Part shown: positions 1-64,000 of the stretch, piece after piece
Layout of the letters: each line of letters opens with the position of its first letter
How positions within the stretch are numbered: the stretch's first letter is position 1
Assembly (NCBI GenBank): GCA_021299695.1
Contig: JAJTEK010000014.1
Coordinates: 1-64,000, forward strand
Direction of reading: 5' to 3'
DNA: 64,000 bases
Source of the DNA: Pirellula sp.
Lineage (GTDB): Bacteria > Planctomycetota > Planctomycetia > Pirellulales > Pirellulaceae
Made by a program: the position numbers and the translations under genes
The notes under the pieces: generated by a model
What the model was told of the DNA's origin: nothing
Seen by the model: only the letters and a program-made list of their open reading frames with translations
The model's database searches: none

Positions 1-1281
1 AGCGGGGTCTTGGAAGGAGACTAGGCGGCTTGGTTGGTTCGGTGTGAAAGACGACTGGGGGTTTGCTCCCGGGGGGGGAGCAGGTTCTGCTGCGGGGGCT
101 GGTGCAGGTTCTGTTGCGGGGGCTGGTGCAGGTTCTGCTGCGGGAGCCGGTGCAGGTTCTGGAGCGGGGGCTGGCGCAGGTTCTGGAGCGGGGGCTGGGG
201 AGTCTGGGTTCTCAAGGGTCGGAGGGAGGTTCGCGGGTGCGGGCTCCTTGGCTTGTTGGTCTTTCTTTTCTTGTTCGATTTTTTCTTGGAGGGCTTTTTT
301 CTCTTCTTCGGTCAGGGGGACATCGAAGACTTTCTCTTTGGCTCGACGTTCGTATTCAGAGCGCAGGAGGTCCTCGGTGATTTTGGTTTTTTCTTCGTCG
401 ATAATTTTTTCGATATCGCAAGAAATGAATTCGAAGTCGGCGAGTTCTGGGGTCATGAAGGCCGGTTCGGTCAGGATCGGCTGATTGATTCGGGTGAGTT
501 CTTTGCCTTTATCGAACAGTTCGCGAAGTTCCTTCTCGGTGGGTTTGCCATCGATGGAATCTTCAAAATCTTTGACGAAGACTGGGTAGGTTTCGACGGA
601 TGCTCGTCGTTTGAAGCGGGTGAAGTACTGCCAATTCTTGCTCGGCGGGCTCAGGACGGCCGTCGGGAGGCCTTGCGCGTTGGCACGTTCTTCGTAGCGT
701 TGGCCGCCGTTTGCAAGGCGGAGAACGGCATTTTTGGCGAGTTCTTCTTTCATTAGGCGGTTGAAGTCGACCAGGGACATGCGTCCTCCGGAGACTTCCC
801 GCAGTGCCTTTTGGATTTGCTCTCCGGAAAGTTTTCCGTCGACGAATTTTTGGAGGAAGGTTTTTACGGATTGGTCATCGAAGTGGATCCCCATTCGGTT
901 GGCTTCGGCGGCGAGGATTTTGCGTTCAAGGATCGACGAGGGATCTCGGGTATCGGGGGTGATGCCTACGAGTGCGAAGTCGGGGCGGACTTCGGGGACT
1001 TTGGGAAATCCGCCTTTTTCTCGCACATCGAAGGCGAGTTTTTTCAGGAAGGTGTTAGCGACGGCAAGTTCCCCGAGTTCGATATCGAGTTGGTCTTGGG
1101 TGATCGATCCGCCGGACCAGGAAGCGGCTTTCGCGTTTGCGTCCCTGCGTCCGCTCACGGAACTTCTGCCTGTGAAGGATTGGAGCATTGGGGCGACGAC
1201 GAAGGACAGGATTGCGATCAGGACGGCCGCAGCCATCCAAAGACGTTGGTTCTTGCGGAAATACGAAAACGGACTTGCCAT
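1..1281 (-). CDS. SurA/PpiD-like N-terminal (peptidyl-prolyl isomerase-type) membrane-anchored protein, C-terminus runs off the left edge
   Basis: Minus-strand frame open from ATG at 1281 to base 1; translates as MASPFSYFRKNQRLWMAAAVLIAILSFVVAPMLQSF... (N-terminal TM) followed by SurA_N-like helices and an Ala/Pro/Glu repeat. Absent from the supplied ORF list because it is open at the window edge. Confidence 0.75.
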   Translation of the reverse strand, partial: MASPFSYFRKNQRLWMAAAVLIAILSFVVAPMLQSFTGRSSVSGRRDANAKAASWSGGSITQDQLDIELGELAVANTFLKKLAFDVREKGGFPKVPEVRPDFALVGITPDTRDPSSILERKILAAEANRMGIHFDDQSVKTFLQKFVDGKLSGEQIQKALREVSGGRMSLVDFNRLMKEELAKNAVLRLANGGQRYEERANAQGLPTAVLSPPSKNWQYFTRFKRRASVETYPVFVKDFEDSIDGKPTEKELRELFDKGKELTRINQPILTEPAFMTPELADFEFISCDIEKIIDEEKTKITEDLLRSEYERRAKEKVFDVPLTEEEKKALQEKIEQEKKDQQAKEPAPANLPPTLENPDSPAPAPEPAPAPAPEPAPAPAAEPAPAPATEPAPAPAAEPAPPPGANPQSSFTPNQPSRLVSFQDPA

Positions 1282-1532
1282 GAAAATTTTCCTTGAGCCG
1301 TGCTGAGCGATCGCCCCTGTGCGGAGAAAACCGTCGGGCGAACCCGAGGATTTTAGGAAATCCTTGGCTCTACGCAATCGCAGAGACCCCTTCAAAGTGG
1401 CGCATTTGGGGTGGTTTTCGCTCCCGAGCTTCGGGACCAGGGGGCTTGACAAAGTGCCAACGTTTGGAACACAACGGACGAACCGGACCTTTGCAGCGTC
1501 CGTTTGTCCCCTAGCCGAATAGCTGTTTGAAT

Positions 1533-4313
1533 ATGAGCCTAAAGAAGACCTTGGTCATCGTCGAGTCGCCCGCCAAAGCCAAGACGATTGCGAAATTCCT
1601 TGGAAGTGACTTCCAAGTAGAGGCTTCGATCGGCCATATCCGGGACTTGCCTGGCGGCTCGAAAGAGATGCCCGCGGAGCTCAAATCGCTGCCTTGGGCG
1701 TACCTTGGAGTCAATGTCGAGCAGGATTTCGAGCCGGTTTACATTGTTCCTGCGGACAAAAAGAAACATGTCAATTTTCTCAAATCGGCTCTTAAAGATG
1801 CCGGTGCACTTTATCTCGCGACGGACGAGGACCGCGAGGGAGAGGCCATCTCTTGGCATCTCCAGGAGGTTCTCAAGCCGAAAGTTCCGGTCCGTCGGAT
1901 GGTGTTCCATGAGATCACCAAGGAAGCGATCCAGGGGGCATTGCTCGCGACGCGCGAGATCGACCAGGGATTGGTCAAGGCCCAAGAAACACGCCGGATT
2001 CTCGATCGTCTTTACGGTTACGATGTTTCTCCACTTTTGTGGAAAAAAGTCAGGCCGGGGCTCTCGGCCGGTCGGGTCCAGAGCGTCGCAGTCCGATTGA
2101 TCGTTCAGCGAGAACGCGAACGGATGGCGTTTCGCAACGCGACGTATTTCGATCTCGAGGCTCACTTGAGCACCGCTCAGGGGGAGGTTTTCAGCGCCTC
2201 GTTGGTCAGCGTTGCGTCTCGTCGGATCCCGTCTGGGAAGGACTTCGACTCGGCGACCGGCAAGCTCAAAGACCCGCAGATGCTCCAGCTCGACGAAGCG
2301 GCAGCCGAGGCACTTCAAAAACGCCTATCGGGCGAATCTTTCACTGTAGCGAAAGTCGAGATCAAGCCGTTTACCGAGAGGCCCAAGGCTCCCTTTACCA
2401 CCAGCACGCTCCAGCAAGAAGCCAACCGCAAGCTTGGGCTCACCGCCAAGGACACGATGCGGGTTGCCCAGAGCCTCTACGAAAACGGCTATATCACTTA
2501 CATGCGGACCGATTCGACGACGCTTTCCAAAGAAGCCATCGCGGCGGCCAGAAGCCTTGTACGGACCCAATATGGTCCGGAGTTTCTCTACGACTCGGAG
2601 CGTTCCTACGCGACCAAGGTCAAGAACGCCCAGGAGGCTCACGAGGCGATCCGACCGGCGGGCAATACGTTCCGACTCCCCGAGACGCTCCGAGATGAGC
2701 TCAGCTATGACCAATTCCGCGTCTTTGACATGATCTGGAAGCGAACCGTCGCATCGCAGATGGCAGACGCTAAGAAACTGCGGGTCGTCATGACGATCCA
2801 CGCGGCCGATGCGGTCTTCCAGGCCACTGGCACATCGATCGAGTTCGAGGGTTTCTTGAGAGCCTATGTCGAGGGAAGCGACGATCCAGCGGCGGAGCTT
2901 GCAGAAAAAGAAAAGCTCCTACCCAGCGTGCAATCGGAGGAAAAGCTCAAGCTTCGGAAACTCGATGCTCTCTCGCACACGACCCAACCCCCGGCTCGAT
3001 TCACCGAAGCCTCATTGACCCAAGCGCTCGAGGAGCGAGGCATCGGCCGCCCGAGTACTTACGCCTCGATCATCGACACGATCTTGCGGCGTGACTATGT
3101 CTTCAAAAAAGGCAATGCGTTGGTTCCAAGCTGGACGGCTTTTGCAGTAATTCAGTTGATGGAAGATCATTTTCCGTCCCTGGTCGATTACCAATTTACC
3201 GCCGACATGGAAGATTATTTGGACCAGATCAGCCGCAACGAACGCGAGAATCTGACGTACCTCCAAGAGTTCTACTTTGGCGACAATGTCAACGAACAAG
3301 ACGCTGCGCCGGGGGGAGTTGGGCTCAAGCCTCTGCTGACCCAAAAGGCAGCCGAAATCGATCCTCGGAACGCTTGTTCGTATTCCCTCGAACCGGGCGA
3401 TGCACCCTTGTCCGTCTCAGGCTCGCTCGACAAGATCGTCGTGCGCATCGGACGCTATGGGCCTTATATCGAACAAGGCGAACGGCGGGCGAGTATCCCC
3501 GAAGATATGCCTCCCGATGAGTTGACTTTGAACCTCGCTGTCGAGTTGCTCGACAAGAGCCAAAAGGCCGAAGAGCCCCTCGGATACCACCCCGTATCGT
3601 CCAAGCCGATCTACATCAAACAAGGGCGTTTTGGGCCTTATGTCCAACTCGGTACCAATGACGATGAAGAGAAGAAAAACGCGTCGTTGCCCAAGGGAGT
3701 GGCGCCTGAGAACGTCAATATCGATTTGGCCGTCAAGCTTCTTTCGCTTCCAAGGGAATTGGGCAACCACCCCGAAGATGGTCAGCCAGTGATTGCCACC
3801 CAAGGTCGCTTTGGCCCGTTCCTCAAGCACGGGAGCGAATCGCGGTCGATCCCCGCAGAGTATTCCCTCTTGGAGATCACTCTGGAACAAGCCCTCGAGG
3901 TCCTGGCACAGCCCAAGGCACCCGGTAGAGGCCGAGGCGTTGCCGCGCCACCCCTGAAGACCCTCGAAGCCTCGCCCGTGACAGGCAAGCCGATCGAGCT
4001 GCGCGATGGCCGCTACGGCCTGTATGTTACCGACGGCGAAACCAATGCGTCGCTTCCCAAAGACGCTTCGGGCGATACCCTGACGTTCGAGCAAGCCGTT
4101 TCTTTGTTGGAAGCACGTGCGGCGGCCGGTCCATCGAAAAAGGCCAAGGCCAAGCGTGGGGCCAAGGCTCCTAAGGCAGCAACCAAGACTCCCGCCAAGA
4201 AGAGTCCGGCCAAGAAGGGTCCTGCCACAAAGGCTGCGACCAAGAAGGCTCCCGCCAAAAAGAGTCCGGCCAAGAAGTCTGCGACGAAGAAAACCGCACC
4301 TAAGAAGAAGTAG
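1533..4313 (+). CDS. topA: DNA topoisomerase I (type IA) with Lys/Ala/Pro-rich C-terminal tail
   Basis: ORF 1527..4313; KKTLVIVESPAKAKTIAKFLG, DEDREGEAISWHL, GYITYMRTDSTTLS, GIGRPSTYASII; repeated C-terminal Topo-C modules (GRFGPYVQLG, GRYGLYVTDGE). Confidence 0.97.
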   Translation: MSLKKTLVIVESPAKAKTIAKFLGSDFQVEASIGHIRDLPGGSKEMPAELKSLPWAYLGVNVEQDFEPVYIVPADKKKHVNFLKSALKDAGALYLATDEDREGEAISWHLQEVLKPKVPVRRMVFHEITKEAIQGALLATREIDQGLVKAQETRRILDRLYGYDVSPLLWKKVRPGLSAGRVQSVAVRLIVQRERERMAFRNATYFDLEAHLSTAQGEVFSASLVSVASRRIPSGKDFDSATGKLKDPQMLQLDEAAAEALQKRLSGESFTVAKVEIKPFTERPKAPFTTSTLQQEANRKLGLTAKDTMRVAQSLYENGYITYMRTDSTTLSKEAIAAARSLVRTQYGPEFLYDSERSYATKVKNAQEAHEAIRPAGNTFRLPETLRDELSYDQFRVFDMIWKRTVASQMADAKKLRVVMTIHAADAVFQATGTSIEFEGFLRAYVEGSDDPAAELAEKEKLLPSVQSEEKLKLRKLDALSHTTQPPARFTEASLTQALEERGIGRPSTYASIIDTILRRDYVFKKGNALVPSWTAFAVIQLMEDHFPSLVDYQFTADMEDYLDQISRNERENLTYLQEFYFGDNVNEQDAAPGGVGLKPLLTQKAAEIDPRNACSYSLEPGDAPLSVSGSLDKIVVRIGRYGPYIEQGERRASIPEDMPPDELTLNLAVELLDKSQKAEEPLGYHPVSSKPIYIKQGRFGPYVQLGTNDDEEKKNASLPKGVAPENVNIDLAVKLLSLPRELGNHPEDGQPVIATQGRFGPFLKHGSESRSIPAEYSLLEITLEQALEVLAQPKAPGRGRGVAAPPLKTLEASPVTGKPIELRDGRYGLYVTDGETNASLPKDASGDTLTFEQAVSLLEARAAAGPSKKAKAKRGAKAPKAATKTPAKKSPAKKGPATKAATKKAPAKKSPAKKSATKKTAPKKK

Positions 4314-4322
4314 ACATTCGCT

Positions 4323-5030
4323 ATGGCCCGCGTCATCGAAATCCAAGTCTCCGAGACGCACCCGGCGCGATTGCAGCACCTAATCGACGATGCGATTGAG
4401 AATCCCGATCGGCTCGATGCGATTACTATCCAAACCACCGACGAAGAACCCGATGCGATCTACGCCATCGTCCAAGGAGGATACGGCAAAGACCACCTCG
4501 GTGCGGGCCTAAGAAACCTGCTCAAAGTCGAAACGATGGGTAGCATCGGTGACTACGCTTTTGCATGCACCTCCGATTGCGAGTGCGTCGTTCAAGGCAA
4601 CGTCGGAGAGTATTTTGGCCATTCCCAGGTCTCCGGAACGCTCTTGGTCATGGGTTCGGCAGGTCGAGGAGTCTCGGCTATGGCTCTCGGAGGACTCTCG
4701 GTCGTCTTAGGCGACGCGGCCGAGCAAGTCGCCGCATCGCTCCGTGGAGCGGCCGTGTTGGTCCGAGGAAACGTCGGTGAACAAGCCGGTTTTCGAATGC
4801 GGTCCGGGACGCTCGTTATCGGTGGCGATGCTGGCCCCGGGCTTGGCCATCAACTCACAGGCGGTCGGATATATATCCGAGGCGAGGCCAAAGGTATTAG
4901 CTCCGATCTCGAAGAATGCCGCCTGCGCGAGCCCGATCGGCTTAAACTCAGCTTGCTTTTGCTCAAAGCAGGGCTTAAGGCCTCGGCGCTGAAGGAATTC
5001 CGTGTCTATCGTTCCCCGAACGAAGTCTGA
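4323..5030 (+). CDS. GXGXG-motif protein, glutamate synthase alpha-subunit C-terminal domain-like
   Basis: Repeated G-x-x-G right-handed helix pattern: GNVGEYFGHSQVSGTLLVMGSAGRGVSAMALGG...GNVGEQAGFRMRSGTLVIGGDAGPGLGHQLTGGRIYIRGE. Confidence 0.8.
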   Translation: MARVIEIQVSETHPARLQHLIDDAIENPDRLDAITIQTTDEEPDAIYAIVQGGYGKDHLGAGLRNLLKVETMGSIGDYAFACTSDCECVVQGNVGEYFGHSQVSGTLLVMGSAGRGVSAMALGGLSVVLGDAAEQVAASLRGAAVLVRGNVGEQAGFRMRSGTLVIGGDAGPGLGHQLTGGRIYIRGEAKGISSDLEECRLREPDRLKLSLLLLKAGLKASALKEFRVYRSPNEV

Positions 5031-5055
5031 AGAACGAACTCTGAGGGAATGCGCT

Positions 5056-6138
5056 GTGACCAAAAAGAACAAGCCACCTGCCAGCTCCTTGAGCCCCAGT
5101 TCCTCGAATCGCGCACGACCCTTGACCGATCGTGTCGACCTGCCGCCCGATGCCTGGTCGACGCAAGACATGGGCTGCAAACTCAGTTGCCGGACTACCG
5201 GCCAATCGCTCCACTGGCCCTCGCCGATCTATTCCCGTTTAGGGATCGATATTCCCAACTCCATGGAACTCCATCCGACCCTCGAGAAGCTCAGGAGAAA
5301 TTGTGGTATCTCGGTCGTTGAGCCCCAAGCCGACCTTCTCGAGCAAGGCCAAGGCATCCAACCACGGAGATCCAACGAACTGTCCTCCGGTGCGGATCGA
5401 TCCATGGACGATGGGCTCTGGATCCAACCGGTCTTTGTCGACGAGCCGATCGATCTGCAACCCCTGATGCATGCCGAGCAGATCGAATTGCAGTTCATGC
5501 CGTGCCACCAAGGATCAACGCGCGATCCATTGCCGACTGGCCGAGCAACCTGCTACCGTGCCGATCGATGGATCCCAACCCTGCCGAGCGACCTTTCGCA
5601 AGTCGATCGCATGGCAAGGCGTGTCGAACTGCTCCGCCATGCGAGCGACCAACCCAAAGTCATCCTCGGCGGTGCGATCGCCGCTGGAAGTGTCTATGAA
5701 GATGTCCGCTTCTTGATCGACTCGGGACTCGATTACGTCAACGTGCTATCCGAAGTGGCCGCGGGTCTGAGTCCTGCCAAATCATGGTCGTTCCAACCGT
5801 TGGACTACGTGATCGAAACCGCACGACGCGCCATCGACGATTCGGGGGTAGCAAGTATAGGATTGTTGGTCTCGGGACCGATCCGCTCGCTCGACGATGG
5901 AGTCCGAATGCTGAGCCTGGGTGTCGACGCTTTCTCGATCGACTCATGGCTGATCCAACAGCAATCCGAATCGCCCACTGCCGCTCGGGCCAACGAAGAC
6001 TACAGTTCCTTTCTAAGCGGCTACTCACGGCAGTCGGAAGCCTCGCAGGGAGCCCCTCGAGTGATGGATGGACTCTTGGGAGCGGCAGAAACCTGGGTCG
6101 AGGAGTTCTGTGCTCTCAGGCGACTTTTCGAAATCTGA
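5056..6138 (+). CDS. Divergent glutamate synthase FMN-binding (TIM-barrel)-like protein
   Basis: ORF 5002..6138, GTG at 5056 is a plausible start; VILGGAIAAGSVYEDVRFLIDSGLDYVNVLSE and IGLLVSGPIRSLDDGVRMLSLGVDAFSIDSWLI resemble the C-terminal half of the GltB FMN domain; directly follows the GXGXG gene. Confidence 0.55.
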   Translation: MTKKNKPPASSLSPSSSNRARPLTDRVDLPPDAWSTQDMGCKLSCRTTGQSLHWPSPIYSRLGIDIPNSMELHPTLEKLRRNCGISVVEPQADLLEQGQGIQPRRSNELSSGADRSMDDGLWIQPVFVDEPIDLQPLMHAEQIELQFMPCHQGSTRDPLPTGRATCYRADRWIPTLPSDLSQVDRMARRVELLRHASDQPKVILGGAIAAGSVYEDVRFLIDSGLDYVNVLSEVAAGLSPAKSWSFQPLDYVIETARRAIDDSGVASIGLLVSGPIRSLDDGVRMLSLGVDAFSIDSWLIQQQSESPTAARANEDYSSFLSGYSRQSEASQGAPRVMDGLLGAAETWVEEFCALRRLFEI

Positions 6139-6185
6139 TACCAAGCCTACGGGGCTTGTGGCAGACAAGCGAATCCTGGTGTCGG

Positions 6186-6653
6186 TCACCCGCTGTGAAG
6201 TTTGTCGTAGACCTCGCGATGGGCGTCCAGGTGTGCTTCGACAGCCGATAGCAACGGATCGATCGATTGGGCTTGGATCCGATGCGGAGGATTCCAATCC
6301 CACCATCGGTAATCGGGGTGTTCGGTGCAGACAAGCTCGATGGGACGGAGCAGTAAACCCAAGTAGATCGTAAGTTCTTTGAGCGATTTTTGCTCGGGTG
6401 TTTTTCGCTTCGATACCCAATAGCGACTGACGAATGCAAACGTCGGATCGGTCCACAGAGCGTCAAATGGGATCGCCGTTTCCTCCCAGAGCTCTCGCTT
6501 GGCGGCATCGAAAATCGATTCTCCCGGGTCGACATGTCCTTTGGGCAAGTCCCACCGATCGGGGTGTCTCATCAGCAAAAACTGAAGGCTATTCGATCTT
6601 CGGAAAATGAGATAACCCGATGCAAAGACCGTCGCTTTTTCGCTACTTGCCAT
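6186..6653 (-). CDS. NUDIX hydrolase
   Basis: Nudix box GHVDPGESIFDAAKRELWEETAI. Confidence 0.93.
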   Translation of the reverse strand: MASSEKATVFASGYLIFRRSNSLQFLLMRHPDRWDLPKGHVDPGESIFDAAKRELWEETAIPFDALWTDPTFAFVSRYWVSKRKTPEQKSLKELTIYLGLLLRPIELVCTEHPDYRWWDWNPPHRIQAQSIDPLLSAVEAHLDAHREVYDKLHSG

Positions 6654-6779
6654 GCTCCTGCTCCTGCCCTCGTGAGCTTACTAAGCCCTGAACGTACTTC
6701 CCAACGGTTGCCAGAGCAGTATCATACCGAGGCGTTTGGTCGATGGGGATTCCGCACACAGCACTTCGAAAATGGACTC

Positions 6780-7340
6780 ATGAAGATCTACACAAAAACC
6801 GGGGATGCGGGGACGACTGGACTCTTTGGAGGCCCTCGGGTCTCGAAAGACGATGCTCGGATTTGCGCGTATGGTTCGGTCGACGAACTCAATGCCGTGC
6901 TCGGAACGGCACGCAGCACGCGGCTTTCTGAAAAACTCGATCGGATGCTCGACACGATCCAGCACCAACTCTTCTCGATCGGAGCCGAATTGGCAACGCC
7001 GGAACCCGAGGAGCATGAGCTTAAGTGGGACAGCAATCCCCACGTTTCGAAGATCGAGGTATGGATCGATTCGATGGAGGCCGATCTACCAGCCCTGAGG
7101 AATTTCATCTTGCCAGGGGGCAGTCCGCAAGCCGCACAATTGCATCTAGCACGCACCATCTGCCGTCGTGTCGAACGTGAAATCGTCAGGCTCGGACACG
7201 ACCGACGTGTGAGCGATGTCTCGCACATCGTGATTTTCCTGAACCGTCTGAGCGACTTGCTGTTTGTCATGGCCCGCTATGCGAACCACGAACTGGGCGT
7301 AGCCGATACGACTTGGGTGTCTCCCAAGTCCCAGACGTAA
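6780..7340 (+). CDS. Cob(I)yrinic acid a,c-diamide adenosyltransferase (PduO-type)
   Basis: MKIYTKTGDAGTTGLFGGPRVSKDDARICAYGSVDELNAVLG...ARTICRRVEREIVRL, typical of PduO-type ATRs. Internal ATG of ORF 6390..7340. Confidence 0.93.
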   Translation: MKIYTKTGDAGTTGLFGGPRVSKDDARICAYGSVDELNAVLGTARSTRLSEKLDRMLDTIQHQLFSIGAELATPEPEEHELKWDSNPHVSKIEVWIDSMEADLPALRNFILPGGSPQAAQLHLARTICRRVEREIVRLGHDRRVSDVSHIVIFLNRLSDLLFVMARYANHELGVADTTWVSPKSQT

Positions 7341-7345
7341 GAGCC

Positions 7346-7559
7346 TAACCACGGAACACAAGTAACTCTTACGAGAGTGAATACCAGATCCAAGGTCGCT
7401 CGCACAACTTGCCGATGGAAGAAAGCCGGGAAACACAGAGGCACAGAGATCACAGAGTGAAATGTTCTGGTTCTCTTTGTAAGCTCTGGCGCGGAGGTAG
7501 AATTTCAAACACGGAATGAAAGCTATCTTTTTCCGTGGTTTTGGCGCGTTCCGTGGTTA
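7346..7559. repeat. Intergenic repeat element bounded by 12-nt inverted repeats, containing the AAACACAGAGGCACAGAG motif
   Basis: TAACCACGGAAC at 7346-7357 and its reverse complement GTTCCGTGGTTA at 7548-7559; AAACACAGAGGCACAGAG at 7431-7448. Confidence 0.6.
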
Positions 7560-7649
7560 CACCGTCCTGGGTTGTCTGTCTTGCCTAGATTCGCGCGGTT
7601 CTCCAAGCTCTCTTGATCAGCAGGTTCGAAAAAGGCTAAAAGCCTCTGC

Positions 7650-8303
7650 ATGATCTCACCACATCGATTCGCTCATTGTACTTTTTGGCTTCTGCTCGTC
7701 GGCTTATGCCTCCAGACTGGATGTGTGCGCAAACGGATGACGTTTCGTACCAATCCGGCCGGTGCGATGGTATACGTCGACAAGCAGCCCGTTGGCTTGA
7801 CTCCCGTCTCGACAGGATTCACTTATTATGGCACCCGGAGCATAGAGATCGTCAAGGACGGTTATCGGACCGAGAAATTCCTGCGTAAGATTCATGCGCC
7901 GTGGTATCAGATCCCTCCGTTGGATTTTGTTTCCGATACGCTCTGGCCATTTGAATCTCGCGACGAACGGATCATCGACGTGCAGATGACACCGGAGTTC
8001 GATGTACCCGAGGACGCGTTGATCGCCTCGGGCGAGCAACTCAGGCTCCAGGCTGGCCAGGGGATCGCGGTGAGTCCTCCTCCGCCGGTCATTGGGCCAT
8101 CGACACCGATCCTGGCACCAGCGCCTACGGGAATGGTACCTGGTGGCTATCCTGTACCTGGTCCACCGGTCCCCCAAGCCCCAACGCCATCGTTTGGTCA
8201 GCGCATGAACGATCTGTTTTTCCCTTATGGTGCTCCGTTGAGTTTCCCCTCGACTCAGGTCACCCCAGGGGGTGGCTTTAGGCCACCGACGGACAATGAG
8301 TAA
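7650..8303 (+). CDS. PEGA domain-containing lipoprotein
   Basis: Lipobox LLLVGLCLQTGC; TFRTNPAGAMVYVDKQPVGLTPVSTGFTYYGTRSIEIVKDGYR is a PEGA repeat; Pro-rich C-terminus. Confidence 0.85.
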   Translation: MISPHRFAHCTFWLLLVGLCLQTGCVRKRMTFRTNPAGAMVYVDKQPVGLTPVSTGFTYYGTRSIEIVKDGYRTEKFLRKIHAPWYQIPPLDFVSDTLWPFESRDERIIDVQMTPEFDVPEDALIASGEQLRLQAGQGIAVSPPPPVIGPSTPILAPAPTGMVPGGYPVPGPPVPQAPTPSFGQRMNDLFFPYGAPLSFPSTQVTPGGGFRPPTDNE

Positions 8304-9192
8304 GTCGATGCATAAGTCGCTTTTAGGCCTGATTTTTTTCGGTTTGACGATGGGGTCAGGTTGTCGGATTTTGGCCCCTGAATCGATCGATAATTCTAAA
8401 CAGAACATTGCACCGGAGTTGGTCCAAGCCAACCAGACCGCGATCGAACGGGGCAAGCCCCGATTGGTCCTCGATTCGGTGGGCTGGGTCGTCGGGATCC
8501 CCTCGAAACTATTGCTATGGGATCATCGGGTCGACAACCATCGGATTACTGAGTCCACCGAATCGGCAATTGCAGAGTACCTTGCTGCCAACGAGCTTGA
8601 GCATGTCAAAGTTCGGCTCAATCAGTACCGGCCTTGGGAGGACGCTAAGCGTCTGACGAAGAATCGTACGATGGCTTGGCCGTGGCGTTACTCGATCGGG
8701 ACCTTGAGTGTTCTCGGTGAGGCATTGATTCCTGGCCGGATCTTTGGCGGCGATCACTTCAACCCGTATACACAGACGATCCATCTGTACAGCGATGTCC
8801 CAGCGATCGCCTTGCACGAAGGGGCGCATGCGAAGGATTTTTCCAGGCGTAGCTACCCGGGTACTTATGCTGCGGCCTATGGATTGCCGGTCGTGCCTTT
8901 GTACCATGAGTCGGTAGCTACCCGGGACGTGATCGCTTATTCGCAGCAAACCGATGACCCGGATTTGGAGCGTCAAGCGTACAACGTTTTGTATCCGGCT
9001 TATGGAACCTACGTCGGGGGCGCGATCGGAACGGTTCTACCACCGGTCTCGTTTCCAGCTTACTATGGAAGCGTCATTCTCGGACACGCAGCGGGCCGAT
9101 GGCAAGCCTCGTCGGTAGAAACAGTAGCCAGTGAAACAACGGCCAGCGAAATAACGACCAGAGAAACAACAGAAAAAGAAGCGGCAGAATGA
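8296..9192 (+). CDS. Putative lipoprotein with HExxH-type motif
   Basis: ATG 8296 overlaps the preceding stop; signal peptide with lipobox-like LTMGSGC; ALHEGAHAKDF and downstream YHESVATRDVIAY. Confidence 0.7.
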   Translation: MSKSMHKSLLGLIFFGLTMGSGCRILAPESIDNSKQNIAPELVQANQTAIERGKPRLVLDSVGWVVGIPSKLLLWDHRVDNHRITESTESAIAEYLAANELEHVKVRLNQYRPWEDAKRLTKNRTMAWPWRYSIGTLSVLGEALIPGRIFGGDHFNPYTQTIHLYSDVPAIALHEGAHAKDFSRRSYPGTYAAAYGLPVVPLYHESVATRDVIAYSQQTDDPDLERQAYNVLYPAYGTYVGGAIGTVLPPVSFPAYYGSVILGHAAGRWQASSVETVASETTASEITTRETTEKEAAE

Positions 9193-9235
9193 ATTCCGTG
9201 CAAGTTACCCCGGTCGCAAGGACCGCAAAGCGTTT

Positions 9236-10315
9236 ATGGAGCTCATCTGGAGGCTTTACCAAGGGGACCCGAACTGGATCCCACCGATTCGGATGAACCA
9301 AGAGGAGCTCGTCGGTTTCCGCAAGCATCCCTTCTACGAATTCAACCAATGCCAAGCTTTTTTGGCCCGCAGGGACAACCAAGTCGTCGGTCGCATCGTG
9401 GGGATCATCAATCACGCGCACAACAAACGCTACGAAGAAAAACGGGGATTCTTTGGATTCTTCGAGTCCATCGATGACCAGCAAGTGGCCGATGCGTTGT
9501 TTCAGACTGCGGGTCGATATCTTAAATCCCAAGGGATGACCGAGGTTCGGGGACCTTGCAACCCATCGCTGAACTACGAGACTGGGACACTCGTCGATGG
9601 CTTTACCACCCCGCCGACATTCATGATGACCTACAACCCGCCTTATCACGATCGGCTCATCAAGCAATTTGGTTTTGAGAAGACCCAGGATATGTATGCT
9701 TACGATGGCAACATCGAGATGCTCAAGACGATCGATCCGAAGATCAATCAGGTTGTCGAACAGGTCCAGGAGCGGTTCAACGTCACGGTGCGTCAGGTCA
9801 GCCGCAAGAACTTTGCCAAAGAGTTGCTCTTGTTCTTGAAGATCTACAACGAATCGTTGCAAGGGACTTGGGGCTTTGTGCCGCTGAGCGACGGGGAGAT
9901 CAAAGCCTTAGGGATGTCGCTCAAGTTGCTGATCAATCCGGCAGCTACGAGCGTCATCGAGGTCAACGGCGAGGCCGTCGGGGTGGGATTGGGATTACCC
10001 GACTACAACCCGATCATCAAGAAAATTGACGGCAGTTTGTTCCCGTTCGGATGGGCAAGGCTGCTCTGGGACCGCAAGAAGATCACCAAGATGCGGATCA
10101 TCAGCACCAATGTAGTCCCAGAGTGGCAGCGATGGGGGTTGGGTTTGGTGCTTTTGAATCGGATGCTACCCGACGTAGTGGCCATCGGGATAACCGACGC
10201 GGAGTTTTCCTGGGTGCTTGAGAGCAACAATTTATCGCGGGGATCTTTAGAGCGAGCCGGTTTGGTCCCTTCGAAGACCTACCGACTCTACGACCGATCG
10301 CTCTCGGACCTGTAA
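9236..10315 (+). CDS. GNAT-like acyltransferase family protein (5' end probably frameshifted; original start likely ATG 9189)
   Basis: RKAFMELIWRLYQGDPNWIPP...GIINHAHNKRYEEKRGFFGFFESIDD...EVRGPCNPSLNYETGTLVDGF; long ORF with no in-frame upstream ATG. Confidence 0.75.
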   Translation: MELIWRLYQGDPNWIPPIRMNQEELVGFRKHPFYEFNQCQAFLARRDNQVVGRIVGIINHAHNKRYEEKRGFFGFFESIDDQQVADALFQTAGRYLKSQGMTEVRGPCNPSLNYETGTLVDGFTTPPTFMMTYNPPYHDRLIKQFGFEKTQDMYAYDGNIEMLKTIDPKINQVVEQVQERFNVTVRQVSRKNFAKELLLFLKIYNESLQGTWGFVPLSDGEIKALGMSLKLLINPAATSVIEVNGEAVGVGLGLPDYNPIIKKIDGSLFPFGWARLLWDRKKITKMRIISTNVVPEWQRWGLGLVLLNRMLPDVVAIGITDAEFSWVLESNNLSRGSLERAGLVPSKTYRLYDRSLSDL

Positions 10316-10359
10316 GCGCTCAATCGCTCGTTGGAGTTTTTGCGGCCAAAATTAAATGA

Positions 10360-10484
10360 GCCTCCCGTCGGGCTTGCCCGGCGGAGGCGGAACTTTCCGC
10401 TACCGTAGCTGTTAGTCTTGGCCCCGCCGGCGTAAAGCCGACGGAGGCCAAGAGCGGGTGCCCCGCCGGCATAAAGCCGACTCT
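10360..10484. repeat. GC-rich stem-loops / REP-like repeats between convergent genes (possible bidirectional terminator)
   Basis: Palindrome GCCTCCCGTCGGGCttGCCCGGCGGAGGC (10360-10388); stem CTTGGCCCCGCCGGC-gtaaa-GCCGACGGAGGCCAAG (10418-10453); direct copies CCCCGCCGGC(G/A)TAAAGCCGAC at 10422 and 10461. Confidence 0.7.
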
Positions 10485-10491
10485 TGGGTTC

Positions 10492-13400
10492 CTAGAGCGA
10501 TTGCAAATAGGCCATCAAGTCCGCTACGTCCTGAGGGGTTTTGTCCTCAAGGAGCCCCTTGGGCATGAGCGACTCGCTCGACATTCCTTTCTGCTTGATC
10601 GCGTCGGCATTGATCCTTAGAACATTGCCATCGGCAGCCTGCAACGTCACTCCATCCGACGCTTGATAGATCACCAATCCGGTCAAGATCTCGTCGTCGA
10701 CCGTCAGCACGTTCATCGAACGGTATCGATCGGAGATATCTCGGCTAGGCTCATAGATTGTCCTGAGCAGATCCACCGTTGAAAACCTCTTGGATACCCC
10801 CGTCAAGGCTGGGCCTAATGCCGTCTGCCCACCATGGCACTGGCCGCACTTGGCTTGATACAACAGCTTGCCCCGCTCGCTTTGGCCTCGGAGCTCTTTG
10901 ATCTGACCTGCCAAGGCTTCGAGATCGATCTGGACACCGGGCAAGACCCAGCCGGATCGATCCGATTCGGCGATCTGTGTGGTGAAATACAACTCCCAAT
11001 CCTTCCACTGCTGGGTACTGGGCGGTTCGGGTTTCTGCAGCTCCTTGGCGACCAGTTTAGCTCGCTCAATGACCGCAGCTTTCGGCAAAGCGACGTTCGA
11101 ATTCAAACTCGCAGAGACAAGTTTCGCGAGCAGGGGATATTCCCGAGCGGCTTGCACTTGAGAGAGTTTCTCCAGGGCTCGCCAGGCACTCGACCAACTC
11201 GAGCGATCCGACGACTCCAGCGCGCCGACATACAGATCGTACTCGGACTCCGAGGGGTCATTGGCAAGCAGTTCCAAGCAGACAGGACGAAGCGTCTCTA
11301 GGTCGCATGCCTTGCGGAACGACTCTCGCATCGGTGGTTCGATTTTCCCTGTGACTGCCAGCTTGATCATGGCTACTTCCCAGCGATCGGTTGGCAAAGT
11401 CGACAGATCCCGCCTGACTCGCTGCTTGATCAAGTCCTGAATCTCCTCGGAAAAGGCGTTGACGATGACCAGATCCTCTCCGGTCAGCGTTTCCGGTAGG
11501 GCGGCGTAAGCGGCACCTAAGCCTTGGTCTTTTTTCGACAAAGCGCCGATCAACTGCTTGATTCTCGCCGGCCATTGGTTGTCGGTATAGAGCCCGCGCC
11601 CTTTGACCTTTCGAACCAATTGCATCAAGGTCGATGCGGTTTTGAGGGTTTGCTCTTCGCTCCGTTTCGAGTTGCATTGCGCCAAGGTGCATAGGGTATG
11701 AAGATCCGCTGTCGGATGGCTGTTTTCGTCGATCTGCTGAAAAAGATAATCGAGAATCTTTGGTTCGCTAGGCTCGAGCATTCCGATCGTGCGAATCGCT
11801 TCGGCTTGCAGAGCGAATTGGCCGGTCTTGTCGGCCTGCTGAGCAAAATACAGAGCCCAATCGGCCCAGCTATTGCGTACCGCATCGCTCATGCGGGATG
11901 TGTAGAGGGCTCGCACCCCATCGAGCGCATCGGCCGGGACGTCCGACTGCAAAGGCAAACTTCCGCGTCGGTCACCCAAGGCCGCTTGCATGGTATGCAA
12001 GCACTCCATTTGATCTCGCGTGGTCATGCTCGCACGATTGGCCGACAGCCACCCACCGAGGGTCTCAAGGGCGAGAGTATCCAATCCGTTTTTGGGAGCT
12101 CCGAAGAAGAGCTTCGCTTCGATCAAATCCAATTTATTCTCGACCGATTTGTTAGTCGGGGGCTGTTGGGTTCGGTTCAGCGCCCAGAGCCAACTGCGGC
12201 GCAGCGTGTTTCCGGAAAGGTCATCTGGCACATCGAAGCGGGACCAGTTGGTCATCGGCCAACGCCTCAATCCGATCGCTTCGAGCCGATGGCGAAGTTC
12301 GGTGTTTCCGAAGATAGGCTCCCACGGGGTGGCTTCTCCTGCCGATTCGATCGCCGACGGAGTTGGCAAACTGGCCAACTCGCGGACCAGCTTAGGTTCA
12401 TCCGCTGGATTCAATACACCACGGCCTAAAAACCACCAGGCGGCATTCCGTGAAGCCGGCGAATCGGACTTGGCCCCCCTCAAGAGCCTATCGCTCGGTA
12501 ACTTGGCACCCAAACGGGTCAGGATCTGCGATGCTCGTTGCTTGAAATGGGCGATCCGAGCGGCTGGAATCGGTTGGGTTGAAGACTCCAAGGAGAGTTC
12601 GCCACTGATCAATCGTCCTAGCGTTTCGATGACCGCCGGAGTCGCAAGCGGCTTCCATCGGGCTTCGGACCAGGCCTCCCAAGGACAGGGAGCCTCGAGC
12701 AGTCCTTGGAGAGACTCCGCACCCGGAATGCCTGAAAGCGATGTCCTCGGCGATGTCCGATGCGCATCGGCCGTCGTTTCGATTCGGTAGATCGCTCCGG
12801 TGGTGCCCCGGCCTCCGACGCTCACGAGCAGACTTCCATCGGGAGTTACGCAAATGTCCGTCGGAGCAAAACCGATACTACCCGAGGGTTGCATGAAGAT
12901 CTCCGAGGGGAGTTTATTGGGAGTTCGCTGTTCGGTCGGAAGATTGCCCGAAGGGTAGACCGCAAGCACTCGTCCGAAGGTCCAGTCCAAGACAAAGACT
13001 GCCCCTTGGTACTTCGGTGCGAATGCATCATGCTCATAGACAGCAACGCCTGTGGGAGAACCTCGACCGAGGCGAGCCAGTGTCGTAGGCATCGTGATTC
13101 GGTAGTCATCGTCCTTCCAAGCCGAGCCGCACCAGCCTGCATCCGAACCCGGTCCCAAGGCCAAAACACGCGTCGGGCGATACCATGGCAAGGTCGCTTC
13201 TCGCTCGTCGTCAGAGTCGTAGGTGACGATTTGGCCGTCGGGTAAAAAGTCAAAGTCATAGCAGTTGCGAAGGCCGTGGGCCCATACGCCTCGCTTTGAA
13301 AAATCGGGGCTGATCCGCCAGATCGTTCCGGCTCGTGGTCGTTGTCCCGAAGCGACCGAAACCGGAGCTTGGGGATCGGATGTGAGCTTGGAAATCGAGC

Positions 13401-13878
13401 CTGCATAGTTGCCGACCATCAAGTACCAGTATCCGTCGGGCCCACGGCGGATGGCGTGCGCATCGTGTTCCCCACCGGTGGGCAGCTCTAGGATCCGCGT
13501 GGGGGCTCGGTCTGCGACGCAGTCCGAATCGCCGTCCTCCGATCGCCATAGTCCCCCGTCAGCGACATAGTAAAGGGTGTTTTTCTCGACCCATAACCCT
13601 TGAGCGCCAGCCCGGATCGAAGAGGTCCAATCGATGGAGCGGTCGTAGACTCCGTCGCTGTTGTCATCGATCAAGGTTCGAAGGTAGCCCGGACCAGAGA
13701 TCACCGGTCGACCTTGCGTATCGAGGGTCATGCAAAAGCAGTCGTGGGCTAGGGAGTCGCCTGCAGCTTGCGAAACGCGAAAGCCATCGGGGAGCGAAAA
13801 AGGAAGTTCGACCGGAGGATCCGCCTGGGCCAGAGCACCGCTCGTAAAGAGTGCCGTTGCCATGAGCGCTGTTGCCAT
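10492..13878 (-). CDS. Membrane-bound dehydrogenase-type protein: beta-propeller N-terminus plus C-terminal heme-binding cytochrome c domain
   Basis: LPDGFRVSQAAGDSLAHDCFCMTLDTQGRPVISGPGYLRTLID...; C-terminal LLYQAKCGQCHGGQTALGPALTGV (CxxCH) ... TPQDVADLMAYLQSL. Start taken at an internal Met followed by a signal peptide; the listed ORF extends to 14190. Confidence 0.85.
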   Translation of the reverse strand: MATALMATALFTSGALAQADPPVELPFSLPDGFRVSQAAGDSLAHDCFCMTLDTQGRPVISGPGYLRTLIDDNSDGVYDRSIDWTSSIRAGAQGLWVEKNTLYYVADGGLWRSEDGDSDCVADRAPTRILELPTGGEHDAHAIRRGPDGYWYLMVGNYAGSISKLTSDPQAPVSVASGQRPRAGTIWRISPDFSKRGVWAHGLRNCYDFDFLPDGQIVTYDSDDEREATLPWYRPTRVLALGPGSDAGWCGSAWKDDDYRITMPTTLARLGRGSPTGVAVYEHDAFAPKYQGAVFVLDWTFGRVLAVYPSGNLPTEQRTPNKLPSEIFMQPSGSIGFAPTDICVTPDGSLLVSVGGRGTTGAIYRIETTADAHRTSPRTSLSGIPGAESLQGLLEAPCPWEAWSEARWKPLATPAVIETLGRLISGELSLESSTQPIPAARIAHFKQRASQILTRLGAKLPSDRLLRGAKSDSPASRNAAWWFLGRGVLNPADEPKLVRELASLPTPSAIESAGEATPWEPIFGNTELRHRLEAIGLRRWPMTNWSRFDVPDDLSGNTLRRSWLWALNRTQQPPTNKSVENKLDLIEAKLFFGAPKNGLDTLALETLGGWLSANRASMTTRDQMECLHTMQAALGDRRGSLPLQSDVPADALDGVRALYTSRMSDAVRNSWADWALYFAQQADKTGQFALQAEAIRTIGMLEPSEPKILDYLFQQIDENSHPTADLHTLCTLAQCNSKRSEEQTLKTASTLMQLVRKVKGRGLYTDNQWPARIKQLIGALSKKDQGLGAAYAALPETLTGEDLVIVNAFSEEIQDLIKQRVRRDLSTLPTDRWEVAMIKLAVTGKIEPPMRESFRKACDLETLRPVCLELLANDPSESEYDLYVGALESSDRSSWSSAWRALEKLSQVQAAREYPLLAKLVSASLNSNVALPKAAVIERAKLVAKELQKPEPPSTQQWKDWELYFTTQIAESDRSGWVLPGVQIDLEALAGQIKELRGQSERGKLLYQAKCGQCHGGQTALGPALTGVSKRFSTVDLLRTIYEPSRDISDRYRSMNVLTVDDEILTGLVIYQASDGVTLQAADGNVLRINADAIKQKGMSSESLMPKGLLEDKTPQDVADLMAYLQSL

Positions 13879-14277
13879 GAGCGATCTACCTAGGGCCGAG
13901 GCTCGCTTGACGTTTATCCACAATTCGACGGGATTCGACCGTGTTTCAACATAAAAAAACACGAGGTTGACAGTGAATTGACAGGTTTTCCCCAGCGTAT
14001 TCAACAGGGTGCGGGGCAGGGGGCTAGACAGAAAACTGGCGTAGGAACTCATGGTGGTAGTCGACGTTTTTGAGGTTAGATCAGAAAGATCCAAGATGCG
14101 GCTATTTATCGTATCCGATTTCGATCGACTTGTTAGACAAGGCCCCATGGAAACTCGATGAAAAAATCCTAAAGCCGCCTTGCTTGCCAAGGGCCTTCTG
14201 ATACCCGGCGTTCTTGCTTGGGCGTATATTGAAGATCGTTCGGTTTTTCATTCCTCTTGTAACGATTTGTAAGTCCC

Positions 14278-15282
14278 ATGCAACACAAGCTTTTCCCTAT
14301 GTTTCTCCTCGCCCTGTGCTTTGCCCTCCAGGGGGTTGCCGACGCGCAATTCAAGACCGTCCAGCAGTCGGATCGGATCGATGTGATGCGCGATGGCAAA
14401 TTGGTGACAAGCTATCTGTTTCGTTCGGGGACCAAGCCGGTGCTCTGGCCCATCCATGGCCCGGATGGTCATAAGATGACGCGCTCGTATCCGATGGATC
14501 CGACGATCCCGGATGAGGCCCACGACCACCCCCACCACCGAGGTTTGTGGATGACGTTTGGGGAGGTCGACCGTGGGGATTGGTGGGCCGAGGGCAAGGA
14601 CAAGGGAATCGTCGCGCATGTGAAGGTCTTGTCCTGCGATTCCGAAGGGAGTCAGGTCAGTTTCGTCGCCGAGCACCAGTGGCAGAAACCAACTGAGGGC
14701 AGTCCGGTGATTCATGAAACCTGCCGCTATAGCGTCAGTGGGGATGCGGATCGGACCATGATCGATTGCGAGTACCTTTGGAAGGGAGCCGATCCGGGAG
14801 CCTCCATCCACTTTGGAGATACCAAAGAGGGGATGTTTGCGATCCGAGTCCCCGAGACCATGCGAGGGGATAAACCCCGCGGAGAGATACTCAATAGCGT
14901 CGGGGACAAGCAAGGTGATGCGTGGGGCAAGTCAGCCCGTTGGGTCGATTACTCGGGTCCAGTCCCAACCGGTGGGGAGAACCTCTACGGCATCGCGATC
15001 TTGGTACACCCCAAAAGCTTCCATGCCGAGGGCTTATGGCACGTTCGGACCTATGGACTCTTTGCGCACAACGCGTTCGGTATCAAGGACTTCATGGGGG
15101 GGCGTACCAAGACCAAGTCGGGGGAACTCCAAGCCCCTTATGAGGCCGGTGGATATACCCTCGCGCCGGGTCAATCCTTGCATTTCATGTATCGGGTGGT
15201 CCTGCATCGAAATCGATGGGATATTCCAACCGGCGACGAGCATTGGAAGATCTTCTCGCAAACCGAACCGAAACTGCGCTGA
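14278..15282 (+). CDS. PmoA family (DUF6807-like) secreted protein
   Basis: Signal peptide; LVTSYLFRSGTKPVLWPIHGPDGHKMTRSYPMD...DHPHHRGLWMTFGEV. Confidence 0.85.
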   Translation: MQHKLFPMFLLALCFALQGVADAQFKTVQQSDRIDVMRDGKLVTSYLFRSGTKPVLWPIHGPDGHKMTRSYPMDPTIPDEAHDHPHHRGLWMTFGEVDRGDWWAEGKDKGIVAHVKVLSCDSEGSQVSFVAEHQWQKPTEGSPVIHETCRYSVSGDADRTMIDCEYLWKGADPGASIHFGDTKEGMFAIRVPETMRGDKPRGEILNSVGDKQGDAWGKSARWVDYSGPVPTGGENLYGIAILVHPKSFHAEGLWHVRTYGLFAHNAFGIKDFMGGRTKTKSGELQAPYEAGGYTLAPGQSLHFMYRVVLHRNRWDIPTGDEHWKIFSQTEPKLR

Positions 15283-15361
15283 AGTTCGCGAGGTACCGAG
15301 TACACGGTATCGACTGCACGGCATAGAACGAATAACCCCTGGGCTCAGCTCGACTCTGGGT

Positions 15362-17695
15362 TCAGCTCGTCTTGCTGTCGAGCCAGGTGACCAGGGCTGG
15401 CAGGAGGCACAGGTTCCCTAGCAGTCCGCCTAGCATGGTCCAGGCCGCGAGGCTTCCGAAGGCCACCGTCGGCAGGAAGTCGCTTACCGCCATCGATCCG
15501 AATCCGATCACTAGGGCCAGCGTCGCCATCAGGACGGCCATCCCTGTCTCGCTTTGTGAGCTGGCCAAGGCTTTTTCAAGACTGCAGCCCCCGGCGCGTT
15601 CCTGCCGATAACGGAACAGATAGTGCAACGAGGAGTCGACCCCTAGGCCCATCGACACGGCGGCGATCATCGCAGCCCCGAGGTTCATTCGGACCCCTAG
15701 GGTTCCGAGGATCCCTAAGACTACCAAACTCGGCAGGATGGCTGGCACCAAGGCCACGATGGCGAACTTGACTGACCTCAAAGCGATCGTCATGGCGATT
15801 CCAATCCCAAGTGCTGCGGCGAGAAACGATTTCCACTGGTCGGCCACGACATGCTCGACGAGTTTGGTCAAGAGTACGTAATAGCCTGCAACCGCCGTGT
15901 CCTCGATGCGCACAGAGCCCAGTCCCTCGCGGTGCTTTTGGACCACCTGCCTTACCCTTGCGATCAATTCGGTCTTCTGTTCCGACTCACTTCGCTCGCG
16001 TGAACGGAGCATCAATCGCAGTGCACGCGGACGATCGCCGTCGATCGACCCTCGCTGTGGTGGGCTCAACAAAGTCCCGAAGAAACTACCCATCGATTGC
16101 TGCATCCCGAGCAATCGAGCTTCGAGCGGTATCATCCTTAAGATCGCTGCGGTTCTCGCGACGCGATCGGTATCGGCCAAACTCAGTGCGCTTGTGAGTT
16201 TCAGTGGCTCGGCTCCAGGCTCCTGGGACGCTACTTCGATCGCTAGAAGTTCTTTTTCTAAGGCCAGGACTCGGTCGAAGTATTCCTCGGTCATCGGCAT
16301 CGGTGCTGGGATCATCACATCCCAGACCCCAGCACCACCCAGCTCGGTCTCCACGGCGCGGTACGCTTGGGCGATCGGCGAGTTGCTTTGGAAGTTCTTT
16401 AAGAAATCGGTTTCGACTTTCAAACGACTCGAGCCCAGGGATCCAAAGAGCAAGAGCAAAGCCGCCGCAGCGATCACTAAAAACCGATGATGCGTCACGG
16501 TGTTTAGGATTTGGCGCAAGGCCGACTGGATGCCGGCTTCGCCAGGCACCGTGCCGAGCGCATAGCCAGAATCCTTGCCTAAACCCAGCACACCTAGGGG
16601 CAGCAACGCCAGGGTAGGGACCAGAGCAAAGATCCCCAGCAGGACGATCCCACATGCGATGGACATCATGCTCCCGTAGTCTTGGACCGGCCCGACGCGC
16701 GAGAGGGCCAGCGAAGCAAATCCGATCGCATCGGTCACGACGGCCCAAACGATCGGCTGCCATAATCGAGTCATCGATGCCTCGAGCGCAATTCGGGCGC
16801 GAAGCGACGGATCGCTCACATGGGCGTTGGCTGCATATTCTTTTTGGTAGCCGAACATCCAATGCAGTGCGGTCGCCACGCCGACGACCATGACGATCGA
16901 GGAGAGCATCGAGGAGACCATGGTCAGCTCCCAGTCGAGCAATACCAGGACAGCACGGGTCAATACCAGCGACCATTGAACGACGACCACGACGATCAAA
17001 GCCCAGCGGATCGAACGAAACCCCGCGAGCATGAGCAAAGACAGACTGACCGTCGAGTAGATTCCTAAGCGGTTCCCATCGCGTTCGATCTCACGGAAGC
17101 CTTCGTCGACCATCGCGACATGCCCGACGAGCAACCCGCCCGGGGCGCTTAGAGCCAATTGACGCAGTGTTAAAAGGGGTGATGACGAATCGTCGTCGGG
17201 AGTGTCTAAGGGCGCAAGCTGCACGCCGATAGCGACAAGGTCGCTCTGGGCTGCATGGGTTTGGCCGGTAAACAACTCTCGGTATTTCGATGCAAGTGTG
17301 TTGTTCGAGTCGACCAAAGGACGCTTGGATTGCCCTCCGGCGAAGGCACCGAGAAATCCAGTCGGCCCGCGCAGCGTCGTGAGCATCTCGTCGACCCGCG
17401 AAAGGTCCAGCGCGTAGGAAACCCCGGGGATCCCCTCGATTTTTTTACGCCACTGCATGGCCCGATCGATTCCCGAACCATCGCTAGACCATAGCTCTGG
17501 ATCTCGGTACGCGAAGACCAGGAACTGGGAGACTCCGAAGCGTTCTTCGATCCGTTCAAACTCGAGCCGGTCGGGATCGTCTGCGGGAAACATCCGTTCC
17601 AAGGAGCGATCGAGCGATAGTCGCTCGGAGATAGGCCAAGCGACAGCCAGCATCAGAGAAGCGATCGCGAACCAAAGCCATCGGTATCGAATCAT
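15362..17695 (-). CDS. MMPL/RND family transporter
   Basis: ORF 15362..17854, Met at 17695 followed by a TM; two multi-TM blocks, large periplasmic loops, GLGVDSSLHYLFRYRQER, LKVETDFLKNFQSNSPIAQAY. Confidence 0.88.
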   Translation of the reverse strand: MIRYRWLWFAIASLMLAVAWPISERLSLDRSLERMFPADDPDRLEFERIEERFGVSQFLVFAYRDPELWSSDGSGIDRAMQWRKKIEGIPGVSYALDLSRVDEMLTTLRGPTGFLGAFAGGQSKRPLVDSNNTLASKYRELFTGQTHAAQSDLVAIGVQLAPLDTPDDDSSSPLLTLRQLALSAPGGLLVGHVAMVDEGFREIERDGNRLGIYSTVSLSLLMLAGFRSIRWALIVVVVVQWSLVLTRAVLVLLDWELTMVSSMLSSIVMVVGVATALHWMFGYQKEYAANAHVSDPSLRARIALEASMTRLWQPIVWAVVTDAIGFASLALSRVGPVQDYGSMMSIACGIVLLGIFALVPTLALLPLGVLGLGKDSGYALGTVPGEAGIQSALRQILNTVTHHRFLVIAAAALLLLFGSLGSSRLKVETDFLKNFQSNSPIAQAYRAVETELGGAGVWDVMIPAPMPMTEEYFDRVLALEKELLAIEVASQEPGAEPLKLTSALSLADTDRVARTAAILRMIPLEARLLGMQQSMGSFFGTLLSPPQRGSIDGDRPRALRLMLRSRERSESEQKTELIARVRQVVQKHREGLGSVRIEDTAVAGYYVLLTKLVEHVVADQWKSFLAAALGIGIAMTIALRSVKFAIVALVPAILPSLVVLGILGTLGVRMNLGAAMIAAVSMGLGVDSSLHYLFRYRQERAGGCSLEKALASSQSETGMAVLMATLALVIGFGSMAVSDFLPTVAFGSLAAWTMLGGLLGNLCLLPALVTWLDSKTS

Positions 17696-17742
17696 CGGAT
17701 TGCAGGCATCGGTGGAGATCAAGTGGGGTGGAACGGATCGGG

Positions 17743-18351
17743 CTATTCTAGGGCAATGCGTTTGGATTCGAAGTAGTCTCTCACATCGAGCCAATCCATC
17801 CGGGCCCCTTTGGCCGCTTGGATCCCAAGCTCGGCGTCTTCGAAGACCAGGCATTTCTCCGGCGCGACCCCCAATCGCCGGGCGCTTTCAAGAAACACAT
17901 CCGGGTCGGGTTTGTGCTTGACGGTGTCCTCGGCGCAAACGATGGTATCGAACCAGTCGAGAATGCCGACATGGCGCAGTTGCTTTTCGATTCCAAATCG
18001 GCTTCCGCCACTTGCGACGGCGATCGGTTTGAGACCTCGCACTTTCTGAGCGACCTCGATAATGATGTGGATCGGTTCGAGCAGGTGCATGAGCTCGAAA
18101 AAGGCTTCTTCTTTCCGTTTGGCCGTCGCATGCGCGTCGACGAGTATCTGCTGTTCATGGGCGAGCATCTCGATGATACGGTGGGTAGGAATCCCTCCCA
18201 TGGCGTAGAATCGATCTTCGGGGAATTCGATCCCGATCTCTTTCATGGTTCGATTCCAGGCCAGAAAGTGGATCGGCATTGAATCGACCAGAGTCCCATC
18301 GCAATCGAAGATGATCGCCTCGGCCGCTTGCACTCTGTCCCAGGGAATCAT
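17743..18351 (-). CDS. HAD-superfamily hydrolase (beta-phosphoglucomutase-like)
   Basis: AIIFDCDGTLVDSMPIHFLAWNRTM...HKPDPDVFLESARRLGVAPEKCLVFEDAELGIQAAKGA. Confidence 0.93.
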   Translation of the reverse strand: MIPWDRVQAAEAIIFDCDGTLVDSMPIHFLAWNRTMKEIGIEFPEDRFYAMGGIPTHRIIEMLAHEQQILVDAHATAKRKEEAFFELMHLLEPIHIIIEVAQKVRGLKPIAVASGGSRFGIEKQLRHVGILDWFDTIVCAEDTVKHKPDPDVFLESARRLGVAPEKCLVFEDAELGIQAAKGARMDWLDVRDYFESKRIALE

Positions 18352-19532
18352 TCGCCGGATCCTAATGTCACGGGTATTGAAAGAGCCTTGCCGGCTCGTA
18401 GTACCGTCAGGCGGACGACTTCGCCTGCTCGCTTGGTCTCGATGACGCTCAGTAGATCGTCGGCTTGTTTCACTTTGATTTCGTCGATGGCGATGATCAA
18501 ATCGGCTTGGCTGTGGTCGACGGTTTCTTGTTCGATCATGCCCAAAACCGATCGGGTTTTACGTCGTTGGATGCTCGAGCCCAAAAGGCCTGATTTTTCG
18601 GCGGGGCCACCCGGGGTCATGTTGACGACCAGCAATCCGTTTTCGGTTTCGAAGACTTGGAGGATACCGATTGTCGGTCTGGCGACGCGACCGGTGCTGA
18701 TCAACTGAGGAACGACTCGGCTCATGGTATTGACCGGGATGGCAAATCCGATGCCGGCGTTGTCTCCGCTGCGGGTTGCGATGGCGGTGTTCATGCCGAT
18801 GAGTTCACCGCGAGCATTGAGCAAGGGTCCGCCGGAGTTGCCTTGATTCAGCGCCGCGTCGATTTGGATGACGGATCGGATCGTACGGCGGGTCCTCGAG
18901 GTGATCTGTCGGTTCAGGCTCGAGATGATGCCGGTGCTCATCGTCCTTTCGAATCCGAATGGATTGCCGATGGCGATGATGTGCTGGCCGACTCGCAATT
19001 GGCTCGATTCGCCCCATCGGATCGGCAAGAGCATCTCGGCCGGTGCCGCGATGCGCAAAACGGCGATGTCGTTATCGGGGTCCTGGCCGATAAGTTCGGC
19101 GGCGAAAGATTCGCCGTTGAACAACGTCACATTGATGTTCCTAGCTCCCTCGATGACGTGAAAGTTCGTCAGGATATGGCCTTGCTGATCGATGATCGAT
19201 CCGCTTCCATTGCCCTCGATTTCGGCGACGAGCAAAAATGCCTCGGGCCGGACGCTTCGTGTCGAAATATTGACCACAGAACGATTGACCGCTTCGTAGA
19301 CATTCACATGAATGGCTTCCTCAGGTGTACTGGCGATAAATCCATCGGCCATTTGGACCGCGTGCGGGGTCGCCAGAGGCTGAGGGAACCTCGTCGTAGG
19401 GGCGGGTTGGACGGTAGGATTTTGCGGTGCGGCTATGGCCGAGGTCGCATCGAAGCGGGCGTGAAAAAACCAGCCGAGCGATAACCCGATGGCTAGTACG
19501 GATCCGAAAGCAAAGGATCGACGAATCATCAT
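18348..19532 (-). CDS. Trypsin-like S1C serine protease with PDZ domain (HtrA/Deg family)
   Basis: GSGSIIDQQGHILTNFHVIEGA, DNDIAVLRI, ALNQGNSGGPLLNARGELIGMNTA; 4-nt overlap with the HAD gene. Confidence 0.93.
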   Translation of the reverse strand: MMIRRSFAFGSVLAIGLSLGWFFHARFDATSAIAAPQNPTVQPAPTTRFPQPLATPHAVQMADGFIASTPEEAIHVNVYEAVNRSVVNISTRSVRPEAFLLVAEIEGNGSGSIIDQQGHILTNFHVIEGARNINVTLFNGESFAAELIGQDPDNDIAVLRIAAPAEMLLPIRWGESSQLRVGQHIIAIGNPFGFERTMSTGIISSLNRQITSRTRRTIRSVIQIDAALNQGNSGGPLLNARGELIGMNTAIATRSGDNAGIGFAIPVNTMSRVVPQLISTGRVARPTIGILQVFETENGLLVVNMTPGGPAEKSGLLGSSIQRRKTRSVLGMIEQETVDHSQADLIIAIDEIKVKQADDLLSVIETKRAGEVVRLTVLRAGKALSIPVTLGSGE

Positions 19533-19556
19533 TGCGTTCCTGATAGGTGAATCGGT

Positions 19557-20669
19557 TCAGCGAAGTTGGACCAAAGGAGCGGACGCTGCCAGGGAGCCTC
19601 GGTAGGCATGCTTGGCAGCAAGCACGACGCGAGCCGCATCGAGTTGGTTCATGCAATTGGCATGTCGCAAATGGCAATCGTAAGAGCCGCAGGGCTGGCA
19701 GGCCAAGCCCATTGTCAGAATTGTCTCTGGAATGTTGTAGCTGCGTGTGAGCCCCGGATCGATCGATCCGAACAACGAGACGACCGGTTTGTTCATCGCT
19801 ACGGCGATATGCCTTGGCCCCGAATCGGTCGAAACGACCAACCGTGATCGAGCGATGAGCGCTTTGCTCAAGCCCAAGGGAAGCTCGTCGAATCGGCCCA
19901 TGCTCTTGACTCGAGGGTGATCGCACAAGGCCTCGATCGCGTTGGCATTCTGACGCTCAGCCGGTCCGCAATGCACGACAACCGAAAGGTCCAAATCGTC
20001 GGCAAGGGCTACGGCGGCCGCTGCGGCTTGCTCGATCGGCCAACGCTTCGTCGGGGCCGTCGCAGCCCCGGTATTGAGCAAGAGCAACGGGCGCTGGCTC
20101 GAAAGACCAATCGATTCCAAACATCGATTCGCAATCGCCTCGTCGCGAGGCAAAAGGCCAAGCTCCGTGCGGCGATCGACCGCCTGGCAGCCCATGGATT
20201 GCACCAATCGCAGGTAGTTGTCGATGCAAGGATCCTTGCGCGCATCGGAACTGCCGCTGCGGACCGAGATCCGATCGCTCAAGAGCCAGGAGCGATAGTC
20301 TCGTGCATATCCGATGCGGCGCCGAATGCCTGCCAGAGCGCCGATCAAGGCCGTCGAGAGACTGTTCGTCAGGTAGAGAATCGCATCGAAGCGCTCTTTG
20401 CGCAGGGCTCGGACCAACCCTCGCCGGTTCAAAACCAAAGGTGCCCCAGAGCCGCCTGCCGATGCGCCTGCCGAGGAGGTCTTTGTACGGGGCTTGTAGC
20501 AAAGGGTTTTGTCAGCCCAAGGGAGTCCTTCGAGGACCGCCAGGGGACCGGGTCGAGCCACCCAGCAGATTTCCGCCGGTTCAGGAAGCTCAGTGCGCAA
20601 AGCGCGCAGGGCTGGGGTAGCCATGCAAGCATCCCCGACCCAATTTGGAAGCATCACCGCGAGTTTCAT
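19557..20669 (-). CDS. Lipopolysaccharide heptosyltransferase II-like (GT9)
   Basis: MKLAVMLPNWVGDACMATPALRALR...STDSGPRHIAVAMNKPVVSLFGSIDPGLTRSYN...QPCGSYDCHLRHANCM. Confidence 0.9.
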   Translation of the reverse strand: MKLAVMLPNWVGDACMATPALRALRTELPEPAEICWVARPGPLAVLEGLPWADKTLCYKPRTKTSSAGASAGGSGAPLVLNRRGLVRALRKERFDAILYLTNSLSTALIGALAGIRRRIGYARDYRSWLLSDRISVRSGSSDARKDPCIDNYLRLVQSMGCQAVDRRTELGLLPRDEAIANRCLESIGLSSQRPLLLLNTGAATAPTKRWPIEQAAAAAVALADDLDLSVVVHCGPAERQNANAIEALCDHPRVKSMGRFDELPLGLSKALIARSRLVVSTDSGPRHIAVAMNKPVVSLFGSIDPGLTRSYNIPETILTMGLACQPCGSYDCHLRHANCMNQLDAARVVLAAKHAYRGSLAASAPLVQLR

Positions 20670-20874
20670 AATGCGGGCTTTGTACAAAATGCGCAATCTC
20701 CGCGTCAAGCTGGCTTCTATCGATACGGTAATCCCAGCGACCGCGGTGTTTCCGCGATCCGTAAAAAGCTGCGCATCCGGAAAATCTTACCAAATCCGAA
20801 CAGTCCGCCTTATCGATACACCTTGGGCGAGTCGATTGACCAATAAGTATTTTCCTCGAACCGACAGGTACCTC

Positions 20875-23805
20875 ATGGACGGCGTACAACGAAACCGAAA
20901 CCGGCTCAAATCCCTGATACGAAATGCTTGCATTTCGGCCATGGTGGTTTCATGGATTCCAGTGGCGATGACCGGTTGCAATCGGGCCCATTATCGGACC
21001 AAGGCGGACGAGGAGGTAAGGAATCTCATCGAGGAGAAGGTCTGTGACTCGTCAATGCCCTCGATACCGGATATCCAGGTAGATCGTGCTTCACGGATGT
21101 TCGATCCGTTCAACCCCGACCGTCCGCCGATGCCCGAGGACGACGGAGTGGCGCACGAGTACATGCGATTGGTCAATGGTAAAAAGCATTATCCGCTGTG
21201 GGATGTCAACGGTCGGACCAACACGTCGGAGAATCCGGTGTGGTGGCAGTATTTGCCGCTCGACGAGCGCGGTGTTTTGGTGCTTGATGCCGATACGGCT
21301 GTGCGTGTTGCCACGTTGCACAATACGAATTATCAAGGTGAGATTGAGACGCTGTATCTGTCGGCTTTGGATGTGAGCACCGAGCGTTTCCTTTTGAGCA
21401 ATCAGTTGTTTGCCGGATACGGGTCGATTTATACGGCCGATGGAGCTCTGCGTCGGGGGGCTGGAGGCAATTCAAGTTCATCGTTTTCGAACAGTACTTT
21501 CTCGCGCGGACCGCGTGGGCTGGCTCTGCGTCGGCAGTTCACGACGGGAGCGGATTTGATCGTGGGCTTTGCCAACACGTTGACTTGGCAATTGGCGGGC
21601 CCTGACTCTCAGGCGGCTAACTCGTTGATCGATTTCAGCTTTGTCCAACCTCTTCTTCGGGGTGCGGGTCGGGACGTGGTCATGGAGCGATTGACGCTAG
21701 CAGAGCGTACGTTGCTTTACAATGTTCGAGCCTTTGAACGGTATCGCACGGGTTTTTATACCACGGTGACAGTAGGACGGCAGGCCGAGCCTGGTCCGAC
21801 GCGTCGAGGGGGATTGTTCGGTGGAGCTGGTTTGCAAGGTTTTACTGGCCTTGGAGGTGGATTTGGAACCGTTGGGAACGTCCAAAACAACGCTGGGGGA
21901 GCGGGCTTTGGTGGTGGGGGTGCGGTCCCACAGGTCGGCGGCTTTTTGGGTCTGGTGCAAAACCAGTTACAGATCCGCAACGCCGAGGAAAACGTCGCTC
22001 GGCTTCGCGACAATTTGGCTCGCTTTGAAGACACACTGCGCGAGCAGATGACGATCATCCCGCCGACCCAAGACACGATTCCCAGCCAACAGCTTCAGGT
22101 GGCACAAGCCCGTCAAGCGTTGATCTCGGCGCAGGCGAGTTTGTTGCAACAGAAGTTCAATTATGAGCAAACTCTCGATAACTTCAAGAACACTCTCGGA
22201 CTACCTCCATACGTGTGCATCGAGGTCAAGGATCCGATACTCGATCAATTCAACTTGATCAGTGGTGAGCTCAAAGAGCGTCGCAACAAGGTCGCGGATC
22301 TTCGAGACGAAATCGGAAACGACAACACCAAACTGCTCGAGCAAAGTCCTGTAGAAGCCGATCCCGTTACCGGCAAAAAGGAGCGGTCGCTGACCAAGGG
22401 AAGCGAGACGACCCAAGCCATCGAGAGGATCGATCGCCAAGCGCAAACGCTTGAGGATGTACGAAAGACACTTCTATCGAAAGACTTTCCACTGGTCCGC
22501 CAAGACATCGACAAACTCAAGCAGGTCCTACCGCAACGTATCGCGGAACTCAAGCGATTGCGCAAGATCTACGAGGAGGAACGCTCGATGATCTGCAACC
22601 TGCTTCCTATCGAAACCCTCGATGCGGCATTGATCGACTCGACCGAGTTGGAAACACTGACCGAGAAGTTGAGCAAGGATGTCGATACCCTCGAGCAACG
22701 CTTTTTGAATCGAGCCAAACGGATCGAACAACTCCAAAACGATGCCAAAAAATCGTTGGCCAGCACTGGTCCTGGGGGCAAAGAGCAGTTCAAGAGCCTT
22801 CGCGATGAAGTGATTCTGCCAAGCCAGTCTCTATTGGCCGAGTTCGCCGAGGATGTGCTCGCACTTCAGGTCCTCCAAGCCCGGGCGAGGGTCGAAAGCG
22901 TGAATCTGCCCGAGGTCGATTTGCAGCCTGAAGAGGCGGTCCAGATCGCCCGACAGCAGCGATTGGACTGGATGAACGCCCGAGCGCAATTGGTGGACTC
23001 ATGGCGATCGATCGAGGTCGTGGCCGACAACCTCGAGAGCTCCTTGGATGTGGTCTTCAGCGGCGATATGCAGAACATCAACGACAACCCGTTGTCGTTT
23101 CGTGGACGAACCGGTCGCTTGCGAGCCGGTTTTCAATGGGACACGGCTCTGACCCGAATGAACGAACGCAACCAGTACCGTCAGGTGCTTATCGAGTGGC
23201 AGCAAGCCAAACGGAACTACTACCGATTCGAAGACGGCATCTGGCAAACGCTTCGATCGCAACTTCGCAATATTCGCTACAATCAATACAATTTTGAATT
23301 GCAGCGCTATGCGGTTCGGATCGCAGCCCAACAGATCACGATCAATGAGGATCTGCGTCAGATCCGAGAGAGTTTGAATCAAGCTTCTGGGCCGACGGCC
23401 GCTCGGGATAGCATCTCGGCGTTGCAGGATTTGCTCAACGCCCAGAATACCTTTCTGGGGGTATGGGTTTTCTACGAAGCCCAACGACGGAACCTGGATC
23501 AAGATCTAGGAACGATCCGCGTCGATGCCGAGAACATCTGGGTCGATCCGGGTCCGATCACCTCGGAGATCTACGGGTTCGATGGGCAGGGGAGCTATTG
23601 CCCTCCTTGCGAGCCGCAATTCGGTCAACCCGACCTGCGAGAACGGGCCCCGTTTGAGCCGGGCCAGTTTGAACCGGGCCAGTTTGAACCCGAGAGCGTC
23701 CAGCCGATGATCGCACCGCCCGTCGAGGTCGTTACCCCGGCTGGGTACCAAATACGTCCGGTACCCAGAAAGGACACGACCCTTCAGGAATATGTCAAGC
23801 CATGA
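20875..23805 (+). CDS. TolC-like outer membrane efflux family protein
   Basis: Lipobox-like VAMTGC; long coiled-coil regions; SFVQPLLRGAGRDVVMERLTLAERTLLYNVRAFERYR typical of planctomycete TolC-like proteins. Confidence 0.78.
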   Translation: MDGVQRNRNRLKSLIRNACISAMVVSWIPVAMTGCNRAHYRTKADEEVRNLIEEKVCDSSMPSIPDIQVDRASRMFDPFNPDRPPMPEDDGVAHEYMRLVNGKKHYPLWDVNGRTNTSENPVWWQYLPLDERGVLVLDADTAVRVATLHNTNYQGEIETLYLSALDVSTERFLLSNQLFAGYGSIYTADGALRRGAGGNSSSSFSNSTFSRGPRGLALRRQFTTGADLIVGFANTLTWQLAGPDSQAANSLIDFSFVQPLLRGAGRDVVMERLTLAERTLLYNVRAFERYRTGFYTTVTVGRQAEPGPTRRGGLFGGAGLQGFTGLGGGFGTVGNVQNNAGGAGFGGGGAVPQVGGFLGLVQNQLQIRNAEENVARLRDNLARFEDTLREQMTIIPPTQDTIPSQQLQVAQARQALISAQASLLQQKFNYEQTLDNFKNTLGLPPYVCIEVKDPILDQFNLISGELKERRNKVADLRDEIGNDNTKLLEQSPVEADPVTGKKERSLTKGSETTQAIERIDRQAQTLEDVRKTLLSKDFPLVRQDIDKLKQVLPQRIAELKRLRKIYEEERSMICNLLPIETLDAALIDSTELETLTEKLSKDVDTLEQRFLNRAKRIEQLQNDAKKSLASTGPGGKEQFKSLRDEVILPSQSLLAEFAEDVLALQVLQARARVESVNLPEVDLQPEEAVQIARQQRLDWMNARAQLVDSWRSIEVVADNLESSLDVVFSGDMQNINDNPLSFRGRTGRLRAGFQWDTALTRMNERNQYRQVLIEWQQAKRNYYRFEDGIWQTLRSQLRNIRYNQYNFELQRYAVRIAAQQITINEDLRQIRESLNQASGPTAARDSISALQDLLNAQNTFLGVWVFYEAQRRNLDQDLGTIRVDAENIWVDPGPITSEIYGFDGQGSYCPPCEPQFGQPDLRERAPFEPGQFEPGQFEPESVQPMIAPPVEVVTPAGYQIRPVPRKDTTLQEYVKP

Positions 23806-23871
23806 TGCGAGTAACCACCGTGCTCACCGATGCCGGTGGCGACTTCGGTGCACCACTTTGTTCGTTCTCTT

Positions 23872-24069
23872 CTCGTACTCGTACTCAGTCCGCCGCGGCG
23901 GGCGGTACTCGTACTCGTACTCGAAACGCGCTGGGATAGCAATTCGGTTCATTGGTCTGTAAGTTTCCGCAAATGGCTTCGATCAACGATCGGCATCGCC
24001 GCAGTTCAAACAGCCATCGAGTACGAGTACCGTTTCACTGAGTACGAGTACCGTTTCACTGAGTACGAG
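23872..24069. repeat. GAGTAC/GTACTC repeat region: 21-nt tandem repeat plus distal inverted copies
   Basis: GAGTACGAGTACCGTTTCACT x2 (24019-24060) plus partial GAGTACGAG (24061-24069); CTCGTACTCGTACTC and ACTCGTACTCGTACTCG upstream (about 23872-23922). Confidence 0.85.
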
Positions 24070-24104
24070 GAAATCCGATGCGGTTGCGCGAACCGATGAT
24101 GCTT

Positions 24105-26102
24105 TCAACCATCACGCGTTGAGGGACTTGCAGCGACCTGCGGTTGGGTGAATTGGTCCGGCAAGAGCACTTCGATCGTCTCGATCGAAACGGTCGCATG
24201 GTACTTGGTCATCACTTCTTCACGAAGGTACTTTAGGAGTCCCTCGCTGACCTGGAACGGGACGATGGTTTCCAATCGGATGCCATTGGTCGTCTCCCAA
24301 GTCCCTTCGTGGACATTGTGCCGACCGACGCCCCGCGAGGGGGTTACGGTAAATCCGCTGGCTCCACGGGCCAAGCATTCGCGTTGCAAGAGATCTTCGC
24401 AGTCCGGTTCGGCCACGATCGTGATGCGTCGCAACCGAGCCAAGCCTCGCTTTCGGGCAGCCTCGGCATGATCGCTCAGGGCTCGATGCTGTTCGAGCCC
24501 TACGATTTCTAGTTTCAAGCCTTCGGCTGTAAACTCGGATTGCGTTTCGTGGAGTTTCTCCATCACCGTATGGTCGATCAGTTTAGCGTCCGATACATCG
24601 ATGATCAGGTTCTTGCGTTGGACCAATCCGATGTGCTCGATTTGGCGTTTGAAAGGGATCCAGTTGCTAAAGACGGCCGACTCGCTCGCCCGGATCTTGA
24701 CCGTATCGGGCGAGACCTCCTCGATGTCCAGATAGGCTTTGAAAAAAGATTTGATCGGAACGCCGTTGATCAGGTGAATCAGGAACTTGAGTCCGATCCC
24801 TGCGGCCACTCCGACCAAAAGGTCCGTAGCCAGCGTGACGATCAGGGTCGTAACGAAGATGACGAATTGCTCGCGTCCGACTTGGTACATGTGGGAAAAC
24901 TCGCTGGGGTGGGCGAGCCGAAATCCGGTGTAGATCAGCATTGCTGCCAAAGCCGACTTGGGAATCAAGTGGAGTGTGGCCGGGAGTATTGCAACGCAGA
25001 CCAACAGAAATACCCCGTGCCACATGTTGGCAAATCGGGTCCTAGCCCCGTTGTCAATGTTGGCTTTGCTTCGGACGATCTCTGAGATCATCGGCAAGCC
25101 ACCGAACATCGAAGCGCAGAGGTTTGCACAGCCTACAGCCAACACGTCACGGTTCATGTCGGTCTTGCGCTTCCATGGGTCGATCGAGTCGATCGCTTTG
25201 GCGCTGAGGATCGACTCAAGACTACCGATGATGAAGAACATCCCAATCCATTTCCAAGCGATCCATTGCTTGAGGACACCGAAATCCGGTAGGGTAATTT
25301 GATCGACAATGCCAAACATTTTCGAAGGGAGCGGAACTAGATATTGGTCCCCCAATTTGTATTCGTGCCCGAAGAGCTTGTACTGGTGGTTCTCGAGCAG
25401 ATTCAAATACAACCCGATCAGAACCGCAACGACCAAGACGATCAATTGGGGAGGGATCGCCGAGATGGCTCGGAGCTTCCTCTTGATCGTGGGCCATAGG
25501 GCCAGCAAACCGAGGCTCAAAAGGCCGATCGATGCGATCGCAGGGTTGGCCTCGGAGATCATATGCGGGATCTCGGCAAGCAGTTCCAAGGGCTCTTGCT
25601 TGTCGGTCGAAACCCCCAAAGCATTGGGAATCTGCTTGGCGATGATGATCACACCGATGGCCGAAAGCATGCCGTGTATGGCAGACTTGGGGAAGAACTC
25701 GCTGAGAATCCCAGCCCGAAACAACCCAAAGAAGATCTGCAGGACCGCAGCGGCTACCCCGACGGCCAAGCAGGCTCGGTAGGCATCGAAGTCACCGGGG
25801 CCTTGGCCATCGGAAAAACCGTTTCCACCAAAGTCCTTGATGCAACCCAAGACGATCACGATCAAGCCCGCTGCTGGGCCTTTGATCGTCAACTCGGAAT
25901 TGCTGATGAAGGTCGTCAGGATACTGCCGATGACGGCAGTCATGATGCCTGCCATGGCTGGATAGCCACTGGCAAGCGAGATCGCCAAGCACAGGGGCAA
26001 AGCGATGATAAAAACCATAAGGCCTGAGATCAGGTCCTCTTTGAAATAGCGAACAAATCCCGCAGCGTTTCCGCGCGGCGTCTCGACATTGCTAACAGAC
26101 AC
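24105..26102 (-). CDS. SulP family inorganic anion (bicarbonate/sulfate-type) transporter with STAS-like and C-terminal PII-like domain
   Basis: [40 protein letters not shown]..., [24 protein letters not shown]-terminus [38 protein letters not shown]...[41 protein letters not shown]. Confidence 0.88.
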
Positions 26103-26185
26103 GTTTGAATTCCAATTGCATTAGAAAAGCTAGACCTGCGATTGCCCCCAGGGCGCTCGCACACGCGATACATGACGTGGTCTAC

Positions 26186-26497
26186 TTACGCCGGTGGAGG
26201 ACGTTGCAATTGGGTTTTGAGGAACGCATCATCGATCCCGAGCCTAGGTCGCTCCGATAGATGCAAAGTCCAAAACGAGACGGGCTGCCAGACTTGGCTT
26301 GCCTCATAGAAAACCGTTTCGCGGAACTCATCATGCCGAAATTCCTCGGCGTCCGTTTCGACCTCTTCGAGCACCGTAGCAGCGACCAAAGAAGGATCCG
26401 AGGTTATCCACGGATCGAAGACGCCGATTGCGGAGGAAAGCAGCAGCAATCCAACGATCAGCGCAGCGAATCTGCCTGTAGAAAAATAACGAATCAT
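26186..26497 (-). CDS. Small single-TM hypothetical protein
   Basis: ORF with Met at 26497 followed by a TM segment (FAALIVGLLLLSSAIGVF). Confidence 0.45.
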   Translation of the reverse strand: MIRYFSTGRFAALIVGLLLLSSAIGVFDPWITSDPSLVAATVLEEVETDAEEFRHDEFRETVFYEASQVWQPVSFWTLHLSERPRLGIDDAFLKTQLQRPPPA

Positions 26498-26691
26498 GTC
26501 TAACTTCCGGGGAGTACGGCTACAGTGACCACCGGTAGGCCAAAAGCCCGTACGCCTGAAATTATAGACAGATCGAGGAACCAAACAGGATCCAATTTCG
26601 GTTCTTCGCTATTTCCGCCTAGATAACAAAGACGTCATAAGAGCGTATGGATAAGCGAATTCAAGCTGTTTTTGGGATTCGTTCGATCGGA

Positions 26692-28179
26692 TTACTTTTT
26701 GATCGAATTCAGGTTGGATGCCGATTCGCTCGCCGCAGATTGCGATTCAAGAGATTCGCTCGCGGTCGATTCGAGTGAATCGCGATCGAGTTTCGTGGGC
26801 CATTCGAGCAACTCGAGTGTATCGACAATCTGGGAGTCTTGCTCGCCAAAGAGTTCGAGGGAGGACTCGTCGGTCGTAAAGACCAACGAGAGCCGTCTGC
26901 CTGAATCGTTGGAAATGTGGTAGTGCACCCAACGCAACGCGATTCCCTCGGTGCTTCCAGACATGGTGATTCGCATCATTCGATGCTTGCTGCTAGTCAA
27001 TCGCTCGGTGGCTTCGAGAACATCCCGGCCTGTCCGAGAGGCCAATCGTTCCATGTCGGCTTGGTACCCCTCGAGGGTCAATTGCTCGCCGGCTTGGAAG
27101 TCGACGAGGTTGGTGACGTTGCATTGAGCGATCCGGCGGTTGTTGACGACGTATCGCAAGGTGGCTTCCTCGCCGTTGTCGCGATAGGTCGACCATCGGC
27201 GATCGGCAAGGAAACGATAAAAGCCCAAGTCGGATTGAAACTGAAGCAGCTCGGCACTCGAGGCATTGGGGACCTCTTTCCAAACCTCGGCGAGTGATTT
27301 GCCTGAGCTCATGGCTTGGATCGGAGCTCGTAGGACTCGGATCTGAGCTGTGACTTTGAAACCCGGCTCGGCTTCTCCAATCTCGCGTGTCTCATCGATC
27401 TGTAGCGCCAGCCACGAGACATAGCCACCCTTGCGGTCCATGAGTGCTTTGCCGCGTACCTCCAGCTCGCTAGCCACATCGTGCGCGGTGGCTTGGAGTT
27501 TTCCGGTGATCTCCAGGTGGGCTTTTTCCTCATCGGTATCGACCAAACATACGATCAGATCCCCTTCGAGAATCGCATCGAGATGCAAAAGCCTTGCGGC
27601 CGAAACCCGATCGACAATCCATTTATCTGCAATCGCTACATCCTTCTCCGTCAGTAGCTGGTCCAAGTACATCGCATCGACCGCCCCATTGACCAATTCT
27701 CGCTCGGCTGCAAATAGCGGAGCGTTGAGGGCTGCGGGATCCAACCCACGCGCGGTCGGTAACTTGACGATCTCCCTGCAGTTGTCCCGAAGTACCGTCT
27801 GCGTCGTATGGCGATCGACCGTGATCTGCGAATGGGCTTCGTGGAAATACAGATAGCCCCGTGTCTGACTTTCATTGTTTCCCAAGTCGTATTGCTGATC
27901 GAAGTCCAGGGTCGATTTTGATTCGACCGGCGCTTTTCGGGCTACCATCGGTTTGCCGTCGCTGCGACTCGACGAAGCGTTCTGCGCTTTGAGGTGGACT
28001 TCGCCTGTAAGCTCGATCATCGATCGGACACGGAATGCCAAGGGAGCTTGACTGTCGGTCTGGCTATCGGTCTGGCCATAGACCTTGGCCAACGCATCGG
28101 GCCGCAGCAGAACACCTGCACACAGTGCCTTGCCAAGCCATTGACGACGGGTCGATCGGAAAAAGGCATTTGCTAGCAT
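26692..28179 (-). CDS. Hypothetical exported protein (possible Tat signal)
   Basis: ORF 26692..28371; Met at 28179 gives MLANAFFRSTRRQWLGKALCAGVLL, RR-type signal; codon usage consistent with neighbours. Confidence 0.6.
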   Translation of the reverse strand: MLANAFFRSTRRQWLGKALCAGVLLRPDALAKVYGQTDSQTDSQAPLAFRVRSMIELTGEVHLKAQNASSSRSDGKPMVARKAPVESKSTLDFDQQYDLGNNESQTRGYLYFHEAHSQITVDRHTTQTVLRDNCREIVKLPTARGLDPAALNAPLFAAERELVNGAVDAMYLDQLLTEKDVAIADKWIVDRVSAARLLHLDAILEGDLIVCLVDTDEEKAHLEITGKLQATAHDVASELEVRGKALMDRKGGYVSWLALQIDETREIGEAEPGFKVTAQIRVLRAPIQAMSSGKSLAEVWKEVPNASSAELLQFQSDLGFYRFLADRRWSTYRDNGEEATLRYVVNNRRIAQCNVTNLVDFQAGEQLTLEGYQADMERLASRTGRDVLEATERLTSSKHRMMRITMSGSTEGIALRWVHYHISNDSGRRLSLVFTTDESSLELFGEQDSQIVDTLELLEWPTKLDRDSLESTASESLESQSAASESASNLNSIKK

Positions 28180-28237
28180 AGAAGGAACCTTACGAGGTAC
28201 ACGAAATCCTACCGTGCTAGATCGGAACGGATTGGTG

Positions 28238-29440
28238 TTATCGTTGAGACGAATCGTCAGGACCCGCAAAGTCGGCCAAGCCAATGCGGAAAAGGCCTTC
28301 GCTGTTGGCTTGGCCTCGGGCCATGATCGGGGTGTTGTAGATTGTCTCGATGTTGCCTTGGGCATCGACACAGATCACCCCACCGGAGTCGTTCGGGAGA
28401 GTTTTTTCGATCGCATGGCGAGCCGCATCGCGCAGGGATTCCTTGAGGAATTCCATACGTGAGGAAATCGCCGAGGCGATGTGGTTTCGGATAAAGAGCT
28501 CGCCGACGCCTGTGCAGCTGACGGCGCAGGTCGAGTTGTTGGCATAGGTTCCGGCTCCGATGATCGGAGTGTCGCCGATTCGACCGTACTTCTTACCGAG
28601 CAAGCCGCCGGTGCTGGTCGCTGCGGCGAGATTTCCGTGGGTATCCATCGCCACGCATCCGACGGTTCCAAGATAGAACAGTCGGTCTTGGCCTCGGTCG
28701 TGATCGAACCGCGAGGTGGCCTGTGGTTTGGTCGCTTGGCGTTTCTTCCACTCGTTCCAGCTTTCGATTTGCTCTTGGGTTTTGAAGTACTGGCTCTCTT
28801 CGGTGGGCAGTTGGCATTGGATGCCAAAGGCGTCGGCTTCTTCGCCGACGAGAAAAACGTGTGGGGTTTTGTCCCTTACGGCCCGTGCAAGTGAGATTGG
28901 GTTGCGCGATTTGCGCACGTTGGCGACAGCACCGCACGAGAGGTCTGAGCCGTCCATGAGGCTCGCATCGAGCGAATGTTCGCCGATTTCGTTCAGGACG
29001 GCGCCACGGCCGGCGTTGAAGTTCGGATCGTCTTCGAGGATCCGCACGACGGCTTCGACCACATCGATGGCTTTGGCGGATTTTTCGAGCAACTGCGTCC
29101 CGGTACGCAGTGCTTTGGCAAGACCTTCGAGGCGAATTTGTCGCTGTGCCGGTGTCCAGCGATCTAGGTCACCTCCTGCGCCGCCATGGATGGCGATCGT
29201 CCAGCGGGGTTGGTTTGACGATGTGGGATTCGGTTGGGATGCGGTCACGGTACAGGTTAACTCGGTAGACTGGACTTCGGTGGGATTTTGACCATAGCAC
29301 GGCACAGCGAGCGCCAGCAGACTTGCCAGCATTCTGGCCATCAGGTTTGCCAGCAGAACGAGCCTGTCGGCAAGTCGATTGCAGGAATGACCAGTGGGCA
29401 TCGCGATGGGAACCGCGAGGGGTTGGAGCTTCCAATGCAT
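28238..29440 (-). CDS. Isoaspartyl peptidase / L-asparaginase (Ntn-hydrolase, type 2)
   Basis: WTIAIHGGAGGDL...NFNAGRGAVLNEIGEHSLDASLMDG...GTVGCVAMDTHGNLAAATSTGGLLGKKYGRIGDTPIIGAGTYA. Confidence 0.94.
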   Translation of the reverse strand: MHWKLQPLAVPIAMPTGHSCNRLADRLVLLANLMARMLASLLALAVPCYGQNPTEVQSTELTCTVTASQPNPTSSNQPRWTIAIHGGAGGDLDRWTPAQRQIRLEGLAKALRTGTQLLEKSAKAIDVVEAVVRILEDDPNFNAGRGAVLNEIGEHSLDASLMDGSDLSCGAVANVRKSRNPISLARAVRDKTPHVFLVGEEADAFGIQCQLPTEESQYFKTQEQIESWNEWKKRQATKPQATSRFDHDRGQDRLFYLGTVGCVAMDTHGNLAAATSTGGLLGKKYGRIGDTPIIGAGTYANNSTCAVSCTGVGELFIRNHIASAISSRMEFLKESLRDAARHAIEKTLPNDSGGVICVDAQGNIETIYNTPIMARGQANSEGLFRIGLADFAGPDDSSQR

Positions 29441-29449
29441 CGTGTTCGT

Positions 29450-32017
29450 TTACTCCCGGCACAAGGCTTCGTCGAGATTCATCAGGGTCAAGCAGACGTT
29501 GCAAAGCGAGGCCAGTTCGATTGGGTCGAGGGCCGAGTTAGGCTTGCTTTCCCCGTTGCTCAGGAGTGCTAAGGCCGAATCGCGATCCAAGTCGAAGAGG
29601 GTTTTTTGTTTGTCCAGGGCCTTGCGCAGGATCTGAAGTTCCTCTTGGCTGAGATTTCGCGCAAGTAGCCGTCGCGACATGAATTGCAATCGATCTGTCG
29701 GATCGGCGGTCTCTTGGACGGCAAGCATCGCGAGGTTCTTGGCCGCTTCGACCCAGGTCGGATCGTTCAGAGTCGTCAGGGCATGGAGTGGAGTGCTGGT
29801 TTGCGCTGCTCGTACGCGGCAGGCTTGACGATTCGAGGCATCGAACATGTTGGCAGGTCCAACGGTCCTTCGCCAGAAGGTGTACAAACTCTTTCGGTAG
29901 AGATTCGCACCGGTGGATTTTGGATAAGTAAAATCGCGTTCTTTGGTGATCGCAAGCGAATCCCAGATCCCTTCGGGTTGGTAGGGATAGACTGGGACTC
30001 CACCGACACGAGAGACCATCAAATCCGAGGAGGCCAAGGCCCAATCTCGCAGGACCATCGCCGGCATGCGGAAGCGGCCTGCGCGGGCAACCCATTGGTT
30101 TTCAGGGTCCTTGGACCGCTCTTGCTGGGTCGTTCGGCTCGACTGCCTGTAGGTCGCACTCAGGACCAAACTGCGTTGGAGGCGTTTGGTATCCCATCCT
30201 TCGTCGCGGTACTCGGCCGCTAGGTAATCGAGCAGTGGACCATGGACCGGATACTGGCTTTGGACCCCAAAATCTTCGGCGGTCTTGACGAGACCTATCC
30301 CGAAAAAATGCTGCCAGATGCGATTGACGGCAACGCGTGCCGTCAGCGGGTGTTCGGGTGCGACGAGCCATTGGGCAAAGCCGAGCCGATTTCGGGGAGC
30401 GTTCTCGGGGAGTTTCGGTAAAAAGGCGGGAGTATCAAAGGCGATGGGAGCACCGGGTTTGAGGTATTCGCCCCGTTCGAGAATGTGCGTTTGACGCGGT
30501 TGTGCGTCGCTCATGATCATGGCACGAGGGATTTGATCGGCTCGGTAAGCATTGAGTTCATTTCGGATCGGTTGCTGTGCGGCAAGGGGTGGGATTTTGG
30601 CTGTCAGGTTGCCCAGTACCTTCTCATCGAAATGCTTCCTGAGCGAGGGCTCGAGATTCTTTTTCTCCTCATCGGACCGGTCCGCTTCGGCCTTGTTGAG
30701 CACCGCGAGGATCGTTTCGGGTATGCCTGGGCTGTTTGCGACGACCCCCAATCGCCAGCCGTTGAAAGCCGCATCGATCAGAGGTTGGGCTTCTTTTTGA
30801 AGTCCAGCCAGCCTGGATTCATACTCCTCGATGCGCTTTTGGTTCTCTTCGGTAGGGAGTTCGAGCAATGGGGGAGCGACTCGGATGCGGCTGGAAAAAT
30901 ACTGCGGCACGCCGTTCTCGGGGACCCGGTTAAAAGCGTCCATCAACGCGTAGTAATCTCGCATGGTAATCGGATCGTATTTGTGGTCATGGCACTGGGC
31001 GCAGGCCATCGTCAGACCCAGCCAGGTGGTGGCTGTCGTGTCGATCCGATCAAAGAGAATCACGTAGCGTTGCTCCTCGGCAATCGCTCCACCTTCGCCG
31101 TTGAGCAAATGGTTGCGATTGAATCCACTGGCGATCTTTTGATCGATGGTCGCATCGGGCAAAAGGTCTCCGGCAAGTTGCCAGAGTGTGAATTGGTCGA
31201 AGGGGAGGTTTTCATTCAGGGCCCGTACCACCCAATCGCGCCAGAGCCATTGCCATGTATCGCCGTCTTGTTGGAATCCATTGCTATCGGCATAGCGGGC
31301 AGCATCGAGCCATGAGAGGCTCATGCGTTCGCCGTAGGCGGGCTCGGCAAGGAGCTTGTCGACGATCCGTTCGTAGGCCATCGGATCCGAATCGTCGGCA
31401 AATCGGTCGACGGACTCCGGATCGGGTGGCAATCCGACGAGGTCTGCATAGAGGCGTTTGATCACCGTGTGGCGCTCGGCCGGCGCGCTCGGCCGGAGGC
31501 CTTGCTGACGGTGACCTTGTGCGATGAACGCATCGATGGGTTCATTGGCCCATCGGCTGCCGTCTGTATTGCCAGCATCTGCACTGGCAGCATCCGCTTG
31601 GGGATCGATCGGGATTGCCGGGCGTCGGGGGGATTCAAAGGCCCAGTGGTTGGAATACTTCGCGCCGCTTGCGATCCAACGTTTGAGGAGATCCTTTTGA
31701 GCATCATTGAGTCGCCGATTGGACTTCGGCGGGGGCATGAGGGTCTCTGGGTCGGTCGATTCGATACGATCGACGATTTGATCGACTGCATCGGTGGGTT
31801 GATCGAGTCGCAAATCGGCTTGGCGTTTGTTGGCGTCTTGGCCGTGGCAGTAGAGGCAGTTCTCCGAGAGGATCGGTCGGATATCCCTATTGAAATCGAT
31901 CGCTTCGTGATTGCCCGTGATGGAGTCTGGGGCTTGCCCGAATGACGATCCGGAGCACTTCACAAGCAGGACTGCAACGAGGGTTGCCACAAGGCGGTAC
32001 GTTGAGGTGGTCCACAT
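29450..32017 (-). CDS. DUF1549/DUF1553 domain protein with planctomycete cytochrome c (PSCyt1) domain
   Basis: IDFNRDIRPILSENCLYCHGQDANKRQADLRLD; WANEPIDAFIAQGHRQQGLRPS; MACAQCHDHKYDPIT; LTARVAVNRIWQHFFGIGLV. Confidence 0.93.
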   Translation of the reverse strand: MWTTSTYRLVATLVAVLLVKCSGSSFGQAPDSITGNHEAIDFNRDIRPILSENCLYCHGQDANKRQADLRLDQPTDAVDQIVDRIESTDPETLMPPPKSNRRLNDAQKDLLKRWIASGAKYSNHWAFESPRRPAIPIDPQADAASADAGNTDGSRWANEPIDAFIAQGHRQQGLRPSAPAERHTVIKRLYADLVGLPPDPESVDRFADDSDPMAYERIVDKLLAEPAYGERMSLSWLDAARYADSNGFQQDGDTWQWLWRDWVVRALNENLPFDQFTLWQLAGDLLPDATIDQKIASGFNRNHLLNGEGGAIAEEQRYVILFDRIDTTATTWLGLTMACAQCHDHKYDPITMRDYYALMDAFNRVPENGVPQYFSSRIRVAPPLLELPTEENQKRIEEYESRLAGLQKEAQPLIDAAFNGWRLGVVANSPGIPETILAVLNKAEADRSDEEKKNLEPSLRKHFDEKVLGNLTAKIPPLAAQQPIRNELNAYRADQIPRAMIMSDAQPRQTHILERGEYLKPGAPIAFDTPAFLPKLPENAPRNRLGFAQWLVAPEHPLTARVAVNRIWQHFFGIGLVKTAEDFGVQSQYPVHGPLLDYLAAEYRDEGWDTKRLQRSLVLSATYRQSSRTTQQERSKDPENQWVARAGRFRMPAMVLRDWALASSDLMVSRVGGVPVYPYQPEGIWDSLAITKERDFTYPKSTGANLYRKSLYTFWRRTVGPANMFDASNRQACRVRAAQTSTPLHALTTLNDPTWVEAAKNLAMLAVQETADPTDRLQFMSRRLLARNLSQEELQILRKALDKQKTLFDLDRDSALALLSNGESKPNSALDPIELASLCNVCLTLMNLDEALCRE

Positions 32018-32030
32018 GGTTTGGTCCGAC

Positions 32031-32942
32031 TCAAGAGGGGGCTGAGGGGAGGATGGAGGTTCGACAGGTCTCCAGCAGTGCGATCATTCGCTCGACGGTT
32101 AATTGTTCGGCTCGCAGGTTGGGTTCGAGGTTTTCTTGGGCCAGGACCGCATCGACCTGTTCTTTGGTCATGAGTTCTTGCATGGCCGAGATGACTTGGC
32201 TGCGAAGGAATTTGCGACGGTGCAGGAACATCGCCCGGAGTCGAGTGTGGAAGAACTCTAAATCGACGATTCTCGCGCGTTTGGCAGCGTTGGGAATGAT
32301 TCGGATGATGGCCGAGTCGACGTTGGGTCGTGGCCAAAAAACACTCGGAGGCAAAATTCGCAATATTTCGCAATCGCACTGAGACTGCATCCAGATCGAA
32401 AGGGCGCTGTAGTCCTTGCAGGAAGGTGGAGCGATGATCCTTTCGCCGAGTTCTTTTTGGATCGTCACGACCATGCGTTCGACGAGGGGAGTTTCGTTCA
32501 GCAGGTTGCTGATGATGGGGGTCGCGACGTTGTAGGGAAGATTCGCGACGAGTTTGAATTTCGATCCTGGGATCCGCGACATCGCTTCGCGAATATTGTC
32601 GAGCAGTTCGGCTCGCAAGTGGTTTTTATTGCGCAAGGCATCGCAACAGAGCAGTCGCACGTTTGGATGGGAGGCCAGTTCGCGGGCCGCAATGGCTTGA
32701 AGGTCCCGATCGACCTCGACGGTCAAAACCGCACCGGCGCGTGCCGCGAGGGCTTTGGTCAGCGAGCCCATACCGGTCCCGATCTCCAGTACGACATCGC
32801 TCGTCGAGAGTTCTGCGCCGTCGACTAGCAGATTGAGGAGATTCAGGTCGATCAAAAAATTTTGACCGTACTTGGTTTTCGGCTGGAGGCCTGCGCGTTG
32901 AAGCGTTCGGGAAAGAAAGCTGAGTGTTTGCCGATCGCTCAT
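32031..32942 (-). CDS. rsmA: 16S rRNA (adenine(1518)-N(6)/adenine(1519)-N(6))-dimethyltransferase
   Basis: KTKYGQNFLIDLNLLNLLVDGAELSTSDVVLEIGTGMGSLTKALAARAGAVLTVEVDRDL...KLVANLPYNVATPII. Confidence 0.95.
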   Translation of the reverse strand: MSDRQTLSFLSRTLQRAGLQPKTKYGQNFLIDLNLLNLLVDGAELSTSDVVLEIGTGMGSLTKALAARAGAVLTVEVDRDLQAIAARELASHPNVRLLCCDALRNKNHLRAELLDNIREAMSRIPGSKFKLVANLPYNVATPIISNLLNETPLVERMVVTIQKELGERIIAPPSCKDYSALSIWMQSQCDCEILRILPPSVFWPRPNVDSAIIRIIPNAAKRARIVDLEFFHTRLRAMFLHRRKFLRSQVISAMQELMTKEQVDAVLAQENLEPNLRAEQLTVERMIALLETCRTSILPSAPS

Positions 32943-32948
32943 CAGGGC

Positions 32949-33425
32949 TTATTCTGCAAGAGGCTTGATCTCGAATATCGCTTCGACTTCTACCGCCATT
33001 GCGTTGGGCAGCGAGTTGGTCCCAAGGGCGCTTCGGGCTCCGATTCCAAGGTCGTTTCCGAGCAGGTCGACGAAGACTTGGCTAAAGCCATTGATGACCA
33101 GTGGGCTTTGTCCAAAGTCATCGGTGCACCGGACCAATCCGAGTGTCTTGACGATGCGGACGATACGATCCAGGCTCGAGAGTTCTCTTCGCAACGTAGC
33201 GAGCATGGCTAGGGCCGTCTGCCTGGCGGCAGCTTGGCCCGCGGCCACATCCAGGTCCAGGCCGACGCGTCCGAGCATCAGGGAGCCATCGGGTAGGAGC
33301 GGACCGTGTCCCGAGACGTATGCGAGATTGCCGACAATGAGGACCGGTTTGTAGAGTCCAACGGGCTTGGGAGCAGGTGGGAGCGACCAGCCTAAGGCCT
33401 GGAGTTTTGTTTCTAGAGATTCCAT
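32949..33425 (-). CDS. RidA/YjgF-family protein
   Basis: ORF 32949..33572, Met at 33425; LIVGNLAYVSGHGPLLPDG...GLVRCTDDFGQSPLVINGFSQVFVDLLG...RSALGTNSLPNAMAVEVEAIFEI. Confidence 0.92.
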   Translation of the reverse strand: MESLETKLQALGWSLPPAPKPVGLYKPVLIVGNLAYVSGHGPLLPDGSLMLGRVGLDLDVAAGQAAARQTALAMLATLRRELSSLDRIVRIVKTLGLVRCTDDFGQSPLVINGFSQVFVDLLGNDLGIGARSALGTNSLPNAMAVEVEAIFEIKPLAE

Positions 33426-33477
33426 GGTTCCGTTTAGGGGAGTTGCTATTTGGCCTGTGTTGGTTTCCAGGTTTGGC

Positions 33478-33975
33478 TCAGCCGACGAGGTGATTGAGAA
33501 TTTGAAGGATCCCATTGAGGTGGGCCATGCGAGGACCGAAGCGATCGAGGAAGTCGGCGAACATATATTCACTATCGACGAGTTGCTCTTGGGAGTCTTC
33601 GACCTCCGAGGTCATCTTCTCTAAGAAATCGGTTTGGACCGCCGAGAGCGTCTCGAGGGCCGAGCGGCAGGCTTGGACCAACTCCGGATGGGCGGCTCGC
33701 CATTGGTTCATTTCGTTCTGGCGTTGGGTCGATGCTTGCTGGGTGTTTTGGAGGACCTGGCGGTTGATTTGCAGCATTTGCTCGACCATCTGATTTTGAC
33801 GGTTCTGAGCGTCGACCAATTGCCTCATCAGGGCGATCATCGCGGTGCCGACATCTGGGTTTCGGTTCGCAGTCGGGGCGTTGGGAGCCTGAGCAGGAGC
33901 ATTTTGCCCGCTGGAGGCGTCGGCCGAGACATTGATCGAGAAAATGGGGGAAAAAGGTCCTGGGTCGTTAGACAT
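33478..33975 (-). CDS. Hypothetical coiled-coil protein
   Basis: ORF with Met at 33975 (MSNDPGPFSPIFSINVSADASS...), Gln-rich heptads. Confidence 0.55.
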   Translation of the reverse strand: MSNDPGPFSPIFSINVSADASSGQNAPAQAPNAPTANRNPDVGTAMIALMRQLVDAQNRQNQMVEQMLQINRQVLQNTQQASTQRQNEMNQWRAAHPELVQACRSALETLSAVQTDFLEKMTSEVEDSQEQLVDSEYMFADFLDRFGPRMAHLNGILQILNHLVG

Positions 33976-34235
33976 CGTGATTTGCTTGCAAAGAGGCTCG
34001 AGATGGAGAAACAAGCCGGAGATCGCCCGAAAGCCCGCTAAATATCCAGTATATCGCCGAGGGTGCTCAAAAGTCGAGTTTTCGGAACGAGTGGCTTGTT
34101 AATTTGGCGAATTTGTGTCGACAAGTCGGCTTGGGAGGCGATGTCTGGACAGATCCGGCTCGGCGCGTCGAAGCTTAGGGCGGGGTCTTTGACCTTCAAT
34201 CGCAGACGGTTTCGCAAGATTCACAACAAAGACGC

Positions 34236-34898
34236 ATGGCATCAGACAACGTTTCGTCTCAGAAATCCCTGGGTTTCGTCTCGGTCCGGCACCGCTTGGA
34301 CCAAGGCTACTTCGGTGGCTATTTGCTGATCAACAGCGTAGCCCGCCCCCTGGAATTCCATTGCACGGTGCCGGTTCAGCCGACCCGGGCTCAGTCGATC
34401 CTCTTTGGGCCGACGCTTGAGGAATTTCTTTGCGGTGAGCAGATCTGCAGAGCGTTGCTCTCGCGAGCCAAGCTTCAGCCGCAGGTGGTTTTGGTCGATT
34501 CACCGGCGGCCTTGTGCGTTCGCCATTGGATCGACTTGCCGATCCTTTGGATCCGGCCCCGTGGTCCCATAGGGGGAGCTACAGTCGGAGCTACCGGGGG
34601 AGCTTCGGGGGGAGCATCGGGGGGGGCAAGCTCCGAGCCACCCTCTTCCGGAGAGCTCCTGAGTCCGACGAGTCTTGAGCATGGTTTTCAGACCCCTAGC
34701 CATCAGCGGAATGCTTCCGAGTACGCGGAACGATCCTCGGAGCACTACCAGTTTTGCTGCTTGGAATCCTACCGTAGCGACCTCGACGCGATCGATTGGC
34801 TCAATGAATCCTATGCGATCGAACATGATTTGCGCGAGCCATTCGAGCGGATCATCGAAGCGTTGTCCGAGGCGCATCCCCGAACCAAGGCAGCTTGA
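34236..34898 (+). CDS. Hypothetical protein, immediately upstream of SNF2 helicase
   Basis: ORF ends 2 nt before ATG 34901 of the helicase gene; low-complexity GATGGASGGASGGASS linker in the middle. Confidence 0.6.
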   Translation: MASDNVSSQKSLGFVSVRHRLDQGYFGGYLLINSVARPLEFHCTVPVQPTRAQSILFGPTLEEFLCGEQICRALLSRAKLQPQVVLVDSPAALCVRHWIDLPILWIRPRGPIGGATVGATGGASGGASGGASSEPPSSGELLSPTSLEHGFQTPSHQRNASEYAERSSEHYQFCCLESYRSDLDAIDWLNESYAIEHDLREPFERIIEALSEAHPRTKAA

Positions 34899-34900
34899 GC

Positions 34901-36766
34901 ATGAACGACTCCCAGGGGTCTGTGCCTCTTGAAGTTCTCTCGGAGTTCTATCCGACGATCCCCTTGAGCCAACTTGCAGAAATTCCTGCACTCGCCGGTT
35001 GGCAAAGTGAGCTCGTCGCCGAAACGCTCCCGCGAATGCACAATGCCATGGCTGAGTACTCGGGCCTTTGTGTGGCTCTTGCCCCGAAGGTCCTTGCAAT
35101 ACAGCTTGCCCATCCGCTCCCCAAGACGATTGGTTTTTCGTTCCCAGAGTCGCCTCATTGGACGCTCAAGACCCCGCTGCTGAGCGGTCCAAGCGATGGC
35201 AAGGGGTCGGAGGCTCAGGGGCCAGGTTCGGAGGATTCGAGCGCCAAGGATCCACAGAACGATTCGGGGCCAGAGGGACTCGGCAACCCTGGGGCCAATA
35301 GCGCCGGCAAGAAGACCCGGATCAAGCCGCCGAGGAATCTGATCCGCCTTGAGGACCGCTTGTACTATGTTTTGCAACCGCCGCTGGAGTCGATTGTTCA
35401 AAATGCAAAATTGACCTTCCCGTTCCAGCCGTTTCCTTATCAGATGGACGGAATCGCGTTTCTCTATGCGCGATCCTCGGCGATCCTTGCCGATGAGATG
35501 GGATTGGGCAAAACGATGCAAGCGATCACCGCCATCCGGATGCTCTTGCTCTCGGGAGAGATTCGCAACGCGCTGTTGGTCTGTCCGAAACCTTTGGTGA
35601 CCAATTGGATGCGCGAGTTTCGGCAGTGGGCACCCGAGATCCCCATCGCTGTGATCGAGGGGGACTCGAGCAAAAGGGCCTGGGTCTGGTCGAACCCTCA
35701 AGCACCCGTGAAAATCGCCAACTACGAGTTGATGCTCAAGGACTCGTCGGTCATCGATGGCGAATCGCTTTATTTTGATTTGGTGCTTTTGGACGAAGCG
35801 CAACGGATCAAGAATCGCAACAGCACGACGAGCGAAGTGGTCCGATCGATCCCACGGAGTCGCTCTTGGGCGCTGACTGGAACGCCGATCGAAAACTCGG
35901 TCGAGGATCTCGTGAGCATCTTCGAGTTTCTCTCGCCAGGGCACCTGCGCGATGACATGCATTTGAAGTCGCTCGGTCATGCGACGCGCGACCATATTCT
36001 GCGCCGGACCAAAGACAAGGTGCTCAAGGACATGCCGCCGCGTCTGTACCGCAATGCGGATCTGGAACTGACCCCCGAGCAACGCGCAAGCTACAAGATC
36101 GCCGAGGAGGAGGGTGTCGTGCATCTTGCCGATCTTGGCGAATCGGTGACCGTGCAGCACGTTTTCGAATTGGTGCTAAGGCTCAAGCAAATCTGCAATT
36201 TCGATCCCGTCAGTGGCTCGAGCAGCAAACTCGAACGGTTGGAAGCCGACATGGAGGAGATCGCAGCGAGCGGTCAAAAAGCGATTGTTTTTAGCCAATG
36301 GGTTTCGACCCTGGATGTGATCTCCGAACGGCTCGCGCGATTCAATCCGGTCGAGTATCACGGTCGTATCCCATCGAACCGTCGCGATGGCGTGATCGAA
36401 CGGTTCCGCAATGACCCTTCATGCAATGTGATCCTCATGAGCTACGGGGCAGGGGCCGTGGGCCTGAACTTGCAGTTTTGCCATTACGTGTTCCTGTTCG
36501 ATCGCTGGTGGAATCCTGCCGTCGAAGACCAAGCCATCAATCGCGCGCATCGCTTGGGGGTCAAGAAGGCCGTTACGGTCACTCGGATGATGGCCGTCGA
36601 AACGATCGAACAGCGGATCGATGCGGTCTTGTCGGAAAAAAGGGAACTGCTCAGAACCCTCTTTGCCGAAGCCGGCACACCGACGAATCTGGGGCTCAAT
36701 CGGAACGAAATCTTCGGCCTCTTCGGACTGAACGTCCCCCCCCGCTTCAAAGGATTTGCAGCTTAG
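34901..36766 (+). CDS. SNF2-family DEAD/DEAH-box helicase
   Basis: ILADEMGLGKTMQAITAIRMLL, LLDEAQRIKNRNS, SWALTGTPIENSVEDLVSIFEF, VILMSYGAGAVGLNLQ...DRWWNPAVEDQAINRAHRLGVKK. Confidence 0.96.
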   Translation: MNDSQGSVPLEVLSEFYPTIPLSQLAEIPALAGWQSELVAETLPRMHNAMAEYSGLCVALAPKVLAIQLAHPLPKTIGFSFPESPHWTLKTPLLSGPSDGKGSEAQGPGSEDSSAKDPQNDSGPEGLGNPGANSAGKKTRIKPPRNLIRLEDRLYYVLQPPLESIVQNAKLTFPFQPFPYQMDGIAFLYARSSAILADEMGLGKTMQAITAIRMLLLSGEIRNALLVCPKPLVTNWMREFRQWAPEIPIAVIEGDSSKRAWVWSNPQAPVKIANYELMLKDSSVIDGESLYFDLVLLDEAQRIKNRNSTTSEVVRSIPRSRSWALTGTPIENSVEDLVSIFEFLSPGHLRDDMHLKSLGHATRDHILRRTKDKVLKDMPPRLYRNADLELTPEQRASYKIAEEEGVVHLADLGESVTVQHVFELVLRLKQICNFDPVSGSSSKLERLEADMEEIAASGQKAIVFSQWVSTLDVISERLARFNPVEYHGRIPSNRRDGVIERFRNDPSCNVILMSYGAGAVGLNLQFCHYVFLFDRWWNPAVEDQAINRAHRLGVKKAVTVTRMMAVETIEQRIDAVLSEKRELLRTLFAEAGTPTNLGLNRNEIFGLFGLNVPPRFKGFAA

Positions 36767-37187
36767 TTGTGACCAAGTTCCAAGCCCAAAGACCCATGGC
36801 GATGGCCATCGATACACACGATCCGCTCAGGGCAAAGAGTCCCCATTGATCCCGGAGTCGAGGGCTCGCTGTCCATATCACCCAAGCGAGCCATGGGACC
36901 GACAAGGCGGCTACGAGAAACAGCATCGAGCCTCCGAGATTCGCCCGGATCGCTTCGGGGACTCGGCCCTCGATCATCAGTGCCCAAGAGGTCGTCATCC
37001 CACAGGCAGGGCAGCGAATCCCCAGAATCGCGACCGATGTGCAAGCAGGCAATCCCAGTTGCTGGTGAGTCCCCAAGCCGCTCGGGTCAGGGGCCAACCA
37101 AGCTGCGATGCTCAGGACGGCGACCAAGCCTGCCGTCAGGACCGCTAGACATATCCGTTCCTTCTTGTCCAGCAAATGGCCTGTCAT
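36747..37187 (-). CDS. DUF2752 domain-containing membrane protein
   Basis: LGIRCPACGMTTSWALMIEGRVPEAIRANLGGSMLFLVAALSVPWLAW. Confidence 0.85.
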   Translation of the reverse strand: MTGHLLDKKERICLAVLTAGLVAVLSIAAWLAPDPSGLGTHQQLGLPACTSVAILGIRCPACGMTTSWALMIEGRVPEAIRANLGGSMLFLVAALSVPWLAWVIWTASPRLRDQWGLFALSGSCVSMAIAMGLWAWNLVTTKLQIL

Positions 37188-38557
37188 CAGGTGTACCGAA
37201 CGTTGCGAAACTGAGGCTCAAAAAAAGCTGGCAACAGAGCATCGACTCGCAACAGACCGTCGCTCGTCAAGCGTATCTCCGCATCCTGAGAACTCGAATC
37301 CGAAGGCAACTGGACATATCCATCGGCGGCATAAGCGTTCCATTCGGATCGCCAGTGCTCGAGAATGTCGACCTGGAATTTCTGTCGGAAGTACTCGACG
37401 TGCAGGTAGCCTTTTTTGAGTTGCAAGATCATCTCGCGGATCAAACGCTGTTGCGGTGTTGGGCGATACGCGCGGCCGATGGGAAGTCGATTCTCATCGA
37501 GGATGATGCTCAAGTAACGTTCCCATTCCGGGACGTTTTGGTAATGGACTCCACCGACATGTCCAAAGCTCGCGATGCCTGTTGCAAGTAGATCCGACCC
37601 TCTCCAAAGGTTGTCCCGATACGAGAAACTGACCTTCGTCGGGTCCTTGACGACTGTATAGGCACTGCTGATCGAGTAGCCGTTGTCTTGGAATACGTCG
37701 AATGCGTAACGGACCCAGTCCCTCTTGGTCGGCCAAGTCGCTACAGCCGACTCGCTTTGGGACTCGAGCATCCCTTTGGAGTAGACGGTATTGAAGGGGA
37801 GTTCCATCTGATAGATCGTCACGCTCTCGGGAGATAGCTCAAGGGTCTTTTGAATGTTCTGCTTCCAGTTCTCCCAAGTCTCACCGACCATGCCCGAGAT
37901 CAGGTCGATGTTCACGTTGGCAAACTCCGCCTTGGCGATCCATTCCCAAGCCCGGTACACCTCTTTGGACAAATGGGCTCGACCGTTTTCTTCGAGGATC
38001 GCATCGGAGAAATTCTCGACCCCGAGGCTCAAACGAGTCACGCCGAGTTCCTTGAGGATCTGTACCTTCGATTCACTGAGCGTTCCTGGCTCGCATTCAA
38101 AGGTGACTTCCTCGGCCCCATTCCAGGATACATGGCGGTGCAGGCGGTCCATCAGAGACTGCAGTTGCTTGACCGATAGAAAGCTCGGGGTTCCCCCGCC
38201 GAAGTAGACGAAGCGGAACTGGCGGTCTTGCATCAGTGGCTGCTGGGCGACAAGGCTGATTTCCTGGCACAGGGCCGAGACGTATCGCTCGATGGCTTCG
38301 GCGTTGACGTTGGTGAAAACCTTGAAGTAACAGAACTTGCAACGCTTGCGGCAAAAGGGGATGTGCAGGTAGAGCCCCAACGGGGGGAGCCCTTCGGGTT
38401 GCGCCGGGATACCATTCTCGGGGATACCTCTCGTCGCTGGACAGGTGCCCAGGGCGCTGAGGGCTTCGGGGATCGCCTCGGGGGTCCACTGCGAATAGGG
38501 TGGGTAATTCGAGATGAAGTAGCTTCCGACTTCGGTCTTGGTGGCTTCGGTCGACAT
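37187..38557 (-). CDS. Coproporphyrinogen III oxidase-like (HemN/HemW family) radical SAM enzyme
   Basis: LGLYLHIPFCRKRCKFCYFKVFTN (CxxxCxxC), RFVYFGGGTPSFLSVKQLQSL, RLSLGVENFSDAILEENGR. Confidence 0.92.
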   Translation of the reverse strand: MSTEATKTEVGSYFISNYPPYSQWTPEAIPEALSALGTCPATRGIPENGIPAQPEGLPPLGLYLHIPFCRKRCKFCYFKVFTNVNAEAIERYVSALCQEISLVAQQPLMQDRQFRFVYFGGGTPSFLSVKQLQSLMDRLHRHVSWNGAEEVTFECEPGTLSESKVQILKELGVTRLSLGVENFSDAILEENGRAHLSKEVYRAWEWIAKAEFANVNIDLISGMVGETWENWKQNIQKTLELSPESVTIYQMELPFNTVYSKGMLESQSESAVATWPTKRDWVRYAFDVFQDNGYSISSAYTVVKDPTKVSFSYRDNLWRGSDLLATGIASFGHVGGVHYQNVPEWERYLSIILDENRLPIGRAYRPTPQQRLIREMILQLKKGYLHVEYFRQKFQVDILEHWRSEWNAYAADGYVQLPSDSSSQDAEIRLTSDGLLRVDALLPAFFEPQFRNVRYT

Positions 38558-38763
38558 GCCTAGTGGATAGTTCGTTTTCGTGTGGGGGGCTTTCTCGGAA
38601 CTCCCCCTAATTTACCTTAGCTCTCCATTTTCTGCACCCTTTGGAGCGACCCAGAGGGTGAAATGTTCGGGCCCTGGGCTCGAATCCGCAATGCTTTGGT
38701 TGGAATTTACCGGCAGGTGGGCTAGGACTGAACCCCGACGATTTGCTAAAGATCTACGGGAGT

Positions 38764-40311
38764 ATGAAAAGCCTCATCCAAATCATTGAATCGCTCCGAA
38801 TCCTGTTTATTCGCAGCAATCTCCAAACCCGCATGGCGATGGTCTTTTGCACGGCGCTGCTTGCAGTTGGCCTGGGGCTCTTGGTCCAGAATGCCAACCT
38901 CCTTTCGAATCGGATGGAGTATTTGCTCGATGGCCAGGATTTTGCCCCCGAACAACTCGACCAATTCGAATTGGCTTTCAGCGGTGCTGGACTGCGGAAT
39001 TACGAACGGGTCGGAAACCGCATGCGTGTCCCAGCGAGCTCCAAGGATGCTTACCTCAAGGCGTTGGCTCAAGCCAAGTGCTTGCCGGTTCGCTTGGAAC
39101 AGGATATCGCAGGGTCGAGCGATCCTCTGCGGTTCCTCGAACCTAGGATCGTCGCGCAGGAACGCGAGCGCAAAGAGAGGATCATGCAGATCCAAAACAC
39201 GCTCAAGGAGTTCCCTTTCGTGCGCCAAGCCGTGGTGACTTACGACGAAAAAACCGAGGGCTTTTCGGCTGACAAAAAACGGGCAGCGACCGTCGCGATC
39301 CACCCGAAAAATAAACCTTATCTTTCTCGCACCGAACGCAGGAATATCCTGAGACTTGTCCATATGCACTTCCCAGGCCTGAGAGCCTCCGAAGTCGCAT
39401 TGGTCGACCTGGGCCTAGGTGAGACCTTCACCGAACCGAGCCTTGGCCAAAGCGATAGCCTTTGGACCGACCGACGCCGGGAGCACGAAGAGGACCTCAA
39501 ACGAAAAGCGACGGAACTATTGTTGGGCTACGGCGATGTGCAAATCGTCATTTCGAGCGAGCCGGTCGGCCCGATGGACTTGGTCGAAAAATCCTCGAAC
39601 ATCTCTTCGACAGGTAGTTCTGAAAACGACCCAAGCCCCACCTTGATCGCAAACCGCAAAGCTCGACTTAGCGAGTTTGTTTCGACCAACCCAACGGCCC
39701 AAACGCCAATTCTCTACAGCAGTCGCATCGCAGTCTCCATCCCTTCTTCCTACTACCATCGAGCCTATCGACAAACGTGGCTCGCTTCGGAAGGAAACAA
39801 CGATCCTGCGAACTCTGCCGATAGCTCTGACCCGTCCCTCGGTCCGACCATGTCGGCCGTCGCATCGCACATCCCGCCGATCACCCAACGGGCTTTGGAA
39901 CAAATCAAGACCCAGACGGTTCAAGTCGTTCGCGAGAAACTCACTCCATTGGTGGCCAACACGTGGATGACGAGCAAGGAAATCGAAGGCCGCATCAGCA
40001 TCACCGATCATTTCGATGCGATCGAACCGACTCCGATGGCCTCGAGTCCTTGGCAAGCCGCCAGGCTGTGGCTTGCCGAATCCTGGAAGACACTTGGGCT
40101 CTTCGGATTGGTGATGCTAGCAATGCTTCTGTTGCGTTCGGTCGCTGTCCAAAAAGCAAACGGCCCACCGCTTTTGGATCTCAGAGAGCAAGCCCCCTTG
40201 ATCGAAAACGATGAGCCGTTGCCGAAGCCTTCGTGGAAACTCCACGAAAAGATCCGATCGCAACCCGATCAGGTCGCATCGAGATTGGCCTCGTGGATCT
40301 CGCAAAACTAG
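38764..40311 (+). CDS. FliF-like (flagellar M-ring) protein
   Basis: Two TM helices flanking a large domain; YLLDGQDFAPEQLDQFELAFSGAGLRNYERVGNRMRVPASSKDAYLKALAQAKCLP (YscJ/FliF-like RBM pattern); C-terminal KIRSQPDQVASRLASWISQN resembles the FliG-binding tail. Confidence 0.65.
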   Translation: MKSLIQIIESLRILFIRSNLQTRMAMVFCTALLAVGLGLLVQNANLLSNRMEYLLDGQDFAPEQLDQFELAFSGAGLRNYERVGNRMRVPASSKDAYLKALAQAKCLPVRLEQDIAGSSDPLRFLEPRIVAQERERKERIMQIQNTLKEFPFVRQAVVTYDEKTEGFSADKKRAATVAIHPKNKPYLSRTERRNILRLVHMHFPGLRASEVALVDLGLGETFTEPSLGQSDSLWTDRRREHEEDLKRKATELLLGYGDVQIVISSEPVGPMDLVEKSSNISSTGSSENDPSPTLIANRKARLSEFVSTNPTAQTPILYSSRIAVSIPSSYYHRAYRQTWLASEGNNDPANSADSSDPSLGPTMSAVASHIPPITQRALEQIKTQTVQVVREKLTPLVANTWMTSKEIEGRISITDHFDAIEPTPMASSPWQAARLWLAESWKTLGLFGLVMLAMLLLRSVAVQKANGPPLLDLREQAPLIENDEPLPKPSWKLHEKIRSQPDQVASRLASWISQN

Positions 40312-40315
40312 AAGA

Positions 40316-40966
40316 TCAGTCCAGTTGGAACGATAATTCGCCAAGGAGGATCGGATCGGCCGCCATCCTGCCTAGTTCGTCTTGCGGGCGACGGTTTGCG
40401 TTGGTTTGCCAAGCGCGAACGGTGCTCAGTTCGGGCATCAGCTCGACGAGTTGATGCTTGAGCATATCGAGCATTCGGATCAAGCGTTTGCTCACGACGA
40501 TCTCTCGGACTGAGGCGACCGTTTTCATGATCTTGACCAAACTAGCTCGCGATTGGATCGATTCACAGATCGATAAATCGCGATCCATCAGCAGATGTTC
40601 GAGGGGAACCTCGAGGGCCTCTTTCCAGATATGGAGATCCTTGAGGCTGAGGTTCGCGCTGGGGCGTTCTTGGACCCGGAGCTCTCGCACCGGAAGTCCT
40701 GTTCTGCGAGAAATAGTTCGCAGCGATAATCCTTGCTGAACTCGCACCTCGGCGATTCGATTCAAAAGAAATCCCTGCTTGGATTCCGACATCTTTCTTG
40801 CAACCCGTTTCCGAGCAGCAGGCTGCCTGGGGGCAGTTTTCCTGCTCATGGGTTTCGAAAGTTGTGGTTTCCCGGCAGCGGATCTTTGATTCTTGGCGCT
40901 GGGGGGCGTTTCGGAAGGCTGGCCGTCCTGGGGTTGGCCGAAAGTAGGTGGGCTCTTTTTTTCCAT
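40316..40966 (-). CDS. HTH-containing regulator-like protein
   Basis: VRVQQGLSLRTISRRTGLPVRELRVQERPSANLSLKDLHIWKEALEVPLEHLL resembles an XRE-type HTH; basic N-terminus. Confidence 0.6.
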   Translation of the reverse strand: MEKKSPPTFGQPQDGQPSETPPSAKNQRSAAGKPQLSKPMSRKTAPRQPAARKRVARKMSESKQGFLLNRIAEVRVQQGLSLRTISRRTGLPVRELRVQERPSANLSLKDLHIWKEALEVPLEHLLMDRDLSICESIQSRASLVKIMKTVASVREIVVSKRLIRMLDMLKHQLVELMPELSTVRAWQTNANRRPQDELGRMAADPILLGELSFQLD

Positions 40967-41128
40967 GAGCTAAGACGAAATGCTAAGTTGCTTCGTCGGT
41001 ATCAGTGTGTGTTCTGACCCTTCCAGTGCCTATCGTTCGGGGCTGGGGCAAGTAAAGACAACCCCCCCAATTGGCAAATCTTTCCATTTTTTTCAAGCTT
41101 GCCCAGCTTCTTTGGGCTGGAGCTTGCC

Positions 41129-44017
41129 TTACGGTTGATTGGAGGGCTCATAGCTCGACATCGGCGGGCAGGCGCATACCAGGTTTCGGTCGCCGTAGAC
41201 ATTGTCGATCCGAGCGACCGAGGGCCAGTACTTCGAGCCTTTGGACTCGCGGTCCGGAACGGCAGCCAACTCTCGGGGGTAGCCCAAGCCGGACTCGGCC
41301 AGGATGTCCTGGAGTGTGTGGGGCGCATTTTTCAATGGATTATTGGTAGGATCCCAGTCCCCGGAGCGCACTTTGAGGTACTCGCCGTGGATCAGGATCA
41401 TCGCGCGGCAGAATCGTTCGAGCTCTTGGAGCGACTCGCTCTCGGTGGGCTCGATCATGAGGGTGCCGCCGACGGGGAAGGACATGGTCGGCGCATGGAA
41501 TCCGTAATCGATCAACCTCTTGGCGATGTCGTCGACTCCGATGTGCGCATCGCGGTCCATGGGTCGCGTGTCGATGATGCACTCGTGGGCGATAAGTCCA
41601 TCGTTTCCGGTGTAGAGGATGGGGTAGTAGTCTTTGAGCTTCCAAGCGACATAGTTGGCGCTCAAGATCGCAACTTGGGTGGCTCGTTTCAAGCCTTCGG
41701 CGCCCATCATCCGGATGTACATCCAGGAGATCGGAAGGATGCTAGCCGAGCCGAATGCCGAGGCTGAGACCATCGGTCCACGGCGTTGGGTATGAACGCC
41801 ATCGCGGGGCAGGAACGGTGCCAAGTGCTTTTTGACCCCGACGGGTCCGACCCCGGGTCCTCCTCCACCGTGGGGTATGCAGAAGGTTTTGTGGAGGTTC
41901 AAGTGCGAGACGTCCCCTCCGAACTTTCCGGGTCTTGCCACACCGACGAGCGCATTGAGGTTGGCGCCGTCGATGTAAACCTGTCCCCCTACCGCATGGA
42001 CTTTATCACAGATTGCTGTGACCCCTTCCTCGAACACGCCGTGGGTCGATGGGTAGGTGATCATGATCGCGGCGATTTTGGATCCATACTGCTGGATCTT
42101 TTGATCCAAGTCCAACAGGTCGACGTTTCCTTGGGAGTCGCATGCGACGACGACGACTTGCATGTTGGCCATCTGAGCGCTGGCTGGATTGGTACCGTGG
42201 GCCGAGCTTGGGATCAAGCAGATGTTTCGGTCCCCTTGGCCTTGCGATTCGTGGTATTGCATGATGGCCAGCAATCCTGCGTACTCGCCTTGGGAGCCGG
42301 CGTTGGGTTGCAAGGAGATCTCGTCGTATCCGGTCGCTTCGCACAGCATCGCTTCGAGTTGATCGATCAAGATCCGATAACCTTCGGTCTGATCGGCTGG
42401 GGCCATCGGGTGGATGGCATTGAATTCGGGCCAGGTCACCCCGGTCAATTCGGAGGCGGAGTTGAGTTTCATGGTGCATGAACCCAACGGGATCATGGCG
42501 CGATCCAAGGCGATGTCCTTATCGGACAAGGATCTCACGTAGCGCATCATTTCGGTTTCGCTTCGATACCGATGGAAGACTTCTTGGGTCAGGACGGTAT
42601 CGGAGCGGAAGGTATCTTCCTGCAGGGTGCATGAATCGTCGTGGTGGAGTTGCTCGATGCCTAGGGCTTTGGCCACCAGCGCGACGTCTTGGTCGGTAGT
42701 GGTCTCATCGAAACTGACCCCTAGCGTATCTGCATCGAGTTTGCGTAGATTTATTCCGAGATTCACAGCGGCTTGGATCAACGCATCGGCCCGACCGGGG
42801 ACTTCGATCGCTAGTGTGTCGAAGAATCGGTCGCTTTTGCATTTCAGGCCAGCGGCTTTGAGGGTGCGAAAGAGCCTCGAGGTTTTTCGATGGGTTCGCA
42901 AGGCGATTTGCCGTAGTCCCTCTGGGCCGTGGTAGCAGGCATAGAGTGTCGCGAGGATCGCAAGGAGGGCTTGGGCCGTGCAGATGTTCGAGGTGGCTTT
43001 TTCCCGACGGATGTGTTGCTCGCGGGTTTGAAGCGCCAGGCGATAAGCTCGATTGCCATGCCGGTCGATCGATTGGCCGACCAAACGCCCAGGGATCGTT
43101 CGTTTAAGCGAGTCGCGGGTGGCAAAAAAAGCCGCGTGAGGGCCGCCAAACCCCAGCGGGATGCCGAAGCGTTGCGAGGACCCAACGGCCACATCGGCGC
43201 CCAGGGCACCCGGGGACTCCAGGAGCATCAGCGAGAGCAAGTCGGTCGCTAGGATCACCAAAACCGAGTGCTTCTTGGCACTTGCGATCCAGTCCTTTGG
43301 ACAGAGGACTCGGCCATCGGTTGTCGGATATTGGGCCAATACGCCAAAGACGTTTTCCCAAGAATCCGGGCCGACGGTCTCATCGAACTCGACGACCTGG
43401 ACATCCAACGCGGTTGCGCGAGTACGCACGACGTCGATCGTCTGTGGATGGCACCATTTGGAGATCAAAAATCGCTTGCCTGTTTTCGCGTTTCTTAGGG
43501 CAAAGGCCATGGCTTCTGCTGCTGCTGTGGCTTCGTCCAGCAGCGACGCATTGGCGATATCCATGCCGGTCAATTCGCACACCATGGTCTGGTAGTAGAA
43601 CAGAACTTCCAGGCGACCTTGGGAGATCTCGGGCTGGTAGGGGGTGTAAGCGGTGTACCAAGCTGGATTTTCGAGCACGTTGCGTTGGAGGACTTTCGGA
43701 AGGTAGGCGTTGTAGTAGCCCGCACCGATCCATGATTTGAGGATTCGGTTCTTGCTGGCGATCTGATGGAGTTGAGCCAGGGCCTCTTCTTCGCTCAGGG
43801 CTTGTGCGAGATTCATCGGACTAAGGTCCAGGATGCGTTCTGGGATCACGCGTTGGGTCAGTTCGTCGAGGCTCGTATAGCCGAGCTTGCCTAGCATCTC
43901 TTGAATTTCGTCCTCGCGGGGGCCGATGTGTCGGCCGACAAACGGCGCGTAGGCATGCCCAGGCGCGGAGGAATGCACGGGCGCGGGGGTTTTCGAAGCA
44001 GGATGGGCTGAGTTCAT
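41129..44017 (-). CDS. gcvP: Glycine dehydrogenase (decarboxylating), P-protein
   Basis: [22 protein letters not shown]...[12 protein letters not shown]...[10 protein letters not shown]...[51 protein letters not shown] extension to 44215 is riboswitch leader, not protein. Confidence 0.97.
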
Positions 44018-44104
44018 GAGCGGGTCGAATTGGGGGGTTAGGGTACAAGTTCCCCGGGTCGGCGGAGGACGGATTCGCTTTTGCAAAACGCGTCGAACGC
44101 TTGT

Positions 44105-44345
44105 CGGTTGCTTGCCCCTCTGTCCAATTGACCTGAGAGATTCACCTTTCCGAAACACCTGGCGATGAGCCGTAGTGTCCAGACCGGTTTGCCCCTTCGG
44201 TGGGTCGCCTAGCATACTAAGTCGACCGCTCTCCAGAGATTCTGTATCGGTCCAGCGGTCCTTTTGCCTGAGTGTTTGTGGGACACTTTACACCTTCGGC
44301 GGTTCCTAAGAACTCTCTTGCGCTGAACGTTCAGAGATCTCTTTA
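44105..44345 (-). ncRNA. Tandem glycine riboswitch upstream of gcvP
   Basis: Reverse complement reads ...GCAAGAGAGTTCTTAGGAACCGCCGAAGGTGTAAA...CTCAGGCAAAAGGACCGCTGGACC...ATCTCTGGAGAGCGG (aptamer 1) then ...GCGACCCACCGAAGGGGCAAACC...GGTGAATCTCTCAGGTCAATTGGACAGAGGGGC (aptamer 2), matching glycine riboswitch core motifs twice. Confidence 0.9.
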
Positions 44346-44400
44346 TAGTAACCTAAATCCCAATCGACTTCAACACTTGCTTTTTTAGGAAACGAGCTAT

Positions 44401-45459
44401 TTAGGAACGCTTGGACCGATGGAGTTCTTCGCTTTGGATCATCTCGTGAAGGATCTGCTCCAATCCGATACGGACTCGCCATTCGGGATAGTCTCGCTCC
44501 AGTTTTCTGCAGTCGGAAATGTAGCAAATGTGGTCGCCGACTCGGTTTTGATCGCTCAGACGTACTTCGAGCCGATAAGGACTGAGCTTTTCGATCCAAT
44601 CGATGCATTCGAGCACCGAAGCAGAGTTTGCTCGCCCTCCCCCAAGATTGTAAACCTCCCCAGGACGCGGATTTCGCCAAAATGCCTCCAACGCAGCGAC
44701 CACATCCGTGCTGTCGATCTGATCTCGCACCTGCTTGCCTCCATACCCGAAGATCGTATAGGGTTTTCCATAGACTGCGACGTGGACTAAATAGGATAGA
44801 AACCCATGCAACTCCACGCCGCAGTGGGCCCGGCCTGTCAAGCATCCACCCCGAAACACCCCGACCTTGAGCCCATAGTACTTGCCGTACTCCTGGGCCA
44901 TCACATCGGCGGCGGTCTTCGATGCACCAAAGACCGAATGCAAGGTCCGATCGATACGACAGGTCTCGTCGATCCCATGGTAATCCTCTCTGCGGGAATA
45001 GTCGAACCGGGTCGCATGCTCGATCATCGGCACCTCGTTGGGCGCATCTCCATAGACTTTGTTGGTGCTCATGTGGCAGAACACAGCGTCCGGAGAATGA
45101 CGCCTTACTCCCTCGAGCATGTTGAGCGTTCCGACGGCGTTGACCTCAAAGTCGACCAACGGAATCTCTCTGGCTTTGTCGTGCGAGGGTTGCGCAGCGC
45201 AGTGGATGACCAGCTCGGGGCGGTGCTTGGCTATCAATTCGAAAATCGCCTCGCGATCTCTTACGTCGATCGCATGCGATTCAAATCGCTTGGTCTGCGC
45301 TTTGAGCAACTCAAGATTCCTGAGCGTGCTGCCCTGGTCCCCAAAGAACACCCCCCGCATGTCGTTGTCGACACCGATGACCTGCGCTCCTTGGGCATCC
45401 CAATGCCTTACGGCCGTCGAACCGATCAGTCCGCTAGATCCTGTGACCAAGACTTTCAT
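44401..45459 (-). CDS. NAD-dependent epimerase, CDP-paratose 2-epimerase-like
   Basis: MKVLVTGSSGLIGSTAVRHWDAQGAQVIGVDNDMRGVFFGDQGST...STNKVYGDAPNEVP...FRGGCLTGRAHCGVELHGFLSYLV. Confidence 0.88.
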   Translation of the reverse strand: MKVLVTGSSGLIGSTAVRHWDAQGAQVIGVDNDMRGVFFGDQGSTLRNLELLKAQTKRFESHAIDVRDREAIFELIAKHRPELVIHCAAQPSHDKAREIPLVDFEVNAVGTLNMLEGVRRHSPDAVFCHMSTNKVYGDAPNEVPMIEHATRFDYSRREDYHGIDETCRIDRTLHSVFGASKTAADVMAQEYGKYYGLKVGVFRGGCLTGRAHCGVELHGFLSYLVHVAVYGKPYTIFGYGGKQVRDQIDSTDVVAALEAFWRNPRPGEVYNLGGGRANSASVLECIDWIEKLSPYRLEVRLSDQNRVGDHICYISDCRKLERDYPEWRVRIGLEQILHEMIQSEELHRSKRS

Positions 45460-45465
45460 AAGGCA

Positions 45466-46731
45466 TCAGTCCCGGAACCGATCGACCGAGGCGTGCTCAA
45501 GGTCAATGCTCGTCGGCTCGCCACTGAGGATCTGACCGACGAGCTCGCCGGTGATGGGTCCGAGGCTCACACCCATCATCGCATGCCCTGTGGCGACCAC
45601 AAGATTTCTGAGCCCTTTGGGGCGACCGATGTAAGGCAAACCATCCGGCGATACGGGCCGCAGACCGACCCACGGCTCAATTCCCTCGAAGTGCGAAGAC
45701 TTGAACTTGGGCATGTACTGCGGAATGCTCTTTAAAATCCCACTCAATCGCCTCGGATCGATCGATTCGTTGAGTTCCCCAAGCTGCATCGTGCCGCCGA
45801 AGCGAAGCGACGATCCGATCGGAGTGACGGCTACCTTGGATTCCACCAAGATCGAACAGACCTTGGGCAACTCCACCGGATCCGGAAGCGTCAGCGAATA
45901 ACCCTTGCCCGGTTGCATCGGGATCTTCAACCCCAAAGGCCGCGACATGCCATCGGACCACACGCCCGTGCTGAGCACGAATTCGTCGGCTTGAAACTCC
46001 CCTTTACTCGTCCGAACGGCCCGAAGCGATCCGGATTGCTCGTCCCATCCGACCACGTGTTCTCCATAGACGAATTTTCCACCAAGCGATTCAATTTTGC
46101 TCCGCAATGAAGCGATCAATTGGCCAGGATTTAAATGGCAATCCTTGGGGTAGTACACACTCCCTCGGACCGTCATGGTGATGTTTGGATCCAAGGCCGC
46201 TGTCTCTTGAGAATTGAGTACCGATGCTGGGATCCCAAGCTCTCGGGCCTTGTGGGCCAACTCAGCCTCCTCCTCGAGACCATGGTCGCTCTTGCAGAGC
46301 ATCAACAAACCACGCGTGGCAAGCGAACAGTCAATCCCTTCGTCTTGCCACTGGCAATAAAGTTCGCGAGATGCTAGATGCATTTCTTTCAAAAGGACAG
46401 ATCCGGCAGTCACCTGATCTTTGTGGGTCGCCATGTAGAAACGCATCCCCCACTTCATCAAATCCCAGCTCAAGCGAGGTTGCACATAGAACGGACTCTC
46501 CGGGTCCCGCATCCATCGTAGCCCCTGAGAGATCACTCCGGGTTGAGCCAAGGGTGCAAAGTGACTCGGTACTACCATTCCCGAATTCCCAAAGGAGCAG
46601 TTTTCAATGTGCTCCGCGTTGCGGTCTAGCACCGTCACGTCGTATCCTCGACGCAACGCCGAGAGCGCTGAAGACAAACCGATGATGCCGTTTCCGATAA
46701 TCAAGACGCGTTTGGTCATTCCCATTGCCAA
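45466..46731 (-). CDS. FAD-dependent D-amino acid dehydrogenase (DadA-like)
   Basis: RVLIIGNGIIGLSSALSALRRGYDVTVLDRN...LSTGVWSDGMSRPLGLKIPMQPGKGYSLT...GLRPVSPDGLPYIGRPKGLRNLVVATGHAMMGVSLGPITGELV. Confidence 0.92.
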   Translation of the reverse strand: MAMGMTKRVLIIGNGIIGLSSALSALRRGYDVTVLDRNAEHIENCSFGNSGMVVPSHFAPLAQPGVISQGLRWMRDPESPFYVQPRLSWDLMKWGMRFYMATHKDQVTAGSVLLKEMHLASRELYCQWQDEGIDCSLATRGLLMLCKSDHGLEEEAELAHKARELGIPASVLNSQETAALDPNITMTVRGSVYYPKDCHLNPGQLIASLRSKIESLGGKFVYGEHVVGWDEQSGSLRAVRTSKGEFQADEFVLSTGVWSDGMSRPLGLKIPMQPGKGYSLTLPDPVELPKVCSILVESKVAVTPIGSSLRFGGTMQLGELNESIDPRRLSGILKSIPQYMPKFKSSHFEGIEPWVGLRPVSPDGLPYIGRPKGLRNLVVATGHAMMGVSLGPITGELVGQILSGEPTSIDLEHASVDRFRD

Positions 46732-46767
46732 TCTATCCTCGTGCGAATCCTAAGTTGCTGCTGTGGT

Positions 46768-47910
46768 TTATACTCGATCTTCATCGTTGGTTGTACCGGC
46801 CAAGCGCCGACGTTGCTCGACCAAGAAAGAATGGTAATCACCCCGCTCGATCGCTTGCCTAGCCCGGTGCATCAATCGCTGATAAAACGTCAAATTGTGA
46901 ATGGATAGCAAGGTCGGACCGAGCATCTCGTCGGCTTGGAACAAATGACGAATATACGCCCTGCTGTGCCGACAAGCGATGCAAGGACAGTCGGCCTCGA
47001 TCGGAGTTGGGTCCTCAGCATGGCACTGGTTCCGCATCCGAAGCGGTCCGTCGGCTGTAAACGCAAGCGCGTTTCGCCCATTTCGCGTCGGCATCACACA
47101 ATCGAACATGTCCACCCCACGCGCGACCCCCTCGACCAAATCGATCGGTCGTCCCACCCCCATCAAATAACGGGGCTGGTCCGCAGGCAAAACCGGACAC
47201 ACCTCCTGGAGCATCCGGTACATCTCTGCGGGCGGCTCTCCGACACTCAATCCACCGATGGCATAGCCGTCGAACCCGATCTGCTGCAATCCCTCGGCAC
47301 TCTGGCAACGCAATCCTGCATCGAGTCCCCCCTGGACGATCCCAAACATCGCCTGATCGCTTCGAGTTCTAGCCTCCTGGCATCGTCGCGCCCAACGCAA
47401 CGAACGCTCCATCGCGTCGCGAACCTCTTGAATGCTCGCTGGCAAGGCAACCACATGATCGAGCACCATGGCGATGTCGCTGCCGAGCTCCTGCTGGATC
47501 CGTACGGAATCCTCAGGCCGCAAATGCACCATCGAGCCATCCAAATGCGACTTGAACGTCGCACCATCCTCGCCAACCTTGGTCATGTCCCCGAGCGAGA
47601 AAATCTGAAACCCTCCACTGTCGGTCAAAATCGGTCGATCCCAACCCATGAAACGATGCAACCCCCCCAAATCAGCCACCCGCCGACTCCCCGGACGCAA
47701 CGCCAAATGGTAGGTGTTGCCCAATAGAATGTCTGCACCGGTGGCCAAAATCTGATCGATCGAAAGGCCCTTGACCGTCCCCTGGGTCCCGACTGGCATA
47801 AATGCCGGCGTCTGGACTTGGCCATGCGGTAAGCTCAAAACCCCCCGACGTGCCGAAGTCGACGGGTCCTCGGCAATCAATTCAAAGGGGAATCGCGGGT
47901 TGTAAACCAT
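46768..47910 (-). CDS. tgt: tRNA-guanine(34) transglycosylase
   Basis: [87 protein letters not shown]. Confidence 0.97.
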
Positions 47911-48172
47911 ATTCGAGCAAATATCCAATCAAATGGTGGAGCGACCCATCGGGCAAATCATTTTGGAATCCCAGAGTTTGGAAATCCCATGCGTTGCGGA
48001 TTTTAAACCAGCCTTACGCTTCGCCAACATCGATTCGCGAAATCCCTGAGCAACTTTCCAAGAGTTTCCCGGCTAGACGTATCGCATACCCTATGATTGC
48101 CTAAAATCGCGCCAAGCAAACCTAACCGACCCCCTACCTCCACAGACACTTCTAGCGAGCCGTGACTTTCCT

Positions 48173-49258
48173 ATGAATCTCTCAAGAAATCTCGCCACAG
48201 TATCCGAGAGCCCCACTTTTTCATCCCTCTTGGCACCAGTTTCCAGCATTGCCATAGGGTCGATGATCGGGCTCTTGGCCTGCCTCGGGATCCTGGTCTC
48301 GGCAGGCTGCGAGTCGAAACCCAAGTCCAACACCTCGGCCGTTTCGGACTCCAAGCAGCCCTTGACCAAAGTCGCTTTGGTATTGAACTGGTACCCCGAG
48401 GCCGAGCACGGCGGCTTTTACGCAGCCAAAGTCCACGGCATCTTCGAAAAGTACGGGCTGGACGTCGAAATCCAGCCCGGTGGTAAAACCACCGTCGTGC
48501 CTCAGACCCTGACACTCGGGCGCGCTGAGTTCGGAGTGATCAATGCCGACGATGTCCTCATGGCCCGAAATCAACAAGCCCCCATCGTGGCCTTGATGGC
48601 ACCTATCCAAAAAGGACCTCGATGCATTATGGTCCGCGCCGATTCGGGCATCCGAACCTTCGAGGAACTCAAAAACATCACCCTCCAAATCGATTCTGGA
48701 CGGCCGTATGTCCCGTTCCTCAAAAGCAAAGGCCTGCTAGACGATTCGGTCAAACTCGCTCCTTACTTCGGCAGCGTCGCCCAAATCGTCGCTGGACCTG
48801 GATTTGCAGCCCAAGGCTATTCGTTCAGCGAACCGTTCATGGCCAAAGAGCAAGGGATCGAAGTCCATCAGTTGATGATGTCCGATATCGGATACAACCC
48901 CTATGCAAGCCTCTTGGTCAGCACCGAATCCTACGTCAAAGACCATGCCGATATCAGCCAACGGATGGTCAAAGCCTGCGTCGAAGGCTGGCAAAAATAC
49001 TTGAGCGATCCTCAAGAGACCAACGCCGTGATCTTGGCCGCCAACAAACAAGGACTCACCAAGGAGGCCCTCGAATACGGTGTCGAGGCGCTCAGGCCAT
49101 TGTGTTATGAGAACAACGACATGAGCCTCATCGGGGCGATGAACACCGAACGCTGGTCGCAACTAGCCCAAACCCTTGTCGATCTGAAATTGATCGATCC
49201 GGCCAACCTCAATGTCCCTGCTTCCTTCTCAAGCCAGTACTTGGCCCCTAGCCCATAA
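48173..49258 (+). CDS. ABC transporter substrate-binding lipoprotein, NMT1/THI5-like
   Basis: Lipobox LVSAGC; KVALVLNWYPEAEHGGFYAAKVHGIFEKYGLDVEIQPGG...FGVINADDVLMARNQ. Confidence 0.9.
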   Translation: MNLSRNLATVSESPTFSSLLAPVSSIAIGSMIGLLACLGILVSAGCESKPKSNTSAVSDSKQPLTKVALVLNWYPEAEHGGFYAAKVHGIFEKYGLDVEIQPGGKTTVVPQTLTLGRAEFGVINADDVLMARNQQAPIVALMAPIQKGPRCIMVRADSGIRTFEELKNITLQIDSGRPYVPFLKSKGLLDDSVKLAPYFGSVAQIVAGPGFAAQGYSFSEPFMAKEQGIEVHQLMMSDIGYNPYASLLVSTESYVKDHADISQRMVKACVEGWQKYLSDPQETNAVILAANKQGLTKEALEYGVEALRPLCYENNDMSLIGAMNTERWSQLAQTLVDLKLIDPANLNVPASFSSQYLAPSP

Positions 49259-49342
49259 GCCCCAAGAGTCGGCGGCTGGCCGTTCCCCGAGGACGCCCAA
49301 AAGGCCAATCGCATCGGTAGCGACTCCTAGAACTGCCTCTTT

Positions 49343-51724
49343 ATGCAACCTAATCTCCTAAACCCTCTTCGGAACCTTGTGCTTGCCACCCTCGGTCTTT
49401 GGGCATGGCCATCTCATGATTTCACCTCGGCGCAAAGCCTTGCACCTGAACGCACCGAATCGAATCTTCTACCTCAAAACGAGCCTCATGGCGACGAGTC
49501 TCATGGCGATACGAGCAAGGTGCGTTTTCACCATCGTATCGACGAAGTTCTAGATGCGATCCACTTCGGCCCAGAGATCCCCTTGGCCAGCGACGAGGAG
49601 TTCCAACGCCGGATTTACCTCGATTTGCTAGGGCACGGACCGACAGTCGCCGAGTCGGAGCGTTTTTTTAAACGGCTCGGCGAATCACCCGAACTCAGGA
49701 CCCAGGTAAGAGAGGAATTGATCGACGATCTGTTGGCGCGCGACGAATTTGCTCGCTACTACTCCAAAGTTCTCGAGGTCATGTTCACCGAGCGACGCGA
49801 GGTCATCGGGGTCCTCGAAGTCCGTGCGATGATCTACCAATGGCTCAAGGACCAACGTCCTATCAACGAACTTTGCATGGAGATCCTCGCGGCCGATGGG
49901 ACCGAAGCATCGCCTCGCGCAGCGGCCTGTTTTTTCCTCAACCGCAATGCCGACCCGAATCTAGTGACCCGCGATGTAGCTCGTATCTTCTTGGGTCGCG
50001 ATATCCAGTGCGCTCAGTGCCACGACCATCCTCTGTTCTCCGACTACAAGCAGTCCGAGTACTACGGAATCCTCTCGCTGGTCAACCGCACGTACTTGTT
50101 CAAGGACGAGAAACGAGGCAATCTTCTGTACCTAGGAGAAAAAGCAGAAGGCTCATTAGAATTCGCATCGGTCTTCGAGCCCCAGGCAGGTAAGTCAACC
50201 GCCCAACCGATGCTTCCGACGGCCATGGCCATGGATTCCGAACCGGACTTTGTCGATTCAAGCGATGCCTACATTGTCGCCCCTGAAAAGGACCAGCGCG
50301 GAGTGCCGCGATATAGCCGAAGGCAGCAACTGGCCGTACTAGCGACCCATCCTGAAAATCAAGCGTTCAACCGAAACTTAGCCAACCGCCTATGGGCCAA
50401 CATGATGGGCTCGGGGCTGGTCCATCCAGTCGACATGCACCATTCGGGCAACCCCGCCTCTTCCGCTCAACTGCTCGAGACTCTCGCGGGGCATCTGGTC
50501 GAGGGTCAGTACGACTTGCGAGAGTTTCTCCGGCAGATCGCCCGCTCCAAAGCTTACCAACGCTCCGTCCTGGCACCGGATCTAAACCTTTGGGACGGTC
50601 CCCCGGGTGGGATAGCAACCCTCTGCGAACGGAGCGCCCGGTTCGAGGCAAAGGTGCGAGGTTTGGCCCCTGAGCTTCAGAGCCAGCAAATCGAACTGCA
50701 GGAAGCTGCAAAGAAACTCGCCAACTCCCAAGCCGATGTTCGAAAGCTCCAGCTTCAAATCGATCAAGCTAAGGAACTCTACGGGCAAAGGATCCAGCAG
50801 CGCGATCAAGAACTCGCCAAGCAGCCGTTAGAGACCCAGACTCCTGAGCAAAAGGAAATCCTTCAGGCCGCCCAAGAACGGCTCGATGACCAACGCAACC
50901 GCATCGTCGCGTTGGTCAATCGACGTTTGGCTCTCGGGGAGTTTGTAGCCCAAGCAAGAGGACTTCAACGCAGCGCGCAGAGACGCTTCCAAGCAATCCT
51001 CGATGAGCAATCCGATTGCAAGCAGCAACAAGCCAGGATTCAAGCTCTCATCGAGTGGCTCGAGGCGCGAAGTCGCATAGAGAATCATGAATCCAAAGTG
51101 GATCCAGAGACCAACAGCCAATCGCGGGCCCAGTTCGAGTTGCAAAGCTTCGAGCTGATCGAATCGTGGCGCCGCGCCTGGGCCCTGCGCACCGTTCGGA
51201 GCTTGACTCCCGAACAAGTCGCTGGAGCGACGTACTTTGCCCTCGAAATGGATCAACCCGTGCGGATCAAAACCCAGGCCGATTGGCAAGCAAGCCATCG
51301 AGAAGTTCCCAATGGCTCAGAGGATCCCAAAAAATACGATCAATCGCTAAGCGCTGCCCTGGCCGGGAATATGTGGGAAACCGTCGAAGACCTCATCGTC
51401 ACAAAGTTTTCCGCCCCCGCTGGTGCTCCTCAGGATACCTTTTTTGCGACCGTCGATCAGGCATTGATGATCCAAAACGACCCGAGTTACCAATCGTGGC
51501 TCAAAGCCAACCAAAGCCATCTGATCGATCGCCTTGCCCGGATGCAACAGCACCAGCAAATCGCCGAGCAACTCTACCTGTGCGTGCTGTGCCGAATGCC
51601 ACAGGCCCAAGAGGTCCAACGCGTCGGTACGCTCTTGGATCAATTTCCAGACCAACGCACCGAGATCGTCCAAGAACTCGTTTGGGGCCTACTGGCATCG
51701 TCCGAATTCCGTTTTTCCATGTGA
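49343..51724 (+). CDS. DUF1549 domain-containing protein
   Basis: HHRIDEVLDAIHFGPEIPLASDEEFQRRIYLDLLGHGPTVAESERF...FLGRDIQCAQCHDHPLFSDYKQSEYYGILSLVNRTYLF; long coiled-coil insert. Confidence 0.9.
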   Translation: MQPNLLNPLRNLVLATLGLWAWPSHDFTSAQSLAPERTESNLLPQNEPHGDESHGDTSKVRFHHRIDEVLDAIHFGPEIPLASDEEFQRRIYLDLLGHGPTVAESERFFKRLGESPELRTQVREELIDDLLARDEFARYYSKVLEVMFTERREVIGVLEVRAMIYQWLKDQRPINELCMEILAADGTEASPRAAACFFLNRNADPNLVTRDVARIFLGRDIQCAQCHDHPLFSDYKQSEYYGILSLVNRTYLFKDEKRGNLLYLGEKAEGSLEFASVFEPQAGKSTAQPMLPTAMAMDSEPDFVDSSDAYIVAPEKDQRGVPRYSRRQQLAVLATHPENQAFNRNLANRLWANMMGSGLVHPVDMHHSGNPASSAQLLETLAGHLVEGQYDLREFLRQIARSKAYQRSVLAPDLNLWDGPPGGIATLCERSARFEAKVRGLAPELQSQQIELQEAAKKLANSQADVRKLQLQIDQAKELYGQRIQQRDQELAKQPLETQTPEQKEILQAAQERLDDQRNRIVALVNRRLALGEFVAQARGLQRSAQRRFQAILDEQSDCKQQQARIQALIEWLEARSRIENHESKVDPETNSQSRAQFELQSFELIESWRRAWALRTVRSLTPEQVAGATYFALEMDQPVRIKTQADWQASHREVPNGSEDPKKYDQSLSAALAGNMWETVEDLIVTKFSAPAGAPQDTFFATVDQALMIQNDPSYQSWLKANQSHLIDRLARMQQHQQIAEQLYLCVLCRMPQAQEVQRVGTLLDQFPDQRTEIVQELVWGLLASSEFRFSM

Positions 51725-51731
51725 TCACACC

Positions 51732-53042
51732 ATGAGCAACCACCAATATAAACCCTGCGGAACGGTCGATCATCGGATCGCTCGCAGGCAGTTCATGGGC
51801 GAGTTCTTCACAGGACTCGGTGTCACAGGACTCGGGCTCACAGCAGGCACGAGTCTATTTTCGCACCCGCTGGGTGCCAGCCAAGTCGCCAAGGCTGGCA
51901 AGTCGGTGGTGGTGGTCTATTTGAACGGTGGGGTCAGTCAGTTCGAATCCTGGGATCCGAAGTCCGATCTGCAGACCGGCGGTCCATTTAAATCCATCGC
52001 CACGAGCGTACCGGGTATCCACGTCTCGGAACTGATTCCGCATACGGCCAAGCAGATGCATCACATGGCATTGATAAGGAGCATCAGCACCGATCTTGAC
52101 GACCATGCCCTATCGAACAACATTGTACGCAGCGGACGGACCACCCGCTCTGCGACCGAGTATCCCGAGTTGGGAGCCGTCGTGGCCAAGGGTTTGGAGC
52201 GAGCGGATTTTCCGCTGCCAGGTCACATCACGACCATGCTTGGCGGGATCGGTGGGCGATCCAACAATGCAGCTTACCTGGGACCTCGCTATGCCAGCGT
52301 GGCCGTCGGAGCTGAGAAAGGTGGAATCGTCAATTCCCAGCTTCCCGATGGGATGTCGGTTCAGGTCGATAGCCGACGTCACGATTGGCGACGGTTCGTC
52401 AACAGCCAACATCGCAGCAAGGTGCAATCGGCCGAGATCGACGCCTACACCCAGAGCTACGAGCAAGCGTTGCGATTGATGGAGAAACGAGATCTGTTCG
52501 ATATCTCCCGGGAACCCGAAGCTTATCAGCAAGCCTACGGCAAGACCGAATTCGGCAAGCAAATGCTCCTGGCTAGGCGGTTGGTCGAACAGGAAGTCCC
52601 CTTCATCGAAATCCAACACGGCGGATGGGATTTCCATCACAACAACTTCGAGTTTCACTTGCACTATGTCGCTGACTTCGATCGGCCTTTTGCACATTTC
52701 ATCGCAGACCTTTTTCAGCGCGGATTGCTCGAAAGGACGCTCGTAATCGTCATGACCGAGTTTGGGCGAACCCCGACGATCAACGCAGGATACGGTCGGG
52801 ATCATTATCCCAAGGCCTGGTCGATCGCTCTGGCAGGCTCCGGGATCCAGCACGGCGCTGTCATCGGTAGTACGGACGCCAAAGGGGTCGAGGTGAGGGA
52901 ACGGAAAGTCGACCATCGCCACTTATTCCATACCTACCTGCGCGCCGTCGGAATCGCTTCCTCTGGCGAATTCGAAGTAGCCGGTAGGAAATTCCCCATC
53001 GCCGATCCGGCCTTTGGACCTATCGAGGAGTTGCTGGCATGA
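51732..53042 (+). CDS. DUF1501 domain-containing protein
   Basis: RRQFMGEFFTGLGVTGLG; VVVYLNGGVSQFESWDPKSDLQTGGPFKSIATSVPGIHVSELIPHTAKQMHHMALIRSI; VIVMTEFGRTPTINAGYGRDHYP. Start at internal ATG of ORF 51534..53042. Confidence 0.93.
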   Translation: MSNHQYKPCGTVDHRIARRQFMGEFFTGLGVTGLGLTAGTSLFSHPLGASQVAKAGKSVVVVYLNGGVSQFESWDPKSDLQTGGPFKSIATSVPGIHVSELIPHTAKQMHHMALIRSISTDLDDHALSNNIVRSGRTTRSATEYPELGAVVAKGLERADFPLPGHITTMLGGIGGRSNNAAYLGPRYASVAVGAEKGGIVNSQLPDGMSVQVDSRRHDWRRFVNSQHRSKVQSAEIDAYTQSYEQALRLMEKRDLFDISREPEAYQQAYGKTEFGKQMLLARRLVEQEVPFIEIQHGGWDFHHNNFEFHLHYVADFDRPFAHFIADLFQRGLLERTLVIVMTEFGRTPTINAGYGRDHYPKAWSIALAGSGIQHGAVIGSTDAKGVEVRERKVDHRHLFHTYLRAVGIASSGEFEVAGRKFPIADPAFGPIEELLA

Positions 53043-54097
53043 CTTTCCCAAACCCCGCGTACTTGGAATCAACGGACCCGCCAACAAAACAGCCCGACGA
53101 GCTACCTCGGTTCGATCCTGTCGGAGCCAAGCCCCTTGCCGATTGGGAGCACGCGTCGAAGCTCTTATGCTGTCGAGTCGATCCGACGGGTACCTATGTC
53201 GTCGCAGGCGGAATCGACCAAGCCATCCAGCGTTGGCACATCGCTACAGGATCCAAAACAACGCTTCTGGGGCACGAGAATTGGGTTCGCACCCTGGGGT
53301 TCTCGCCGGATGGTCAACGGCTTTATTCCGGCGGTTACGACGGACGTTGGATCGCCTGGGACATCGCATCCGAGGTGCCCAAGCCCCTGAAGGTCGTCGA
53401 TGCGCATCGCGGGTGGCTGCGCGGCTTGGCCGTCAGTTCTGATGGCCAACGGATCGTCACTTGCGGTAACGACCGATTGGTCAAGTTATGGTCGGCAGAC
53501 GACGGGCGGCAGATTCAGCAATGGTCGACCGAGCCGAATATCCCCTACTGCACTCTGTTTGTCCCGAGTTCGGATCCGACACACAGCGGGGACATTCTCT
53601 GCGGGGATGTTGTCGGAAACGTGTACCATTGGACTCATCCAAGAGGGGAACTACTGCGTAAATTCGATGCAACCGAGCTATTTTTCCACATCGGCGACAT
53701 TGCCCCCTTCGGAGGGATTATCAATATGGCGTTTAGCCCTGATGGCAAACATCTGACGGTTGTCGGACTGCACCAATGCACCAACGCCCCGGCGGGCAAC
53801 CGACGCGCTGTAGCCATGAGCTTCGATTGGCAAACCGGCCAAAAGGGTCTCAAGCAGGAGTGTTTGAAGAAGGAGCTCGACGCGACCCTATGGCGAGGGG
53901 TGTATCATTCGAGCGGCACGTTGATCGGGATCCTCGAAAAGGAAATCGCCTTTTGGAATTTCGGCAGTCACGATGTTTTTCACCTAGTTACAACTCCGAG
54001 TGAGATCTTCGACTGCGACTTGCACCCCAACCAAATCGATCTCTACACAGCGCATTTCGACGGCCATGTCCGTTCGACACGTCTGGGCAGTCTCTAG
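53039..54097 (+). CDS. WD40 repeat protein
   Basis: GHENWVRTLGFSPDGQRLYSGGYDGRWIAWDIASE...HRGWLRGLAVSSDGQRIVTCGNDRLVKLWSADDG; ATG overlaps the stop of the DUF1501 gene. Confidence 0.92.
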   Translation: MTFPNPAYLESTDPPTKQPDELPRFDPVGAKPLADWEHASKLLCCRVDPTGTYVVAGGIDQAIQRWHIATGSKTTLLGHENWVRTLGFSPDGQRLYSGGYDGRWIAWDIASEVPKPLKVVDAHRGWLRGLAVSSDGQRIVTCGNDRLVKLWSADDGRQIQQWSTEPNIPYCTLFVPSSDPTHSGDILCGDVVGNVYHWTHPRGELLRKFDATELFFHIGDIAPFGGIINMAFSPDGKHLTVVGLHQCTNAPAGNRRAVAMSFDWQTGQKGLKQECLKKELDATLWRGVYHSSGTLIGILEKEIAFWNFGSHDVFHLVTTPSEIFDCDLHPNQIDLYTAHFDGHVRSTRLGSL

Positions 54098-54214
54098 TTC
54101 GATCGCTCGCTCGATAAAAGGCCTGTTTCCCAGGGAAAGTGTTGGATTTACCAAGGTGGACAAATCGAGGGCATGAGGTAAAATCAACGGAGATTGCCCA
54201 GCGGCGGTCTTGAT

Positions 54215-54288
54215 GCCCTAGTAGCTCAGTTGGATAGAGCGCGGCTTTCCTAAAGCTGAGGTCGCAGGTTCGAATCCTGCCTGGGGTA
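54215..54288 (+). tRNA. tRNA-Arg (anticodon CCT)
   Basis: GCCCTAG acceptor, GCTCAGTTGGATAGAGC D-arm, CGGCT-TTCCTAA-AGCTG anticodon arm (CCT), GCAGG-TTCGAAT-CCTGC T-arm, CTGGGGT acceptor 3' strand; no encoded CCA. Confidence 0.93.
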
Positions 54289-54450
54289 CTCGGTCGAGCC
54301 GATACTGGCCGACAAGCTCGGTGTTGACTGCTTTGAGTGCAGCATATTGCGCAGAACGGATGCGATTCTACCAACCGTACGAACCATGTCCTCGACGCCA
54401 AGCATCGGGGTGGATCCCATAAGCTCCAAGATATCTAGTGAAATCTTTTT

Positions 54451-54536
54451 GAAACACAGAGGCACAGAGAGTGCAGAGAGCACAGAGTTGCGAGGACTTA
54501 TTCCATCCTCTCTGTGTCCTTTGTGTCTCTGTGTTT
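54451..54536. repeat. CACAGAG-type inverted dispersed repeat
   Basis: AAACACAGAGGCACAGAGAG... and reverse-complement-like ...CTCTCTGTGTCCTTTGTGTCTCTGTGTTTT; same leading motif as at 7431. Confidence 0.7.
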
Positions 54537-54590
54537 TCATTTTTTGAAAAGGAGTTAGTCGTCGGTGTTCGGCTCAAGATGCCAGCTTCT

Positions 54591-54611
54591 GCCTCCGCCG
54601 GGCAAGCCCGA
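54591..54611. repeat. Second copy of the GCCTCCGCCGGGCAAGCCCGA repeat
   Basis: 21-nt identity to the reverse complement of the palindrome at 10360-10388. Confidence 0.75.
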
Positions 54612-54809
54612 AAACCCATAAGGGAACACTGGGGGATTGAGTACCAGCAGGGCTACATCCTCGATGTAACTTTTACGAAGATACAAAAGACTTATCGCAC
54701 ATTTTTCTAGCATCTAACATGCATTGCCCTGATCAATCGGTGAGCCCCGAGGCTCGTAAGAATATGCATCGAGTAATGTGAGTCTTCGAAGAGCGACTGA
54801 CTCCATTCT

Positions 54810-57800
54810 TCACCCCACCTCTGCATACACTCCCGTGTTTTGCTCAGGGTAGCTCTCATAAACATGTTCAAAAAGCGCAGAACACTTCTGATTGTATATT
54901 TCCGGCGAATACGCGTCCGGAAGTCCGTAATCGAGAGTGTCTTCGATCGCTAGCTTCAACGTCGATCGAGCGGCTGATTTCTGCCGCCAATTGAGCACCA
55001 GTAACTGCTTGAGTCGCGCAAGCAACTCTCTGGCTACCTTCTTGACCTGCTCCCGTTCGGCCGTGCTCAGCTCTGGTGAAGGCCGAGTGAGAATGTCAAA
55101 AATCACCTGTTCCTCGATGCTCAAGTTCTCTCGCACATGGCGTTCTTGCTCGGCATCAAGACTCCGGGATAATTTCATCAGCTCCTCAAAGAGTTGCTCG
55201 ATGTTGCGACTGCCACTGTTGTAGCTTTCGATCAACTCTTCAAACTTTTCTGAGAAGTCGGTGCGAGTCCGGTTCAGTCGCAACATCTTTCCAAGCCTCG
55301 CGGCAATCGCCGCCTTGAGTACCTCAAGATCGGTGTTCTTGTGCTTGGATTCCTTGAACTGAGCCGCAAGAGCCTCAAAATTGATCTTCGCGAGATTGAT
55401 CGCTGGTGGACCTTCTTCGCGGATCGTCAATCCGGTGATCGATTCGTCTAGCAAGCCTCCAATTTGCTGCAAGATGGTTGCGATGTCCGGCGGATTAGGA
55501 CAAAGCTTAGCGCGGATCGCACCGGCGAGCGTTGCGATGCCCGCGACCCGCACAGAAAACTCCACCGCCGCTGGGTCAGGCTTCACGGCTCGATAGAGGG
55601 TGCCAACATACTTGTCATGACCAAAGAACTCGCGCCGACGATCATCCGGGCTGATCAGCGCATCGATGGCGTTTTCGATCGCCGAAAGACGCTCCATTCC
55701 TCCCAGTGGCAAAGCCTCCATCGCAACGAGATCAATACCGTGTGCGGTACAGAACCCGGTGGCCGCAACGATGGCTTCACGAAGGGCTGCAACCAGGAGC
55801 CCTTTATCCTTGACCGGATTTGTCCCCCCTTTGCCAGCCCCGTAAATCGCCAACGCTTTCTCCAGCGAGGCAAACACATTGGCGTAGTCGACAATCACCC
55901 CGCTATGCTTGCCCGGGAAGACCCGATTCGCGCGGGCAATGGTCTGCATCAGCGTGTGATTCCGCATGGGCTTGTCCAGGTAAACCGTCGAGCAGCTCGG
56001 CGCGTCAAAGCCCGTTAGCCACATGGCGCACACAAACACCAACCGTAGCGGGTCATCGGAAGCTTTGAATTTCTCGTCGAGTCCCGGCTGGGATTCGTTC
56101 ATCCGCTTCCGATGCGGTTCGATGTCGATCCCGAGCTTTTTCATCTGCTCGATCTCGTTTTGCCCTGGCGAAACGATCACGGCCATGTCGGTCGTGGTGA
56201 GGATTCCCAACCGCTGCCGAAGCGACGCCTCGTCGGATTTTGACAGGTCGTAGCGGCCGAGCTCCCTCCGTACTTTTGCCAATTCAATCGCCCATTGCTT
56301 CCTTACTTTTTCGTACATCCGCAACGCGGTCGCCTTGTCGATCGATACAACCATCGCCTTGCCCACGAACCCACGACCCAAGAAGTGCTGCACGATGTCT
56401 TGGGCCACCGTCTCCAACCGATCGTCACGGGTGATGAGGTGATACTGTTTGCCCAGCACCTTCGCGAGCTTTTCTTCCTGCTCCGCGTCGAGCTCCGCGT
56501 TTTCGATCAGTTCATAGATGTTTTCATTGAGGTCAGGATTGACCAGTTGCAGCTCCGGTGTTCGGTTCTCGTAATACAGAGGCACCGTCGCTCCGTCCTC
56601 AACCGACTGCTGGAAGTCGTATATCGATACGTAGTCCCCAAAGACCTCCTTGGTTCGCTCCTCACCTGCGATCAGTGGCGTACCCGTGAATGCCAGAAAC
56701 ATCGCTTTGGGGAGCGATGCTCTCATGTTGAGTGCGAGCGTATCGTATTGGCTGCGGTGGGCTTCGTCGGTCAGCACGATCACATCCGAACGATCGGTCA
56801 GCATCTCTGGCGTTTGGAACTTGTGCACCAGCGTGAAAACATAGCGATGGTTACCTCGCAATAGCTCACGAAGTTTCGCACCGCTGGCTGCGTGGCACTT
56901 TTCACCTTCGGACTCGCTCACCGCACCGACGCTTTTGAACGTCTTGGCGATCTGCACGTCGAGCTCCACTCGGTCGGTGACGACCACAAACGTCCAATTG
57001 CCGGCTAGCTTGCGCAGGACTTTCTGCGCAAAGAACACCATTGAAAAGCTCTTGCCACTCCCTTGCGTTTGCCAGAACACTCCGCCTCGACCGTGGCCGA
57101 GCTTGCGGGCCTCGAGCATCGAAGCGATGGCGTTGTTGACGCCGAGGAACTGATGGTTCTGTCCGAGAATTTTTACTAACCCAGCTTTGTGCTCGGAGAA
57201 CAAAGTGAAATTCTCGACCAGATCGAGCAAGCGGCTGCGGTCGCAGGTTCCCCGCAACATGACTTCGAGGGAGACCCGGCGAGGTTCGTCTTCGCGTTCG
57301 ATGCGTTTCCATTCGAAGAACCGCTCCCAATCGGCGGTGAGTGAGCCGACACGGCTATCGGTGCCGTTGCTAGCGATCAGCATCGCGTTGAACCAGAAGA
57401 GCTGGGGAATCTGCTGCTTGTAATGGGTCAAGTTCTCATCGAACGCCGCCCGCGCCGGTACGAGGGGTTTCTTCAGTTCGATCACCACCCAGGGGAGGCC
57501 ATTCACAAAACCGACCAGATCGGGCCGGCAGGTGTAGAGGTTGCCGACCACGCTGAGCTGGCTGACTAACAGGAAGTCATTTTGCTCGGGGTGTTCCCAA
57601 TCCACCACGCGCAAGCGTTCGGTGGATTGCCCCCCTCGCCCTCTGGGAGAGGGGCCGGGGGTGAGGGACTCGCGTTCGGGGATCGAGACCGGGATGCCTT
57701 CTTTGAGGAGTTTGTAGACCTCGCGGTTGGCCGCCTCAAGGCTCATCGCCGAGCGATCGCGTGCTAGTTCGTCGATGGCCGTCTGGATCGCTTCGGGTGG

Positions 57801-57998
57801 CAGGCCCGGGTTGAGCTTGGTCAGTGCAATTCGCAGACGCTCCACGAGCACCACTTCGCTTTTGGTCTCGCGACCGAGCGTGCCGGTTGTGCCGAAGGTT
57901 TCTTCCATTGCCGAAGTCGTTTGCCAGCCGAGCGATGCAAAGATCCCGATGGCGGGTTGTTCGACGAGTTGGTCTTCGGAGTAGAGGGTGGGTTTCAT
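54810..57998 (-). CDS. hsdR: Type I restriction endonuclease subunit R
   Basis: VVIELKKPLVPARAAFDENLTHYKQQIPQLFWFNAMLIASNG; GGVFWQTQGSGKSFSMVFFAQKVLR; VLTDEAHRSQYDTLALNMRASLPKAMFLAFTGTPL. Confidence 0.95.
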   Translation of the reverse strand: MKPTLYSEDQLVEQPAIGIFASLGWQTTSAMEETFGTTGTLGRETKSEVVLVERLRIALTKLNPGLPPEAIQTAIDELARDRSAMSLEAANREVYKLLKEGIPVSIPERESLTPGPSPRGRGGQSTERLRVVDWEHPEQNDFLLVSQLSVVGNLYTCRPDLVGFVNGLPWVVIELKKPLVPARAAFDENLTHYKQQIPQLFWFNAMLIASNGTDSRVGSLTADWERFFEWKRIEREDEPRRVSLEVMLRGTCDRSRLLDLVENFTLFSEHKAGLVKILGQNHQFLGVNNAIASMLEARKLGHGRGGVFWQTQGSGKSFSMVFFAQKVLRKLAGNWTFVVVTDRVELDVQIAKTFKSVGAVSESEGEKCHAASGAKLRELLRGNHRYVFTLVHKFQTPEMLTDRSDVIVLTDEAHRSQYDTLALNMRASLPKAMFLAFTGTPLIAGEERTKEVFGDYVSIYDFQQSVEDGATVPLYYENRTPELQLVNPDLNENIYELIENAELDAEQEEKLAKVLGKQYHLITRDDRLETVAQDIVQHFLGRGFVGKAMVVSIDKATALRMYEKVRKQWAIELAKVRRELGRYDLSKSDEASLRQRLGILTTTDMAVIVSPGQNEIEQMKKLGIDIEPHRKRMNESQPGLDEKFKASDDPLRLVFVCAMWLTGFDAPSCSTVYLDKPMRNHTLMQTIARANRVFPGKHSGVIVDYANVFASLEKALAIYGAGKGGTNPVKDKGLLVAALREAIVAATGFCTAHGIDLVAMEALPLGGMERLSAIENAIDALISPDDRRREFFGHDKYVGTLYRAVKPDPAAVEFSVRVAGIATLAGAIRAKLCPNPPDIATILQQIGGLLDESITGLTIREEGPPAINLAKINFEALAAQFKESKHKNTDLEVLKAAIAARLGKMLRLNRTRTDFSEKFEELIESYNSGSRNIEQLFEELMKLSRSLDAEQERHVRENLSIEEQVIFDILTRPSPELSTAEREQVKKVARELLARLKQLLVLNWRQKSAARSTLKLAIEDTLDYGLPDAYSPEIYNQKCSALFEHVYESYPEQNTGVYAEVG
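57630..57666. repeat. Dispersed GC-rich palindromic repeat inside hsdR (encodes ...SLTPGPSPRGRG...)
   Basis: CCCCCCTCGCCCTCTGGGAGAGGGGCCGGGGGTGAGGG; translated insert SLTPGPSPRGRG between otherwise HsdR-like segments. Confidence 0.75.
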
Positions 57999-58081
57999 CG
58001 GGGTGCGAGTACTACATTTACGCTGCCGTCAAGAAGTTCGATGATCGAATCTCGTAAGGCTTTCGTAGTGCTAATCGGGTA

Positions 58082-59038
58082 CTACCTTTTGGTTATTTTC
58101 GGCCCAACGTAAACGACAAACACCGGTTTGCCGAGGACAATAGGCCAGGAGAAATGAATCCGATATTGAGGCGTCTTGATCTTTCCGTGCCGCGAGCAGA
58201 TTAGGTACTCCCCAGGTATTGTCGGATGAGGGAATGTCAGTGCACTTGCAAACTCCGCAAGCTCACTTGGAGACGAATCAGAGAACCATGCTTTGTCACC
58301 AGTGAAATACTGGGTATACAAATCATTGCCTTCAGGAGTTCGATTACCTCTTTCATCAATGCAACCGCAAAGTCTATCAAGAACACTCAGCCTAATAACA
58401 ATGCTATCGGCCACACCTGAATGGAATGGTTGCCCGTCCATTGGGGAAAATGCATCATCGACGATCGAGAGCTTATCAAATCGCAGGCGAGCATACGACA
58501 TCAATGTTTGCCAAGATCTATACGGAGTTGAGATCGCTTCAAGAGTGGGCGTAACGGATTGAGTCGACCAATGGTTCGTGATTTGGACGGTGTGTGACGT
58601 TTCGCATTCTTTCAGCCATGTGACACTGATAATCTTTTTAAGCCAGTTCGATGGATCGAAACTGACGACTTCTCGATGGATGCCGTGGGCTAAACAGTAC
58701 GCGGCCTCTCCGATCGCTGTGTCAGCGACATCTCCACCACCATCAGATTCCAGCCATTCATTAGGTTGGTGTTGTCGATCCTCGGTCCAAAAAGGACCTT
58801 GTCGAGTTAACCAACTCATCCAGGCTCTTTTCTTCTCTAAGGATAATGACTGCACCGCCTGTTGCATCGGTGCGGTAGAGGTCACCTGAGAATTAGCCAA
58901 TGCAGGGTTACACAGCAGTTCGCTGCCATACTTTACGATCTGTTGTCGGATGGCCATGATTCGATCGACGGCATGACAGAAGTCCGAGGTTGATTGGAAT
59001 TGACCATGCAAAGATAGCTCGTTCAGCAGGAAAAACAC
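58082..59038 (-). CDS. Uncharacterised protein, third gene of the DUF262/ATPase trio
   Basis: ORF abuts the ATPase stop (59039); no motif recognised; C-terminus GEYLICSRHGKIKTPQYRIHFSWPIVLGKPVFVVYVGPKITKR. Confidence 0.75.
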   Translation of the reverse strand: MFFLLNELSLHGQFQSTSDFCHAVDRIMAIRQQIVKYGSELLCNPALANSQVTSTAPMQQAVQSLSLEKKRAWMSWLTRQGPFWTEDRQHQPNEWLESDGGGDVADTAIGEAAYCLAHGIHREVVSFDPSNWLKKIISVTWLKECETSHTVQITNHWSTQSVTPTLEAISTPYRSWQTLMSYARLRFDKLSIVDDAFSPMDGQPFHSGVADSIVIRLSVLDRLCGCIDERGNRTPEGNDLYTQYFTGDKAWFSDSSPSELAEFASALTFPHPTIPGEYLICSRHGKIKTPQYRIHFSWPIVLGKPVFVVYVGPKITKR

Positions 59039-60208
59039 TCAATCCTCCCAACCAGCGAAGTAGTTCATGTCTTTGTCGAACTGGTCGAAAAAACCCGTTG
59101 GCCACTGGTCAATCGTACCGTCGGAGGCTACCTGGGGACTGCGATATGGAACCTCTCCATCGCGTTGCGCCGAGAAGAAGTGCAAAGCAACGTCCTTCGA
59201 GTCGATTTTACCGCTTTTGACGGCTCGGCGTATGCCGTTCAAAACGTGATCACTATGCGATTCGACGATCACTTGAATCCCCGCCTGTGCAACTTCGGCA
59301 AGGAACTCTCCGATGAGAGCTTGCCCGGAGGGGTGCAGGTGAACTTCTGGATTTTCGATCAACAGCAAATCACCTTTTTCCGCTGCAAGTGCCGCAACAA
59401 TGACGGGCAGAACTTGCGTAAGTCCGAACCCGACGTTGATCGGACGGTGAAAGTCGGTGTCGTTGCTAGTTCGTATGCCTAGCAAAACGCTATTGGTTTG
59501 GGCGACCTTTTCCAATTGAAGCATGATCCCCGGAAAGAAGTTTTGCATGCGTGCTTCAAGTTGTTTGAACAAGGTTGGTGGTGCCGATTCAATGAGAAGC
59601 GTATCGATAACCGCATGGTCTGACTTTTGATAAAGAAGTCCGACTGCGTTTTCACCACGAGAGCCGACAACTTGCAGCGCGTTTGGATCCTTTAGTTGAT
59701 AGCTGTCACGTGGGCCGACTCGCTCTGCAGTAAGATAGGTCAATGTGCGTATGCTCCGGGGCAGTCCACCCGTCCGAGGTATTTCTTGGTCGGACTCAGG
59801 GCACAGGTAGTGCAATCGATTGGGGTAGTCCAAAGTTACTGACCCAGGGGGCCAATTGGCCTGAACGGTGACGTTCGCCACACGCAATGACATGGCTTCT
59901 TTGTCTTCTTCGCATGTGAATTGCCAATGCAATTCAATGTTGTCGATCAACACGCCGATCTTTAATTCATAACGACCATGAACTTTGTCGATCACATCGC
60001 CGGCGGAGCCGAGTTGAATCAATCCACCATTGAGTTGCAGGCGATTGGACCACTCATGCTCCGACATGGTTTGATGAAGCAGTACGAGCGCCTGCATGAT
60101 GGTCGATTTACCCGATGCATTAGTTCCTGAGAGTAATGTTAAACTTGCTAACGGGAGCGACAATTTGCGGAAACATTTGAAGTACTCAAGATCAAGTCTG
60201 GTAATCAC
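59039..60208 (-). CDS. AAA family ATPase (AAA_21/DUF3696-like)
   Basis: MITRLDLEYFKCFRKLSLPLASLTLLSGTNASGKSTIMQALVLLHQ (Walker A); LLLIENPEVHLHPSGQALIGEFLAEVAQAGIQVIVESHSDHVLNGIRRAVKSG (Walker B/His switch). Confidence 0.93.
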   Translation of the reverse strand: MITRLDLEYFKCFRKLSLPLASLTLLSGTNASGKSTIMQALVLLHQTMSEHEWSNRLQLNGGLIQLGSAGDVIDKVHGRYELKIGVLIDNIELHWQFTCEEDKEAMSLRVANVTVQANWPPGSVTLDYPNRLHYLCPESDQEIPRTGGLPRSIRTLTYLTAERVGPRDSYQLKDPNALQVVGSRGENAVGLLYQKSDHAVIDTLLIESAPPTLFKQLEARMQNFFPGIMLQLEKVAQTNSVLLGIRTSNDTDFHRPINVGFGLTQVLPVIVAALAAEKGDLLLIENPEVHLHPSGQALIGEFLAEVAQAGIQVIVESHSDHVLNGIRRAVKSGKIDSKDVALHFFSAQRDGEVPYRSPQVASDGTIDQWPTGFFDQFDKDMNYFAGWED

Positions 60209-61322
60209 CTAACACCTCTTGGAACATTTCGTTGGCGATAGCGAAGCGTTTCTTGACTTTCCAGGTGCTATTGGGACCGTTAGTGATCACATCGTTAAAC
60301 TCTGGGTTTAACATCAACGAATAGAAACGGCTTTTTAGTTCTTTTGATTTCGCTTTGACAAGATCCGTCGAATAGTGGGCCAATCCAGTAGACATCACAT
60401 CCCATAGTGAGGCATTGACAACACTTCGGTGACTTTGACCAGGAACATGTTTGCGAAAAGCATGCCGCCCGAAAAGCTCTAGATTATTAGTGAGGCTTAA
60501 TCGCAGCGCTTTGGATGCATCCGCAAGCTGCGTCTCAGATAGCTGGTTGAAATTTTCCAACGCACGGGCAAGGAACTCATCCATGTCACTCTTATTGTAA
60601 GCTTCGACGCCCAGTGAGTAGAAACCGCAAAAACGATTTACGAATTCACGATCCCGCATTTTCTTGGAATCGAGACTTCCACCCGTTGCATTCTTGAAAA
60701 GACGGGTTCCCACTTCTGCCTTCAGCCAACGGGTAGCGGCGCCCATGTAAAGGCAGTTTCGCATCTGTTGCCTAGTGAGTTTAACCCCACTATTGACTCG
60801 ATCAAAGATATCGAGTTTGGCCCGTTCAGGAACTTTCGAGTCGATGATGTAAAGTTCAAGATTGCAATCCTCGACGCGATTCTGGAACTTTGGTGACAGC
60901 TCGCTAAAGTGCTTACCATGCAAGCTTTCTTGCGTCGGCAGATAAAGTCTAAAGTCATTCCGAAGAAAAGATTGGAATGTGGATAGACGCTGCAGACCAT
61001 CGACGACGATCGTGCGTCCTTTTTTGTCTTCTGCCAAGTAGAAAACCGGGAGTGGGATACGCATCAGCACCGATTCGATCAAGCGGCTTTGTTTTTCCAT
61101 ATCCCAAACAAAATCGCGTTGGAAATCGGGATTCAGGATAAAACCACCTGCAGCAATTCGGCGAACGACATCGAAGACGGTTCTTGTTTCTTTGCGGATT
61201 AAAAAAGTATCGATGGGATAGTCGCCCAAACCGCTATCTTCGGCTCCATCGAGGCCTTCGATTTTCTCCTCTTGGAATGCGAGTTCTACGTCGCTGATCG
61301 TCTCGTGGTTGTCGGTGGACAT
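60192..61322 (-). CDS. DUF262 domain-containing protein (GmrS/ParB-like nuclease fold family)
   Basis: ILNPDFQRDFVWDMEKQSRLIESVLMRIPLPVFYLAEDKKGRTIVVDGLQRLSTFQSFLRNDFRL...IFDRVNSGVKLTRQQMRNCLY. Confidence 0.93.
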   Translation of the reverse strand: MSTDNHETISDVELAFQEEKIEGLDGAEDSGLGDYPIDTFLIRKETRTVFDVVRRIAAGGFILNPDFQRDFVWDMEKQSRLIESVLMRIPLPVFYLAEDKKGRTIVVDGLQRLSTFQSFLRNDFRLYLPTQESLHGKHFSELSPKFQNRVEDCNLELYIIDSKVPERAKLDIFDRVNSGVKLTRQQMRNCLYMGAATRWLKAEVGTRLFKNATGGSLDSKKMRDREFVNRFCGFYSLGVEAYNKSDMDEFLARALENFNQLSETQLADASKALRLSLTNNLELFGRHAFRKHVPGQSHRSVVNASLWDVMSTGLAHYSTDLVKAKSKELKSRFYSLMLNPEFNDVITNGPNSTWKVKKRFAIANEMFQEVLGDYQT

Positions 61323-61464
61323 GATCTGAGTTTCAGAAGATTCGTCGGGCCGGACTCGGAGGTTCTAAATTCATCTCCGCTCATTCTACGACAAAACAAA
61401 CAAAATGGGTAAAAAATGAGCTTGTCGGATGATTTCGGGACAACTTTCGCATGGCAAAATCGGA

Positions 61465-61920
61465 CTAGGCAGCGGGTAGAGACTGTTCAAGCTCTCGTTC
61501 GCTGTGTTCTTCGGCCAGTTCTAGGAAATCGAAGGTGTATTCGTCTTGGTGGATCAGTACGTTTTTTGACCAGCCGAACTTGCGAGTCATGGGCAGGTAG
61601 AACTCCGGCTTGAGAGGGTCGGAGCGACGCTCCATGATGGCAATATTTTGGCTCCAGCCGATTTCTCGCACCAGCGGTGCGAGTTTTTCCAAGCCCCGGT
61701 AGAGCTCGAAAAAGGCCCGCATCCGCCAGAGATTTGAGGCCGAAAAACCGCTTACGCCGGGGAATTCCTTCTGCAGGTCTGTCGCCAGTTTCTGAACGAT
61801 GGCTTTCGCGTCTTCCAATTGTGCCGCAGGTTGTGGCACAACACCCGCCATAGTTCGGTAGAGTGCTATGGGTATCCTAGTCGGCTCTGTCATGCGGGCA
61901 CCACCGTGCCGGGGTCGCAA
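61465..61920 (-). pseudogene. Truncated DUF1016 (YhcG-like PDDEXK) gene
   Basis: DUF1016_N-like KLATDLQKEFPGVSGFSASNLWRMRAFFELY...FYLPMTRKFGWSKNVLIHQ jumps directly to DEYTFDFLELAEEHSERELEQSLPAA*; linker and PDDEXK domain missing. Confidence 0.75.
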
Positions 61921-62046
61921 TTAGAGAAAATAATCTCCAGCCACTGGTTGGAGAAGTCCCATACTCTACGAGTGGTTTTGCGGAGCCCGAAACCAAAAAC
62001 AGATTCCGCAAAGTTTTTTGTAGCGATTTTAGACTCCGCAACCACG

Positions 62047-62463
62047 CTAGAAGACTTCCCGGCCTTCGGCCAAATTGATCAGTCCAGGAAAGCCTAGAGT
62101 AGCAGGTCGTCTACCGCTGCCAGATTGTAATTCTCGGACAATGCCTGCGTCCCTTATCTGCCGGAGCAGGCCCAACGCGGTTTTTTTGTGAATCCCGTAT
62201 TCCAGATTAAGTTTCTCCGCCAGATCGGAAGAACGAAAGACGGGTTTGCTGAAGATCGCATCTAGAATGATAACGGTATACTGCGAGTGAGTAGCCTCGT
62301 GAATCACCTGTTTCATTTCTTCGTAGATGGCTTGAATTGCGGACAATCGGACGCTGTTCTGCCCAGCGTTGGAACTGATCTGCGTTACAGGAACGCCTGC
62401 TAAGCAGCTATTTGAAAACAATCCTTCCTTACGATTGATACCATCGAATTCATGGAAGATCAC
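62047..62463 (-). pseudogene. C-terminal (winged-helix) remnant of a Fic-family protein
   Basis: AIQAIYEEMKQVIHEATHSQYTVIILDAIFSKPVFRSSDLAEKLN..KKTALGLLRQIRDAGIVRELQSGSGRRPATLGFPGLINLAEGREVF resembles Fic C-termini; no HPFxxGNGR catalytic motif present. Confidence 0.65.
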
Positions 62464-64000
62464 GATTCAACTTCCTTCACCAAATCAAGGTAATAATCCG
62501 AGTTCCAATTTTGAATCGCGTTTAGGCAAGATCGTACCACCAACTTGCATTCGCTCATGTCGGGAATCGTGAGTGATCGTGTAATTGTAGTGTTATGCGA
62601 ATAATTATTTATGAATTTCCAGACCTTCTCGCGGACGACTTCGTCTGGAAAGATTCGATCCATTTTACCCTTGAGTCCAATGGATAAAGGAATCATTATC
62701 CCCCCAAAGGCTTCCATGAATCGGCGAACAACATTCGGAAGGCTCAGCAAACTCGTATAATCACCTGTCGCCGAATTATCAAACTGATACAGTGTTGAGA
62801 AAAGGAAGTGATATTCCGATTTGAACTTTAAAAGCTCCTTTGGAATTGGCTCAAGGACTGCTTCGCCGTCATCCATACGCGTGACAAGAACAACACCCCA
62901 TTTCTTCCATAACGCATAATCTTTTTTGTTTTTTTCGTCATCCACCGCCCACTCACGAATCAAGTTGAAGAACTCAAAGCTATGCGTTGAAAGGAAGAGC
63001 TGGCAACACCCGGAAAGTTGTGTCTTGATGAGCGCATAGGTGTTGAAAAGGTGGTTCGCGTCGAGGCTTGAGATAGGGTCATCAATGAAAATTCGAGTCT
63101 CAGCTAGCGGTTGTTGTCCATCCTGGACTCTTGTGATGAAGTAGGCGAAAGCAATTGCTGTTCGTTCGCCCTCGCTCAGGTTCTTGGCTACATTTGTTCC
63201 ACGAACGATCTGAAACCGCTTTTCACTCGAGACTGTAACCCTCAAATCGTTCTTTCCAAAGTAGGCTGAAAGCAGTTCGTTGATCCGCTCAGATCCCTTC
63301 GCGGCATCTGATAAATCCCTCTCTAATTTTTCGATTTCTGCCTCTAATTCGCATAATTTTTTTGATTGATTGTCGATGTTTAGTTCCAGCGTTTCAACTT
63401 CCTTTTTTGTCTCGTTGTATCTTTCCTCTATGACAAAGTATGCTGCAAAATGCTTTTCAAGTGCGAGGAGCGCCTCGTTGCGATTCTTTTCGAAGGCGAT
63501 GGTTCTTTGGTTGTGTGAGTCAATGACATTATTGATCGCCTCGATTTTAGCGGCGATTTGGTCGTCAGGATCATCAAACATCGGGAGTTCAATAACATCA
63601 AATGCCTTTGTCTGCTTTGCCCGCACAAGTCGTTCTAAGGCTTGTAAAGCGCATAACCTTTCGCTCAAAGTATTGTTCAGAGAACTCTCTTCAACCACGA
63701 ATCGTTCAACAAGTTCTGGGTAGAAGTCGTTCCTGTGATCTAGAGGGATTTTCTCCTTCATCGCCTCTTCTATTGTACGACCAAGATTTACGAGATCTCC
63801 CATCAGACTCTTGTATTCGGCAGAAAAGTGCCCTTCGAGTTGATCTAATAAATCCCTGGGTAACAAATGCCCGCAGAATTGGCAGACGGCTTCATCGTCA
63901 TGTATTTGTAGGCCATCGTTTACCCAGCGTTCAATTGTCGGGTTCTCTTTGAGTCGTTGGATTGGTTCGCTTGCGGTGACTGTTCTAGCAAGTAATGAGG
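62460..64000 (-). CDS. AAA_13/RloC-PrrC-like ATPase, 5' end beyond the window
   Basis: Frame stays open to base 64000 (...SLLARTVTASEPIQRLKENPTIERWVNDGLQIHDDEAVCQFCGHLLPRDLLDQLEGHFSAEY...); LSEGERTAIAFAYFITRV (signature), IFIDDPISSLDANHLF (Walker B), coiled coil. Confidence 0.85.
   Translation of the reverse strand, partial: SLLARTVTASEPIQRLKENPTIERWVNDGLQIHDDEAVCQFCGHLLPRDLLDQLEGHFSAEYKSLMGDLVNLGRTIEEAMKEKIPLDHRNDFYPELVERFVVEESSLNNTLSERLCALQALERLVRAKQTKAFDVIELPMFDDPDDQIAAKIEAINNVIDSHNQRTIAFEKNRNEALLALEKHFAAYFVIEERYNETKKEVETLELNIDNQSKKLCELEAEIEKLERDLSDAAKGSERINELLSAYFGKNDLRVTVSSEKRFQIVRGTNVAKNLSEGERTAIAFAYFITRVQDGQQPLAETRIFIDDPISSLDANHLFNTYALIKTQLSGCCQLFLSTHSFEFFNLIREWAVDDEKNKKDYALWKKWGVVLVTRMDDGEAVLEPIPKELLKFKSEYHFLFSTLYQFDNSATGDYTSLLSLPNVVRRFMEAFGGIMIPLSIGLKGKMDRIFPDEVVREKVWKFINNYSHNTTITRSLTIPDMSECKLVVRSCLNAIQNWNSDYYLDLVKEVES

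Follow-up and report, generated by a model that had tools for sequence, protein, structure and literature searches.

What is the block of three closely packed genes that precedes hsdR in this Pirellula sp. genome: a defence system in its own right, an accessory of the restriction-modification (R-M) operon around it, or a combination without a name? We addressed this question in the window, i.e., the whole stretch of 64,000 nucleotides analysed here, using profile and structure searches, genomes of the same genus and homologous loci from other bacteria, plasmids and viral contigs. The features considered below, in window coordinates, are as follows.

60192..61322, minus strand: nsnA, DUF262 (GmrSD_N) protein, 376 aa; PADLOC NsnA and PF03235
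59039..60208, minus strand: nsnB, ABC/OLD-type ATPase with C-terminal DUF3696, 389 aa; PADLOC NsnB and AAA_15, AAA_21, DUF3696
58082..59038, minus strand: nsnC, predicted effector, 318 aa; PADLOC NsnC PDLC03896 and AlphaFold2 (AF2) model
61323..61487, minus strand: inserted segment, upstream end; yhcG homology to congener G304 breaks at 61487 (BLAST)
57985..58081, minus strand: inserted segment, downstream end; congener homology restarts at 57984, near codon 5 of hsdR (BLAST)
61465..61920, minus strand: truncated yhcG-like (DUF1016_N) gene; PF17761, 85.8 bits
54810..57998, minus strand: hsdR of the type I R-M operon; TIGR00348, 471 bits

Identification of the trio as Menshen

The three proteins were compared with the profiles of PADLOC-DB. 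Gene 1 matched NsnA with 379.7 bits (E = 4.5e-114) over residues 36-372 of 376, the runner-up, PD-T4-2_A, scoring 128 bits; gene 2 matched NsnB with 357.8 bits (E = 2.3e-107) over residues 1-385, followed by HEC-03B with 139 bits; and gene 3 matched the NsnC profile PDLC03896 with 368.8 bits, residues 1-318 of 318 corresponding to profile positions 1-319 of 319. These scores far exceed those of every other system in the database. NsnA, NsnB and NsnC are the components of Menshen, a three-gene bacterial anti-phage system attributed to Millman et al. 2022. Because all three proteins match these profiles near full length, and because the A-B-C gene order is conserved, the trio is, by profile comparison, a copy of Menshen with an NsnC of the PDLC03896 subtype, that is, a known system and not a new one. 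The sequence-only reading of this region had not recognised the trio as a named system; the match to Menshen is the very outcome that it had itself singled out as counting against its proposal. Its description of three minus-strand genes, with an overlap followed by zero spacing, agrees with the ORFs, and its assignment of gene 1 to DUF262 with a DGLQR motif and of gene 2 to DUF3696-type ATPases was borne out by the Pfam search.

The family assignments are supported by intact motifs. NsnA matches PF03235 (DUF262/GmrSD_N) with 85.7 bits and contains QR (68-69), DGLQR (108-112) and FxRxN (173-177), in which Q68, R69, D108, G109, Q111, R112, F173, R175 and N177 are invariant in 17 homologues. The set QR, DGxQR, FxxxN is that of characterised DUF262 enzymes (PMC12137116). 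NsnB, which contains AAA_15, AAA_21 and C-terminal DUF3696 matches, has Walker A GTNASGKS (28-35), GFG (260-262), Walker B ENPE (285-288) and the H-loop ESHSDH (316-321); across 17 homologues, the residues of these motifs are invariant or almost invariant, and profile searches align NsnB to the AriA ATPase. Neither the DUF1524 His-Me nuclease domain nor TOPRIM was detected in any of the three proteins at E<=0.1 (Pfam).

Compared with Menshen as described, the window trio has the same three protein families in the same order, tightly coupled, and it is essentially an ordinary copy of the system. It differs in that its NsnC represents only one of many NsnC profiles, in having a genomic site of its own, within a type I R-M operon, and with respect to TOPRIM: a review in which Menshen consists of a DUF262 gene and an OLD-type partner attributes an OLD-family TOPRIM domain to one component (PMC10952713). 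However, the PADLOC NsnB profile has only 345 positions, which leaves little room for TOPRIM, so that this domain is unlikely to be a defining feature of the Menshen family.

Gene coupling and recurrence of the gene order

Genes 1 and 2 overlap by 17 nt (60192-60208), and genes 2 and 3 have zero spacing, the stop of gene 2 being at 59039 and the start of gene 3 at 59038. GTG is the start codon of both downstream genes, which are preceded, within the upstream gene, by AGAGG and GGGAGG, respectively. In 18 homologous trios, the A/B and B/C junctions overlap or are separated by at most 12 nt, with a single exception of 166 nt; because the junctions are this tight across the homologues, the coupling, as judged from gene spacing, exceeds chance.

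Tightly spaced A-B-C trios, many of which are carried by plasmids or by IMG/VR viral contigs, were found at more than 20 loci in at least seven phyla:

Planctomycetota: L018
Actinobacteria: L010
Desulfobacterota: L011, L014
Pseudomonadota: L012, L013, L016, L017 and others
Cyanobacteriota: L015
Campylobacterota: L023
Bacteroidota: L028

Searches with NsnC yielded five loci in species genomes, one in a further planctomycete and three on plasmids, and the order was the same as in the window in 9/9 cases. With NsnC as the query, no relatives were found in phage genomes or in initial viral scans; with NsnA, complete trios were recovered from IMG/VR contigs. These contigs, together with plasmids encoding a more divergent NsnA, contributed many further trios. 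The third gene is the most variable of the three, and 17 of the 18 aligned third proteins match the same two NsnC profiles. In one Desulfobulbaceae metagenome-assembled genome, NsnC (L011:1746-2699) lies in two reading frames, with protein similarity continuous across the split.

Insertion into a type I restriction-modification operon

A type I R-M operon surrounds the trio, with hsdS on one side of it and hsdR on the other, all in the same orientation. On contig C76, which contains the window, the operon runs on past the window end with, in this order, AAA_13, hsdS, Bro-N and hsdM genes (hsdM and hsdS in L005). Congener G304 lacks the trio at the corresponding site, and its yhcG-like (DUF1016) gene is intact and directly overlaps hsdR. 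BLAST homology between the window and G304 stops at 61487, the last 56 bases ahead of the break being 98% identical, and restarts at 57984, so that about 3.5 kb holding only the trio in the window stand in place of the C-terminal part of yhcG, which is about 0.44 kb long in G304. The yhcG-like gene of the window is thus a fragment whose C-terminal PDDEXK part was lost at the insertion. Another congener without the trio, G319, has a full-length DUF1016-family gene of 346 aa and an hsdR that is 85% identical. In the congeners, DUF1016-family genes are retained directly upstream of hsdR (L208:5096-6136 and L190:2490-3040).

The other listed genomes of the genus yielded no NsnB. The GC content at third codon positions is 0.49-0.54 in the trio versus 0.63-0.69 in hsdM, hsdS, hsdR and the flanking genes. 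Given the trio-free site in G304, the lack of NsnB in the listed genomes of the genus and the difference in base composition, the comparison indicates that the trio was gained horizontally and was inserted as a unit into the yhcG-like gene of an older R-M operon. The segment 61323..61487 may contain the native promoter of the trio. Thus, the earlier proposals that the genes are translationally coupled and that they form a self-contained defence module between hsdR and other genes of the restriction island agree with the tight junctions of the 18 homologous trios and with the G304 site, respectively; the check that it had suggested, recurrence of the gene order, revealed the A-B-C order across unrelated phyla.

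Several other features of this region were noted. The hsdR end of the operon is 0.5 kb away from a tRNA-Arg (CCT) gene (54215-54289), of which no repeat flanking the island was detected within the region read. Type I R-M operons are a frequent site of anticodon-nuclease-type guards. The AAA_13 gene of this operon (62460-64000, continuing to L005:8461-10689) encodes a PrrC-RloC-like ATPase (PADLOC PDC-S06). It is overlapped by 4 nt by a gene (62047-62463) for a 138-aa protein that resembles only the C-terminal domain of the Fic protein SoFic, the Fic catalytic part being missing. Between hsdM and hsdS lies a Bro-N/DinD-like gene (L005:12044-13372; PADLOC PDC-S13); the listed ORF begins inside hsdM in another frame, and the real gene is probably shorter.

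NsnC as a candidate effector

The sequence-only suggestion that the third protein is an effector or a partner is plausible, and we single out NsnC as the candidate effector because no nuclease domain is recognisable in NsnA or NsnB. NsnC itself matches no Pfam family above the cut-off. An AF2 model based on 19 sequences (pLDDT 91.4, pTM 0.65) predicts two domains, one alpha/beta at the N-terminus (about 1-156) and one beta-rich at the C-terminus (about 185-318), the latter common to most NsnC types, which are otherwise divergent. This model replaced one built from five sequences (pLDDT 74, mostly below 60 at the C-terminus), for which the Foldseek matches were noise and were discarded.

The conserved C-terminal residues H284, K286, R293, H295 and K314 lie on, or at the end of, consecutive predicted strands. 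In two alignments of 18 and 19 sequences, H284 and R293 are invariant, whereas the other positions vary within a class: K or R at 286, H or Y at 295, and K or H at 314. The spacing of H284/K286/R293/K314 is 2/7/21, compared to 2/7/20 for K52/K54/R61/R81 of RelE. Among these four RelE residues, R61 and R81 weigh most for cleavage (PMC2807027). Across NsnC types, the second step varies from 6 to 18 and the third from 20 to 29, the others having longer loops between these residues. Because the spacing of these basic residues is close to that in the active site of RelE, NsnC may act as an RNase; we regard the chances as about even, since fold and profile searches did not confirm a RelE-like fold. 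In particular, neither PDB nor BFVD contained a Foldseek match to the confident model at E<=0.001, and a PDB search with the C-terminal profile returned chance matches only, with no RelE-family chain. Comparison of this profile with YoeB, HigB and ParE alignments gave E=0.009 and a probability of 4% for HigB, but was underpowered: the true fold pair HigB-ParE also reached only 0.4%. At the N-terminus, the order of AF2 secondary-structure elements is compatible with a PIN-like domain, with no Foldseek match.

A ribonuclease effector would not be universal in Menshen because the NsnC types of profile PDLC03880 do not have the H284-type C-terminal motif. For example, the third proteins on a Klebsiella plasmid (L021:6559-7305) and a Campylobacter plasmid (L023:6550-7272) match this profile and have a PLD-like 'HDRY' C-terminus. 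Such PLD-like third proteins suggest effector swapping among Menshen trios.

Proposed mechanism and alternative explanations

The three family identities, the conserved gene order, the intact NTPase motifs and the insertion as a unit are established. Combining them with the predictions for NsnC, we consider it probable that the trio is a horizontally acquired Menshen copy working from a sensor, NsnA, through a coupling protein, NsnB, to an effector, NsnC. NsnA, as a ParB/Srx-type DUF262 NTPase, would sense infection via an NTP-controlled switch. The ABC/OLD-type ATPase NsnB, with its DUF3696, would serve as a scaffold that relays sensing to NsnC. NsnC would most likely be a RelE/RNase Sa-type ribonuclease acting via H284, K286, R293 and K314; once released or activated, it would stop the infected cell, an abortive outcome.

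The closest competitor is a variant of this mechanism similar to PARIS, in which the ATPase restrains the effector instead of activating it: NsnB, with NsnA, would keep a toxic NsnC inactive until a phage factor frees it. The alignment of NsnB to AriA and the tight translational coupling, which fits a stoichiometric complex, are consistent with such a guard, but the NsnA/NsnB/NsnC complex and the toxicity of NsnC alone are both purely putative here, and we consider this variant unlikely, if only by a limited measure. Somewhat less credible still is that Menshen targets DNA, with NsnA detecting modified or phage DNA like GmrSD, BrxU and SspE, and NsnB/NsnC cutting or blocking it; the C-terminal domain of NsnC would then bind nucleic acid and would not be a RelE-like RNase. 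In type IV enzymes, DUF262 is the half that senses modification and hydrolyses NTP (PMC10952713), the NsnB relatives OLD, GajA and PtuA act in DNA-related defence, and the RelE-like fold of NsnC was unconfirmed by Foldseek and profile comparison. Nevertheless, NsnA has no DUF1524 and NsnB no TOPRIM at the threshold used, and the HxK/R/(K or H) set is more in keeping with metal-independent cleavage of RNA than with a metal-dependent DNase.

The location of the trio between hsdS and hsdR, in shared orientation, could also indicate an accessory of the host type I R-M operon. Yet related trios are found on plasmids without annotated hsd genes nearby, including one of 7.6 kb, and another trio lies inside a DISARM operon; congeners retain the hsd genes without the trio, and its base composition differs from that of the hsd genes. 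Given the congener sites and the trios elsewhere, we rejected the trio as a part of the type I system, which appears extremely improbable. The comparative evidence instead identifies the trio as a mobile defence cassette with a predicted anti-phage role. The window copy adds a planctomycete example to Menshen, and the congener site shows that its three genes moved together, as a unit, into an R-M operon. If NsnC is indeed an RNase, H284, K286, R293 and K314 make the effector step of Menshen directly testable.

Relationship to other defence systems

The ptuXYZ operon comprises genes for a DUF262 protein, a PtuA-like P-loop ATPase and a third protein, PtuZ, with an N-terminal PIN-like domain lacking catalytic residues and a C-terminus claimed to be RelE/YoeB/HigB-like by superposition of 27 atom pairs (Gerdes 2025, PMC11980606); Menshen is not named in that paper. 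The layout is the same as in the window, i.e., DUF262 without DUF1524, P-loop ATPase, and a third gene with N- and C-terminal domains, and the active-site-like residues of the window NsnC and their spacing resemble those of RelE, PtuZ being likened here by its description and not by sequence. The difference is that the PIN-like and RelE-like folds were not recovered for the window NsnC by structure search. In our reading, ptuXYZ is Menshen under another name. A tentative extension, to which we give slightly less than even weight, is that both represent one ATPase-gated ribonuclease defence in which most NsnC proteins share a RelE/RNase Sa-type site (H-x-K, R, K or H), and a minority, PDLC03880, were swapped to a PLD-like domain.

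The type IV enzymes GmrSD, BrxU and SspE share DUF262 with the QR, DGxQR and FxxxN motifs, whereas the window trio has two partner genes instead of a DUF1524 His-Me nuclease. Similarly, NsnB has the ABC-type ATPase core of OLD, Gabija GajA, Septu PtuA and PARIS AriA but differs in its C-terminal DUF3696, the lack of TOPRIM and its partners. In planctomycete G238 (L018:1731-17692), a DISARM operon (DrmMI ... DrmA-DrmB-DrmC) encloses both a Menshen trio, located between DrmMI and DrmA, and an LmuB-like ATPase gene, and this region adjoins a PARIS-like AriAB gene. The genome of the window itself encodes three more DUF262 genes (L001, L002 and L003; G000 contigs C208 and C154), two of which are about 5 kb apart on one contig.
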